From a virus: a stretch of 41,902 bases of DNA. The DNA lies in the IMG/VR virus record IMGVR_UViG_3300025913_000068, positions 1-41,902 of that record; one strand, given 5' to 3'. This document shows positions 1-41,902 of the stretch, one piece after another. Within the stretch, counting starts at the first letter, position 1. The number at the start of each line of letters is the position of its first letter. The notes under the pieces were generated by a model. The model searched no databases. It was given only the letters and a program-made list of their open reading frames with translations, and was not told the origin of the DNA. The position numbers were made by a program, and so were the translations under genes.

Positions 1-506
1 GGGGTCAGTTTTGGCCCAATTCTTCGCAAAAAATCTTGAAGGATTTTCTGAACGTTACCCGGGTTGCTCTTTGCTTCCCGAACAAAATCTCTCATTAGAA
101 GTTCACCCACAAGAGAAGCAAGACCCAATTGATTTTTATCCGATCTGGCAAAAGAGTTTTGCTGATCAATAACCATCTTCAAAATTTCTGCCTGGGTTGT
201 TTCCCGGGCCATTTTACTTTCGATGCTTTGAAGTATGGCGGTCTGTGCCTTCGTAACTTCCAGGAACATTGCAAAAAGCTGGTCCGCCGCAAAGCCTTGA
301 CTTGTGGTTTGGGGTGAATTTTTCAATCTTTGTCCGAACACTCTCTTCAATTGCTCATAAGGCTCTTCAAGATTAACCCCCTTGCTAATAAGCTGTCCCA
401 AAGTTTTAGGCTCATAGCCCGCCTCCTTCGATATTTCGAATTGTTTCAGCCCCGTAATTTCCTTTATCTGGGCAACCAATGATTTTATTTGATCTACTGT
501 AACCAT
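1..506 (-). CDS. XRE-type HTH repressor-like protein, partial (C-terminus beyond left edge)
   Basis: An open minus-strand frame runs from an ATG at 504-506 to the window edge with no stop (168 codons visible). The first 50 residues read like a phage/XRE helix-turn-helix: an IKEITGLKQFEISKEAGY segment is followed by KTLGQLISKG. The rest is helical and Gln-rich with no peptidase motif in the visible part. It is divergent from a small Cro-like gene across a 118-nt gap with repeated operator-like 9-mers, the usual layout of a lysis-lysogeny switch. I infer that it is the lysogeny repressor. It could be another XRE regulator, and the missing C-terminus prevents a decision on cleavage or multimerisation. 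Confidence 0.7.
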   Translation of the reverse strand, partial: MVTVDQIKSLVAQIKEITGLKQFEISKEAGYEPKTLGQLISKGVNLEEPYEQLKRVFGQRLKNSPQTTSQGFAADQLFAMFLEVTKAQTAILQSIESKMARETTQAEILKMVIDQQNSFARSDKNQLGLASLVGELLMRDFVREAKSNPGNVQKILQDFLRRIGPKLT

Positions 507-527
507 CTATTTATCAACAGATTATAA

Positions 528-577
528 AAGGATGAAAAAAGATTGAAAATTTCTTCCTTTTTATTTGGAAGGATGAA
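528..577. promoter_or_regulatory. Putative tripartite operator between repressor and cro-like gene
   Basis: AAGGATGAA occurs exactly at 528-536 and 569-577. The complement-strand form TTCTTCCTT, one mismatch from TTCATCCTT, is at 551-559. The second copy overlaps a perfect inverted repeat, TGAAT-T-ATTCA at 574-584. Three related sites in the gap between divergent regulators resemble the three-site operators of lambdoid switches. That they bind the repressor or the Cro-like protein is inferred. Confidence 0.45.
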
Positions 578-595
578 TTATTCAACCTACATTTG
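564..595 (+). promoter_or_regulatory. Bacteroidota-type early rightward promoter
   Basis: A TTTG at 564-567 is followed after 20 nt by TACATTTG at 588-595. This is a full match to the Bacteroidota -33/-7 consensus (TTTG and TAnnTTTG). It points right, toward the Cro-like gene and the early operon. The third operator-like 9-mer lies between the two boxes, so repressor bound there would block it. Confidence 0.6.
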
Positions 596-605
596 ATCCA
601 TCAAA
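592..605. promoter_or_regulatory. Palindrome overlapping the early -7 box
   Basis: TTTGAT-CC-ATCAAA is a perfect 6-bp inverted repeat with a 2-nt centre. Its left arm overlaps the end of the -7 box, so a dimeric regulator bound here could cover the transcription start. The role is inferred. Confidence 0.35.
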
Positions 606-624
606 CGCAAAATAACGCAATCGA

Positions 625-828
625 ATGGTAATCCCGGACAAGATACTGAAAAAATGGTTAGCCCTTAGATCCCCCGGAGACGCTGATAAGCTCTCGGAAA
701 GATCGGGAGATATATCGCCTGACACTTTCAATCGGGCATTTACAACCGGCAAGTGTCGTGACGAGGTTTTCAAGGTAATGGCTGCTTTCTACGAAGAGAA
801 GGCAAATCTTATCAAGGAATATTTATAG
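625..828 (+). CDS. Small Cro-like DNA-binding protein
   Basis: A 67-residue protein divergent from the repressor. It begins with ILKKWLALRSPGDADKLSE and continues through an SPDTFNRAFTTGKC segment that fits a helix-turn-helix. The C-terminus is a helix ending in LIKEYL. It is the first gene after the early promoter, with an operator-like region in front, the place where a Cro-type regulator sits in temperate phages. Function is inferred from position and weak HTH character. It is not recognised as a member of a named family. Confidence 0.55.
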   Translation: MVIPDKILKKWLALRSPGDADKLSERSGDISPDTFNRAFTTGKCRDEVFKVMAAFYEEKANLIKEYL

Positions 829-904
829 CGGATATGGGCACGGCTTAGCGATAGGAGAGAGGAAGAGAAGGCAACAGCCTAATGTGAGACAAAAATAATA
901 TCAG

Positions 905-913
905 TTATCCACA
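905..913 (+). promoter_or_regulatory. Perfect DnaA-box consensus
   Basis: TTATCCACA matches the bacterial DnaA box exactly and lies in the 123-nt gap between the Cro-like and lipoprotein genes. About 0.3 perfect 9-mers are expected by chance over both strands of a 42-kb window, so one box proves nothing. It is listed because the phage encodes a DnaA domain IV-like protein (14045-14455). Confidence 0.3.
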
Positions 914-951
914 TTGTCAATACCCCTAACATTTCAATAACCAATTCTTAT

Positions 952-1158
952 ATGAAAGCATTCACCATCACACGCGAAGACATAAGGGCCGGATTTATTT
1001 TCCTGGTCATCTTCGCCCTGGCTGCAATAATGTTTCTGACCAGCTGCAGCACGATCCACGAAGGCACCACGTGCCCATGCAGTACATCCAAGAACTTTGT
1101 AGGCTGCTCCGGTAGCTACCAACAGAATACTCATATGGTTAAACGTATTTCGTACTAA
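952..1158 (+). CDS. Small predicted lipoprotein
   Basis: 68 residues. A hydrophobic segment (about residues 15-29) ends in LTSC, a lipobox with Cys32 as the likely lipidated residue. The mature part is short and Cys-rich (CPCSTS, GCSG). The N-terminus before the hydrophobic core is long for a signal peptide, so a membrane anchor is also possible. It lies next to the immunity region and would be exported. Temperate phages often place lysogenic-conversion or superinfection-exclusion lipoproteins here, but nothing in the sequence proves that role. Confidence 0.6.
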   Translation: MKAFTITREDIRAGFIFLVIFALAAIMFLTSCSTIHEGTTCPCSTSKNFVGCSGSYQQNTHMVKRISY

Positions 1159-1162
1159 TAGC

Positions 1163-1357
1163 ATGAACGCGCTACTCACCACCAACCAACTCTGCGAAAA
1201 GCTCAATGTGAGCAGGCGCACCATTGGCCGATATGTAAACGACCGGCAGATACCGATGGTTGTATTACCTGGTGGAATGATCCGGTTCGATGCGGCGGAG
1301 ATTGACAAGTGGTTGAGATCGCGTGTGGTCATGGCTAAACCCAAACCCGTTATATGA
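1163..1357 (+). CDS. MerR/excisionase-like HTH_17 DNA-binding protein
   Basis: 64 residues, nearly all one helix_turn_helix_17 domain. LLTTNQLCEKLNVSRRTIGR gives the HTH, VNDRQIPMVVLPGG gives the wing, and RFDAAEIDKWL the closing helix. This is the fold of phage excisionases and AlpA-like regulators. It starts 4 nt after the lipoprotein gene. Excisionase is plausible in a temperate phage, but no integrase is visible, so a transcriptional role is equally possible. Confidence 0.75.
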   Translation: MNALLTTNQLCEKLNVSRRTIGRYVNDRQIPMVVLPGGMIRFDAAEIDKWLRSRVVMAKPKPVI

Positions 1358-1425
1358 AAACACAATCCCAGGCCCAGGAGATGCTACAGTGGATGTTCCT
1401 AGCGCTGAATCAGACAAAAAGATAA
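1354..1425 (+). CDS. Very small ORF (23 aa) coupled to the HTH gene
   Basis: The ATG at 1354 overlaps the stop of the HTH gene in an ATGA junction. The 23-residue product starts MKTQSQAQEMLQWMF and is polar with a short amphipathic helix. Another small ORF starts 4 nt after its stop. Coupling and dense packing favour translation, but the length makes it uncertain. Confidence 0.3.
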   Translation: MKTQSQAQEMLQWMFLALNQTKR

Positions 1426-1429
1426 CCCA

Positions 1430-1567
1430 ATGAAAACTATCATCAAAGACGTAACCCTTTATTTCGGATGTCTGCTTGTGTTAAGCGCTATCGGATTTCC
1501 TGTCATCCTCTTAATCCTTTCCTTATGCAAATGGTACCCTTTTTCGTCGCCTTCCTTGCAATGGTAG
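1430..1567 (+). CDS. Small membrane protein (45 aa)
   Basis: Starts 4 nt after the preceding small ORF. MKTIIKDVTLYFG leads into a hydrophobic stretch of about 22 residues (CLLVLSAIGFPVILLILSL), then a short Lys/Trp-containing tail. Likely one transmembrane segment. The last 43 nt overlap another small membrane ORF in a different frame. Not recognised. Confidence 0.45.
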   Translation: MKTIIKDVTLYFGCLLVLSAIGFPVILLILSLCKWYPFSSPSLQW

Positions 1568-1662
1568 GTGTTGTGATAACGCTGGCAGCGGCAGAGAAGT
1601 GGAAGAAGGAACTGATGCAGCAGCTTGACCAGGCAGAGCGGCAACACGACAACGGATGCTAA
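1525..1662 (+). CDS. Small membrane protein with cytoplasmic helix (45 aa)
   Basis: Starts at the ATG at 1525. The frame is open further upstream, but the region upstream is polar and overlaps the previous ORF more. Residues 4-20 are hydrophobic (VPFFVAFLAMVGVVITLAA), followed by a charged helix with KWKKELMQQLDQAE. It is a single-pass membrane protein with a short coiled-coil-like tail and overlaps the preceding ORF by 43 nt. Function unknown. Confidence 0.5.
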   Translation: MQMVPFFVAFLAMVGVVITLAAAEKWKKELMQQLDQAERQHDNGC

Positions 1663-1674
1663 AATTCAACCTAT

Positions 1675-1923
1675 ATGTCCAGCTTTTCACAATTTATTAT
1701 CACCTGGTGGCCTTACTATTTAGGCGCATCCGTTTTCCTCGCCGCATTATATGTGCTCACGGTCACAGGTAGGCTCTATTGCGCCGCCATGTTTATCGGT
1801 CATTGTCTGGCCATATTGAAGGAAGAGATTGCAAGGCCCCTGCGGATCATCAGGGAGATATTAAGCAGAAAGGGAAGGCATAGTAGATATTGGGGCGAAA
1901 GAGATCCGGAAGATATTTTTTGA
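1675..1923 (+). CDS. Small membrane protein (82 aa)
   Basis: Last gene of the left early cluster. It has one strong and possibly a second weaker hydrophobic segment (residues 8-30 and about 36-48), then a basic helix (EEIARPLRIIREILSRKGR) and an acidic end. It is followed within 20 nt by a strong terminator. No family recognised. Confidence 0.5.
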   Translation: MSSFSQFIITWWPYYLGASVFLAALYVLTVTGRLYCAAMFIGHCLAILKEEIARPLRIIREILSRKGRHSRYWGERDPEDIF

Positions 1924-1941
1924 TTCAGGCTCTATCTATAC

Positions 1942-1985
1942 AGCGCCGGCGCGTCCTGGCGGACTTGGTTGCCGGCGCTTTTTTA
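1942..1985 (+). terminator. Rho-independent terminator of the left early cluster
   Basis: AGCGCCGGC at 1942-1950 pairs perfectly with GCCGGCGCT at 1971-1979 across a 20-nt loop and is followed by a T tract. It ends the cluster of small membrane genes. Confidence 0.8.
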
Positions 1986-2019
1986 AGTTCTTCGGCGTTT
2001 CATAGGGATTTAGGGGTAT

Positions 2020-2048
2020 GGCCCCGCCGAGCTTGCGGGGCCTCTTTT
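2020..2048 (+). terminator. Second Rho-independent terminator
   Basis: GGCCCCGC (2020-2027) and GCGGGGCC (2035-2042) form an 8-bp stem with a 7-nt loop, followed by TCTTTT. It lies 35 nt after the first terminator, so read-through should be low. Confidence 0.75.
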
Positions 2049-2141
2049 AAGACAGTTCTTTCAAAATAGCTATAGCTAGACGGACAGCAGCAAGGGGCAG
2101 CAATCGCATCACGTGACCGACCTGTTACTCTGCTGATCCCT
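2049..2141. other. Non-coding stretch before the tRNA
   Basis: No credible ORF. The only clear structure is a perfect 12-nt palindrome, TAGCTATAGCTA, at 2067-2078. With terminators upstream, a promoter for the tRNA is expected here, but I see no clear consensus match. Together with the regions up to 2516 it makes the longest protein-free stretch of the window. Confidence 0.4.
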
Positions 2142-2223
2142 GGGAAGGTAGTGTAAGTGGACAAAACCGGATGACTGTAAATCATCTGCTTCGGCTTCGG
2201 TGGTTCGAATCCACCTCTTCCCA
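2142..2223 (+). tRNA. tRNA-Tyr (anticodon GTA)
   Basis: The acceptor stem is GGGAAGG (2142-2148) with TCTTCCC (2216-2222), with one G-T pair. The anticodon stem GATGA/TCATC encloses CTGTAAA, putting GTA at 2177-2179. A long variable arm (TGCTTCGGCTTC), typical of class II tRNA-Tyr, is followed by a perfect T arm, GGTGG-TTCGAAT-CCACC. The discriminator is A2223 and CCA is not encoded. The D arm (around GTGTAAGTGGACAAAAC) pairs poorly, so it may be diverged. It lies among terminators inside the phage region and looks phage-carried. Confidence 0.8.
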
Positions 2224-2377
2224 CAATCCACATACAACAGAGATAGGAATGTCCCTATGCCTGAGCTTTAGGTGAATCAAAAGAGCCGGATAATGGCAAG
2301 CCGGCAGGCAAACGAAAAATGGATGATACGCGAACCTAAAAGGAGGGTGGAAAAAATTGACAGCCGGAATAGACGGC
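2224..2377. other. Non-coding stretch between tRNA and terminator
   Basis: No ORF longer than about a dozen codons with a normal start. Small inverted repeats are present (ATAGG with CCTAT near 2243-2260, GCCGG with CCGGC near 2285-2310). It ends at a terminator, so it may be the tRNA trailer or a small RNA. I see nothing decisive. Confidence 0.35.
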
Positions 2378-2408
2378 AAGGGGCTGAGGTAACAGCCAGC
2401 CCTTTTTT
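2378..2408 (+). terminator. Rho-independent terminator after the tRNA region
   Basis: GGGCTG (2381-2386) pairs with CAGCCC (2397-2402), extended by A/T pairs outside, and is followed by TTTTTT (2403-2408). It would end transcripts from the tRNA region. Confidence 0.65.
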
Positions 2409-2450
2409 AACAAGCGAGTTTATAGTCATCATAGGCAGTTAGGTTTGGTA

Positions 2451-2480
2451 AACTGAGGCTATTCTCAGTCTCAGTTTTTT
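2451..2480 (+). terminator. Terminator-like hairpin with two alternative 3' arms
   Basis: AACTGAG (2451-2457) can pair with CTCAGTT (2470-2476), followed by a T run. ACTGAG can instead pair with CTCAGT at 2464-2469, because the 3' arm is present twice in tandem. No gene immediately precedes it, so it may act on read-through or on a short RNA. Confidence 0.5.
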
Positions 2481-2516
2481 CAAAGCGCACTATTAATCAT
2501 CATAAAAAACAAGAAC

Positions 2517-2642
2517 ATGAAGAAACCGGATGAACTCAAACGCTTCGGTCCTGGCGACGAGGAAGAGGAAACCAAGACCTCCCACGAGACGGCTGAAGTA
2601 GCAACGAACCAGGAAGCGGCAGGCGACGCAGCTTCTGAGTGA
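2517..2642 (+). CDS. Small acidic protein (41 aa)
   Basis: Starts at the ATG at 2517. The product begins MKKPDELKRFGPGDEEEE and is then rich in Glu, Thr and Ala. It looks unstructured and is flanked by hairpins on both sides, which suggests its own short transcript. Not recognised. Confidence 0.45.
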   Translation: MKKPDELKRFGPGDEEEETKTSHETAEVATNQEAAGDAASE

Positions 2643-2660
2643 CACACGAGTTATTGAGCA

Positions 2661-2688
2661 GGCCCGGCGGGATGAGAAGTGCCGGGCC
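2661..2688 (+). terminator. GC-rich hairpin after the small acidic gene
   Basis: GGCCCGGC (2661-2668) and GCCGGGCC (2681-2688) form a perfect 8-bp stem. The sequence after it (CTATTTAAAA) has only a weak T run, so it is a weak terminator or an RNA-stability element. Confidence 0.5.
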
Positions 2689-2705
2689 CTATTTAAAAAA
2701 TCATC

Positions 2706-2954
2706 ATGCAGGCATTACTCACTTTTTTGGCTCTCTTTCCAAGTACCCGCGTCAGGGTCTATGAGGACGAACTTATATACAGAGTAAGCAATTTTCATGC
2801 AGCCTGCTTTTTCGAAGCAAAGGCCCAAAGAATCATCATTGAAAATAAACTGCCTTTAACCGCTGAGTTGGAAGAATGGGGAGATAGAAAGTGTGTATTT
2901 GAAAGGACGATAAGAGTAAGGCCAGTGCCGGAAGAAAGTTCGATCACAAGATAA
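2706..2954 (+). CDS. Hypothetical protein (82 aa)
   Basis: No family recognised. The N-terminus is hydrophobic (MQALLTFLALF) but short for a signal peptide. The rest is mixed alpha/beta with VRVYEDELIYRVSNFHAACFF and a basic C-terminus. It lies between two GC-rich hairpins as a separate unit. Confidence 0.45.
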   Translation: MQALLTFLALFPSTRVRVYEDELIYRVSNFHAACFFEAKAQRIIIENKLPLTAELEEWGDRKCVFERTIRVRPVPEESSITR

Positions 2955-2957
2955 AAA

Positions 2958-2977
2958 AGCCCGGTTGCACCCGGGCT
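2958..2977. terminator. Hairpin between the 82-aa gene and the GHKL gene
   Basis: AGCCCGG (2958-2964) pairs with CCGGGCT (2971-2977) over a 6-nt loop. The plus strand has A residues, not Ts, after the stem. A T tract follows only on the minus strand. On the plus strand it may only stabilise or pause transcripts. Confidence 0.4.
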
Positions 2978-3014
2978 AAAAGGAAGTAATAAATACGTAA
3001 AGCAAGACAAATAT

Positions 3015-4295
3015 ATGAAATATTTAAAAATTCAAAACGATGGAGTTTTAGACATTCGCTTGGTAGCTCTCATGGGCGGAACAACGAAGTCGAATGACGA
3101 ATTCAAAATAGGCCAGTTCGGCACGGGTCTAAAATATACCCTGGCGTTCCTATTCCGCAATAACCTGGACTTCAAAATATTTTCAGGTACTGACTTGGTT
3201 GACCTCTCAACGGAGAATGAAACCATCCGAGATGAAGTATTTGAGATTATTTGTATCAATGGTAAGCGGACGTCTATAACTACTCGAATGGGTGAGGATT
3301 GGAAAGCATGGATGATTGTCCGTGAAATCTGGTGTAATGCTCTGGATGAGGGCGGCGCGAAAAAGGATATCACTTCCCTTGTCGAAGGAGCCGAAGGTAC
3401 GACTACCTTTTTTATTCAGATAGACAGCCAAATACAGGCGGTTCTGGATAATTGGACGAAGTACTTCATTCACGGATTGGAACCTGTCTGGCAAAGCAAT
3501 TGCCACGCCATATATCCCGGCGGCGAGAGTTTAAGAATCTACAAGAACGGCGTACTAATCGATGAGGAAGAAAAAAGCAAGTCGCTTTTCTCGTATGATG
3601 TTAAAAATGCTGAACTCAATGAGCTACGGGAATTTAAGGGGCATCGGTCATACGAGATGGTCCAGGCGCTCAGCCGGGCCAATGAAAAGGTTGCTTCCTA
3701 TTTTCTGGAAAATATCAACGAGGGGTATTATGAAGGCGGCGACCAAATGAGCTATGGTTGGTATTGCACGTGGAATGAAAGCTGGAAAAATGTGCTCGGC
3801 AATGCCAAATTGATCCACAAAGACGCTCTGGAAAAGATCGAAGCGAGGGGCATCACCGTGGATGCGGCCAAGTTGATCGTGGTTCCTAAAATGGTCTACG
3901 TTGAATTAACAAAGCAATTTGAAGGCATTGGCGCATTGGTGGTTGCGTCCAAGGCGTGTGAATTCTACCAGGACTATGATAGCCGGACGGAAAGTAAGAT
4001 TAAACAGGCGCTCACTATTTTGGAACACTGCGAGTATGTGATACATCCGGAACTGGAATTTGTCTACGGCTTTTTCGAAGATAAGCGGGTATTGGCGCAA
4101 GTGAACATCGAAAGCAAAAAGGTCTACCTATCCAACACCTTGGTGCAGAAGTCGCTTTTTTGTCTGGTTGCTACTCTCATCGAAGAGAACGAGCATTTCA
4201 ATACCGGCCATTCGGATGAAAGCCGTGCTTTCCAGCAACATTTTATCGACCTATATACGCGGGAATTATTGGCTAAAAATTCCGTTGAGGTCTAA
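3015..4295 (+). CDS. GHKL/Hsp90-like ATPase with permuted motif order and degenerate HExxH region
   Basis: 426 residues. The N-terminus resembles the GHKL (Bergerat) ATP site. A DG segment (residues 8-13) is followed by GGTTKS and IGQFGTGLKYT (32-42), close to the Hsp90 G2 motif IGQFGVGF. The N-box comes later (EIWCNALDE, with E104, N108 and D111), whereas in Hsp90, MutL and gyrase B it comes first. This suggests a circular permutation. The C-terminus has EENEHFNTGHSDE (390-402), like an HExxH metallopeptidase core with the first His replaced by Glu. It opens the recombination region, so an ATP-driven role in recombination or a host-directed role is possible. Family-level activity is inferred. 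Confidence 0.6.
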   Translation: MKYLKIQNDGVLDIRLVALMGGTTKSNDEFKIGQFGTGLKYTLAFLFRNNLDFKIFSGTDLVDLSTENETIRDEVFEIICINGKRTSITTRMGEDWKAWMIVREIWCNALDEGGAKKDITSLVEGAEGTTTFFIQIDSQIQAVLDNWTKYFIHGLEPVWQSNCHAIYPGGESLRIYKNGVLIDEEEKSKSLFSYDVKNAELNELREFKGHRSYEMVQALSRANEKVASYFLENINEGYYEGGDQMSYGWYCTWNESWKNVLGNAKLIHKDALEKIEARGITVDAAKLIVVPKMVYVELTKQFEGIGALVVASKACEFYQDYDSRTESKIKQALTILEHCEYVIHPELEFVYGFFEDKRVLAQVNIESKKVYLSNTLVQKSLFCLVATLIEENEHFNTGHSDESRAFQQHFIDLYTRELLAKNSVEV

Positions 4296-4313
4296 CCCTT
4301 TAAAAACTGAACG

Positions 4314-5042
4314 ATGTCTAATTTACCAGCAACACAACCCAAACGACCGCTTCCGGCGATAGACGACCTCTATAAGGATGTTGATCATGCCGGACAGCAA
4401 AACGACCTGAATCGCCTGCTTAACCAGGCGCCGAGCCAACGCTGGGTCAGGGTCAATAAGTTCGCCAACAATTCGAACTATATCCCCATCGGGATCATTG
4501 AATATCTTCTTACCTCTATCTTCCTGAAATGGCGGGTAGAGCTAAAGACCACGGCAGTAATCGCCAATAGCGTTGTGGTGACCGTCCGGCTGCACATATT
4601 GGATCCAATAACCGGTGAATGGGATTGGCAGGATGGCATCGGAGCATCACCTATTCAGACAGAGAAGGGCGCGGCGGCCACGGATTTTTCCAAGGTAAAT
4701 ACTCTGGCTGTGCAGATGGCGGCTCCTGCTGCTGAATCCTACGCATTCAAGGACGCCGCCGAAAAGCTGGGGCGCCTATTCGGAAAGGATATCAACCGCA
4801 AGGACGAGAATGTGGGAAACTACAGCAATCTTGAAATGAAGCTGCAGGATGCTCAGCCCAAAGCAGACGAACTTCCCGAGGAAATAAAGGCGGTGATCGC
4901 TGAAGCCGATGCCGAGAACCTTGTCAACATCTACAAGTCTAATCCCGAATATCACAACGTTCCATTATTCATGACGCTGCTGGGAGCCCGGCAGGTCGAA
5001 TTAAAAGCCAAAAGAAATGCAGGAAATAGCCAACCAGCCTGA
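4314..5042 (+). CDS. Rad52-like single-strand annealing protein
   Basis: 242 residues. The core contains VVVTVRLHILDPITGEWDW (a beta hairpin) followed by ATDFSKVN, then PAAESYAFKDAAEKLGRLFGK (around residues 138-160). This matches the helix of Rad52/Sak-type annealing proteins where a run of Ala/Lys leads to a LFG motif. The C-terminus is acidic and could bind partners. The next gene encodes a RecE-like nuclease and overlaps by 26 nt, the usual annealase-exonuclease pair for phage recombination. Annealing function is inferred from motif and context. Confidence 0.7.
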   Translation: MSNLPATQPKRPLPAIDDLYKDVDHAGQQNDLNRLLNQAPSQRWVRVNKFANNSNYIPIGIIEYLLTSIFLKWRVELKTTAVIANSVVVTVRLHILDPITGEWDWQDGIGASPIQTEKGAAATDFSKVNTLAVQMAAPAAESYAFKDAAEKLGRLFGKDINRKDENVGNYSNLEMKLQDAQPKADELPEEIKAVIAEADAENLVNIYKSNPEYHNVPLFMTLLGARQVELKAKRNAGNSQPA

Positions 5043-5856
5043 CGTGTTTTTTCAGGATATTGTCACACAGCTACTTCGTGGGGAAATGAAATTGTCGTAT
5101 TCCGCTCTCAGCGCATTTAAAGAGTCGCCTGCCAGCTTTGTGGAATACAAGCTGAGGCAGCGCGAAACAACCCCTGCAATGGCTTTCGGGTCTATGGTTC
5201 ACTGCCTGATCCTGGAGCAGCAGGACTTTGACAACCGGTATTTCACATTTGATGATGCTGCAAAATGCCAGGCTATTGGCGGAGATAAACCACGAGCAAC
5301 GAAGGCATATAAAGAATGGAAGGCTGAAGTGCTGGCCGGAGCCGGTGGCCGGATCGTAATAGACCCGCAAGAATATCTCGCAGCAAAAATGATTGCGGAC
5401 AAGGTGAAAAATAACCGCGCTGCCGCCAAGGTTCTCCGTCTCTGCCCCATCCATGAGAAGGCGGTGGAATGGGAGTATAAAAATTTCAAGTTCCATGGTT
5501 TTTTGGACGGTGATGGGGACGAGGCAACCATGGACCTGAAGATCATGGCTGATGCATCACCGAGGAAGGCGCTGCGGACCATTGTAGATATGGATTACCA
5601 TATGCAGGGAGCTATGTACCAATGCGGCAATGGACGCGTAAAGCGGCATTACATCATCGCTGCTGACAAGACGGGTGGCGTATCGGTCCATGTTCTACAT
5701 GACAAGCTGATAGAAAAGGGGATGGAAGAATACGACCGGCTGATTGGAAAATTCAACGAATGCATCTTAGCCGACGGCTGGGATCAGTCTTATGACTTCT
5801 GGTCTGACCGGTACGATGGCATTTATATGGCTGAAGCTCCTAATTGGTTATTTTAA
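5017..5856 (+). CDS. RecE-like PD-(D/E)XK exonuclease
   Basis: 279 residues. The N-terminus has SYSALSAFKESPASFVEYK, typical of RecE/exodeoxyribonuclease VIII-type phage nucleases, followed by FGSMVHCLILE. The catalytic region has D164 (GFLDGDGD), the D-L-K triad at 173-175, and Q197-x3-Y201 (MQGAMY), the known motif-III pattern. It would resect double-stranded DNA 5'-3' to feed the annealing protein next door. The ATG at 5017 overlaps that gene. An in-frame ATG at 5086, just before the domain, is an alternative start. Confidence 0.8.
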   Translation: MQEIANQPDVFFQDIVTQLLRGEMKLSYSALSAFKESPASFVEYKLRQRETTPAMAFGSMVHCLILEQQDFDNRYFTFDDAAKCQAIGGDKPRATKAYKEWKAEVLAGAGGRIVIDPQEYLAAKMIADKVKNNRAAAKVLRLCPIHEKAVEWEYKNFKFHGFLDGDGDEATMDLKIMADASPRKALRTIVDMDYHMQGAMYQCGNGRVKRHYIIAADKTGGVSVHVLHDKLIEKGMEEYDRLIGKFNECILADGWDQSYDFWSDRYDGIYMAEAPNWLF

Positions 5857-5857
5857 A

Positions 5858-6349
5858 ATGGAATTACAGATCACATCCCGGGCCTACGGCATTCATACTG
5901 TCCTTTTTGATGAACAGGATATAGAGTTGTTATCCTCTCACAAATGGCATATCGTCAAAGTTAGGAACAAGTTTTACGCACGAACGACTGTCTATAAGAA
6001 CGGAATTAGCGGCCCTCAAACAGCTCTTTTTATGCATCGATTAATAATGAATGCGACTAATGAGATGGTTGACCACATAGACGGCAATCGATTGAACAAC
6101 ACGCGAAAAAACCTGAGAATAGCGACCGTATTGCAAAATAATAAAAACAGAAGCATTGGCAGAAATAATTCATCTGGCTATAAAGGCGTTTCCTATCGAA
6201 AGAAGGACAATACTTATGAAGTTCAACTGAAGTCTAATGGCATTTACATATATGGGGGAAGATACGCTGACAAGATTTCAGCCGCAAGAAAATACAATAA
6301 ATTGGCGATACAATATCATGGGGAGTTCGCAAAGGTAAATATTATATAA
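5858..6349 (+). CDS. HNH endonuclease with AP2-type DNA-binding domain (homing-type)
   Basis: 163 residues. The HNH core runs from FMHRLIM (H60) through VDHIDGNRLNNTRKNLR (about residues 72-88). A C-terminal AP2/ERF-like domain begins SSGYKGVSYRKKDN and ends KYNKLAIQYHGEF (about 105-155). This two-domain layout is typical of free-standing HNH homing endonucleases in phages. The ATG at 5858 follows the RecE gene by 1 nt and the stop overlaps the next ATG. The gene is visibly more AT-rich than its neighbours, which suggests recent insertion. A longer frame starting at 5792 overlaps the nuclease gene and is unlikely. Confidence 0.8.
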   Translation: MELQITSRAYGIHTVLFDEQDIELLSSHKWHIVKVRNKFYARTTVYKNGISGPQTALFMHRLIMNATNEMVDHIDGNRLNNTRKNLRIATVLQNNKNRSIGRNNSSGYKGVSYRKKDNTYEVQLKSNGIYIYGGRYADKISAARKYNKLAIQYHGEFAKVNII

Positions 6350-6765
6350 TGCAAGCGCTACAAACAAAACGAATAGAGGATTGCCTGGAATACCTCGAAA
6401 CTGCTGCGGAGGATTATACTGCTTCGCAAAGCGTTTCCTGGCTTATCGATCAAATGGGCATGCTTTGCAAATCGCTGGCCTTTGTCGGTGGCCAGATGGC
6501 GCTTTCGAAAAAGATTTTGAACGAGAGCAAATCAAAGGCGTACGAGAGCCTTATGATCAGCAGTATTGCCAATGAGCAATACTTTGCGCCTTCGCTCGCC
6601 AAGGATTACATAGCGTCTAAAGTAGCTGAAGCGCAATACAATTTCGATATAGCGGAAAGATGCAGCCGGGTGCTGGTGCATACCATTGACGCGCTTAGGA
6701 CTTGTATAAGTGCCCTTAAAGTGGAAGCACAATATTCTTCATACGGAAATAACGGAATACGATGA
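6349..6765 (+). CDS. Hypothetical helical protein (138 aa)
   Basis: The ATG overlaps the stop of the HNH gene (TAATG). The product is mostly alpha-helical (LEYLETAAEDYTASQSVSWL, then several amphipathic helices). No catalytic motif seen. It sits in the recombination operon, perhaps the original neighbour of the RecE-like gene before the HNH gene entered. Not recognised. Confidence 0.55.
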   Translation: MQALQTKRIEDCLEYLETAAEDYTASQSVSWLIDQMGMLCKSLAFVGGQMALSKKILNESKSKAYESLMISSIANEQYFAPSLAKDYIASKVAEAQYNFDIAERCSRVLVHTIDALRTCISALKVEAQYSSYGNNGIR

Positions 6766-6992
6766 GCAAGCTAAAACTTATAGCCCAGGTCCTGAATACG
6801 GAACTCAAACAGGAGGGGCTTACCGACGATCAAAAGAAGGACATTATCGAATCATCGCTTCGGGAATATGCGATTGATACCCTAAATCAATACGCCTTCC
6901 TAAGAGACAAGAACATCGAGGATAATACCCTGAAGGATTTTGTGCAGATGGAGGGATTGGATTTTAACCTGAAAACCAGAAAGTTTTTCTAA
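6762..6992 (+). CDS. Hypothetical protein (76 aa)
   Basis: Overlaps the preceding gene by 4 nt and the next start by 1 nt. The product is small, charged and helical (ELKQEGLTDDQKKDIIESSL). Tight coupling suggests co-expression with the recombination genes. Not recognised. Confidence 0.5.
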   Translation: MSKLKLIAQVLNTELKQEGLTDDQKKDIIESSLREYAIDTLNQYAFLRDKNIEDNTLKDFVQMEGLDFNLKTRKFF

Positions 6993-7504
6993 TGGCAGAG
7001 AGTGAATACATGCGCAAGCGCCGGGAGATATTGTTGGGTATCCGGGAGCCTGACCCTAAGAAGGAGCCGAAGCCAATAGCCAAGGAATCAGCCAAAACTA
7101 AGGCTAAAAAAGCAGCCGAGAAGAAAGAGCGCGGAGGGGACGATACCGTGAAAGAAAAGTGGTTCCGGGCTCGCAGAAAGGAAATGACCGGCACATGCCA
7201 ATGTGGATGCGCCGAACCGAGTCATAAGAATAGCGATGTACATTTCCGAGGTTCGGCGGCCCACATATTCCCGAAGGCAGATTTTGAATCTATAGCCCTC
7301 CATCCTTTGAATTGGGTTGAGCGCCGGATGTTCGGCGGCTGTCACGATAAGATGGAGCCCGGACATCTTGACCAATGGCCTAACATGGCAGACTGGCCAG
7401 ACATACGAGAAAAGTTTTTTGTCCTGGCCCCGCTCCTTACTGATGAAGAAAGAGGCAGGAAGTTTTACAAAGAGCTTGAATGGCTCGTTTATAATAATCC
7501 TTAA
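6992..7504 (+). CDS. HNH-like Cys/His endonuclease (NinG-like)
   Basis: 170 residues. A highly basic N-terminus (residues 8-50, Lys/Glu-rich) precedes a Cys/His-rich core: TGTCQCGCAEPSHKN, then AAHIFPKADFESIALHP, NWVER and GGCHDKMEPGH. This arrangement of CxCxC, AH, N and CH residues is like HNH/NinG-type nucleases with a structural zinc. Phage NinG proteins act in recombination, matching the context. The exact family is uncertain. Confidence 0.55.
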   Translation: MAESEYMRKRREILLGIREPDPKKEPKPIAKESAKTKAKKAAEKKERGGDDTVKEKWFRARRKEMTGTCQCGCAEPSHKNSDVHFRGSAAHIFPKADFESIALHPLNWVERRMFGGCHDKMEPGHLDQWPNMADWPDIREKFFVLAPLLTDEERGRKFYKELEWLVYNNP

Positions 7505-7518
7505 CAATAATTTTTAAA

Positions 7519-8028
7519 ATGGAACAAACGCAGCAAAAAACGAGAATCTTTAAAGATTGCGACGAATTTCTCCGCCGGACGGACTGGAAAGAGAATGGCA
7601 TGTCACAGGAATTTGCCAATGAATATCCCGAGTGGGAGAAGATGAATGAGACAAATGAGGGTTGTTGGAACTGCTCCGGCTGCTCCGGCTGCTCCGGCTG
7701 CTCCGGCTGCTCCGACTGCTCCCGCTGCTCCCGCTGCTCCGGCCAACGCTGGCGGGATGGCATCAAAGATGAACATGCAGCCGTCGAAAATAAAATCGTA
7801 GGCTTCCCTCCGATCCCTGTCATCAAAGATATTCATCAGAAAATATTTGAAGCTGTGTCCCAGCCCGCCGCCCTGGATATGAGCACCTGGCATACTTGCG
7901 ATACAACTCATTGCCGAGCTGGATGGGTGGTGACCCTGGCCGGCGAAGAAGGTCGCGTATTGGAGCGCCATACATCCACGCAATTCGCTGCCATGCAAAT
8001 TTATAAGGCTTCATCCCCTATCCGGTAA
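7519..8028 (+). CDS. Cys-array protein, truncated by an apparent frameshift (169 aa)
   Basis: The N-terminus is polar (residues 1-48). Nine cysteines follow at exactly three-residue spacing (C49, C52 to C73), mostly as CSG/CSD/CSR. The C-terminal part (about 97-165) has TWHTCDTTHCRAGWVV and AAMQIYKASS. It then stops after SPIR, but the other frame continues without a break into PYPVSPVRFFEKNDVAMAD, so the C-terminus is missing by a one-base change near the C4 run at 8015-8018. Dense regular cysteines suggest metal binding. Function is unknown. The gene has a terminator downstream and follows the HNH-like gene by 14 nt. Confidence 0.65.
   Translation: MEQTQQKTRIFKDCDEFLRRTDWKENGMSQEFANEYPEWEKMNETNEGCWNCSGCSGCSGCSGCSDCSRCSRCSGQRWRDGIKDEHAAVENKIVGFPPIPVIKDIHQKIFEAVSQPAALDMSTWHTCDTTHCRAGWVVTLAGEEGRVLERHTSTQFAAMQIYKASSPIR
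7672..7743 (+). repeat. Eight tandem 9-bp repeats (tgctccNNc)
   Basis: Eight units of TGCTCCGGC or close variants (five GGC, one GAC, two CGC endings) encode a Cys-Ser-Gly/Asp/Arg array. The 9-bp unit keeps frame on expansion or contraction, so copy number can vary without loss of the protein. Confidence 0.9.
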
Positions 8029-8117
8029 GTCCTGTTCGCTTCTTCGAGAAGAATGATGTGGCAATGGCTGATATCAAGCGTTGCGCTGAAGAAGAGGCGC
8101 AAGCAATGCAAGAATAG
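8029..8117 (+). pseudogene. Frameshifted C-terminal remainder of the Cys-array gene
   Basis: From 8014 on the alternative frame reads PYPVSPVRFFEKNDVAMADI and ends at the TAG at 8115-8117 (about 35 residues). Adding one C to the CCCC run at 8015-8018 would restore one continuous protein of about 199 residues (7519-8117). It is either a real mutation, a phase-variable tract, or a sequencing error. Confidence 0.6.
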
Positions 8118-8190
8118 TTCCCCCGCGACCGGCTGGCTGCAGCATCGCTTTTTAATCTGTGTTTTTAATCCGTCCACCCCATTGAATTCT

Positions 8191-8218
8191 GCCCCTTGGC
8201 AGGGTCGTGGGGCTTTTT
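8191..8218 (+). terminator. Rho-independent terminator
   Basis: GCCCC (8191-8195) and GGGGC (8209-8213) pair across a 13-nt loop and are followed by TTTTT. It lies downstream of the Cys-array gene and closes the recombination operon. Confidence 0.65.
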
Positions 8219-8245
8219 ATTCCAGTCATCAATTAAAAGCACTAT

Positions 8246-8674
8246 ATGTCAAAGACAATGTTTGCAGATATTCCCGAAGAGGACCGGCTCAGGGTTCTCC
8301 TGGACAACTGTGATAAGAAAGAAGAGACTTCATACATGAAAGAACTTACGCAGTACGAATTGGACACCAAGCGGGAACAACTCACCAGTAATTATATCTC
8401 CATCAGCGATTTGGACGAAGAACTGGCCAAGATTAAGGCTGGTTTTAAGGAAAAAACCGAGCCGCTGAAACTACAGAACAAGACGCTCCTGACTGAGGTA
8501 AAGACCCGAAAGGAGGAAAAGAAAGGCTGGTTATTCAGTTTCATCGACGCCGAGGAAAGGGTAGTGAACGTATACGATGAGAAAGGCGAGTTTGTTTCTT
8601 CCAGACGATTGCTCCCTGGTGAGAACGCGCAGGCAAAGTTGTTCATTGCCGGAGGGAAGGCCATCAATGAGTAA
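8246..8674 (+). CDS. Hypothetical coiled-coil protein (142 aa)
   Basis: No family recognised. The middle (about residues 35-95) is a Lys/Glu-rich helical region (SDLDEELAKIKAGFKEKTEP), likely a coiled coil. The end has a short beta section (ERVVNVYDEKGEFVSSRRLL). It follows a terminator and precedes a gene of similar context by about 50 nt. Location beside recombination genes might suggest a nuclease inhibitor or accessory protein. That is inference only. Confidence 0.5.
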   Translation: MSKTMFADIPEEDRLRVLLDNCDKKEETSYMKELTQYELDTKREQLTSNYISISDLDEELAKIKAGFKEKTEPLKLQNKTLLTEVKTRKEEKKGWLFSFIDAEERVVNVYDEKGEFVSSRRLLPGENAQAKLFIAGGKAINE

Positions 8675-8725
8675 TCGCACATTTTTCGTGCATCTTTATT
8701 CCACACATTTTAACAAAAAATATTC

Positions 8726-9445
8726 ATGGAGAATTTACATCTGAAGTTGGAGAATGCCGGTAATGAGCTGGTAATCCGGGAGGGCGAGGCGCTCCCTTTA
8801 AAGGCACCTAAAAAGATAGTATTTACCGGCAATATCAATGCGGTCAAGGAATTTATGGACAAAAGAACCGCCATTAACGGTCTCGTGCTGCAAAAGGTTG
8901 CCAAAGAATCCGCCGTCATCATAGTGGACGAGGATAAAGGGACCATCTCGCTTTTCCTTGATCCGGAGAATCAGGACGGCACTGAGGTAATGGGGAAGTT
9001 GGAATATACCCAGTATCTGGAACAATTCTGCATCAACGGGACAAAAACTTTCACGCAGACGGAACTTGTGAAGATACTTCGTTTCTCCAAACAGCTATTC
9101 GAAACACCGGATCAGCATGAGAAGCTTTTAAAGGCATATCAAGCCTTCGACTTTACCGCCAGCATCAAGGCTGCGCAAGAGGCCGATCTGCGCGGGAATA
9201 AGTCAAACAGCCTTCAGAAGGTCATTACAACCAACCTTCCTGTGGATTTCATTCTGTCGCTACCAATCTTCAAAGGGCAACAGCGGGAATCTTTCCGGGT
9301 TGAAATCTGTTATGATACGACGGACGCCTCCATAAAGTTCTGGTTCGAATCCCCGGAATTGAAGGCTCTCATCGATCAAAGAAAAATTGAAATTTTCGAA
9401 GAAGAACTGAAAGCATACCAAGACTACGTGATCATAAGAAAATAA
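8726..9445 (+). CDS. Conserved phage-type protein, function unknown (239 aa)
   Basis: Not assigned with confidence. The N-terminus is LHLKLENAGNELVIREGEAL, then alternating beta strands and helices, with a FTQTELVKILRFSKQLFE segment near residues 110-130 and LPIFKGQQRESFRVEICYD near 178-196. The last pattern recalls uncharacterised proteins of the DUF2303 type near phage recombination genes, but I cannot confirm. No catalytic motif is seen. Confidence 0.45.
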   Translation: MENLHLKLENAGNELVIREGEALPLKAPKKIVFTGNINAVKEFMDKRTAINGLVLQKVAKESAVIIVDEDKGTISLFLDPENQDGTEVMGKLEYTQYLEQFCINGTKTFTQTELVKILRFSKQLFETPDQHEKLLKAYQAFDFTASIKAAQEADLRGNKSNSLQKVITTNLPVDFILSLPIFKGQQRESFRVEICYDTTDASIKFWFESPELKALIDQRKIEIFEEELKAYQDYVIIRK

Positions 9446-9452
9446 CCACCAT

Positions 9453-9488
9453 CCCCCTTCCCGGGTCTCCACAACCAGGAGAAGGGGG
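9453..9488 (+). other. Long inverted repeat before the first methyltransferase gene
   Basis: CCCCCTTC (9453-9460) pairs with GAAGGGGG (9481-9488) over a 20-nt loop that itself holds a competing TCTCC/GGAGA pairing. There is no T run, so it is not a classic terminator. It could control translation of the methyltransferase gene that starts at 9508, or stabilise the upstream mRNA. Confidence 0.45.
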
Positions 9489-9507
9489 AGTAAACCAGCA
9501 AAAAGAT

Positions 9508-10773
9508 ATGACCTTAAACCAAATCATACACGGAAAATTAGAGGATAATATAAAAGACCTGCCAGATAACTGCATCGATGCCATGCCGACGGATCCACCC
9601 TATGGTCTGAAGTTTATGGGAAAGAAGTGGGATCATTCTGTGCCATCCGTGGAATCCTGGAAAGAAGTATATCGGGTGTTAAAACCCGGTGGTCACATGC
9701 TGGTTGCGTGCGGGACCAGGACCCAACACCGCATGGTCGTCAATATTGAGGATGCCGGGTTTGAGATCAGGGATATAATTACATGGCATTATGGAGAGGG
9801 GTTCCCGAAGTCCATGGATATAAGCAAGCAGATTGATAAGGAGGCGGGAGCGGAGAGGGTTGTTCTTGGGATAAACCATGCGGCAGCGGCTCGGAATCCT
9901 AGACCGAGAAAAATCTCCGGTCAGAACAGAAATTTTGGTGAGGATAAGAGATGCGGTGAAGATTTTTCTATTACTAAAGCCGCTACTAATGCCGCGAAGG
10001 CATGGGACGGCTGGGGAACAGCCATAAAGCCCGCTACGGAATTCTGGACCTTGGCTCGTAAGCCTATAAGCGAAAAAACGGTCGCGGCAAATGTCCTTCG
10101 GTGGGGAGTAGGGGCGCTGAATATTGATGCCTGCAGAATCCCATTCCAAAATGACAGTGATTTCAAATCTGCCACTTTCGGTACCGGAACGAATATAATC
10201 GGAGGAAATTATGCGGGTGGAAATCACAAGCTTGATAGCGATCGCAAGAATATTGAAGCCAATCGCAGAGGTCGTTTCCCGGCCAATATAATTCTTGACC
10301 AATTCATGGCGGCGGAGATGGATGTGCAGAGTGGAGAAAGGAAGGCCGGCGGATCCGTCAGCGGAAATGAAGCCTCGCTGCCCGCTAAGAATGTCTACGG
10401 TGAATATGGTCGCCGTAGTTTTCAGGCGCATGGCGATTCCGGCGGCGCCTCCCGTTTTTTCAAAGTCATCAAATGGACTGAAGAAGACCGCTTCTGGGAA
10501 AGGTTCTTCTATGTCCCCAAGCCCAGCCCGGAAGAGCGCAAAGCCTACAACAACCACCCTACGGTGAAGCCCCTTGCGCTCATGCATTACTTGATAAAGA
10601 TGATCTGCCCGATTGAACCGGGCCGCGTCATCCTGGACCCCTTCGCAGGATCTGGAACTACTCTGATTGCAGCGCGTCAGTTGGGACTGGACTTTGTGGC
10701 TTACGAGATGGAAGCAGCGCATATACCGATTATAGAACAACGATTGAAAGACTTTTTAGGATTATTCATATGA
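9508..10773 (+). CDS. DNA methyltransferase, beta class (N4-cytosine or N6-adenine)
   Basis: 421 residues. The catalytic TDPPYG (D29-Y32) precedes the AdoMet-binding DPFAGSGTT (377-385), the beta-class order. Between them lies a long variable part likely to hold target recognition (about residues 120-320). A PTVKPLALMHYLI segment precedes the AdoMet motif, as in many such enzymes. It would methylate phage DNA to resist host restriction. N4C and N6A enzymes of this class cannot be told apart by eye. It overlaps the next methyltransferase gene by 4 nt. Confidence 0.85.
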   Translation: MTLNQIIHGKLEDNIKDLPDNCIDAMPTDPPYGLKFMGKKWDHSVPSVESWKEVYRVLKPGGHMLVACGTRTQHRMVVNIEDAGFEIRDIITWHYGEGFPKSMDISKQIDKEAGAERVVLGINHAAAARNPRPRKISGQNRNFGEDKRCGEDFSITKAATNAAKAWDGWGTAIKPATEFWTLARKPISEKTVAANVLRWGVGALNIDACRIPFQNDSDFKSATFGTGTNIIGGNYAGGNHKLDSDRKNIEANRRGRFPANIILDQFMAAEMDVQSGERKAGGSVSGNEASLPAKNVYGEYGRRSFQAHGDSGGASRFFKVIKWTEEDRFWERFFYVPKPSPEERKAYNNHPTVKPLALMHYLIKMICPIEPGRVILDPFAGSGTTLIAARQLGLDFVAYEMEAAHIPIIEQRLKDFLGLFI

Positions 10774-11612
10774 CGAATATCAAACGCCCAATATTACGAT
10801 ACCACGGAGGGAAGTTCCTGCTGGCAAAATGGATCATCAGCCATTTCCCGGCGCATAGGATCTATACGGAGGCTTTTGGAGGGGCGGCCAGCGTGTTGAT
10901 GCAAAAGCCCAGGTCATATGCCGAGGTCTATAATGATAAGTGGGATACTGTAGTGAATGTTTTCCGGATACTAAGAGATCCTGTACAAGCCCAAAGACTT
11001 GAGCGGCTTTTAAGATTAACCCCCTTTGCCAGAACGGAATTTTTAAAATCCGGTGAAATAGAAATTCTCGCCGCTGCCGATCCCTTGGAGAGAGCGAGGC
11101 TTACCATCCTGAGATCCTTTGCCAGCTTCGGAAGTCCTGGGACCAACGCTAAGCACGCTACCGGCTTCCGGGCAAATGCTCACCGAAATGGAACTACACC
11201 AGCGGGAGATTGGGCGAACTATCCCGGCCATATCAAGCACTTCACCGAACGGTTGACGGGCGTCATTATAGAAAACAGGGAGTACTCTGAAATCATAGAT
11301 CAGCACGATGGGCCTGATACGCTTCATTATCTCGACCCGCCTTACCCGCAGTCTACCAGGAACATGCAAAGAGGCAATGCCTCATATGCTCACGAGATCG
11401 ACGATAAAGTCCATGTGGCTATGGCCGAACAGCTGAAAGGTATTAAGGGTATGGCCATTGTTTCTGGCTATCGATGTGATTTATATGACGACTTGTTTGC
11501 CGGCTGGCATAGGTCGGAAAAGAAGGCCTTTGCCGACGGCGCGTCTCCCAGAATAGAATGCCTTTGGATTAACGACAATGCTATGAGGAGAAGCAATGGA
11601 AAGTTATTATGA
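10770..11612 (+). CDS. D12-class N6-adenine DNA methyltransferase (Dam-like)
   Basis: 280 residues. The N-terminus has YHGGKFLLAKWI (the AdoMet-binding motif I of D12/alpha enzymes), then TEAFGGAASVLM. The catalytic motif is DPPY (189-192) in YLDPPYPQSTR. Size and motif order fit D12-class N6-adenine methyltransferases. It shares a 4-nt overlap with the upstream methyltransferase, so both are likely made together. Target site unknown. Confidence 0.85.
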   Translation: MTNIKRPILRYHGGKFLLAKWIISHFPAHRIYTEAFGGAASVLMQKPRSYAEVYNDKWDTVVNVFRILRDPVQAQRLERLLRLTPFARTEFLKSGEIEILAAADPLERARLTILRSFASFGSPGTNAKHATGFRANAHRNGTTPAGDWANYPGHIKHFTERLTGVIIENREYSEIIDQHDGPDTLHYLDPPYPQSTRNMQRGNASYAHEIDDKVHVAMAEQLKGIKGMAIVSGYRCDLYDDLFAGWHRSEKKAFADGASPRIECLWINDNAMRRSNGKLL

Positions 11613-11695
11613 GAAAATCACCCCATACCCTCACCTACTCCGATCTTGTCCAATGGGCAGAGAAACAGGAGAGGTACGCCAGGGAGAGTAAATGA
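11609..11695 (+). CDS. Very small coupled ORF (28 aa)
   Basis: The ATG overlaps the stop of the methyltransferase (ATGA). The product starts MRKSPHTLTYSDLVQWAEK and is helical and basic. Coupling supports translation, but length leaves doubt. Not recognised. Confidence 0.35.
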   Translation: MRKSPHTLTYSDLVQWAEKQERYARESK

Positions 11696-11710
11696 TAAAA
11701 ATTGACCAAT

Positions 11711-11974
11711 ATGCTACCAGAGCCAAAAAAATACATCGCCAAGGTCTTGTATGGTCTTATAACCAGGCCGGCCATTTCGGAGCAGGACTTCCGGATCAAC
11801 AGTTTCCGATCGATCCTGAGCGATTTGAGAAAGGATTACGGCCTACCTATACGGCATGTGGATGTGGAGGGGGTTAATGAATACGGACGGCGATATATCT
11901 ACCGGAGACACTTCTTATTGACTATCAGCCATAAGAAAGCGATTAAGACTTATTTGAAAATTAACGAATCATGA
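11711..11974 (+). CDS. Winged-helix-like DNA-binding protein (87 aa)
   Basis: Starts at the ATG at 11711. A TTG at 11702 is an alternative 3 codons earlier. The product reads MLPEPKKYIAKVLYGLITR, then a PAISEQDFRINSFRSILSDL helix pair and a YGLPIRHVD wing, which fits a small winged helix used by phage regulators. An overlapping frame (11692-11877) is less convincing. DNA binding is inferred. Confidence 0.6.
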   Translation: MLPEPKKYIAKVLYGLITRPAISEQDFRINSFRSILSDLRKDYGLPIRHVDVEGVNEYGRRYIYRRHFLLTISHKKAIKTYLKINES

Positions 11975-12168
11975 TCCATTTCGATGATAATACCAAAATG
12001 CCCTTCGGAAAATACAAAGGAACGGCCCTGGCAAATGTGCCCGCCGACTATCTGATCTACGCCTTTGAAAACATGAATTTAAACGATTCGCTGAGGGCTT
12101 ATATCAAAAAGAATATGGAGGTTTTGAAAGCTGAAGTAGCCCGGCAAAAGAAGTTCAATTCAAGATAA
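11971..12168 (+). CDS. DUF3820-like small protein (65 aa)
   Basis: The motif MPFGKYKGTALANVPADYL near the N-terminus matches the DUF3820 pattern (PFGKYKG, then VPxxYL), found alone in phages and at the ends of exonuclease-like proteins. The rest is a helix. ATGA coupling to the upstream gene. Function of the family is not well defined. A nucleic-acid role is likely. Confidence 0.7.
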   Translation: MIHFDDNTKMPFGKYKGTALANVPADYLIYAFENMNLNDSLRAYIKKNMEVLKAEVARQKKFNSR

Positions 12169-12202
12169 ATCCGAACCCAGTACACCTATTAAAAGCTATT
12201 TG

Positions 12203-13027
12203 ATGGCAAAGAGATTTACCGATACCGAGATCTGGGATAAGGAATGGTTTATGGCCTTATCTCCAAAGCATAAATGCCTTGTAAGATATATTTTCGACAA
12301 ATGCGACGTTGCGGGTATTTGGTCGCCAAATTGGACGCTGGCCAGCGCATATATTGGCGAGCCGGTGAGCATAGATGATGTTGCACACTTTGGCAGTCAG
12401 GTTGAATTTTTGGGCAGGCGCATTTTTATAGTTGATTTTATCCAATTCCAATACGGCACGCTCAGCGAAAAGTGCAAACCTCACCTAAAAATCATCAGCC
12501 TTCTCAAAAAATATGGATTGTATGAAAGGGTATTGAAAGGGTATACATACCCTTTAGAAAGAGTTGAAGAAAAGGATATGGAAGAAGAAGGGGAAAAGGA
12601 AGGGGAAGAAAACAAAGGGGGTCCGGGGGAAAGGGTCGATGCTTCCCAAAGCGATGAGCGGCTTCTTGTTCCGCAAATGCTCTTGAAGTTCAAAACCGCC
12701 ATACCCACGTACCCGGATGACCGGGAACGGGATAGCAAAGCCCTTTTGTCGATAGCGACATTTCTCTGCAAGCGGGGTAACCTCCGGGGCGCTCCTGAAC
12801 ACAATACGGAGCCCATCCTTGAGGCTTGGGAGCAAATTGCTGCCAACATATCCGAGGACCGCTTCTACTGCCAGAAATCGCTCTATACGATCTCAAACCA
12901 CATTCAGGAAATAGTTCAAAAAGCATTACATGGAGACAAATCGAAACCTCTCAGTCCAGTCCCCGGCGGGAAACTTGACGACGGCAAGCTCAAGGCCGCT
13001 ATTGCTAAGCGTACTGGTGGCCGGTGA
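12203..13027 (+). CDS. Phage replisome-organiser-like protein
   Basis: 274 residues from the ATG at 12203. A TTG one codon earlier is possible. The N-terminal domain (FTDTEIWDKEWFMALSPKHK, followed by YIFDKCDVAGIW) is a winged-helix of the replisome organiser type. It is followed by a highly charged linker (about 118-145, Glu/Lys/Gly-rich) and a C-terminal domain with LSIATFLCKRG and ILEAWEQIAANI, like helicase-loading domains of DnaD-type proteins. It would bind the phage origin and recruit the host replication machinery. The coding sequence has a nearly pure purine tract over the linker. The next gene overlaps by 98 nt. Confidence 0.65.
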   Translation: MAKRFTDTEIWDKEWFMALSPKHKCLVRYIFDKCDVAGIWSPNWTLASAYIGEPVSIDDVAHFGSQVEFLGRRIFIVDFIQFQYGTLSEKCKPHLKIISLLKKYGLYERVLKGYTYPLERVEEKDMEEEGEKEGEENKGGPGERVDASQSDERLLVPQMLLKFKTAIPTYPDDRERDSKALLSIATFLCKRGNLRGAPEHNTEPILEAWEQIAANISEDRFYCQKSLYTISNHIQEIVQKALHGDKSKPLSPVPGGKLDDGKLKAAIAKRTGGR

Positions 13028-13571
13028 TACGATAGCGGTTAAGAATCATCTGGCGCTGTACAAGGAACGGGGAATGGTATCCTACAGGAAGGTGCTCGAA
13101 CTGCCGTTGAACGAGAGAATACCGGCTCTGATAGAGCAACCAGGCAAACGGGCGGAGATCCTTACGGCCTTGACAGCCGCCCTCAAAAGTGCTTTCGGAA
13201 ATATCAACGTGCGGTTGGGTATGAACGAAGATCAGGTGGTTGAACTGGCGGATATGATCATTGACCAATCGCATGAGGACCAGTTGGGGCTTGAAGATGT
13301 GCTCCTTTTTTTGGGAGACCTGCTGCAGGGAAAAATGGGCAGGGTAAATGACCGGATGGACATACCGACCTTTTTTACCCTTTTCGAGGAATACCGTCAG
13401 CGACGTCATGAAGAAATGAAGGGGTTCAGGCGTGAAATAGAGGCCCAACACCGGGCGGTCCCGGTCAATGACAGGTTCGTACATGATTCGGTGGAAGAGG
13501 AAAAGAACAAAACCAGGGGCGCCGTAGCCGGCTATTTGAGAAAGCAACCACCTACCGAAGATGTAAAATAA
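12930..13571 (+). CDS. Replication-region protein (213 aa), Bacteroidota-phage type
   Basis: Overlaps the end of the preceding gene by 98 nt in another frame if the ATG at 12930 is used. A later start, such as the one just before VSYRKVLELPLNERIPALI, is possible. The core has VSYRKVLELPLNERIPALI, MNEDQVVELADMIIDQ, LALEDVLLFLGDLL-like and a RMDIPTFFTLFEEYRQRRH segment. I know this pattern from replication regions of Bacteroidota mobile elements but cannot give a definite family number. All helical; no catalytic residues seen. Confidence 0.55.
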   Translation: METNRNLSVQSPAGNLTTASSRPLLLSVLVAGDTIAVKNHLALYKERGMVSYRKVLELPLNERIPALIEQPGKRAEILTALTAALKSAFGNINVRLGMNEDQVVELADMIIDQSHEDQLGLEDVLLFLGDLLQGKMGRVNDRMDIPTFFTLFEEYRQRRHEEMKGFRREIEAQHRAVPVNDRFVHDSVEEEKNKTRGAVAGYLRKQPPTEDVK

Positions 13572-13577
13572 AAGCTT

Positions 13578-13805
13578 ATGTCACACCGAAGATATTTCAA
13601 AGAGGATTATCAGCTCATTATGAAGCTAAGGAAGGAAGGGAAAAGCCTGAAAGAGATTCGGGCAGTAACCGGGTTTACCTTCTGTGTGGTCAGCGGCCTG
13701 GCAAGACACGGGCATAATTTGCCCTGGCAGGATCCGCATTCGGGCAATCAGTTGATAACAACCAGTGATGAGCTTTTTACGCATGATCCGTATTACACTT
13801 TTTAA
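13578..13805 (+). CDS. Small HTH-like protein (75 aa)
   Basis: The segment DYQLIMKLRKEGKSLKEIRA followed by VTGFTFCVVSGLARHG fits a resolvase/Myb-type helix-turn-helix over residues 8-45. It starts 6 nt after the previous gene. A regulatory role is inferred only. Confidence 0.5.
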   Translation: MSHRRYFKEDYQLIMKLRKEGKSLKEIRAVTGFTFCVVSGLARHGHNLPWQDPHSGNQLITTSDELFTHDPYYTF

Positions 13806-13833
13806 CCCAGGCTCCGGCCTATAAAATAAACAT

Positions 13834-14040
13834 ATGGCAAGAAAAAGAATCGAAGCGCCGAAAGTGGAAAAACATCCCGACTTAATAGCATGGGAAACTT
13901 ATGCAAATGATGAGAAGAGAAAGAATAGCCTTAGTGCTGAAACATTGGGAACTAAAGATCCAGATTATTATCTGCGCAATCGTCTGGAATGTGCTTTTAT
14001 GGCAGGTATAAAGTTCGGAGAATCAAAGCATAAGAAATAA
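13834..14040 (+). CDS. Hypothetical protein (68 aa)
   Basis: Basic N-terminus (MARKRIEAPKVEKHPDL) followed by a helical region ending CAFMAGIKFGESKHKK. Closely spaced with neighbours. Not recognised. Confidence 0.45.
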   Translation: MARKRIEAPKVEKHPDLIAWETYANDEKRKNSLSAETLGTKDPDYYLRNRLECAFMAGIKFGESKHKK

Positions 14041-14044
14041 CCCC

Positions 14045-14455
14045 ATGAACCGAGATTTATTCCTATCTGACTTTCGCCAGCTGGCCCGGCTCCATCCACC
14101 GGAAGAACTACCAACCGTCATAGCCGACTATGTGAAAAACATGTGCTTTGTCCCGGGACATTGCAAGTTCGAACAGCTGGTCCATGAGGACGTTGTTATA
14201 GGGTTGTGTTGCAACTATTTCCAGATGCATTTGGAAGATATGGCAAAGCCCGATCGACATGCGGAAGTCCGGCGGCCCAGACAAATTACCATGTACCTGC
14301 TGGCCAGTCGTTGCGGCATACCCCACCGAAATATCGGCAAACTATTCAACCGGGACCGCACGACCGTGACAGCGACGAAACATCGCATCGAGGAAGAGAT
14401 GGAAATCAATCAGGCGCTCCGCTTGGAGATAGAGCAATTGAACGCCCAACTATGA
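14045..14455 (+). CDS. Stand-alone DnaA domain IV-like protein
   Basis: 136 residues. Residues about 76-115 (RRPRQITMYLLASRC, then NIGKLFNRDRTTVTATKHRI) match the DnaA C-terminal DNA-binding domain, including the RPRQ basic loop and the RD-x-TTV signature of the recognition helix. There is no AAA+ domain, so it cannot replace DnaA as an ATP-dependent initiator. It may bind DnaA boxes on the phage or host chromosome. The N-terminal 70 residues are helical with several Cys. The TerS-side genes are far away; its neighbours are replication genes. Confidence 0.75.
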   Translation: MNRDLFLSDFRQLARLHPPEELPTVIADYVKNMCFVPGHCKFEQLVHEDVVIGLCCNYFQMHLEDMAKPDRHAEVRRPRQITMYLLASRCGIPHRNIGKLFNRDRTTVTATKHRIEEEMEINQALRLEIEQLNAQL

Positions 14456-14459
14456 CCCT

Positions 14460-14660
14460 ATGGACCTATACGACAAAATCCGCCTTATGAAGGACTTAAT
14501 TAAAGAGAACAAGGATATAACAATTGAAGAGTATTGGGAGACGGTAAAAGAGATTGAGAGTGTGGAGCATAAGACGGATTCGATGTATTTGCAGACTACA
14601 TCCGGTATCCTGGATAGCGAGATTATTCACAACAAATTCACAAAGAAAAAGGCATCATGA
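14460..14660 (+). CDS. Hypothetical protein (66 aa)
   Basis: Small charged protein (MDLYDKIRLMKDLIKENKDI) with a helical N-terminus. Overlaps the next gene by 4 nt. Not recognised. Confidence 0.45.
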   Translation: MDLYDKIRLMKDLIKENKDITIEEYWETVKEIESVEHKTDSMYLQTTSGILDSEIIHNKFTKKKAS

Positions 14661-14905
14661 TACACCAGGCGGATAAGCAATTAAAGGAAAAGTGGTTAGC
14701 TGCATTCAATGGGCTGGATAACGCATCCAAGGCCACTTTAAAACTATGCCTGCTTTCTCTCAGGGAAGATGCTTTAGCTAAGGCGAATCATTGCTGGAAG
14801 AAACATAAGGCACCTATGGCGCTATATTGGAAAGTAGTGGGAGTTTATGCCGGTCATCTTGCAAAAGCGATAAAACCTACGAGCAATAAACCTTCAGACA
14901 TATGA
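14657..14905 (+). CDS. Hypothetical protein (82 aa)
   Basis: Helical protein containing WLAAFNGLDNASKATLKLCL and a Trp/Lys-rich middle. Coupled on both sides by 4-nt overlaps. Not recognised. Confidence 0.45.
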   Translation: MIHQADKQLKEKWLAAFNGLDNASKATLKLCLLSLREDALAKANHCWKKHKAPMALYWKVVGVYAGHLAKAIKPTSNKPSDI

Positions 14906-15087
14906 GACAAATCAAAACCTTTTTCAGCTTCCTCTATTGCCTCGATGCTTACGTTGGATGTGAAAGAATCACCTTATGGGACAGGATATACAAAAGGCGG
15001 ATTGGCATCCGCAGGGCATGGCGGATATCCAAGAACTTGAAAAGGATCAATAAGCAATTCTCCACCGGTAAACCTGAAACACTATGA
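14902..15087 (+). CDS. Small basic protein (61 aa)
   Basis: The N-terminus is moderately hydrophobic (FFSFLYCLDAYVG) and the C-terminus is very basic (RRIGIRRAWRISKNLKR). Overlaps neighbours by 4 nt. It may be membrane-associated or nucleic-acid binding. Not recognised. Confidence 0.4.
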   Translation: MRQIKTFFSFLYCLDAYVGCERITLWDRIYKRRIGIRRAWRISKNLKRINKQFSTGKPETL

Positions 15088-15440
15088 CGCTCGAAGAAGC
15101 AAAAAAATTAATTGGTAACTGCGTTTACTGCGGTCTTTATGCCAACGGGATCATAGACGAAAGGCCGGAGAGGATTGATGCATCGCTGGCTGATCTCATG
15201 GAGGCGAACCAACTTGTAGCGGAAGCCAACGAAGCAGCAGAAAAGAAACAACGTGAGGAAGGTGGGAGTTGCAGCATACAAATGACGGTCGCGGAACGCG
15301 GATTGGCTGCTATGTATGTCGCTGCAAACTTTACAGGTGGCAGCTGTGAAGAACCCAATATAGTAGGCTATGCCAACGGCAATTATGTCATGGTCATCCA
15401 TGAAAGGCATTTGAAACGTGAAGAAACAGAGGATGAATAA
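15084..15440 (+). CDS. Hypothetical protein (118 aa)
   Basis: Contains a CVYCGLYANGIIDERPERID segment and acidic helical regions, then MTVAERGLAAMYVAANF. A few cysteines but no clear zinc motif. Not recognised. Confidence 0.45.
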   Translation: MTLEEAKKLIGNCVYCGLYANGIIDERPERIDASLADLMEANQLVAEANEAAEKKQREEGGSCSIQMTVAERGLAAMYVAANFTGGSCEEPNIVGYANGNYVMVIHERHLKREETEDE

Positions 15441-15633
15441 AGCTATCGAAATATTACCCGAACCAGGAAGACAATTGCATCTCATGGTGTTCGGACGTTT
15501 CGGGTTCACTGGATATTACGACGGAGGCTTGAACCTGTTCTATGTTGATATGGCGGTAAGTGGCCCCGCGTATTATGGTCCACTTGTAATTGAATGGATA
15601 TATAAATCTAAACATAATGAAAAAGAAAAATAA
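15433..15633 (+). CDS. Hypothetical protein (66 aa)
   Basis: Starts at the ATG at 15433, overlapping the previous stop by 8 nt. A GTG at 15418 would extend it. It has a beta-rich middle (LHLMVFGRFGFTGYYDG). Not recognised. Confidence 0.4.
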   Translation: MNKAIEILPEPGRQLHLMVFGRFGFTGYYDGGLNLFYVDMAVSGPAYYGPLVIEWIYKSKHNEKEK

Positions 15634-15805
15634 GTGGTATTTGGTCGAGTTCTTATCGGGCGAACCCTGTGAATGGTTGGTAGCTAAATGGAATGGAGCG
15701 CATTGGGAAAATATTGATGGAGATATCATTGATTATTTCCATGCGCGATACATCCTTATATCCGATATGGAAAAACATTTGTTCGGGAAATTTACTAACG
15801 AATAA
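15617..15805 (+). CDS. Hypothetical protein (62 aa)
   Basis: Starts at the ATG at 15617, overlapping the previous gene by 17 nt. Trp- and Tyr-rich (KKKNKWYLVEFLSGEPCEW). It is probably a compact beta fold. Not recognised. Confidence 0.4.
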   Translation: MKKKNKWYLVEFLSGEPCEWLVAKWNGAHWENIDGDIIDYFHARYILISDMEKHLFGKFTNE

Positions 15806-15816
15806 ACCCACCCACC

Positions 15817-16122
15817 ATGAATAACGATCTATCTGGCGTATTAAAAGAAGCCGATCCCAACGAAGTAATAAAAGAACTACAGACAGCCTACCAGGAAGTG
15901 CGCGAAGAGAATAAGCGATTAAGGGCTGAAATGGACCAGGAGAAGAGAAAAGAAGCCATTGCCTTTCTCGAAGCAGTGACCGAAGAAGGATGTAATAATT
16001 ACTTCAGAATTGGTGACAGCTGGTTTTTGGGGGAAGAAACCGACGATGATCCGGAGGGTCCTTTTACCAGCGAACAATTATATGACCAATACCTTAAGTC
16101 TAAAATTCATGACAATGGATAA
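15817..16122 (+). CDS. Hypothetical coiled-coil protein (101 aa)
   Basis: Residues 15-50 form a charged helix (EVIKELQTAYQEVREENKRL), likely a coiled coil, followed by a short acidic part with NNYFRIGDSWFLGEE. Not recognised. Overlaps the next gene by 8 nt. Confidence 0.45.
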   Translation: MNNDLSGVLKEADPNEVIKELQTAYQEVREENKRLRAEMDQEKRKEAIAFLEAVTEEGCNNYFRIGDSWFLGEETDDDPEGPFTSEQLYDQYLKSKIHDNG

Positions 16123-16321
16123 AACAGAAATAAAACCAGGCCAATCCTTCGAGGTCATCACCGGACTGCCTCTAAAAGTAATGGCAGTAACCGAAGGCTA
16201 CGTAATGGCCAGACATAAGGGATGCTTTCCCTTTGTTGAAACTGTTGAAGCCTTTAAGGCGAGGGTAAGCAAATACAAACCGAGGTCCTCAGCCGCCAAC
16301 CCAACACACGCAAACCAATAA
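16115..16321 (+). CDS. Hypothetical small protein (68 aa)
   Basis: The ATG at 16115 overlaps the preceding gene by 8 nt. The frame is open upstream to 16010 but overlaps more there. Beta-rich (GQSFEVITGLPLKVMAVTEG), probably a small barrel. Not recognised. Confidence 0.4.
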   Translation: MDKTEIKPGQSFEVITGLPLKVMAVTEGYVMARHKGCFPFVETVEAFKARVSKYKPRSSAANPTHANQ

Positions 16322-16331
16322 ACTATAAATA

Positions 16332-17429
16332 ATGGGGAACAAATCATTGGATGAATTAGCAAAAGATTATGCTGCTGGATATGAAGTAGCATCTGAAAAT
16401 GTCCTTTTTTATTGCGCAAAATTTCACGAAACGGGCGATAATGAATGCATAGATCAGTGTGAAAATTGCAAAGAAATAGCCCCACCTCTTATCGCCCCCT
16501 CCGCCAACAACCAGATAGAGGGCGAAAAGGTGTTAAGGTGGGTGAATCAGCGAATAGCCTACCTGATAGAAGTTGAACGGGATTCCTTGAACAATATCGA
16601 TGCCGTGCCAGTTGGTAGCCCGGAACGTCGGACGTCCTGGGATTTCATCAAGGAATTGGGGTACAGAAAGAACGAGCTTCGGGATTTAAAGCGGCATATT
16701 GAAGGGGCAGACGTCCCCGCCATCCAGCCCGCAGAGATACCGAAATTGCCTGTAAATCAGGTCTGGGACTTATCCGGCATCACGGATGACCAGAAACACG
16801 CCTTTGTAGACGGAATGGTCAAAATAACCGCCGAAAACTTCCTCAAAGTGTTCGTCATGCTGGCTTTGAAGGATGGGATAGAATCAGGGGTTGTAAACGA
16901 GGCGACAGGAGATCAGTTCATTCTGATATTCAAGAAGCTGAAATACCCCTCAGCCCAGGCCGAAGAGGAACCACAGATGGAAGACGCTTTCGATGTCCTA
17001 TGCCCATTTTGCAACAGACCTATTGATATTGACAAAAGCGATAGTTGCGTTTGTGGGGCCAAAATTGAGGAAAAGGAAGCGCCCACAGGAACCCTATCCC
17101 TCCCCGTAGAGGAAGTGCCTAAGATGAGCGATGAATTAGCGGCAATGGCTGATGTAGCCGCAATTGAATATGGCGATACGAACGGTCAAAGCGTATGTCG
17201 AGAAGAGATTGATTATGACAATTCGGCTGATTTGACAGACGCATTCCTGGCGGGGCAAAACTGGATGTATAGGGAGATGCAAAAAGAGATATCCTCCCTG
17301 CGCACCCAGCTATCCGAAGCCCAAAAGGACCGGGACGAATACAAGAAAACACTCGACTTTCTTTCAACCAAAATGGGAATAAGCATACCTACGCTTATGT
17401 CGGCAGCGGGAAAGGAGGTTAGACCATGA
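16332..17429 (+). CDS. Hypothetical protein with zinc-ribbon and coiled-coil (365 aa)
   Basis: The largest gene of the small-ORF block. It has an ECIDQCENCKEIAPP segment (Cys pair) near residues 37-50, then a helical middle. CPFCNRPIDIDKSDSCVCGA (around 224-243) is a clear zinc-ribbon with CxxC...CxC. A coiled coil follows near the end (about 315-345). No enzyme motif. Overlaps the next gene by 4 nt. Not recognised. Confidence 0.5.
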   Translation: MGNKSLDELAKDYAAGYEVASENVLFYCAKFHETGDNECIDQCENCKEIAPPLIAPSANNQIEGEKVLRWVNQRIAYLIEVERDSLNNIDAVPVGSPERRTSWDFIKELGYRKNELRDLKRHIEGADVPAIQPAEIPKLPVNQVWDLSGITDDQKHAFVDGMVKITAENFLKVFVMLALKDGIESGVVNEATGDQFILIFKKLKYPSAQAEEEPQMEDAFDVLCPFCNRPIDIDKSDSCVCGAKIEEKEAPTGTLSLPVEEVPKMSDELAAMADVAAIEYGDTNGQSVCREEIDYDNSADLTDAFLAGQNWMYREMQKEISSLRTQLSEAQKDRDEYKKTLDFLSTKMGISIPTLMSAAGKEVRP

Positions 17430-17641
17430 CGCTACGTGATCTACAATTCGGTGACCGATTTATTGCGGCCTCCGCTAAGGACAAACAAAAGGCAGAGCGC
17501 TTTACCGTCACTGGGCAGCCCGAATTTAACCGCGCAGCTGGGACGGCTACAAGGAAATGTCGGTCCGACAGAGGGGGCACGTTCGATAAGCAATGCAGGC
17601 TCCCAGTAATTAAGCTGGGCGGAAAGGAGGACGAGGCGTGA
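17426..17641 (+). CDS. Hypothetical small protein (71 aa)
   Basis: Basic, beta-rich protein starting MTLRDLQFGDRFIAASAKDK. A FGDRF pattern of this kind appears in short phage accessory proteins that also sit in such clusters. Coupled on both sides. Confidence 0.45.
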   Translation: MTLRDLQFGDRFIAASAKDKQKAERFTVTGQPEFNRAAGTATRKCRSDRGGTFDKQCRLPVIKLGGKEDEA

Positions 17642-18006
17642 CCGACCGCCTGACCATATCGCAATACAAGGCCCTGTCCAAAAAGAAGCCGAAGTACGGC
17701 AATAAGAAGACCGTGGTCGATGGAATAAAGTTTGACAGTCTTAAAGAGGCGAACCGGTATTGTGTCTTAAAGCTACTTGATAAGGCGGACAAGATCCGAG
17801 GTTTGGAGATACACCCGCTTTTAAGGCTCGTAGTTAATGGGCGACACGTTTGCGACTACGAGGGCGACTTTTCATATTACCTGCCGGAAACCGGCCAAAG
17901 AGTGATTGAGGACGTGAAATCCGAGATCACCCGAAAGAACCGGGCCTATAGGATAAAGGTGAAATTGGTTCACGCCTGCTATGGTATTGAAATATTGGAA
18001 ACCTAA
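17638..18006 (+). CDS. DUF1064-type PD-(D/E)XK nuclease
   Basis: 122 residues, GTG start overlapping the preceding stop. It contains KYGNKKTVVDGIKFDSLKEA, then CDYEGDFSYYLPETGQRVIE and DVKSEITRKNRAYRIKVKLV. The order of the DG-x-FDS-x-E, DF-Y and D-V-K motifs is that of DUF1064, a family with PD-(D/E)XK fold found in phages near replication genes. It may act as a Holliday-junction or repair nuclease. The exact activity is inferred. Confidence 0.75.
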   Translation: MTDRLTISQYKALSKKKPKYGNKKTVVDGIKFDSLKEANRYCVLKLLDKADKIRGLEIHPLLRLVVNGRHVCDYEGDFSYYLPETGQRVIEDVKSEITRKNRAYRIKVKLVHACYGIEILET

Positions 18007-18009
18007 ACT

Positions 18010-18079
18010 TATCCCCAGCCTCCTGGGGAGCCGAAAGGCAGTGCGGAGGACGGCATAGCTCCCAGCCGGGACGGGGGTA
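18010..18079 (+). ncRNA. Candidate structured RNA element
   Basis: In the 144-nt gap after the DUF1064 gene, a 70-nt stretch can form an outer stem, TATCCCC (18010-18016) with GGGGGTA (18073-18079). Inside are a perfect CCCCAG-CCTC-CTGGGG hairpin that competes with it, GCC-GAAA-GGC (18030-18039, GNRA loop) and GGAG/CTCC (18045-18062). It does not match any riboswitch class I recognise. The alternative pairings look like a switch, but that is inference. It is followed by a T-rich stretch and a gene start at 18151. Confidence 0.35.
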
Positions 18080-18150
18080 TTTTATAACAAGCTACTAAAA
18101 CGGATTTTAACGGCCTGCGTTTCTACGTGGGCCACTTTAAAAGGAGCGAT

Positions 18151-18690
18151 ATGAAAATTCGTTGTGCACAATGCGGAAAGTGGACCGAGAAATCAACGGG
18201 CCATGCGAATAGAGCGAGGAAGCTAAAAGCCCGCATGTTCTGTAGCCGCAAATGCTTTGGCTTGTTCTGGCGTAGTAATAAAACTAACGAGGAAAAGAAA
18301 GCAGAGAAAGCTGCTTATGACAAGAAGTACAACAGAAAAAATCAGGATTGGAGAGCATTTCAAAACGCCTTTTGGTTTGTGTGGGATTATCAAAAGAATG
18401 CTGAAAAATACAGGCAATGGCGCCGAAGGAGGATGAAAGCCCATGTCGATTATTGCAGGCGTCCCGAATATAAGAAGTGGAAGAAAAAGTACGATGAAAG
18501 CCATATGGCAGCGAAAAAATACGGGGATTTCGCAGAAGCCGCACTCATCTTAAAAAAGCTCGAAGGCATGATTGATAGGCAACGTGCCCGGATAGATAAA
18601 GATTGTCACAATAAAACAAAAAAAAGGAAAAAGTTATGGAAAAACTTACAGCAGTCAACCTTAAAAAAGCCCTATGGGAAACGCTCATAG
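18151..18690 (+). CDS. Zinc-finger protein, basic (179 aa)
   Basis: The ATG at 18151 has AAGGAG 8 nt upstream, a rare clear ribosome-binding site in this window. An in-frame GTG at 18127 is upstream. The N-terminus has CAQCGKWTEK and FCSRKCFG, a CxxC...CxxxC zinc finger (residues 5-32). The rest is highly basic and helical with Trp/Tyr/Lys (WRRRRMKAHVDYCRRPEYKK), likely nucleic-acid binding. Not recognised. Confidence 0.55.
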   Translation: MKIRCAQCGKWTEKSTGHANRARKLKARMFCSRKCFGLFWRSNKTNEEKKAEKAAYDKKYNRKNQDWRAFQNAFWFVWDYQKNAEKYRQWRRRRMKAHVDYCRRPEYKKWKKKYDESHMAAKKYGDFAEAALILKKLEGMIDRQRARIDKDCHNKTKKRKKLWKNLQQSTLKKPYGKRS

Positions 18691-18845
18691 GCTTAAAGTC
18701 CGGGAAAGTTCAGTATACCGATGCGGACGCCATTGCTTCGCAGGCAAGGGAGATCATCCGGACAACGAACACGCAGATCAAAATCGCTCAGTCGTCCAAC
18801 AGGGGTCTGCCGAAAGAAGTCATCGGTTTTAGCGAAAGCGATTAG
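18636..18845 (+). CDS. Small helical phage protein (69 aa)
   Basis: Overlaps the zinc-finger gene by 55 nt in another frame. The sequence MEKLTAVNLKKALWETLIGL, then DADAIASQAREIIRTTNTQI and LPKEVIGF, resembles small helical proteins often found in phage replication or regulatory regions. The ATG at 18636 follows a purine-rich AAAAAGGAAAAAG stretch. Function unknown. Confidence 0.55.
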   Translation: MEKLTAVNLKKALWETLIGLKSGKVQYTDADAIASQAREIIRTTNTQIKIAQSSNRGLPKEVIGFSESD

Positions 18846-18882
18846 TTTTTAATCCGTACCCATAAATTTTAAAGCTCTCAAA

Positions 18883-19059
18883 ATGAATAAGAAAGTCACA
18901 ATCGCCCGCTTCATCCTTTTCCTGCTCATAGCAGCCTGGTTGATCTATGCCTGCTGCAATGCCTGGAGACAGGTAAAACCCCCGGAAAGGACCCCAGAAC
19001 AAGCAATGGAGGATACGTTGAGGATAGAGCAACATAAAATACAGGAAGAACAATTATGA
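18883..19059 (+). CDS. Small membrane protein (58 aa)
   Basis: Starts at the ATG at 18883. Residues 7-25 are hydrophobic (IARFILFLLIAAWLIYACC), with a polar C-terminus rich in Glu and Gln. Single-pass. Its stop overlaps the YopX gene start (ATGAG). Not recognised. Confidence 0.5.
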   Translation: MNKKVTIARFILFLLIAAWLIYACCNAWRQVKPPERTPEQAMEDTLRIEQHKIQEEQL

Positions 19060-19472
19060 GCCGGGAAATAAAATTCAGGGGACTATCAATAAATGGATTT
19101 TGGTATTACGGCCTTCTCTCGATTTCGCAGGGGTTGGCCGGCCAGCCACCGGCAGGATATTATATTTCAAACGATGCGGGAATGCCCTGGGCGTACAATG
19201 TAAGACCTGAAACAGTTGGTCAATTCACGGGCTTGATCGACATAAAAGGAAAGGATATTTACCAAGGGGACAAGGTTCTTTTTGATAATCGCCTTTATGA
19301 AGTTGCAATCAATTTCAATGGGTATTATCTCCAGCGCTTCAAGCTGTGGAGAGGAAAATTTGTCCCGTCTCAATCCTACGCCATGTCTTTGATAACCAAG
19401 CCATGTAAGGACAGATTTGGGGGTGAGGTAGATAGGGCTGAAGTCGTTGGAAACATCTTTGAGAATCAATAA
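19056..19472 (+). CDS. YopX-family phage protein
   Basis: 138 residues. MSREIKFRGLSINGFWYYG at the N-terminus, and VGQFTGLIDIKGKDIYQGD followed by KVLFDNRLYEV, are the signature of the YopX family (PF09643), small phage and prophage proteins with an all-beta fold. The molecular function is unknown. The position before the late genes is common. Confidence 0.85.
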   Translation: MSREIKFRGLSINGFWYYGLLSISQGLAGQPPAGYYISNDAGMPWAYNVRPETVGQFTGLIDIKGKDIYQGDKVLFDNRLYEVAINFNGYYLQRFKLWRGKFVPSQSYAMSLITKPCKDRFGGEVDRAEVVGNIFENQ

Positions 19473-19499
19473 CCGCCCACAAGGGCATAAACCAAGCAA

Positions 19500-19769
19500 A
19501 TGAGAACGGCAACACTATCGCAAAGGGAGCGCGAGGAGATAATGGATGAAGTTCAAAAGGTAACCAACCATTACAGCCTCTTAAGGCAAGAACTTCTCAA
19601 ATATGCCGTACCAAAATACCGCATAAGTTTTGAAGGAATTGAGCCGATTTATGACGAAAAGGTAACGGAATTTCTGCGAAAGATTGATCGATGGGAAATG
19701 GAAGCTATTCGGGGAATAGAGGAGCGAACAGGAATCAGCCTTGTGCCTAAACAACTTGAAAATCAATAA
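19500..19769 (+). CDS. Hypothetical protein (89 aa)
   Basis: Charged helical protein (LSQREREEIMDEVQKVTNHY). An RYISFEG-like middle and a helical end follow. It precedes the first solo LuxR gene by 5 nt. Not recognised. Confidence 0.4.
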   Translation: MRTATLSQREREEIMDEVQKVTNHYSLLRQELLKYAVPKYRISFEGIEPIYDEKVTEFLRKIDRWEMEAIRGIEERTGISLVPKQLENQ

Positions 19770-19774
19770 TCACC

Positions 19775-20062
19775 ATGACCGACCCCATAGAAGCCATCAT
19801 AACCCAGCTGCGCTACGCCCAGGAGATAATCAAGACGGGGGGCATAGACCTTAATCCGGATAAATGCGGCCCGCTATCTTCTTTGGAAGCCATCGTCCTA
19901 CAGCTGTGCGCCGAAGGATATTCCAGCCAGGAGATAGCCGGCAAGGTCCATCGATCTACTCGAACCGTCGAAAGCATACGCTACCGCATTTTGGGCAAGC
20001 TCCGGGCAAAGACCATGGCCCAGGCGGTCAGTGTGGCGTGGAGGAAGGGGATTTTGAAGTAA
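19775..20062 (+). CDS. Solo LuxR-type HTH regulator 1
   Basis: 95 residues. The C-terminal 60 residues form a GerE/LuxR helix-turn-helix: LSSLEAIVLQLCAEGYSSQE, IAGKVHRSTRTVESIRYRIL, then KLRAKTMAQAV. There is no receiver or autoinducer domain, so DNA binding is not controlled by phosphorylation or acyl-HSL in an obvious way. Position before the terminase suggests late-gene control. Confidence 0.8.
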   Translation: MTDPIEAIITQLRYAQEIIKTGGIDLNPDKCGPLSSLEAIVLQLCAEGYSSQEIAGKVHRSTRTVESIRYRILGKLRAKTMAQAVSVAWRKGILK

Positions 20063-20071
20063 ACTAAAAAA

Positions 20072-20464
20072 ATGCAAATGAAGATCAAATCAGAATTTTC
20101 TATCGACAAATGTCAGGAAAAGCAAATGAAGGAGCCCTCGCAGCTGCTGGAATATACCAGGATGCGGGCCGCCTCAGCCCTTGGGAATAAAATAATCGAA
20201 CTTTTCCCATATGTCAAAGACGAGAAAAGTAGTTGGCCCGAGGGAAATCCGGTACCAGACCCTTTTGAATGCAGAGCATACTCCCCGGTATATGACATTT
20301 ATCGGTGTGAAATTATTGTGCTTTCGAAGCCAGATTGGAATAGCCTTGGGAATGCTTTGCAGCATATAATTTTGGATGTTGCCGCCGGGAGGGTAAGTCC
20401 CGATCAGGCTGTCAAAGAGGCAATGCAGGCTATTGAGCACCATTGCCAACCAGAGAGGCCGTAA
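20072..20464 (+). CDS. Hypothetical protein (130 aa)
   Basis: Lies between the two LuxR-like genes. It has a helical N-terminus (SQLLEYTRMRAASALGNKII) and PVYDIYRCEIIVLSKPDWNS. An in-frame ATG further along (20129 or so) is possible. Not recognised. Confidence 0.45.
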   Translation: MQMKIKSEFSIDKCQEKQMKEPSQLLEYTRMRAASALGNKIIELFPYVKDEKSSWPEGNPVPDPFECRAYSPVYDIYRCEIIVLSKPDWNSLGNALQHIILDVAAGRVSPDQAVKEAMQAIEHHCQPERP

Positions 20465-20487
20465 CCCATTAAAAAGTAGACAATACT

Positions 20488-20706
20488 ATGGAAGAGCCAA
20501 TAAAGAAAAGAGATAGATTAACCCAGCGGGAAGCCGAAATACTCATCGACATAGCTAACGGTATGAGCACGAAAGAGATTGCCGCCAAGTACGGCATCGC
20601 TGTCAATACCGCTAAGGTTCACCGGCATAACATTATCAAGAAAACGCACTGCTCAAATACCACACAAGCCGCCGTTCAATATCGCCGTTTCGCAAATATC
20701 ACCTAA
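20488..20706 (+). CDS. Solo LuxR-type HTH regulator 2
   Basis: 72 residues, almost only a LuxR/GerE helix-turn-helix: LTQREAEILIDIANGMSTKE, IAAKYGIAVNTAKVHRHNII, then KTHCSNTTQAAV. Both HTH helices are intact. It is the last gene before the packaging module. With the first solo LuxR it could switch on late transcription. This is inference from position. Confidence 0.8.
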   Translation: MEEPIKKRDRLTQREAEILIDIANGMSTKEIAAKYGIAVNTAKVHRHNIIKKTHCSNTTQAAVQYRRFANIT

Positions 20707-20720
20707 TCCTTTTGTTTAGT

Positions 20721-20775
20721 TCTTTGTGGAACCTTTTGCAATGCTCGTACATTCATTGCGCTAAAATGTGCAATG
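20721..20775 (+). promoter_or_regulatory. Putative late promoter region with GCAATG/CATTGC repeats
   Basis: In the 70-nt gap before the terminase genes, GCAATG (20738-20743) and CATTGC (20754-20759) form an inverted repeat, and a further GCAATG lies at 20770-20775. A TTTG around 20724-20727 is followed after about 21 nt by TACATTCA, a partial -7 match (TAnnTTTG). An activator-dependent late promoter would fit. Recognition by the LuxR-like proteins is only a proposal. Confidence 0.4.
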
Positions 20776-20776
20776 A

Positions 20777-21364
20777 GTGAGCAGTAAGGACGCAATAAAT
20801 AAGGCCAAGGCTACAGAAATCTGCGCAGACATGCTATGGGCTGGCAAAACAAGGCCCGATATCCTGCAATTCTTCGCAGAACGATACAGCGCCAAGGTTC
20901 GGACCATTGACGGGTACATCGCAGATGCCCGCCTGCTCAATGAGAAGCGCAGGGAGGCTGCCGAAGCGCTCAGGGCGGAGAAGGATAAGGAAGAGATCGA
21001 GGCCATCGCAAAAGAGCTTGGAATCACTCGTATGTCACAGCTGGCTGAATTGAAGAAGGTGGGATATATGGACCCCCGCAAGCTCTACCATGATGACGGA
21101 TCCCCCAAAGAAATAAGCCAACTAGATGATGAGACAGCCGGTGCCATAGCCGGCATAGAGACTTTGGAGGAACGCGACCCCTTCACCAAAAAGGTCATCG
21201 GAACTACCAAAAAGATAAAGAAGGAGAATAAGCTCACCGCCTTGTCGGAGATCAATCGTATGATGGGGTGGGTGACCCCCAATACCGTCAAGGTAGAGGC
21301 TGAGGAAAAAGGAGGCAAGGGCCAAACGGCAAAGAAGATATCCGTAACCTTAAACCTGAGCTGA
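20777..21364 (+). CDS. Terminase small subunit
   Basis: 195 residues with a GTG start. The N-terminal region is helical DNA-binding-like (ICADMLWAGKTRPDILQFFA). The C-terminal half has MDPRKLYHDDGSPKEISQLD, DETAGAIAGIETLEER and TTKKIKKENKLTALSEINRM, which is the Terminase_2 pattern (dP-kL-f, lDd-ta-ai, iKl-dK-aL). It recognises phage DNA for packaging. The large subunit is 4 kb away, which is unusual. Confidence 0.75.
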   Translation: MSSKDAINKAKATEICADMLWAGKTRPDILQFFAERYSAKVRTIDGYIADARLLNEKRREAAEALRAEKDKEEIEAIAKELGITRMSQLAELKKVGYMDPRKLYHDDGSPKEISQLDDETAGAIAGIETLEERDPFTKKVIGTTKKIKKENKLTALSEINRMMGWVTPNTVKVEAEEKGGKGQTAKKISVTLNLS

Positions 21365-21368
21365 GCCA

Positions 21369-21962
21369 ATGACAAGGGACGCCATCATCAACCAGCTATT
21401 CACCGGGAAGAACTTCAACGACTGTATCGGTAGAATGGAGCCGGCGCACTTACAAGACGATTTGAAGATGGAGGTAATTGCAATTGTCTGTGAATGGAAT
21501 GACGAGAAGATCAGAGGATTGCATGAGCGGAAGGAGCTTGATTTTTATGTGGTGCGGGTGATCCTCAACCTTATCCAATCGAATACCAGCCCTTTCTATA
21601 AGAAGTTCAGGGTGCCTTCCGGCAATGTGGTATATGATGAATATGGGAAAGAGGATGTTTATACAGTCCTGGAGCATTACAACCGGATGCCGAGACATGG
21701 AGAAAACAGAAACCCGGCAGTTGCCACGCCCTCTTTTCTCGATGAAGCGGACGAGTTGGATAGGAGAACCACAAGGGAGGAAAAGGAAGTAAAGGCGCTG
21801 GAAGAGGCCGAAGGGCTTTACTGGTATCACAAAAACATGCTGGCCCTTTATATCGAGCACGGCACGTACAGGGCGGTGGAAAAGGCAACGAGGGTGCCCT
21901 ATGTCTCCTGCTTTCGAACGGTCTCTCAATCTATTCAGGAAATACGTCAAAAGATTTTATGA
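21369..21962 (+). CDS. Possible sigma-like regulator of unknown family (197 aa)
   Basis: The N-terminus has HLQDDLKMEVIAIVCEWNDE and FYVVRVILNLIQSNTSPFYK, resembling region 2 of sigma-70-like proteins. The C-terminus has MLALYIEHGTYRAVEKATRV, PYVSCFRTVSQSIQEIRQK, with an HTH-like end. Similarity to sigma factors is weak but in order. It may be a phage late sigma factor or anti-sigma-like protein. Overlaps the next gene by 4 nt. Confidence 0.4.
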   Translation: MTRDAIINQLFTGKNFNDCIGRMEPAHLQDDLKMEVIAIVCEWNDEKIRGLHERKELDFYVVRVILNLIQSNTSPFYKKFRVPSGNVVYDEYGKEDVYTVLEHYNRMPRHGENRNPAVATPSFLDEADELDRRTTREEKEVKALEEAEGLYWYHKNMLALYIEHGTYRAVEKATRVPYVSCFRTVSQSIQEIRQKIL

Positions 21963-22183
21963 TACACTGGAATATTTTAATCATCGCCTTGTCCCTAGCG
22001 TTCTGCCAGGTGGTGGTGCTGCACTTTGGATCGATCAAACCGTTCAATTGTATCAAGTGCATGACTGGCTGGTATGCCCTGGTGATAGGGTGCTGGCTGG
22101 TTGGCTGGCATGGGGTTGTTTACCTGCCGCTGGGGGTTTTTGTTGGGGCGATGTTTGAAGCAATTAAAATGAGATGGTTATGA
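21959..22183 (+). CDS. Small membrane protein with CxxC (74 aa)
   Basis: Two hydrophobic segments (residues 3-22 and about 38-65) surround KPFNCIKCMTGWYALVIG. The CxxC followed by a GW segment occurs in small membrane proteins near phage glycan genes. It overlaps the GT4 gene start by 4 nt. Function unknown. Membrane anchoring of the neighbouring sugar enzymes is a guess. Confidence 0.55.
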   Translation: MIHWNILIIALSLAFCQVVVLHFGSIKPFNCIKCMTGWYALVIGCWLVGWHGVVYLPLGVFVGAMFEAIKMRWL

Positions 22184-23193
22184 GGATCATCGCCTACGCC
22201 CCAGCCAACAACGGCCCCGCGTATCACCGGATATACATGCCCCTGATGAATATGGACGGCCCGGATGTTTTTATTACAAACTGCCTGAAGGAAGAACATT
22301 TCGAAAAAGGGTGCGATCTGTTCATGTACAATAGGGTATTGCCGGAAGAAGGCATGGAGCAATTCAACCGACTGCGGGAAAAGTACGGCTTCCGGGTTTG
22401 CGTGGATATAGACGACTATTGGGAGCTGGACCCTCACCATATCCTCTATAAAGAAAGCATTGATCAGGGATTTGCTAAACAGCAGATCAGGCACTTGCAG
22501 CATGCTGATGTAATCCTGACCACGCATGAAAGATTGGCGGAGCAGATAAGAGATATATTACCGCAAGCGGCGGCCCACATCTGCCCCAATGCCATCCTAC
22601 GGAAAGACCAATTCAATATAATTCGTTCCCGCTCCGATAAGACTCGCCTTTTCTGGCAGGGGTCCATTACCCATAAAGAGGATATACGGCTTTTGGAGCG
22701 GCCCATTCAAGCCCTAGCGCCCATTTCAGACAAGATAAAGATGGTCCTGGCTGGCTACCAGGAAGATGAGCAGGAATGGCACGATATGGTGCATTCCTAC
22801 ACCTATGACTTGAAGCACATTTACAAGCTCATCTCCGGTACCGACGTACACGAATACTATGCGGCCTATGCCCATGCTGACATATGCCTTGTCCCGCTGG
22901 TTAATTCCCCTTTCAACCGAATGAAAAGTAACCTGAAGATCTTGGAGGCTGCGAACATGGGCCTGCCGGTTATTGCTTCCGGGGTGCATCCCTATCTCGG
23001 CATGCCTGTATCTTTCTGTAAAAACAGCCGGGATTGGATCGGTCATATTAAAAGGCTGGTCCAGTGGCCTGCGCGAAGGGAAGAAGAAGGGCAGCGGCTG
23101 GCAGAATACTGCCAGGAACATTACAACTTCCATAAGATCAATAACGAGCGGCGTCAGATTTTGGAGTATGTCGCTACAAAAGCAAACGCATGA
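22180..23193 (+). CDS. GT4-family glycosyltransferase
   Basis: 337 residues from the ATG at 22180, overlapping the previous stop. The upstream ATG at 22174 is possible. The fold is GT-B. MRIIAYAPANNGPAYHRIYM at the N-terminus binds the acceptor side. The C-terminal half has LFWQGSITHKEDIRLL and ADICLVPLVNSPFNRMKSNL, then KILEAANMGLPVIASG, the donor-binding E-x-x-xxxG-PVI region of GT4 enzymes. It would move a sugar from a nucleotide-sugar to an unknown acceptor. Unusual location between terminase genes. Confidence 0.8.
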   Translation: MRIIAYAPANNGPAYHRIYMPLMNMDGPDVFITNCLKEEHFEKGCDLFMYNRVLPEEGMEQFNRLREKYGFRVCVDIDDYWELDPHHILYKESIDQGFAKQQIRHLQHADVILTTHERLAEQIRDILPQAAAHICPNAILRKDQFNIIRSRSDKTRLFWQGSITHKEDIRLLERPIQALAPISDKIKMVLAGYQEDEQEWHDMVHSYTYDLKHIYKLISGTDVHEYYAAYAHADICLVPLVNSPFNRMKSNLKILEAANMGLPVIASGVHPYLGMPVSFCKNSRDWIGHIKRLVQWPARREEEGQRLAEYCQEHYNFHKINNERRQILEYVATKANA

Positions 23194-23405
23194 GCACTGT
23201 ATTAAACTCATTAAGAGACGAGAATGAGCATAGGGAAGCAACCGATCTGTTGTCTGGAAAAATGATTTGTTCGGTGACTAAAAACACCAACAAAGACGAA
23301 GGGGTAATAATCCATCTTTCTGACGGATCGGCATTAGAAGTGGGGTTTTCTTCAAATGAAGGATCGATATTATACCATTATCCCAAAATAGTGAAGCTCT
23401 CATGA
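23190..23405 (+). CDS. Hypothetical small protein (71 aa)
   Basis: Beta-rich C-terminus (EGVIIHLSDGSALEVGFSSN). Overlaps neighbours by 4 nt, so it is made with the sugar genes. Not recognised. Confidence 0.45.
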   Translation: MSTVLNSLRDENEHREATDLLSGKMICSVTKNTNKDEGVIIHLSDGSALEVGFSSNEGSILYHYPKIVKLS

Positions 23406-23821
23406 AACCGGAAAATAAAGTCTTCCTCGAAGAAAACAGAAAGCACTGGAGCACTCTCCGCGATGCGAAATATCTCCGTCACCTGGACGGGAATACCCGC
23501 AGCCGCATGGTGCAGGTTATGTCCGAAGAGTTCCAGCCGGGCTACACGGCAGACCTATGGTGCGCTCCGTGCGTATCGGAGATGGTGACAACGTTGTATC
23601 AGAGGTTCGAGCAATGGGAGGCAGCGCAGGAAAAAGCCCTCCAAGAAGTAATGACTACCATAAACTCGAATCCGCCTATTGTAATTCAAATTACCGAAGC
23701 TGAAAAGCAGGCAATGGAGGAAAGGGCCAAAGCCTTGGAGGAGGCGGCAAATATCACGACAGTTAAGCCATTACAAGTACAGGCCAATTTCCCCTCACAC
23801 AAAAAGCATCATCGCCGATGA
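23402..23821 (+). CDS. Conserved phage-type protein (139 aa)
   Basis: MKPENKVFLEENRKHWSTLR and RSRMVQVMSEEFQPGYTADL, followed by WCAPCVSEMV, form a pattern I have seen in Bacteroidota phages near terminase genes. Residues 66-72 carry a WCAPC pair. The C-terminus is helical and basic. Function unknown. It may bind DNA ends or another packaging part. Confidence 0.5.
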   Translation: MKPENKVFLEENRKHWSTLRDAKYLRHLDGNTRSRMVQVMSEEFQPGYTADLWCAPCVSEMVTTLYQRFEQWEAAQEKALQEVMTTINSNPPIVIQITEAEKQAMEERAKALEEAANITTVKPLQVQANFPSHKKHHRR

Positions 23822-24051
23822 AAGAGACAATACCATTAAGGGCTGGCCTGAAATTCCGGTCAAAGACGTTCAGGGCCGAGGCGGAAATAGTCTCTATGGA
23901 CGAATCGACAGATACCATCCGCGTAAGGTTGACACCTTCAGACGGTAACGCGTATGAAAGCGAATGGCCGCTATTGGCTACAAAAGACCATTTCAAACAA
24001 GGCTTTTATTTCATTCCTGAGCATAAACCCAACGATGTAACCATATGGTAA
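23818..24051 (+). CDS. Hypothetical small protein (77 aa)
   Basis: Small beta-rich protein with LRAGLKFRSKTFRAEAEIV and DTIRVRLTPSDGNAYESEW. Fully coupled with neighbours. Not recognised. Confidence 0.45.
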   Translation: MKETIPLRAGLKFRSKTFRAEAEIVSMDESTDTIRVRLTPSDGNAYESEWPLLATKDHFKQGFYFIPEHKPNDVTIW

Positions 24052-24725
24052 CCATACACCCCACGGCCGTCATCGGCCCCAATGTAGAGATCGAGGACGA
24101 TGTATATATCGGACCCCTATGTGTTATTGGCTTTCCAGCTGAATGGAAGGGCAGGGAAGGGGAAGACAAGGGGGTTTTGATCTGCCGGGGTGCGCGGCTG
24201 ACAGGGTTGGTGACGGTTGACAGTGGGGTAGAGCGGCAGACGGTAATTGGAGAGCGGTGCTATCTCATGAAGCACAGTCATGTCGGGCATGACGCTAATT
24301 TGGTTGAGGACGTTATAGTAAGCTGTGGCGCCAAGATCGGTGGTCATGCGGAGATAATGTCCAGTGTAAATATTGGCCTAAATGCTGTCATTCACCAACG
24401 GCAACGGATAGAAGCATGTAGCATGATCGGGATGGGGGCGGTAATCACCAAGGGCCTGAAGACGGTCGAATTCGGAGTGTATGTCGGAAATCCCGCCAGG
24501 TTTCTCCGAGAAAATACCTCACACCGCAGCTATTCCATGTCAAAAACAATTGAGTATAAGGGATATATCATTAAAACCGAAGAATACCTAAATTATAAAA
24601 AATGTCACTACGAGATAAAGGACGCCAATGGGGTTGTGGTGGAAAACTCTCTTTGGTATGATAATACTTATTCGCCTGTCGAGCATGCCATCAGTTCGGC
24701 GAAAAATTACATTGATAAGTTATGA
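24045..24725 (+). CDS. LpxA-like left-handed beta-helix acyltransferase with C-terminal extension
   Basis: 226 residues. Residues 1-160 are hexapeptide repeats like LpxA (IHPTAVIGPNVEIEDDVYIG, then TVIGERCYLMKHSHVGHD). KHSHVGHD matches the catalytic-His region of LpxA (VHVAHD), and it ends with VYVGNPARFL. It would transfer an acyl or acetyl group to a sugar. The last 62 residues (starting MSKTIEYKGYIIKTEEYL) form a separate small beta domain not found in LpxA. An in-frame ATG at 24537 begins exactly there, so it could also be made alone. LpxA-type chain length and donor cannot be read from the sequence. Confidence 0.75.
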   Translation: MVTIHPTAVIGPNVEIEDDVYIGPLCVIGFPAEWKGREGEDKGVLICRGARLTGLVTVDSGVERQTVIGERCYLMKHSHVGHDANLVEDVIVSCGAKIGGHAEIMSSVNIGLNAVIHQRQRIEACSMIGMGAVITKGLKTVEFGVYVGNPARFLRENTSHRSYSMSKTIEYKGYIIKTEEYLNYKKCHYEIKDANGVVVENSLWYDNTYSPVEHAISSAKNYIDKL

Positions 24726-25366
24726 AAGTCTCCATCATCTTCTTGGACTACATGCGCCACGACTATACCGCCCGGGTAAAAGCCCAGAACTTTGGCAACG
24801 CGGGCCACGACTTCAGCTTGGTGACCGTGGACCGGAAGGGCATTGCTGCTGCCCTAAATGAAGGAATAGCGAGATCTCGGGGGCACGACGCGATTGTCAC
24901 CATGGCAAACGATATCCTCATGCCCGCCGGCTGGCTGGCTGCTATGGTAGTCGCTGCGCAGGCCATACCCAATACCGGCATGTGCGGCATTCATTGCGTG
25001 GAAGGATTGGAAAGCCCGGAGCCCGTGAATATGGGCGGCGTCCTGGTTCATCCGAACTTTACCGCCTTTGGCAATGCGCTGATCCCATTTTCAGCCATCG
25101 ACAAGATCGGCGGATTTAATGAGGAATATGATCCGTACGGAATGCATGATAGCGATTTTGCCTATCGGCTGAATAAGACAGGACACATCAATTACTATCT
25201 GCATGGGCTGAAGTCTGAGCATATCGGCCATGATGTAGGCAATGGAACCGAATACCGCACCATGAAGGATGCCGGGCTTGCGGCGGCAGCCGATAAGTGG
25301 GGAAGGTTGACAGAAGAATACGACCGCAGCAGTAATTACACCATTAATCTCCCGGAATGGCCGTAA
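24722..25366 (+). CDS. GT2-family glycosyltransferase
   Basis: 214 residues. MKVSIIFLDYMRHDYTARVK starts a Rossmann-type GT-A fold. GIAAALNEGIARSRGHD leads to AIVTMANDIL, where the DxD-like metal site lies, and GGFNEEYDPYGMHDSDFAYR is typical of the acceptor side of GT2 enzymes. It is shorter than many GT2 enzymes but complete in motifs. It overlaps the terminase large subunit start by 10 nt, so this sugar cassette is tied to packaging-gene expression. Confidence 0.8.
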   Translation: MKVSIIFLDYMRHDYTARVKAQNFGNAGHDFSLVTVDRKGIAAALNEGIARSRGHDAIVTMANDILMPAGWLAAMVVAAQAIPNTGMCGIHCVEGLESPEPVNMGGVLVHPNFTAFGNALIPFSAIDKIGGFNEEYDPYGMHDSDFAYRLNKTGHINYYLHGLKSEHIGHDVGNGTEYRTMKDAGLAAAADKWGRLTEEYDRSSNYTINLPEWP

Positions 25367-26775
25367 CCAGATCAAAGAAAGCGGACAATCAAAGCCTGGA
25401 AATTGAATATAACCGGCCCTTCCTTTACGAGTATCAAAAGAAAATAATCGATAGCCCGGCCCGATACACTGTCTGCCTCGCTGCGACAAAGTGCGGGAAA
25501 ACAGCCTCGCACATCGTATGGCTTTTCGAACAGGCGCTACAATGTGCCAGAGATCCAACCATGCGCCGGGAAAGATTGGTTGTAGACGAAAACGGTCAAC
25601 TGGTCAAAGAGGGGGGAAGGGTTGTATATATTATCAACGAAGACCCCGAGCTCCTCAATCAATCCGTGTGGTGGGTAGCCCCTACCTTCGGCCAGGCAAA
25701 GATCGCTTTCAATCGCATGAAGGCTCAACTGCGGGCGACCGAGACAGACACCGGGAAGCCCATGGATAAAAAAGAGCTTTTTACAGCCAATGAGACAAAC
25801 CTGATCATTACCCTTGCGACCGGCGTAAAGATCGAATTTAAGACTGGGGAGAAGCCGGATAATCTGTATGGGGATGACGTTTATGCTTTTGTTTTTGATG
25901 AATTTACCAGGGCCAGGGAAGGCGCCTGGCACGCCCTGCGGTCCACCATCACCAGCACGGGCGGTAAAGGAAAGTTCATCGGCAACGCAAAGGATAAAAA
26001 GAATTGGGGTAATAAGCTGGCTATGAGGGCAAAGTCCGGGGTAGATCCGGACTTCGAATACCACAAGATTACGGCCTACGACGCTGCGGCCGCCGGCATG
26101 AAGACGAAGGACGGCCGCCCCTTCTTGGAAGAGATCGAAGCGGCAAAGCGGGACTTACCCGAGAGTGTGTTCAATGAGCTTTACCTGGCGGAGCCTTCCG
26201 AGGATGGTAGCAATCCTTTCGGACTGAAACACATAGCGGCCTGTTGTGTGCCTGGCTTGTCAGATCAACCGGCCATCTGTTATGGCATCGACCTTGCCAG
26301 AAAGATAGATTCTGTCTCGATCATGGGGCTGGACAAGCTGGGGCATGTCTCGCATTATGACAATTTTACGAAGCAATCCTGGCCCCATACCGTTGAACGT
26401 ATAAAGTACCTGCCCAACAAGCCAATGGCCATGGATAGCACCGGCGTGGGTGATGTGATTCTTTCCCAGGTGGAGCAGACCCAAAGCCAGGTGGAAGGGT
26501 ATATCTTCAGCCAGATCAGTAAGCAACGACTTATGGAAGGGCTGGCACTGGCTATTCAATCCCGCAAAATCTACATTCCCGACGACGATAATGTCGTCAG
26601 CGGCACGGGCAAGATCCGTCACCAGTTGGAACAGTTCGAGGTGGTATATACCCGCACCGGGGTAAAGTACTCCGCGCCCGACGGAGATCATGATGATGAC
26701 GTAGTTTCTCTTGCTTTAGCTTGGCACAAATATCAAACCTGCGCAATTAGCGGGGATGAGATAAGTGTTTATTAA
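25357..26775 (+). CDS. Terminase large subunit
   Basis: 472 residues. Walker A is ATKCGKT (43-49); Walker B with catalytic Glu is FVFDEF (D181, E182). The nuclease domain has CYGIDLA (D312), AMDS (D360) and DGDHDDD (442-448) as the three acidic metal-binding motifs. It packages DNA into the prohead by ATP hydrolysis and cuts it. Full length with all motifs present. A long segment between Walker A and VWWVAPTFGQAK may be family-specific. Confidence 0.9.
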   Translation: MAVTRSKKADNQSLEIEYNRPFLYEYQKKIIDSPARYTVCLAATKCGKTASHIVWLFEQALQCARDPTMRRERLVVDENGQLVKEGGRVVYIINEDPELLNQSVWWVAPTFGQAKIAFNRMKAQLRATETDTGKPMDKKELFTANETNLIITLATGVKIEFKTGEKPDNLYGDDVYAFVFDEFTRAREGAWHALRSTITSTGGKGKFIGNAKDKKNWGNKLAMRAKSGVDPDFEYHKITAYDAAAAGMKTKDGRPFLEEIEAAKRDLPESVFNELYLAEPSEDGSNPFGLKHIAACCVPGLSDQPAICYGIDLARKIDSVSIMGLDKLGHVSHYDNFTKQSWPHTVERIKYLPNKPMAMDSTGVGDVILSQVEQTQSQVEGYIFSQISKQRLMEGLALAIQSRKIYIPDDDNVVSGTGKIRHQLEQFEVVYTRTGVKYSAPDGDHDDDVVSLALAWHKYQTCAISGDEISVY

Positions 26776-26845
26776 TCAAATACAAGCGGCCATTTTTCAC
26801 AACAGAGCTTCTTCTTGTTGGACGTTTTTAGTACCTTCCCCGTCC

Positions 26846-26971
26846 ATGCAACTATCCGACTGCCTGACCATCAACGCAGATGGTCTTCTTATCTATACCG
26901 CCGACCGGGGTATCCGACACGAAGTTATAGGCGGAACGAACGGGCTTTTACATCTCCGCCCTCTCTCTTAA
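26846..26971 (+). CDS. Uncertain small ORF (41 aa)
   Basis: The ATG at 26846 gives MQLSDCLTINADGLLIYTAD and ends at the TAA at 26969. A longer GTG-started frame from 26765 also exists. It lies in the 234-nt gap between the terminase and the gp10-like gene. No support other than the frame. It may be a remnant. Confidence 0.25.
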   Translation: MQLSDCLTINADGLLIYTADRGIRHEVIGGTNGLLHLRPLS

Positions 26972-27009
26972 TCCCCAGAAACAAATACCGCTCACGCATA
27001 TTTAATGCT

Positions 27010-27630
27010 ATGAGCATCAGCAAAGCCCAGGCGGAAGCGCTGGCCGAAGGGTTTTTAGATACCATCGGCACGGAAGGCAAGGATTCATTGCGCCCGAAAG
27101 AGACGTTGTCTGAGGCCATCCTGCTCGTCGGTGAGCTCATCCAGGACTGCCAGACCAATCTTAATGCTTCGAATAAGGTAGCCAGCGGCAAGCTCAGCGA
27201 ATCGCTAATAGCCAACGAACCATACCAAGTGGGTTCAATCATGCAGGTAGATATGATGATGGCGTATTATGGCCTATTCGTTAACAAGGGCGTCAAGGGG
27301 ACAAGGAGCGGGCGCAGTACGGCTGGCTATTCCTTCAAGAACGAGATCGTTTCCCGCAAGATGTATGACGCTATTTCCAAATGGATCGACCTGGGAAAGA
27401 TTACTACCCGTACAGTCAAGAAATATGCCGGACATGGGCGCCATGAAGTGAAGATGAAAAATATTGCCCAGCTGGATAAGGCTTATGCCGTGGCCCGGTC
27501 TATTAAACAGCGCGGCCTCAAACCTACCGGCTTTTTGGATAAGGCCGTATCAACCCTACGGACGAAAATAGGCAACCGACTGAGCCAGGGCCTGAAGGTA
27601 GATATTATTCAATCACTCTCTAACATCTGA
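27010..27630 (+). CDS. HK97 gp10-like head-tail/tail completion protein
   Basis: 206 residues from the ATG at 27010. The frame is open upstream to 26815 but the extra part looks non-coding. ASGKLSESLI, then MMMAYYGLFVNKGVKGTRSG and SFKNEIVSRKMYDAISKWI, match the gp10-like pattern of a Gly-containing loop and a partial NKGVKG motif common in Bacteroidota phages. ARSIKQRGLKPTGFLDKAV ends the domain. It would help join head and tail. Confidence 0.6.
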   Translation: MSISKAQAEALAEGFLDTIGTEGKDSLRPKETLSEAILLVGELIQDCQTNLNASNKVASGKLSESLIANEPYQVGSIMQVDMMMAYYGLFVNKGVKGTRSGRSTAGYSFKNEIVSRKMYDAISKWIDLGKITTRTVKKYAGHGRHEVKMKNIAQLDKAYAVARSIKQRGLKPTGFLDKAVSTLRTKIGNRLSQGLKVDIIQSLSNI

Positions 27631-27631
27631 T

Positions 27632-28792
27632 ATGGCACTGACGATAAACTACACGCCTCCCATATATAGTTCCATCCATGGCGATCTTATCTATACGGTT
27701 GCGGATGCCGACAAGGTCGCTGATCCTACCACTTATGCCAATTTCAAATTCATTGGGGACATTTATATCGGAGGCAATTTAATCGCCCGGCTAAAGCGCG
27801 TCCCTGATCCAGTTACGGGTATTGGTGTGTTCAATGTAGCTTCCATTGTCCGGGCCTATTTAAGCTCCGCCTTCAATCCTACTCCTGGAATTTTAATAGC
27901 TCAGGCATTCGGAGAAGGAGAATTTTATGTCAACGTGGACATGCATTTTGGGGAAGAATGGAACTATACGCCAGTATATAACATACTTGGCGATACGCCG
28001 CGCAGCTTTGTTAATAGTTATAATGGGCGATTTATTAGTGGTACCAGTTTGTTGGCGGCCAATAATCAAAAGGTAACAAGTAATCGCCCTACAACAGGAT
28101 ATGCCTTCTTGAATAGTAGTTTTCTATTTATTCCTTACTTCCAATATACGGGCGGGGCGGTATCATTCAGTGTGGCTCCTTCTGGTGGCGGATCCGCATT
28201 CTCTACATCGTTCACTCCTACGCTTGTGGATATGAACCTTCTTAACGTGTCGCCTATCGCACTAAATGCGCTGCATGCTGGCTGCATAACCGCTGCCACG
28301 ACATCCTACGCCGTGACAATAGGATCACAGACATATATTATTAAGCTTTTTTGCGAACCGATTTATCAGCCGTATACAATCCATTTCTTGAATCAATATG
28401 GAGGTTTCGACAGCAAAATATTTAGCAAGGTTAGCAGGAAGACATTGGAGATCGAGCGCAAGGATTACGGTCGGCTGCCTTATACAGTCGACGGTTCAGG
28501 GCAAGTGTCTTATAGTTCGTCGAATGGCATTTTCAACGAAGAGCGCAGTACATATAGTAGCCTATGGAAAGAAAAGATGTCCTTAAACAGCGATATCCTG
28601 ACGGATGAAGAATATATGTGGCTGCAGGACCTGCTCCTCTCGCCAATGATATATTTAGAGGATGGCGGTTATTTCTTTCCCATTGTAATTACGGATTCCA
28701 ACTATGAGGCCAAGAAAGTGATAAATGACGACCTGACCAGCCTGGTGATTAATATAGAATTTGGAAAACAATTAAATGCGCAGTTCAGATGA
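27632..28792 (+). CDS. Phage virion protein, probably tail or baseplate (386 aa)
   Basis: Beta-rich protein with long low-complexity Ser/Thr/Gly segments (SFSVAPSGGGSAFSTSFTP). DEEYMWLQDLLLSPMIYLED near the end is a pattern shared by Bacteroidota tail-tip proteins. It overlaps the next large virion gene by 4 nt. Location between terminase and tape measure supports a tail role. Exact role unknown. Confidence 0.5.
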   Translation: MALTINYTPPIYSSIHGDLIYTVADADKVADPTTYANFKFIGDIYIGGNLIARLKRVPDPVTGIGVFNVASIVRAYLSSAFNPTPGILIAQAFGEGEFYVNVDMHFGEEWNYTPVYNILGDTPRSFVNSYNGRFISGTSLLAANNQKVTSNRPTTGYAFLNSSFLFIPYFQYTGGAVSFSVAPSGGGSAFSTSFTPTLVDMNLLNVSPIALNALHAGCITAATTSYAVTIGSQTYIIKLFCEPIYQPYTIHFLNQYGGFDSKIFSKVSRKTLEIERKDYGRLPYTVDGSGQVSYSSSNGIFNEERSTYSSLWKEKMSLNSDILTDEEYMWLQDLLLSPMIYLEDGGYFFPIVITDSNYEAKKVINDDLTSLVINIEFGKQLNAQFR

Positions 28793-30975
28793 TAGCAGAG
28801 TTATTTGTAGAGGGGAAACGCCTGGACATGTCAGCCGATATGAGCAGCCTGCTTACCTTTGCTATCGACGATATTAAAGACTTCAGCCATAGGCAAACTG
28901 CCTGGAGCAAAACCATAGTCCTGCCAGGGACCGCCAACAACAATGCGATTTTCGGCGGTATATTCGAGACCGGGTTAACAAATGACTATGACCCAACGCT
29001 TCCCAATATTGCCTACAACTTCAACGCTTCCAAAAGTGCCCGCTGCATCGTATTCCAGGACAACTTCCAGACCTTCAAGGGCACGCTTCGCATGTTGGAG
29101 ATCGATAAGGATAAGGGCAGGATCGAATACCAGGTAGCTCTTAACGGAGAGCTTACTTCATTGAGCGTGGCCCTGACAAATGGACTGCTCACTGATCTTG
29201 ATTTCTCTGCATATGATATGGCTTATACAGTGGCGAATATTTCCGCCAGCTGGTCAAATGCCCCAGGATCAGGAGTTTATTTCCCTATGATCGATTACGG
29301 AACGTACAGCGTTACGGGCGTAGTTGCAAGGCCCAAAAGAGATTGGCAATTTGGTACATTCCGGCCGGCTCTATATGTAAGGGAGTATATTGATAAGATA
29401 TTCTCGGCGGCCTCTTTCCGGTATGACGCTCCACTGTTTGATACGGATCGATTTAAAAGGCTGATCATTCCTCATGGACAAAAGGACTTACTGGCGCCAA
29501 AGACCGGTCTACTTTTCAACGCTAACACCATCGCAGAGGAGAATGTATTACATTGGGGCACCGGCACAGTAGAAAATGACATTCATTTTCCAGTTGCGCC
29601 TAGCGGGTCATTCACTACTACAGATAATAAGGTCTTTACGTACATCGGCTCGACGCCTGTCACTGGAACATTCGATCTTACGTTCAAAGGAAAGGTGAAT
29701 ATTATTTCTGTTTTTGGCTCTGCTAAGTTAATCGTTAGGATAAACGGATCAGATTATTACACAGACCCAACCCCAATTACAGGAACTACGGATGTGTTAT
29801 TTACAAGAACATATCATCTATCAATTACATTTTCGCCAGGGGATTATTTTTCCGTACACATTATAGGCACCGCAACTGGGTTCGGTGTTAAAGATTTGTG
29901 GAGCGAAGCCGGTAGTACCATTAAATATACCACTGCGGCAACAATATTAGCTCCAGCTGTGTATGGTGAGACAATCCAAATGAAGTATGCCCTTCCTCAA
30001 AATGTTCGCCAGATTGATTTCCTCGTTTCATTGGTAAAGTTATTCAATCTGTATATCTATGAAGACCCTTTTGATGAACGGCTTATGCATATCCGCCCAT
30101 TCGTAAACTTCTTTGAGCAAGGCGCTGGCAGTGTTGAAGACTGGACACAGAAAATGGACCGTAATGAGATGGCGAAGGTGAAGCCTATGTCCGAGGTTAA
30201 TACGAAACTGTACAATTTTAAGTACAAATCTGATTCAGACTACTACAATGAGATCTATCAAAAGAGATATAACCAAGGATATGGGTCATTCGTATTCGAT
30301 ACGGAGTTCGAGTTTTCAAGCAACACAACAGATATTGAAATAATATTCGCGCCTACTCCGCTGGTGGGATATCAGGGAGAAGAAAAGGTATACTCTACGA
30401 TATTTAAAAAGTCCAGCGATACAGAAGACAGGACGGATAGTGTGATCCGCATCTTACAAACCAAAAATATCACTGGTATAGATTCTTGGAATATACAAAA
30501 CGGAACAACCGTGCTAGGTAGTTATACCTCCTATGGGTATGCGGGCCATTACGATAATCCCGATAATCCCAGCGATGATCTGAACTTTGGTGGACTAAAA
30601 GAAGTTTTCTATGAACTGGTAGCGGCGGCCGCCCTGGATCATACGCAATTTAATTTGTACTGGTCATTGTATATGGTCGAAACCACCGACAAGGATAGCA
30701 AGCTCCTGTCAGCAAGATTTTATTTAACGCCGCTAGACATTGCTGCTCTTCGGTTCTCTCAATTTAAAATAGTGGACGGCGTCTTATGGAGATTGAACAA
30801 GATCACAGATTATAATGCCAGCAAACCGGATACGTGTCAGGTGGAATTGTTGCGAGTCATAAATACCAACTACCGGTATCCATTAGGCAATACGGCGGAG
30901 AGCGACAATGCATTATTGTGGAATGATACGGGGGCATTGATGGCAAACGATACAGATGAACTTATATGGGAGTAA
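28789..30975 (+). CDS. Large tail-tip/baseplate-like virion protein (728 aa)
   Basis: Starts MIAELFVEGKRLDMSADMSS, then LLTFAIDDIKDFSHRQTAWS and KTIVLPGTANNNAIFGGIFE, which is typical of conserved phage proteins acting as tail-tip or distal tail subunits. The middle is beta-rich (residues 250-360). The end is rich in Asn/Asp. It is likely a structural tail protein before the tape measure. No enzyme motif seen. Confidence 0.5.
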   Translation: MIAELFVEGKRLDMSADMSSLLTFAIDDIKDFSHRQTAWSKTIVLPGTANNNAIFGGIFETGLTNDYDPTLPNIAYNFNASKSARCIVFQDNFQTFKGTLRMLEIDKDKGRIEYQVALNGELTSLSVALTNGLLTDLDFSAYDMAYTVANISASWSNAPGSGVYFPMIDYGTYSVTGVVARPKRDWQFGTFRPALYVREYIDKIFSAASFRYDAPLFDTDRFKRLIIPHGQKDLLAPKTGLLFNANTIAEENVLHWGTGTVENDIHFPVAPSGSFTTTDNKVFTYIGSTPVTGTFDLTFKGKVNIISVFGSAKLIVRINGSDYYTDPTPITGTTDVLFTRTYHLSITFSPGDYFSVHIIGTATGFGVKDLWSEAGSTIKYTTAATILAPAVYGETIQMKYALPQNVRQIDFLVSLVKLFNLYIYEDPFDERLMHIRPFVNFFEQGAGSVEDWTQKMDRNEMAKVKPMSEVNTKLYNFKYKSDSDYYNEIYQKRYNQGYGSFVFDTEFEFSSNTTDIEIIFAPTPLVGYQGEEKVYSTIFKKSSDTEDRTDSVIRILQTKNITGIDSWNIQNGTTVLGSYTSYGYAGHYDNPDNPSDDLNFGGLKEVFYELVAAAALDHTQFNLYWSLYMVETTDKDSKLLSARFYLTPLDIAALRFSQFKIVDGVLWRLNKITDYNASKPDTCQVELLRVINTNYRYPLGNTAESDNALLWNDTGALMANDTDELIWE

Positions 30976-30987
30976 AAAATATTTGAT

Positions 30988-31365
30988 ATGGGCCAAAGAA
31001 AAGTAAATGCGCTTGATCCGGTAACGGACGCTACTGCGGCAAACAATACACAGCTTATTCCGCTGGCGGACCCCGGTACCGGTGTATCAGGGAAAATGAC
31101 TGTAGCACAGGCAAAAGCCGTATTCGCTTCATACAAGGTAAAATATATTGCTACGGGTTCAGAGGGTACGGTAATCAATATTCCGTCCCTGGTTGGAAAG
31201 GAGATCGTCCTTGCGACGCGCGAATCGGGTAGCCTATATGAGGTAACGAGCAGCCCCGACTCGGCTGAGTTCATCTTCGATAATACTACCGGTGATATTA
31301 CATTAGGCGTTGCAATTGGTAGTCCTGGCGAACGATTCAATTTTATCTACAAGACACCTGCATGA
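30988..31365 (+). CDS. Virion-associated protein with repeated C-terminal domain (125 aa)
   Basis: After a short N-terminal part, residues about 62-125 contain VINIPSLVGKEIVLATRESG and ITLGVAIGSPGERFNFIYK. The same domain, at about 30 percent identity by eye, forms the C-terminus of the protein at 40643-41347. It overlaps the next gene by 4 nt. Function is unknown; virion assembly or attachment is likely. Confidence 0.5.
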   Translation: MGQRKVNALDPVTDATAANNTQLIPLADPGTGVSGKMTVAQAKAVFASYKVKYIATGSEGTVINIPSLVGKEIVLATRESGSLYEVTSSPDSAEFIFDNTTGDITLGVAIGSPGERFNFIYKTPA

Positions 31366-32084
31366 GATCATGGAAAGACATATCGCTTTTTCTTTTTCAG
31401 CGAATTGATAGAATCAATGAAGACCCTTCGCTGGACGAACTGGATAAGGTATTGTATTGCACCTGTGAGATATTTGGCCTGACTGATTTCCAGTTGGGTG
31501 ATATGGATCGAAAAAAGTCATCAGCGCTTATTAAAAGGGCATCAGACATTTTGTCTGCTAAACCAGAAGGAAAAGTAAGAGAGCGCATAGGGCCATATAG
31601 GATAAACTATGACCCTGCCGATATGACACTGGGGCAGTTTGTTGAATTGCGCCACTTTCTTCAGCAGCCCGTTCATAATGGGCATTTGGCATTGGCGAGT
31701 ATTGCGGCCTATCGGGACGAGCCATACAAAAGCGACGGTCACCCGCTAAGGGCGGATTATTTCTTGCGCCAGCCTGTAACAGACCTGTTGGCGTCATTGA
31801 ATTTCTTCATGAATCGGTTCAGCGAGTTTATCAAAAGCTATAATGCCTTGTTCGGATTGGACGAGGACATGTATGCTGACGGGCAGGAGGTGCAGCAATT
31901 CAATCGGCGTTTCGGATGGATCTACTCTGCGACGACAATTGCAGATCATGAGCGCATTACCCTGGATCAGGCATACGGACTGCCCATACGCCAGGCTTTC
32001 AATGATCTGATTTATTTAAAGGAATTGAGCAGATACGAAGCGGAAGAGCGTAAAAGAATTATGGAAACCGTTAAAAAGAAATAG
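31362..32084 (+). CDS. Probable tail assembly protein (240 aa)
   Basis: Helical protein placed directly before the tape measure gene, the normal site of tail assembly chaperones. No frameshift-extended second product is seen. It contains DMTLGQFVELRHFLQQPVHN, a pattern of phage proteins of unknown role. A C-terminal helix is highly charged (AEERKRIMETVKKK). Chaperone role inferred from position only. Confidence 0.5.
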   Translation: MRSWKDISLFLFQRIDRINEDPSLDELDKVLYCTCEIFGLTDFQLGDMDRKKSSALIKRASDILSAKPEGKVRERIGPYRINYDPADMTLGQFVELRHFLQQPVHNGHLALASIAAYRDEPYKSDGHPLRADYFLRQPVTDLLASLNFFMNRFSEFIKSYNALFGLDEDMYADGQEVQQFNRRFGWIYSATTIADHERITLDQAYGLPIRQAFNDLIYLKELSRYEAEERKRIMETVKKK

Positions 32085-34292
32085 ATGGGAGACAATGTAG
32101 TCATAGGTGCCTCCTTACAAGTAGACGCTTCCGGAGCGCAACCGGCCGGAAAGATCATCAAGGAGATGAAGCAGGATGTAAAAGACCTGCGGACGGAGTT
32201 TGAGAACACGAAAGCCGGTACCGCTGAATCCGTGGCAGCCTTTAATAAGCTGAAGGCGGCGGAGGACGAACTACAGAAAGCTACCAAGAACCTGGGAAAG
32301 GCAGCGGAAGAGGGGAGCGGTGGATTTGGAAAGCTGAAAGAAGGTATTGCGTCCGTTCCTGGACCCCTTAATGCCGTTGCGGAAGGCGGGGGTAAGGTGA
32401 ATAGTATATTCAAAACGCTTGCCGCAAACCCACTCTTATTGATCCTGACGGCCATTGTTGCCGTGTTGACGTTGCTCTACAAGGCTTTTACCAACACTTT
32501 CGAAGGAGCGGAAAAGGTTGAACAAATATTCAGCGGGATCAAGGCAGCAGCGCAAGCGCTGTTCGACAACATCGGCCACCTGGCCAGTGCCTTGGTGAAA
32601 TTCTTTTCCTTTGACTTCTCGGGAGCGGTGGATGAAATAAAGCAGGTTGTAGGTGCGGCTACGGAAGCCTATAACAAAATGGCTGAGCTCACCAGGCAGG
32701 CCCAGGAACTTCACAAGGAGCAGCTTAAAAATGATTTGGAGCAGGCTGAAAGACAAAAAAGGCTTGCGGTATTGCGATCTCAGACGCAGGACGAAGACGT
32801 TCCTATTGCGCAGCGAAAAGCAGCCTTAAAAGAGTTGCTTGCCGCGTCGGAGCAGAACGCCAAGGAGGATGTCGATCTGGCAAAAAGGACGACTGAAAAC
32901 AAGATAGCCCAGTTGACACTGCAGAAGGACGGGGAGCTTAAAAATATGGACGAGATCAATAAATTAAAGATTGATCAAATCCGCGTAGAGACAGAGAATG
33001 CAAACGAGATCCGTGCAATAAGGAAGCAGATCACCCAGGCCACCAAACAGGAATTGGCGGAACAGAAGGAGGCCCAGCGAAAAGCGGCAGAGGAAGCCAA
33101 AAAACGCAGGGAAGAATTGTTGGAGTTTACCAACAAGCTGCGTAAGCTACAGGAGGAGAATGATCTCGCTTTGCTTAAAGATTCTTATGAGAAGGAACAA
33201 AAGCAGATACTCAACCGCATAGCCGAGGAGAAGAGGGCAAACAATGTTTCTTTGCAGGAGAAAAAAATTAGTGCTGGTCAGTTGGCTCAGCTGAATGCGG
33301 AACTCGATAAGGCGCAGAATCTCCAGTTGGATAATCTGCGGGACAAACATAATAAAGACATTGCGGACAAAGAGGCTGCCTTTCAAAAGGAGCTGAATAC
33401 GATCAAGGGCAAGGCGGCTGCTGATGGATTAACCGACCATCGTGAGGCGGAACGCGCCCAATTGAAGATTACCTACGCACAGCAGTTGGCTGATGCTGCC
33501 AAAAACTATAAGGATAATGCCGATCATCTGCAGCAGATAAGGACGGCATTAGAAGAACAGTTCCATGCTGAGAATCAAAAGCTGGAAGAGAAGTTCCGGA
33601 AGGAGGATGAAAAGGCAAGAACCGATAGTGAGATCGCTATCCAAAAGCGCATAGCCGATAATCAAAAAATGTCCTTCCTCATAAGATATGAGGCATTGGA
33701 TCAGGAGAAGGTGCTGTTTCAGCAGCAGCTTTCCGATAAGATCATCAGCGAGAGTGAGTATAATAATAAGGTTGCTGAGCTGGCGGACGCCCGCATAAAA
33801 ATTCATGAGGAAGAGAAAAAAGCGAATGAAAGATTAGTCGATTCCGTAGGGCAGGGCTTTGGCAACCTGGCCGCAATAGCAGGAAAGCAGACGGCCATCG
33901 GGAAAGCATTTGCCATTGCCCAGGCTACAATAGATACCTACTCCTCCGCTGTTAAGGCATACAATGCCATGGCGGATATCCCCGTGGTCGGACCAGTATT
34001 AGGCGGTATTGCTGCTGCTGCTGCTGTCGCCGCCGGCATACAGAACGTGAAATCTATCATCGCAGTGAAAGTACCCGGGCAGGCAAGCGCGGGATCTACG
34101 CCTTCTATTTCTGGCGCTTCAACGTCGGCCCCGGCGACGCCCGCGCAGATCAGCACCACATTTACAGGAACACAGAACGCAACTACGGCCACCGCCAGCA
34201 GCAATCGGGTTTATGTACTTGATTCGGATGTGAGGGATGCCAATGAACGCAATGAGCGGTTGAACCGGGCCGCCAGGCTGGGGGGTGGTTAA
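32085..34292 (+). CDS. Tape measure protein
   Basis: 735 residues. Long charged helices with Lys/Glu/Gln (residues about 200-560) flank hydrophobic segments (LLLILTAIVAVLTLLY, about 113-128, and a second near residues 640-665 in the AAAAAVAAG region). Length and composition are typical of tape measure proteins, and a tail length near 110 nm would follow from the usual 1.5 angstrom per residue. The end is Ala/Ser/Thr-rich. It is the only long protein of this type in the window. Confidence 0.85.
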   Translation: MGDNVVIGASLQVDASGAQPAGKIIKEMKQDVKDLRTEFENTKAGTAESVAAFNKLKAAEDELQKATKNLGKAAEEGSGGFGKLKEGIASVPGPLNAVAEGGGKVNSIFKTLAANPLLLILTAIVAVLTLLYKAFTNTFEGAEKVEQIFSGIKAAAQALFDNIGHLASALVKFFSFDFSGAVDEIKQVVGAATEAYNKMAELTRQAQELHKEQLKNDLEQAERQKRLAVLRSQTQDEDVPIAQRKAALKELLAASEQNAKEDVDLAKRTTENKIAQLTLQKDGELKNMDEINKLKIDQIRVETENANEIRAIRKQITQATKQELAEQKEAQRKAAEEAKKRREELLEFTNKLRKLQEENDLALLKDSYEKEQKQILNRIAEEKRANNVSLQEKKISAGQLAQLNAELDKAQNLQLDNLRDKHNKDIADKEAAFQKELNTIKGKAAADGLTDHREAERAQLKITYAQQLADAAKNYKDNADHLQQIRTALEEQFHAENQKLEEKFRKEDEKARTDSEIAIQKRIADNQKMSFLIRYEALDQEKVLFQQQLSDKIISESEYNNKVAELADARIKIHEEEKKANERLVDSVGQGFGNLAAIAGKQTAIGKAFAIAQATIDTYSSAVKAYNAMADIPVVGPVLGGIAAAAAVAAGIQNVKSIIAVKVPGQASAGSTPSISGASTSAPATPAQISTTFTGTQNATTATASSNRVYVLDSDVRDANERNERLNRAARLGGG

Positions 34293-34320
34293 GTGAAACA
34301 AATACTCCATTCGGCTATTT

Positions 34321-34935
34321 ATGGCCATGGAGTTGCAGGTATACAAGGCAGAGATTGATCCCGCTATTACCTCCGATTTGGAGGTCAATTTCATTGGCCT
34401 GGTGGACAGGCCTGCCATCGAAAAGAATTTCCAAACATTTAAGGCGCACGAAAGCAAGGCCAAATTTTCCCTCAATGAGGAGCGCCGTATCATCTCCGGG
34501 CCTGCTATGATCGCGGACATGCCCATTTACCGCAAGGACGATAAGCTCGGCGAGTATTACGTCGTTTTCGACAAATATGGTATTCAATCCATTGTAGAAA
34601 AGTTCTCCGCCAAGGGCTTCATGCAGAAGTTCAACATGTTCCATGATGACCAACAGCAGGTATCTGACGTGACCATCTTCAATTCGTTCGTGACTGATTC
34701 CACTCTGGGCATCAACGCTCCTGCCGGCTTCGAAGATACGGCGGAAGGCTCCTGGTTCATTTCCGCAAAAGTAAACAATGACGCTGTCTGGCAAAAGGTG
34801 AAATCCGGTGACATAAAGGGTTTCAGCGTGGAAGGGCTGTTTGCCTACCTGCCGGTCAGCAAGGTGAAAATGTCAGCGGAAGAGGTGCTTAACAAGATCA
34901 TGTACCTCCTAAGTGAAACAAGCATTGAAGATTAA
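34321..34935 (+). CDS. XkdF-like prohead protease
   Basis: 204 residues. The pattern RRIISGPAMIADMPIYRKDD, followed by EYYVVFDKYGIQSIVEKFSA, NMFHDDQQ and SDVTIFNSFVTDSTLGI, then DIKGFSVEGLF, matches the XkdF-type putative serine protease family of phage. FHDD carries the likely catalytic His. It precedes the scaffold and capsid genes, as maturation proteases do. The catalytic Ser is not assigned. Confidence 0.75.
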   Translation: MAMELQVYKAEIDPAITSDLEVNFIGLVDRPAIEKNFQTFKAHESKAKFSLNEERRIISGPAMIADMPIYRKDDKLGEYYVVFDKYGIQSIVEKFSAKGFMQKFNMFHDDQQQVSDVTIFNSFVTDSTLGINAPAGFEDTAEGSWFISAKVNNDAVWQKVKSGDIKGFSVEGLFAYLPVSKVKMSAEEVLNKIMYLLSETSIED

Positions 34936-34946
34936 TATATACGGTT

Positions 34947-35768
34947 ATGAGCAAAGCTAAAGAAATCATTGACAAGATAAGGGCGCTGTTTGCGGATGTT
35001 CCGCCTGCCCCTCCTGCTACGCCCGTTATGTTCAGCTATCCCATTGACGGCGGATCTACAGTTTTTGTGGATTGTTCCGATGACGGCATGGCCGATATCG
35101 ACGCCAACGACAAGGTGTACACGGACGCAGCCGGCACAACACCCTATCCCGACGGCACATACAAGGTGACAGGAAAGGATTTCAGCTTTACTGTCACCGG
35201 CGGAATGGTAACGGCCGTTACTGATGCGGATGGCACCGGCCCCGGTTTACCCCTCGAACAAGCGGCACCCGATCCGATGGACGCAGCTAAAAAGCCAACT
35301 CCACCCCCGCCTCCTCCGGCACCGCCCGCACCTGCACCCATTACACCACCCGCAAAGTTTGAAATGACGCCTGAAGGCGCAAAAGCCTTCCTGGACAAAT
35401 TCGCTGACGGCACTCCTGAAGATAGGATCGCCAATTTGGAAATAGTGTGCAAGGCGCTCATGGAATACAACTTCGGATGGCAGATACGCGAATCTCAACA
35501 GAAGGCTACGGCCGATGCTGCTTTGCAAGTCTATAAGCAGGATTTGATAACCGCCCAGGCTGCACTTACAGCGCAAGACGTAACGATCAAAAAGCAGGAA
35601 GAAAAGCTGAAAGCTCTTTTCTCACTGACCGAAGAACTGGCCGCCGTTCCTGTTACCGATCCCAAAACGCTTACCGGACCGAAAAAAGAAAAGTTCGAGA
35701 AAAAGCAAAAGACAGAGGATCGTTTTTCTAAGATCGCGGATTCTATTAAAGAACTGAAGGCTAAATAA
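34947..35768 (+). CDS. Scaffold-like protein
   Basis: 273 residues. A small beta domain (FSYPIDGGSTVFVDCSDDG, then DGTYKVTGKDFSFTVTGGM), a Pro-rich linker (around 115-135, PPPPPPAPPAPAP) and a helical C-terminus with coiled-coil character (KQDLITAQAALTAQDVTIKK). Such a layout, just before a capsid gene and after a protease, fits a scaffolding protein. Position is the main argument. Confidence 0.6.
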   Translation: MSKAKEIIDKIRALFADVPPAPPATPVMFSYPIDGGSTVFVDCSDDGMADIDANDKVYTDAAGTTPYPDGTYKVTGKDFSFTVTGGMVTAVTDADGTGPGLPLEQAAPDPMDAAKKPTPPPPPPAPPAPAPITPPAKFEMTPEGAKAFLDKFADGTPEDRIANLEIVCKALMEYNFGWQIRESQQKATADAALQVYKQDLITAQAALTAQDVTIKKQEEKLKALFSLTEELAAVPVTDPKTLTGPKKEKFEKKQKTEDRFSKIADSIKELKAK

Positions 35769-35813
35769 TTACCGCTGAAATAATTTCTGAAACCACATTA
35801 AATTTTTATACCA

Positions 35814-36794
35814 ATGGCTTTTGACGTTAGCGCACTCACCGATTATACAGAGCAAAATGAGACCGAGCTCATTACCCGCTCTCTATTCCTAAGTAAAACG
35901 TCGGACCTTATCCGCGCCCAGGGTAACGTCATGACCGGCGTAAAGAACGCTGAAACCATCAACGAACTGTCTACCGATGCAATCTTCCAGGATGGCGCCG
36001 GCTGTACGCGGGTTTCCAGCGGTACAACTTCGCTGACCCAACGGACGGTAACGGTAGGCAAAATTGCCGTTGTTGAGGACATTTGCGTCGATGACCTGGA
36101 AAAGAAGTACCTGAGTAAGAAGCTGGCTATAGGTAGCGGCTTGCAGCAGATACCCTTCGAAAAGGAATACACCGACCTTAAATCTGGCATCATTTCCGAG
36201 GAGCTGGAGACGGCTATCTGGCAAGGCGATACCGCCAGCGGAAACGCCAACCTGAAACGCTTCGACGGGTTCATCAAATTGATCGATGCTGCCGGAACGG
36301 CGATTCTCGCCAACACGTCAACTTATGTGACCGGCGGCCAGGTGACCGTAGCCGGCGGCGGCATCACCAGCACCAATATCCGGGCTATCGTATCGGCCAT
36401 GTGGAAAAGCCTTCCTGCCCGCGTAACTGGCAAGAGTGATATCCGCATTTTCTGCGGCTGGGACTTCTTCAACCTGTTCATGGATTCTTATACGGAAAAG
36501 AATCTGTTCAATTTCGCCCCTTCTGGCAGCGAAGTGAAGGCAGAGAACGGCGAGGTGGTCATCCCCGGCACCGTATACAAGCTCACTGCTGTACATGGCC
36601 TGGACGGCACCAACCGGGTCTACGCGCTGCGCACGTCCAACATGTGGGCGGGCACCGACCTGGAAGACGAGTGGGAAAAATGGACCATTATGCCGGATCA
36701 GTTCAAGGATTACCTGCGCTTCAAGGCTCGTTTCAAATACGGGGTAAACGTAGCCTACCCCGATGAGATCAGCACCTTCAAGCTCGTACCGTAA
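35814..36794 (+). CDS. Major capsid protein (HK97 fold)
   Basis: 326 residues. SLTQRTVTVGKIAVVEDICV in the N-terminal half, then EELETAIWQGD and a long C-terminal part with KSDIRIFCGWDFFNLFMDSY and LRFKARFKYGVNVAYPDEIS, as in HK97-fold capsids of Bacteroidota phages. It follows the protease and scaffold genes and is followed by a hairpin. High expression is expected. Confidence 0.75.
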   Translation: MAFDVSALTDYTEQNETELITRSLFLSKTSDLIRAQGNVMTGVKNAETINELSTDAIFQDGAGCTRVSSGTTSLTQRTVTVGKIAVVEDICVDDLEKKYLSKKLAIGSGLQQIPFEKEYTDLKSGIISEELETAIWQGDTASGNANLKRFDGFIKLIDAAGTAILANTSTYVTGGQVTVAGGGITSTNIRAIVSAMWKSLPARVTGKSDIRIFCGWDFFNLFMDSYTEKNLFNFAPSGSEVKAENGEVVIPGTVYKLTAVHGLDGTNRVYALRTSNMWAGTDLEDEWEKWTIMPDQFKDYLRFKARFKYGVNVAYPDEISTFKLVP

Positions 36795-36808
36795 TATCTT
36801 ATCACCAT

Positions 36809-36829
36809 AGGGCGGCTCAAAACCGCCCT
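36809..36829 (+). terminator. Hairpin after capsid gene, partial terminator
   Basis: AGGGCGG (36809-36815) pairs with CCGCCCT (36823-36829) over a 7-nt loop. The following TCATT is not a full T run. It may reduce expression of downstream genes relative to the capsid gene or stabilise its mRNA. Confidence 0.55.
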
Positions 36830-36843
36830 TCATTATATACTTT

Positions 36844-37365
36844 ATGGCGAATTGCGCACTTACCCAGGATTACAACATAGGCTGCGACGTAGGCGTCGGC
36901 GGTGTGAAGGAGTGTTATTTTATCGAGTTGGACAATATCGCTTCGTTGACGGAAAGCAGCGGTACGATTACGGCCATAACCAAGCTGACGGGGAAGGTAT
37001 TCCGCAAGTACCAGCTGGTCCAGGAAACGGCCCTCTTCGAAGAAACGATCACCGGCAGCATTCAAAACGGCACGACCTTTTATCCGCAGAAAGGGAACAT
37101 CGTTCTCAATAAGCAGCAGGTAGCCGTCCGCAATGAGATCCTTTTGCTGGCCGTCAACAGACTGGCAGCAATAGCCATGGACAATAATAAAACTTACCGA
37201 CTGTTCGGCCGGGAGTACGGTCTACGCCTTTTGAACGGTACCGCATCAACCGGCACGGCCTGGGGGGATCGCAATGGTTATACCCTGGACTTTACCGGGA
37301 ATGAGCTGCAGTTGGCCCCCTTCGTTGATGCCGCTGTGATCGCAACCCTACAGACGCCCGGGTAA
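36844..37365 (+). CDS. Probable major tail tube protein
   Basis: 173 residues, beta-rich with a Gly/Thr-rich tail tube style. LDNIASLTESSGTITAITKL and ETALFEETITGSIQNGTTFY are typical segments. It follows the capsid gene and a hairpin, and is followed by a strong terminator, consistent with a separately controlled major protein. The tail-tube call rests on size, composition and context. A head decoration protein is an alternative. Confidence 0.5.
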   Translation: MANCALTQDYNIGCDVGVGGVKECYFIELDNIASLTESSGTITAITKLTGKVFRKYQLVQETALFEETITGSIQNGTTFYPQKGNIVLNKQQVAVRNEILLLAVNRLAAIAMDNNKTYRLFGREYGLRLLNGTASTGTAWGDRNGYTLDFTGNELQLAPFVDAAVIATLQTPG

Positions 37366-37390
37366 TACCCCGCTCATAATAAAACTGAAT

Positions 37391-37419
37391 AACCCGGTCT
37401 ACTGGCCGGGTTTCTTTTT
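37391..37419 (+). terminator. Strong Rho-independent terminator
   Basis: AACCCGG (37391-37397) pairs with CCGGGTT (37406-37412) over an 8-nt loop, followed by TCTTTTT. It ends the capsid-tail tube unit. The AT-rich stretch after it, up to 37453, should hold a promoter for the portal group, but I see no perfect -7 box. Confidence 0.8.
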
Positions 37420-37453
37420 GAAACAAAAATCGGATTTATATATATAAGCCTAT

Positions 37454-37840
37454 ATGCTGCAATTCAAGCAGAATGATACGGCCGTTGCAATTATCTTGAC
37501 GCTGACAGAGCTCGTAACCCTGCCAGCGCCCAACTATCTATTCGTATTCACGCACGTAACGACAAAGGACCAGGTGGCTTTCGTTAAGCTCAACAGCGAT
37601 GATGAAAGCAGCTATCCCGCTAGGTATAACCAATTCACCATCGATCCGTCTGTACTATTCGCAGGAAAAAATACCGGCGAATGGCATTATGTGGTCTATG
37701 AACAGGCGGACGCGGTCAATACCGATCCGGCGCGGGCGGGATCAGTGACAGAGTATGGGAAAATGATATTCAACCGGTCTGCGGACTTCTCTTATCAAAT
37801 GTATAATTCCTCCACCCAATACATGGCATACAATGGCTGA
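37454..37840 (+). CDS. Phage protein before the portal (128 aa)
   Basis: Beta-rich small protein with LLTELVTLPAPNYLFVFTHV-like strand patterns (residues 14-34) and a YVVYEQADAVNTDPARAGSV segment. It overlaps the portal start by 8 nt. Not assigned to a family. It is likely a virion or connector component. Confidence 0.5.
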   Translation: MLQFKQNDTAVAIILTLTELVTLPAPNYLFVFTHVTTKDQVAFVKLNSDDESSYPARYNQFTIDPSVLFAGKNTGEWHYVVYEQADAVNTDPARAGSVTEYGKMIFNRSADFSYQMYNSSTQYMAYNG

Positions 37841-39989
37841 GGCAATGACTATACCGGTAACAGCGGACATTGACGATGACGATTATAGCCCCGTCGGTGT
37901 TACGGTACTGAAGTTTGCCGACAGTGCAATCCCCGTCTTTAAGGAAGCCCGCAATAAGGACTACATAAAGTACGGAGAGAACAACGCGTATCCGGAATAC
38001 CTGACATATCTATTCGACAAGTCGAGCAAGCACGGCGCCATTATCGGGGGTAAGGCTATATACATCTATGGGAAGGGGTTCGAGAATGGAGATTTCGTCA
38101 TAAACCGCCTCGGAGAATCATTGAATGATATCTCGAAGAAAGCTATCCTGGACACCCGCATGTATGGCGGTTTCTATTTCGAAGTATTATATAACCGCCA
38201 AGGAAAAGTATGTGAGGTTTATCATGTCGATTGGAATACGATCCGCGTTGGAAAAAATGGCGGGTTCTGGTGGAAGGAGCAATGGACGATCAAAGATATA
38301 GGAGGCCGTATTACGGAAAACAATAAAGAGGAGGCGATCTTCATACCTTCTTTTGATCCATCGCAACCGTTTACCTCTCAGATATATGCCTATAAGGAGT
38401 ATAGGCCCGGTCAGCGATACTACCCGCTGCCCGATTACATCCCCTGCAACAATTACGTAGAGACGGATATCGAGATCAGCAAGTTTTACCTGTCCTCTAT
38501 CCGCAACGGCATGATGCCTTCCAAGATGCTGCAATTTTATATGGGGGATCCGGGCGAGGAAAAGAAACGCGCATTGGAAAGAAGTTTTGCCAGGAAATTT
38601 GCGGGCGCTGAAAATGCCGGAAAGTTTGTGCTGGTGTTCAATGCCGGCGGAAAGGACAAAACGGTCGATGTGCAGGACCTATCCGGCTCCGAGCTGGATA
38701 AGATGTTTGTGGAGTTGAATAAGACCGTACAGCAGGAGATATTGAGCGGGCACCAGGTGACAAGCCCCATGTTATTTGGCATTAAGACAGAGGGGCAGCT
38801 CGGCGGGAATACGGAGCTTCAATTAGCCTATAACATTTTTCGAAGCACCTACGCAGACGCGAAAGCGGATGCATTTGACAAGGAGGTTAATTTCTTACTT
38901 GGCTATTCTGTTTTTCCTGGACAATACAAACTGCAGCCGACCGATCCGGTCGGTGTACAGTTCGATGTGAAGGAACTTATAAACTCGCTGCCGAAAGCCT
39001 GGGTTTTTGAAAAGCTGGGCGTTCCGCAAAATATGTGGTCCTTGCCTAATATCGGTTCAGACAATAAGCCGACAGATCCTACTGTCCCCGTACACACGCC
39101 AGCGGCGCCGGTCGCAGAGCAGCAACAATCTGCCGTCAACGACGCCATACGCAATCTTACGGCCAAGCAGCATCAGCAGGTAATGCGGATAATGCGCCAG
39201 CATGCCAAAGGACAATTAACGGACATGGCTGCAAAGGCGTTGCTTAGGACCGGCTATGGTTTGGGGGAAAGCGATATCAACGAGCTATTAGGCATCATTC
39301 CGGTATCGGCCATGGCCTTTGAGGATATGAGTCAAGATGAAAAGATAGACGCCGTAATTGGTTTGTTTGATGCGTGCGGCGATGCGCGGGATGACTATGA
39401 GATAATCAAGACGAAAAAAGTAAAGTTTGATAGTGAGGAAGATTTGGCCGGCGACGAAGTTATTTTCATGGAGGCTGCCTTTAAGACATATGACGTAACG
39501 GCCACAGAGAATAAGATATTGGAATTGATCAAGAAAGATAAGCGTATTACGCCCGATGTGATTGCGCAGACCATTGGTCAAACCAGGGCATATGTGGAAA
39601 ATAAAATTTCCAGTCTGGAAAAGCGCGGTCTTCTTGAAGAGTCTTCTTCCATGGATGGAGCAGATGAGATTATTGAGCGCACCATCCCTGATGCGGCTGA
39701 TATTACCGCTCCGCCGCCGACTACCAAAGTACCACCTACGCAGATCTATGTCAAATACAGCTACGAAGTAAAACCGGGTATCGGTCCCCCAATAATAGAA
39801 AATACGCGGCCTTTTTGCAGGCGTATGCTGGCGCTGAGGCGGCTGTACTCCCGCGCCGAAATAGAAAAGATATCAGCCAGGTTGGGGTATAGTGTGTTTG
39901 ATCGGAAAGGGGGATGGTGGGGAGATAAGCCAGAATGCAGGCACCGCTGGGTCAGCCACGTGGTGGTAAAAAAGGGAGGTGACGAATGA
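37833..39989 (+). CDS. Portal protein with winged-helix and Cys/His-rich C-terminal extension
   Basis: 718 residues, longer than common portals (about 400-550). The first 420 residues hold the portal core: KYGENNAYPEYLTYLFDKSS, GFYFEVLYNRQGKVCEVYHV, and ITSPMLFGIK-like HQVTSPMLFGIKTEGQLGGN. A winged-helix segment (residues 553-603) follows, ENKILELIKKDKRITPDVIA then GQTRAYVENKISSLEKRGLL. The last 60 residues carry RPFCRRMLALRRLYSRAEIE (C662) and ECRHRW (C702, H704), like the metal-site end of MuF-type minor head proteins. Portal-minor head fusion is inferred. The winged helix is unusual. Confidence 0.75.
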   Translation: MAEAMTIPVTADIDDDDYSPVGVTVLKFADSAIPVFKEARNKDYIKYGENNAYPEYLTYLFDKSSKHGAIIGGKAIYIYGKGFENGDFVINRLGESLNDISKKAILDTRMYGGFYFEVLYNRQGKVCEVYHVDWNTIRVGKNGGFWWKEQWTIKDIGGRITENNKEEAIFIPSFDPSQPFTSQIYAYKEYRPGQRYYPLPDYIPCNNYVETDIEISKFYLSSIRNGMMPSKMLQFYMGDPGEEKKRALERSFARKFAGAENAGKFVLVFNAGGKDKTVDVQDLSGSELDKMFVELNKTVQQEILSGHQVTSPMLFGIKTEGQLGGNTELQLAYNIFRSTYADAKADAFDKEVNFLLGYSVFPGQYKLQPTDPVGVQFDVKELINSLPKAWVFEKLGVPQNMWSLPNIGSDNKPTDPTVPVHTPAAPVAEQQQSAVNDAIRNLTAKQHQQVMRIMRQHAKGQLTDMAAKALLRTGYGLGESDINELLGIIPVSAMAFEDMSQDEKIDAVIGLFDACGDARDDYEIIKTKKVKFDSEEDLAGDEVIFMEAAFKTYDVTATENKILELIKKDKRITPDVIAQTIGQTRAYVENKISSLEKRGLLEESSSMDGADEIIERTIPDAADITAPPPTTKVPPTQIYVKYSYEVKPGIGPPIIENTRPFCRRMLALRRLYSRAEIEKISARLGYSVFDRKGGWWGDKPECRHRWVSHVVVKKGGDE

Positions 39990-40579
39990 GCGCAAATATT
40001 TTATTACTGAGCGACGCCATTTTAAAGGAGAGGTCGATGATCCACGGTAACATCGATGCAAAGTTGATCTATCCGGATATAAAGTTTTGCCAGGACAGGT
40101 ATATAAAGCCAATCCTTGGTAGCGCATTATTTGACAAGCTGCAGAACCTTGTAGCATCTGGAGATATTGAACTGACCGCAAATAAGGATTATAAGGACCT
40201 TATAGACGAATACCTTATAGACACACTCATTTATTTCACCCTTTCAAAATTGCCGGTAACGTTAAGTTATCAGTTTTGGAACAAGGGCATGGTTAGGAAA
40301 CAGGGTCAAGATACGGAGCTTCCATCAATGAGTGAGTTGATAGATATGGCATCCGAATATAAGGACCGGGCAGAGTATTACGCTAATCGAATGAAGCTGT
40401 TCCTTATCGATCAATCGTCAAGGTTGCAAAAATATACAGAGTATGTAAATCCGGGCAGCACCATCGATACAGTAACGCCCAACCATAAGCAGTTCACGAT
40501 GCCGATCTACCTGGGTGATGCGGACCGCGATCCATGGTGTAATGAAATGGGGTTCAATGGACAGCCTTATAAACCTTAG
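39986..40579 (+). CDS. Head-tail connector protein (gp6-like)
   Basis: 197 residues, overlapping the portal gene by 4 nt. A LIYPDIKFCQDRYIKPILGS segment and helical DEYLIDTLIYFTLSKLPVTL fit the DUF6712/gp6-like head-tail connector type of Bacteroidota phages. It likely forms a ring below the portal. Confidence 0.6.
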   Translation: MSANILLLSDAILKERSMIHGNIDAKLIYPDIKFCQDRYIKPILGSALFDKLQNLVASGDIELTANKDYKDLIDEYLIDTLIYFTLSKLPVTLSYQFWNKGMVRKQGQDTELPSMSELIDMASEYKDRAEYYANRMKLFLIDQSSRLQKYTEYVNPGSTIDTVTPNHKQFTMPIYLGDADRDPWCNEMGFNGQPYKP

Positions 40580-40581
40580 TC

Positions 40582-40731
40582 ATGTCGAAAAAAATTAATA
40601 AAAAGAACGAAGAAAAACTGAAGCTATATCTAAGCAAACAGCATGACACTCAATCAGGTAATACGAAGGATCAAAGGAATATCGCTGGCGCACAAACAAG
40701 TCAGGGGCTTCCGGCAAGGGCTGGTAAGTGA
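40582..40731 (+). CDS. Small overlapping ORF (49 aa)
   Basis: ATG 3 nt after the connector gene. It reads MSKKINKKNEEKLKLYLSKQ, very basic, and overlaps the next gene by 89 nt in another frame. The first 20 residues look real (gene-start spacing, Lys-rich), but the overlapping part may be chance. Confidence 0.35.
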   Translation: MSKKINKKNEEKLKLYLSKQHDTQSGNTKDQRNIAGAQTSQGLPARAGK

Positions 40732-41347
40732 CTGGTTTGCAGACAAGACCGCCCTATACCCTGGCGTATGTCTGCAAGATAGAGGCGGCTCAATTAGCCT
40801 CGGCAGTCACGCAACGACATTGAATTATAGAATGTTCTTTGCGGATCTGGTTAACGTGAGCGCTGACGCGAAGACAAACCTGGACGATGTGCAATCTGAT
40901 ATGCTCAGTGTGGCCATGGACATTTTAGCTCAGATGAATTTTCCTTCATTCGATGACTGGAAGATAAGCACGGATGCAAGCCTGCAACTTTTTGACGAGT
41001 CGGAAAATGACTTATATGCCGGGTGTTACATAGACATAAGCATTCGCATTATGTTCTCGCAGAATGTTTGTCAGGTGCCATCCAATGGATTTTCAGACAA
41101 CCCAACCGATACGGATATGCTAATGTACGATATCTCATACAATGCCGCAGCCGGCCTTACTTCTTTGACCATCGATGCCTTGAAAGGCAAAAAGATAATG
41201 CTTGTAGTTCGCGAGAACAACGTACTATATAAAGCCAGCAATCAATCTGGAACTACTGAATATACATGGGATGGAATTACGATAGGTCTGGGAACGCCCG
41301 TAGGACCGAATGGCGAACGCTTTTTAATACTATATCGAAATTACTAA
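40643..41347 (+). CDS. Tail completion-like protein with shared C-terminal domain (234 aa)
   Basis: The N-terminus is MTLNQVIRRIKGISLAHKQV, with DWFADKTALYPGVCLQDRGG, typical of a head-tail joining or minor tail protein. The last 60 residues (SLTIDALKGKKIMLVVRENN and TIGLGTPVGPNGERFLILYR) match the C-terminus of the protein at 30988-31365, so the phage reuses this domain. Function of the shared part is unknown. Confidence 0.55.
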   Translation: MTLNQVIRRIKGISLAHKQVRGFRQGLVSDWFADKTALYPGVCLQDRGGSISLGSHATTLNYRMFFADLVNVSADAKTNLDDVQSDMLSVAMDILAQMNFPSFDDWKISTDASLQLFDESENDLYAGCYIDISIRIMFSQNVCQVPSNGFSDNPTDTDMLMYDISYNAAAGLTSLTIDALKGKKIMLVVRENNVLYKASNQSGTTEYTWDGITIGLGTPVGPNGERFLILYRNY

Positions 41348-41348
41348 G

Positions 41349-41902
41349 ATGAAAAAAATAATTGTTGGGCTCATCGCCCTTATAAGTTTTTCGCAGTCAT
41401 TTGGGCAAAGTCCCGGCAACGATACCACTAAGTATATATACTATCGGTTCACGTACGGAAATGCTCTTGACCGGTATTGGGCGAAAAAAGTATTGATGCA
41501 CCCTGCCGATACTACCTTCAGCAAAGATGGTACGGCCATCCTGAACGGGATCCTTTACGTCGGAAATGGTGCGAAATGGAATGTAGTCGGTTCCGGTAGC
41601 ATAGGGGGCATAGGCTCCCTCAACCAGGTCACCCAAAATGGCAACGGCTCACAAGCTACTTTGCGCGTTACTGATCCAGGCGATTCATCGATTGAAAAGG
41701 CGGTGCTGGGGCGAAGTGCCGATAATGATCATGGTGTAGTGTTCCTGGAAGATGGATTAGGTGCGGTGACCGAATTCCATATGGATAGTATCGTCGTGCG
41801 CGGGAGGGTGTATTATTTTCCTATTGGCTCGGCCCCGGATACTTTTGCCCTGAAAAGTGACCTACCTGCAGCCCCAAGCCCGTTCACTGCCACAACGCCC
41901 GG
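41349..41902 (+). CDS. Fibre-like secreted protein, partial (truncated at right edge)
   Basis: 184 codons visible to the right edge. MKKIIVGLIALISFSQSFGQ is a classic signal peptide with likely cleavage after FGQ. The rest has Thr/Asp/Gly-rich repeats (LNQVTQNGNGSQATLRVTDP, then KAVLGRSADNDHGVVFLEDG) of the kind in bacteriodetes tail fibre or surface proteins. A signal peptide is unexpected for a virion fibre. It may be a lysogenic surface protein or a host-like fibre. Confidence 0.5.
   Translation, partial: MKKIIVGLIALISFSQSFGQSPGNDTTKYIYYRFTYGNALDRYWAKKVLMHPADTTFSKDGTAILNGILYVGNGAKWNVVGSGSIGGIGSLNQVTQNGNGSQATLRVTDPGDSSIEKAVLGRSADNDHGVVFLEDGLGAVTEFHMDSIVVRGRVYYFPIGSAPDTFALKSDLPAAPSPFTATTP

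Follow-up and report, generated by a model that had tools for sequence, protein, structure and literature searches.

A conserved GT4, LpxA-like acyltransferase and GT2 gene set in the late region of uncultured phages, a putative virion-glycosylation module

Virion glycosylation in tailed phages has been documented in very few systems. Where it cites Freeman 2023, PMC12619734 describes glycans on the capsid and tail tube of mycobacteriophages. In the mycobacteriophage Corndog (cluster O), an O-methyltransferase and glycosyltransferases encoded between portal and protease have been proposed to modify the capsid; the enzymes are produced in infected cells and were not detected in virions (PMC4351075). 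Glycosyltransferases of the phrog_7162 group also occur in Phapecoctavirus and Justusliebigvirus. These are large myophages with a GT4 of the same family as the one described below (about 30% identity), paired with further glycosyltransferases; no LpxA-like neighbour is annotated, and the GT4 lies away from the terminase in the stretch read.

Here we describe a cassette in a 41,902-nt viral sequence from IMG/VR (IMGVR_UViG_3300025913_000068), hereafter the window, that can be likened to Corndog gp35-gp38, where glycosyltransferases and a modifying enzyme sit inside the late head operon. The glycosyltransferase genes of the window likewise lie within a run of late structural and packaging genes, although between the terminase subunits TerS and TerL rather than between portal and protease. 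The two cassettes also differ in host phylum and in the modifying enzyme, as no LpxA-like enzyme is mentioned for Corndog, whereas no methyltransferase is found among the window's cassette genes (some relatives have one of the TylF, FkbM or CmcI type).

Positions 21369-25366 hold eight tightly packed ORFs, including GT4, LpxA-like and GT2 genes, all of them where a previous sequence-only reading had placed them, between TerS (20777..21364, +; Terminase_2-type) and TerL (25357..26775, +; phrog_2, E 1e-24). TerS scores just under the Pfam cut-off for Terminase_2 (E 2.7e-5, 25.3 bits vs 26.1) and matches the phrog_51 terminase small subunit at E 0.0059; despite the sub-cut-off score, its place and length fit this assignment. 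Junctions within the set are -4, -10 (or -4), -4, -4, -4, -7 and -4 nt, and GT2 overlaps TerL by a further 10 nt. The overlaps of 4-10 nt that had been reported for every junction therefore hold inside the set and into TerL, but TerS and the first gene are separated by a 4-nt gap. The cassette is on the same strand as, and nearly contiguous with, the TerL, TMP, protease, capsid-like and portal genes. This gene order suggests that the cassette is transcribed late and in common with its neighbours; scans for Bacteroidota-type and sigma-70 promoters gave nothing above chance.

The module is common in environmental phages. We found at least 90 relatives of GT2, 584 of the LpxA-like protein and 558 of GT4 in IMG/VR, the last by an alignment-based scan; a scan with the single GT4 sequence gave no match, and neither did a DNA-level search of annotated phages. 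GT4, LpxA-like and GT2 genes occur together between the sigma-like gene and TerL in 80 of the 101 related loci read. Three main gene orders were seen among these loci, and in 85 gene pairs the LpxA-like gene immediately precedes GT2. Most of the 80 loci retrieved via GT2 alone also carry GT4 and the LpxA-like gene (73 loci each). Since relatives keep the cassette genes together, chance clustering can be rejected, and the proposal of a coupled set of sugar and acyl enzymes in the packaging and late region is borne out in many phages. The set is thus mostly kept rather than scattered, but some TerL relatives (L005-L008) lack it.

The position between TerS and TerL, which had been seen as the key feature, is not supported as such, as TerS may precede or follow the set. 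In the window and in L172 (Sf6_terminase), TerS is found upstream of the set, as is probably the case in L166 (an HTH protein); in L093 (GP3_package), where TerL is of a different family, it lies downstream. An ORF that on visual inspection resembles a terminase precedes the set in Chitinophaga varians (L095). Judged by these gene orders, a split terminase is not general among the relatives. Nor is terminase linkage universal, because the LpxA-like gene sits with other glycosyltransferases, away from the TerL-linked module, in phage contigs of 115-162 kb (L119, L121).

The whole module is also present in three bacterial assemblies, two from Chitinophaga and one Chitinophagaceae MAG, so lysogens may exist. 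A bacterial genome scan with GT2, using few patterns, found no relative; the LpxA-like scan reached Chitinophaga loci carrying GT2-like genes. Within the genus group of L093, 3 of the 79 genomes searched gave strong matches. At least some of the cassette-carrying phages appear to infect Chitinophaga and its kin.

The folds of all three enzymes can be recognised and their active sites are conserved; broken active sites, which would have told against the earlier reading, were thus not seen. The GT4 ORF opens at 22174, but a start at 22180 (22180..23193, +) matches relatives better and yields an ATGA overlap. It matches PF13692 (37 bits vs cut-off 27) and phrog_7162 (E 2.5e-59), and its predicted model (pLDDT 95.2) matches GT-B folds at E 1e-12, with GlgM, PglA and BshA as the closest PDB folds. 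Residues H18, R19, D78, D80, D81, H167, G194, K251, K255 and E258 are kept in 159/159 sequences; E258 is the second Glu of the E-x7-E motif, the first being replaced (M250 and K251 are invariant). The resemblance of the model to small-molecule glycosyltransferases (GlgM, BshA, SenB) could point to a small, secreted glycolipid or metabolite as the product, or to a glycosylated host protein, apart from virion or envelope polymers. We consider this improbable, as no transporter or biosynthetic partner was seen and it leaves the linkage to structural genes unexplained.

The GT4 family also bears on whether the phage glycosylates its DNA against restriction. Many phage glycosyltransferases act on DNA, as PMC12619734 states in citing Pyle 2024, an additional cassette protein weakly matches a TET-associated glycosyltransferase (E 0.004), and deazaguanine-type genes lie near the cassette in L128. 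However, the window ORFs scanned (all but the smallest) encode no thymidylate or dCMP hydroxymethylase and no TET/JBP-type domain, and an acyltransferase would not be expected in such a system. Justusliebigvirus relatives carry the cassette's GT4 type, and phi92-like phages, with their putative glycosylation machinery, are still restriction-sensitive (PMC8594841). We therefore regard DNA glycosylation as very improbable, in line with the earlier view, which had already ranked it lower for want of a base-hydroxylating enzyme.

GT2 (24722..25366, +) is a GT-A fold glycosyltransferase with a PF00535 score of 24.9 bits (cut-off 23.3). Its predicted model (pLDDT 93.4) has GalNAc-T, the protein O-GalNAc transferases, as best PDB folds, although the similarity is limited (TM about 0.6, 8-14% identity) and non-protein glycosyltransferases (SpsA, WrtF) occur among the matches as well. 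D64, D143, R149, H167 and K182, which cover the metal-site Asp and the catalytic Asp, are present in 145/145 sequences.

The LpxA-like ORF (24045-24725) comprises a left-handed-beta-helix acyltransferase core (24045..24524, +) and a C-terminal extension of ~66 aa (24525..24725, +; GC 0.363), which is absent from relatives and is probably a fused inserted ORF with an internal ATG at 24537. The protein matches Hexapep at 45 bits and shares the HxxHD, GGH and HQ active-site motifs of the beta-helix with LpxA; among 142 sequences, H82 is found in 142, H79, D83 and H117 in 141 each, and H101 in 140. Searched against the PDB, its profile best matches 8e62 (E 7e-55), followed by LpxA entries from E 2.6e-24. 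This closest solved relative (189 aa, up to 54% identity to cassette proteins) is a UDP-N-acetylglucosamine acyltransferase by annotation only, and we found no paper in the open literature on it or on a GT4/LpxA-like/GT2 cassette. The core and its relatives are only 158-162 aa long, compared with about 257-283 aa for LpxA; the core ends near N157, without the C-terminal domain that contributes to UDP-GlcNAc binding in LpxA. Scores for the LpxA NCBIfam equivalogs are far below their cut-offs (NF003657, 84.8 bits vs 226; TIGR01852, 82 vs 231). Identity as a true LpxA is thus rejected: by these sequence measures, the acyltransferase resembles LpxA without being one, and such phage genes should not be annotated as lipid A (lpxA) metabolic genes. 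The second nearest family is the NeuD/PglD/VioB sugar acetyltransferases (TIGR03570, 74.5 bits, under the cut-off of 160.8). Their substrates are amino sugars or sialic sugars, and some members serve protein glycosylation.

An acyltransferase fold related to LpxA, and the module's presence in Chitinophaga assemblies, would also suit enzymes that alter an LPS, capsule or lipid A precursor in infected or lysogenic cells and so prevent superinfection or keep progeny from re-adsorbing to debris. Phage lpxA and lpxD genes have been interpreted as lipid A genes (PMC9529941), and phages are known to use GtrABS (PMC11990801). However, the cassette protein stops where LpxA's C-terminal domain starts, three Chitinophaga genomes have their own separate LpxA-type gene, and a position among packaging genes points to late expression, a stage at which exclusion pays off least. 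The cassette intervals contain no flippase, polytopic glycosyltransferase or AT3-type acyltransferase; none of their 985 further ORFs encodes a protein with at least four membrane spans, which rejects a simple GtrABS-type serotype conversion. As for GtrABS components, GtrB-like phrog_841 matches at only E 0.021, and there is no flippase GtrA or polytopic Gtr. Host-surface conversion, earlier put on a par with virion modification, is therefore disfavoured, and we consider it unlikely.

GT4, GT2 and the LpxA-like protein have median dN/dS values of 0.066, 0.076 and 0.10, compared with 0.054 for TerL, so that by this measure purifying selection acts on all three about as it does on TerL. Across 31 genomes, cassette divergence follows that of tail genes g27/g28 (r 0.79-0.93) more closely than that of TerL (r 0.65-0.82), although these distance correlations partly reflect shared descent.

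Given its place beside packaging genes and its recurrence in many phages, the cassette probably serves to add modified sugars to the phage particles themselves; the hosts are a less likely target. On balance we favour, if narrowly, a late cytoplasmic virion-glycosylation module resembling that of Corndog, with an added sugar acyltransferase and a putative virion-protein acceptor. Unlike gene order and conservation, the substrates, order of steps, acceptor and benefit are deduced, and may be as follows. One late message would run from the 70-nt gap before TerS through the cassette into the TerL, tail and head genes. The cassette enzymes are soluble, and GT4 and GT2 could draw on the host's nucleotide sugars to assemble a short sugar unit, one sugar of which the LpxA-like enzyme would acylate or acetylate before or after transfer. 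Some relatives carry additional sugar-decorating genes (a DegT aminotransferase, the methyltransferases mentioned above and a PLOD-type glycosyltransferase), and in those phages such aminotransferases, methyltransferases and glycosyltransferases might diversify the glycan. The decorated capsid or tail protein would then conceal or change the particle surface; Ser/Thr/Pro-rich stretches in structural proteins are unremarkable as evidence for an acceptor. That a large uncultured phage group, including some Chitinophaga phages, coats its virions with a glycan to which a minimal, repurposed LpxA adds an acyl group other than acetyl, such as a fatty-acyl group, seems to us quite unlikely. If virion glycosylation is correct, this compact module would be a tractable second system, would add a new subfamily of acyltransferases, and would lead one to expect phage coats of varied chemistry.

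The conserved run begins with a sigma-factor-like protein (21369..21962, +) with relatives in 55 loci. The window protein itself has no sigma-domain match; of 16 relatives, one matches Sigma70_r2 (E 0.0014) and one Sigma70_r4_2 (E 0.03), and the best PDB match of the profile is the SigW C-terminal region (E 0.034), which at most hints at a sigma factor. Among the small ORFs, s1 (23190..23405, +; GC as low as 0.389) has no relatives that we could find, and the sole relative seen of s3 (23818..24051, +) is L165:2516-2761. The small CxxC membrane protein (21959..22183, +), with at least two membrane spans predicted from hydropathy, has P28, C31, C34 and W38 invariant in an alignment with relatives. 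A CxxC motif is also found in s2 (23402..23821, +), a conserved partner in most loci, whose Lys-rich tail aligns in several relatives as the AT-hook-like KKRGRPKK.

From 20777 to 41347 of the window, a virus record of 41.9 kb, the listed genes lie on a single strand and are nearly gapless. The terminase small subunit gene (TerS; Terminase_2, E 2.7e-5, 0.8 bits below the Pfam cut-off) starts this run, which also includes the large subunit gene (TerL, 25357-26775), tape measure, protease, capsid-like protein and portal. The sequence-only reading placed eight named genes, among them the GT4, LpxA-like acyltransferase and GT2 cassette (21369-25366), between the terminase subunits. This holds, as do the 4-10 nt overlaps it described, except for a 4-nt gap between TerS and the sigma-like gene that opens the cassette run. 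A promoter is likely located in the 70-nt gap upstream of TerS; promoter consensus scans there gave no signal above chance. The portal protein (37833-39989), encoded about 11 kb from TerL, carries a C-terminal winged-helix domain (HTH_24).

In IMG/VR, the GT2 search returned at least 90 relatives, and the LpxA and GT4 profiles at least 584 and 558, respectively. One set of fetched loci, many on short contigs, contained relatives of GT2 in 80 cases, of GT4 in 73 and of the LpxA-like gene in 73. After removing duplicates by GT4 sequence, 101 loci (window included) spanned the sigma-like gene to TerL, and 80 of these carried the full trio of enzymes, arranged in three main orders; as loci were fetched via cassette genes or TerL, such fractions are not population frequencies. 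The LpxA-like and GT2 genes remain neighbours while the position of GT4 varies around them, and the membrane protein and small protein s2 (23402-23821) accompany the three enzymes. The proposed unit recurs, but it is missing from some relatives fetched through TerL: four have GT4 without LpxA-like or GT2, and L005-L008 lack all three in the stretch examined. The cassette is therefore accessory. Outside the TerL-linked module, two phage contigs (L119, 115 kb; L121, 162 kb) have LpxA-like genes directly flanked by glycosyltransferase-like ORFs.

The whole module is also present in Chitinophaga sp. sic0106 (L093), C. cymbidii (L097) and a Chitinophagaceae MAG (L096), and the three enzymes in C. 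varians (L095). A search of the L093 genus group gave strong phage-type matches in 3/79 genomes. The L093, L095 and L097 genomes carry a second, more divergent LpxA-type gene (267-283 aa), presumably the host lpxA.

Lodging between the terminase subunits, which had been highlighted in the sequence-only reading, proved to matter only locally. TerS lies upstream of the set in the window, in L172 (Sf6_terminase) and probably in L166, but in L093 the set is followed by GP3_package, a TerL of a different family and then homologous downstream genes. In L095, an ORF resembling a terminase by eye precedes the set. Many relatives encode a DUF5681-like protein immediately upstream of TerL (L174:4033-4401 and about 160 relatives), a possible TerS substitute. 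Given this variable TerS position, the constant trait is a cassette at the terminase-proximal end of the late genes. Across 31 genomes, cassette distances track the tail genes g27/g28 more closely than TerL, suggesting that the cassette is a stable component of these phages and that TerL is swapped more often, with shared descent contributing to the correlation.

Both glycosyltransferases score above their Pfam cut-offs. GT4, a member of phrog_7162, has a confident predicted model (pLDDT 95) matching the GT-B enzymes GlgM, PglA and BshA; the first Glu of its E-x7-E motif is substituted, as in the remainder of its subfamily. The GT2 model (pLDDT 93) has a GT-A fold; polypeptide GalNAc transferases are its nearest matches, and SpsA and WrtF rank only slightly lower. 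The acyltransferase best matches PDB 8e62 (E 7e-55), followed by LpxA structures. Catalytic positions are nearly invariant in all three families (142-159 homologues each), in keeping with the functional enzymes originally proposed, and median dN/dS is 0.066 for GT4, 0.076 for GT2 and 0.10 for the LpxA-like protein (TerL, 0.054). The low-GC C-terminal extension of the LpxA-like protein (24525-24725) has an internal ATG and looks like an inserted, fused ORF. The s2 family, inherited with the cassette, has a CxxC and a Lys/Arg tail, with AT-hook resemblance in several relatives.

These enzymes might alter the host surface, which we consider rather improbable. All three are predicted to be soluble, and among 985 further ORFs in the cassette intervals none is predicted to encode four or more membrane spans, which argues against flippase-dependent serotype conversion. 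Glycosylation of the phage genome had already been judged less likely, and we agree, since no base-hydroxylating enzyme was seen among the scanned window ORFs. Relatives add sugar-tailoring enzymes: a DegT aminotransferase, TylF, FkbM and CmcI methyltransferases and a PLOD-type glycosyltransferase. The closest functional parallel is Corndog, whose head operon includes a methyltransferase and glycosyltransferases proposed to modify the capsid (PMC4351075); mycobacteriophage glycans on capsid and tail tube are cited in PMC12619734. On these grounds we lean towards virion glycosylation with an additional acyl or acetyl group, for which we infer the acceptor, sugars and acyl group. An earlier study described lpxA-like genes of viruses as lipid A metabolic genes (PMC9529941). 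An open-access literature search found no paper on a GT4/LpxA-like/GT2 module. Annotated phages of the collection searched held no close GT2 or LpxA-like relative; GT4 relatives in annotated phages, at about 30% identity, have no assigned function.

In the close relative L165, a DegT/DnrJ/EryC1 sugar aminotransferase-like ORF (4789-5433) adjoins the cassette, and GIY-YIG-like ORFs, judged by eye, lie between genes. The early region of the window (9508-11612) encodes two neighbouring DNA methyltransferases, of the N6_N4_Mtase and D12 classes, and in relatives the interval from GT2 to TerL is often occupied by a methylase like the one at 9508. In L128, the same interval holds QueC/QueD/QueE/GCH1-like ORFs (8838-11154), named by eye from sequence, which point to a putative deazaguanine set for DNA modification in the hotspot that the cassette occupies.
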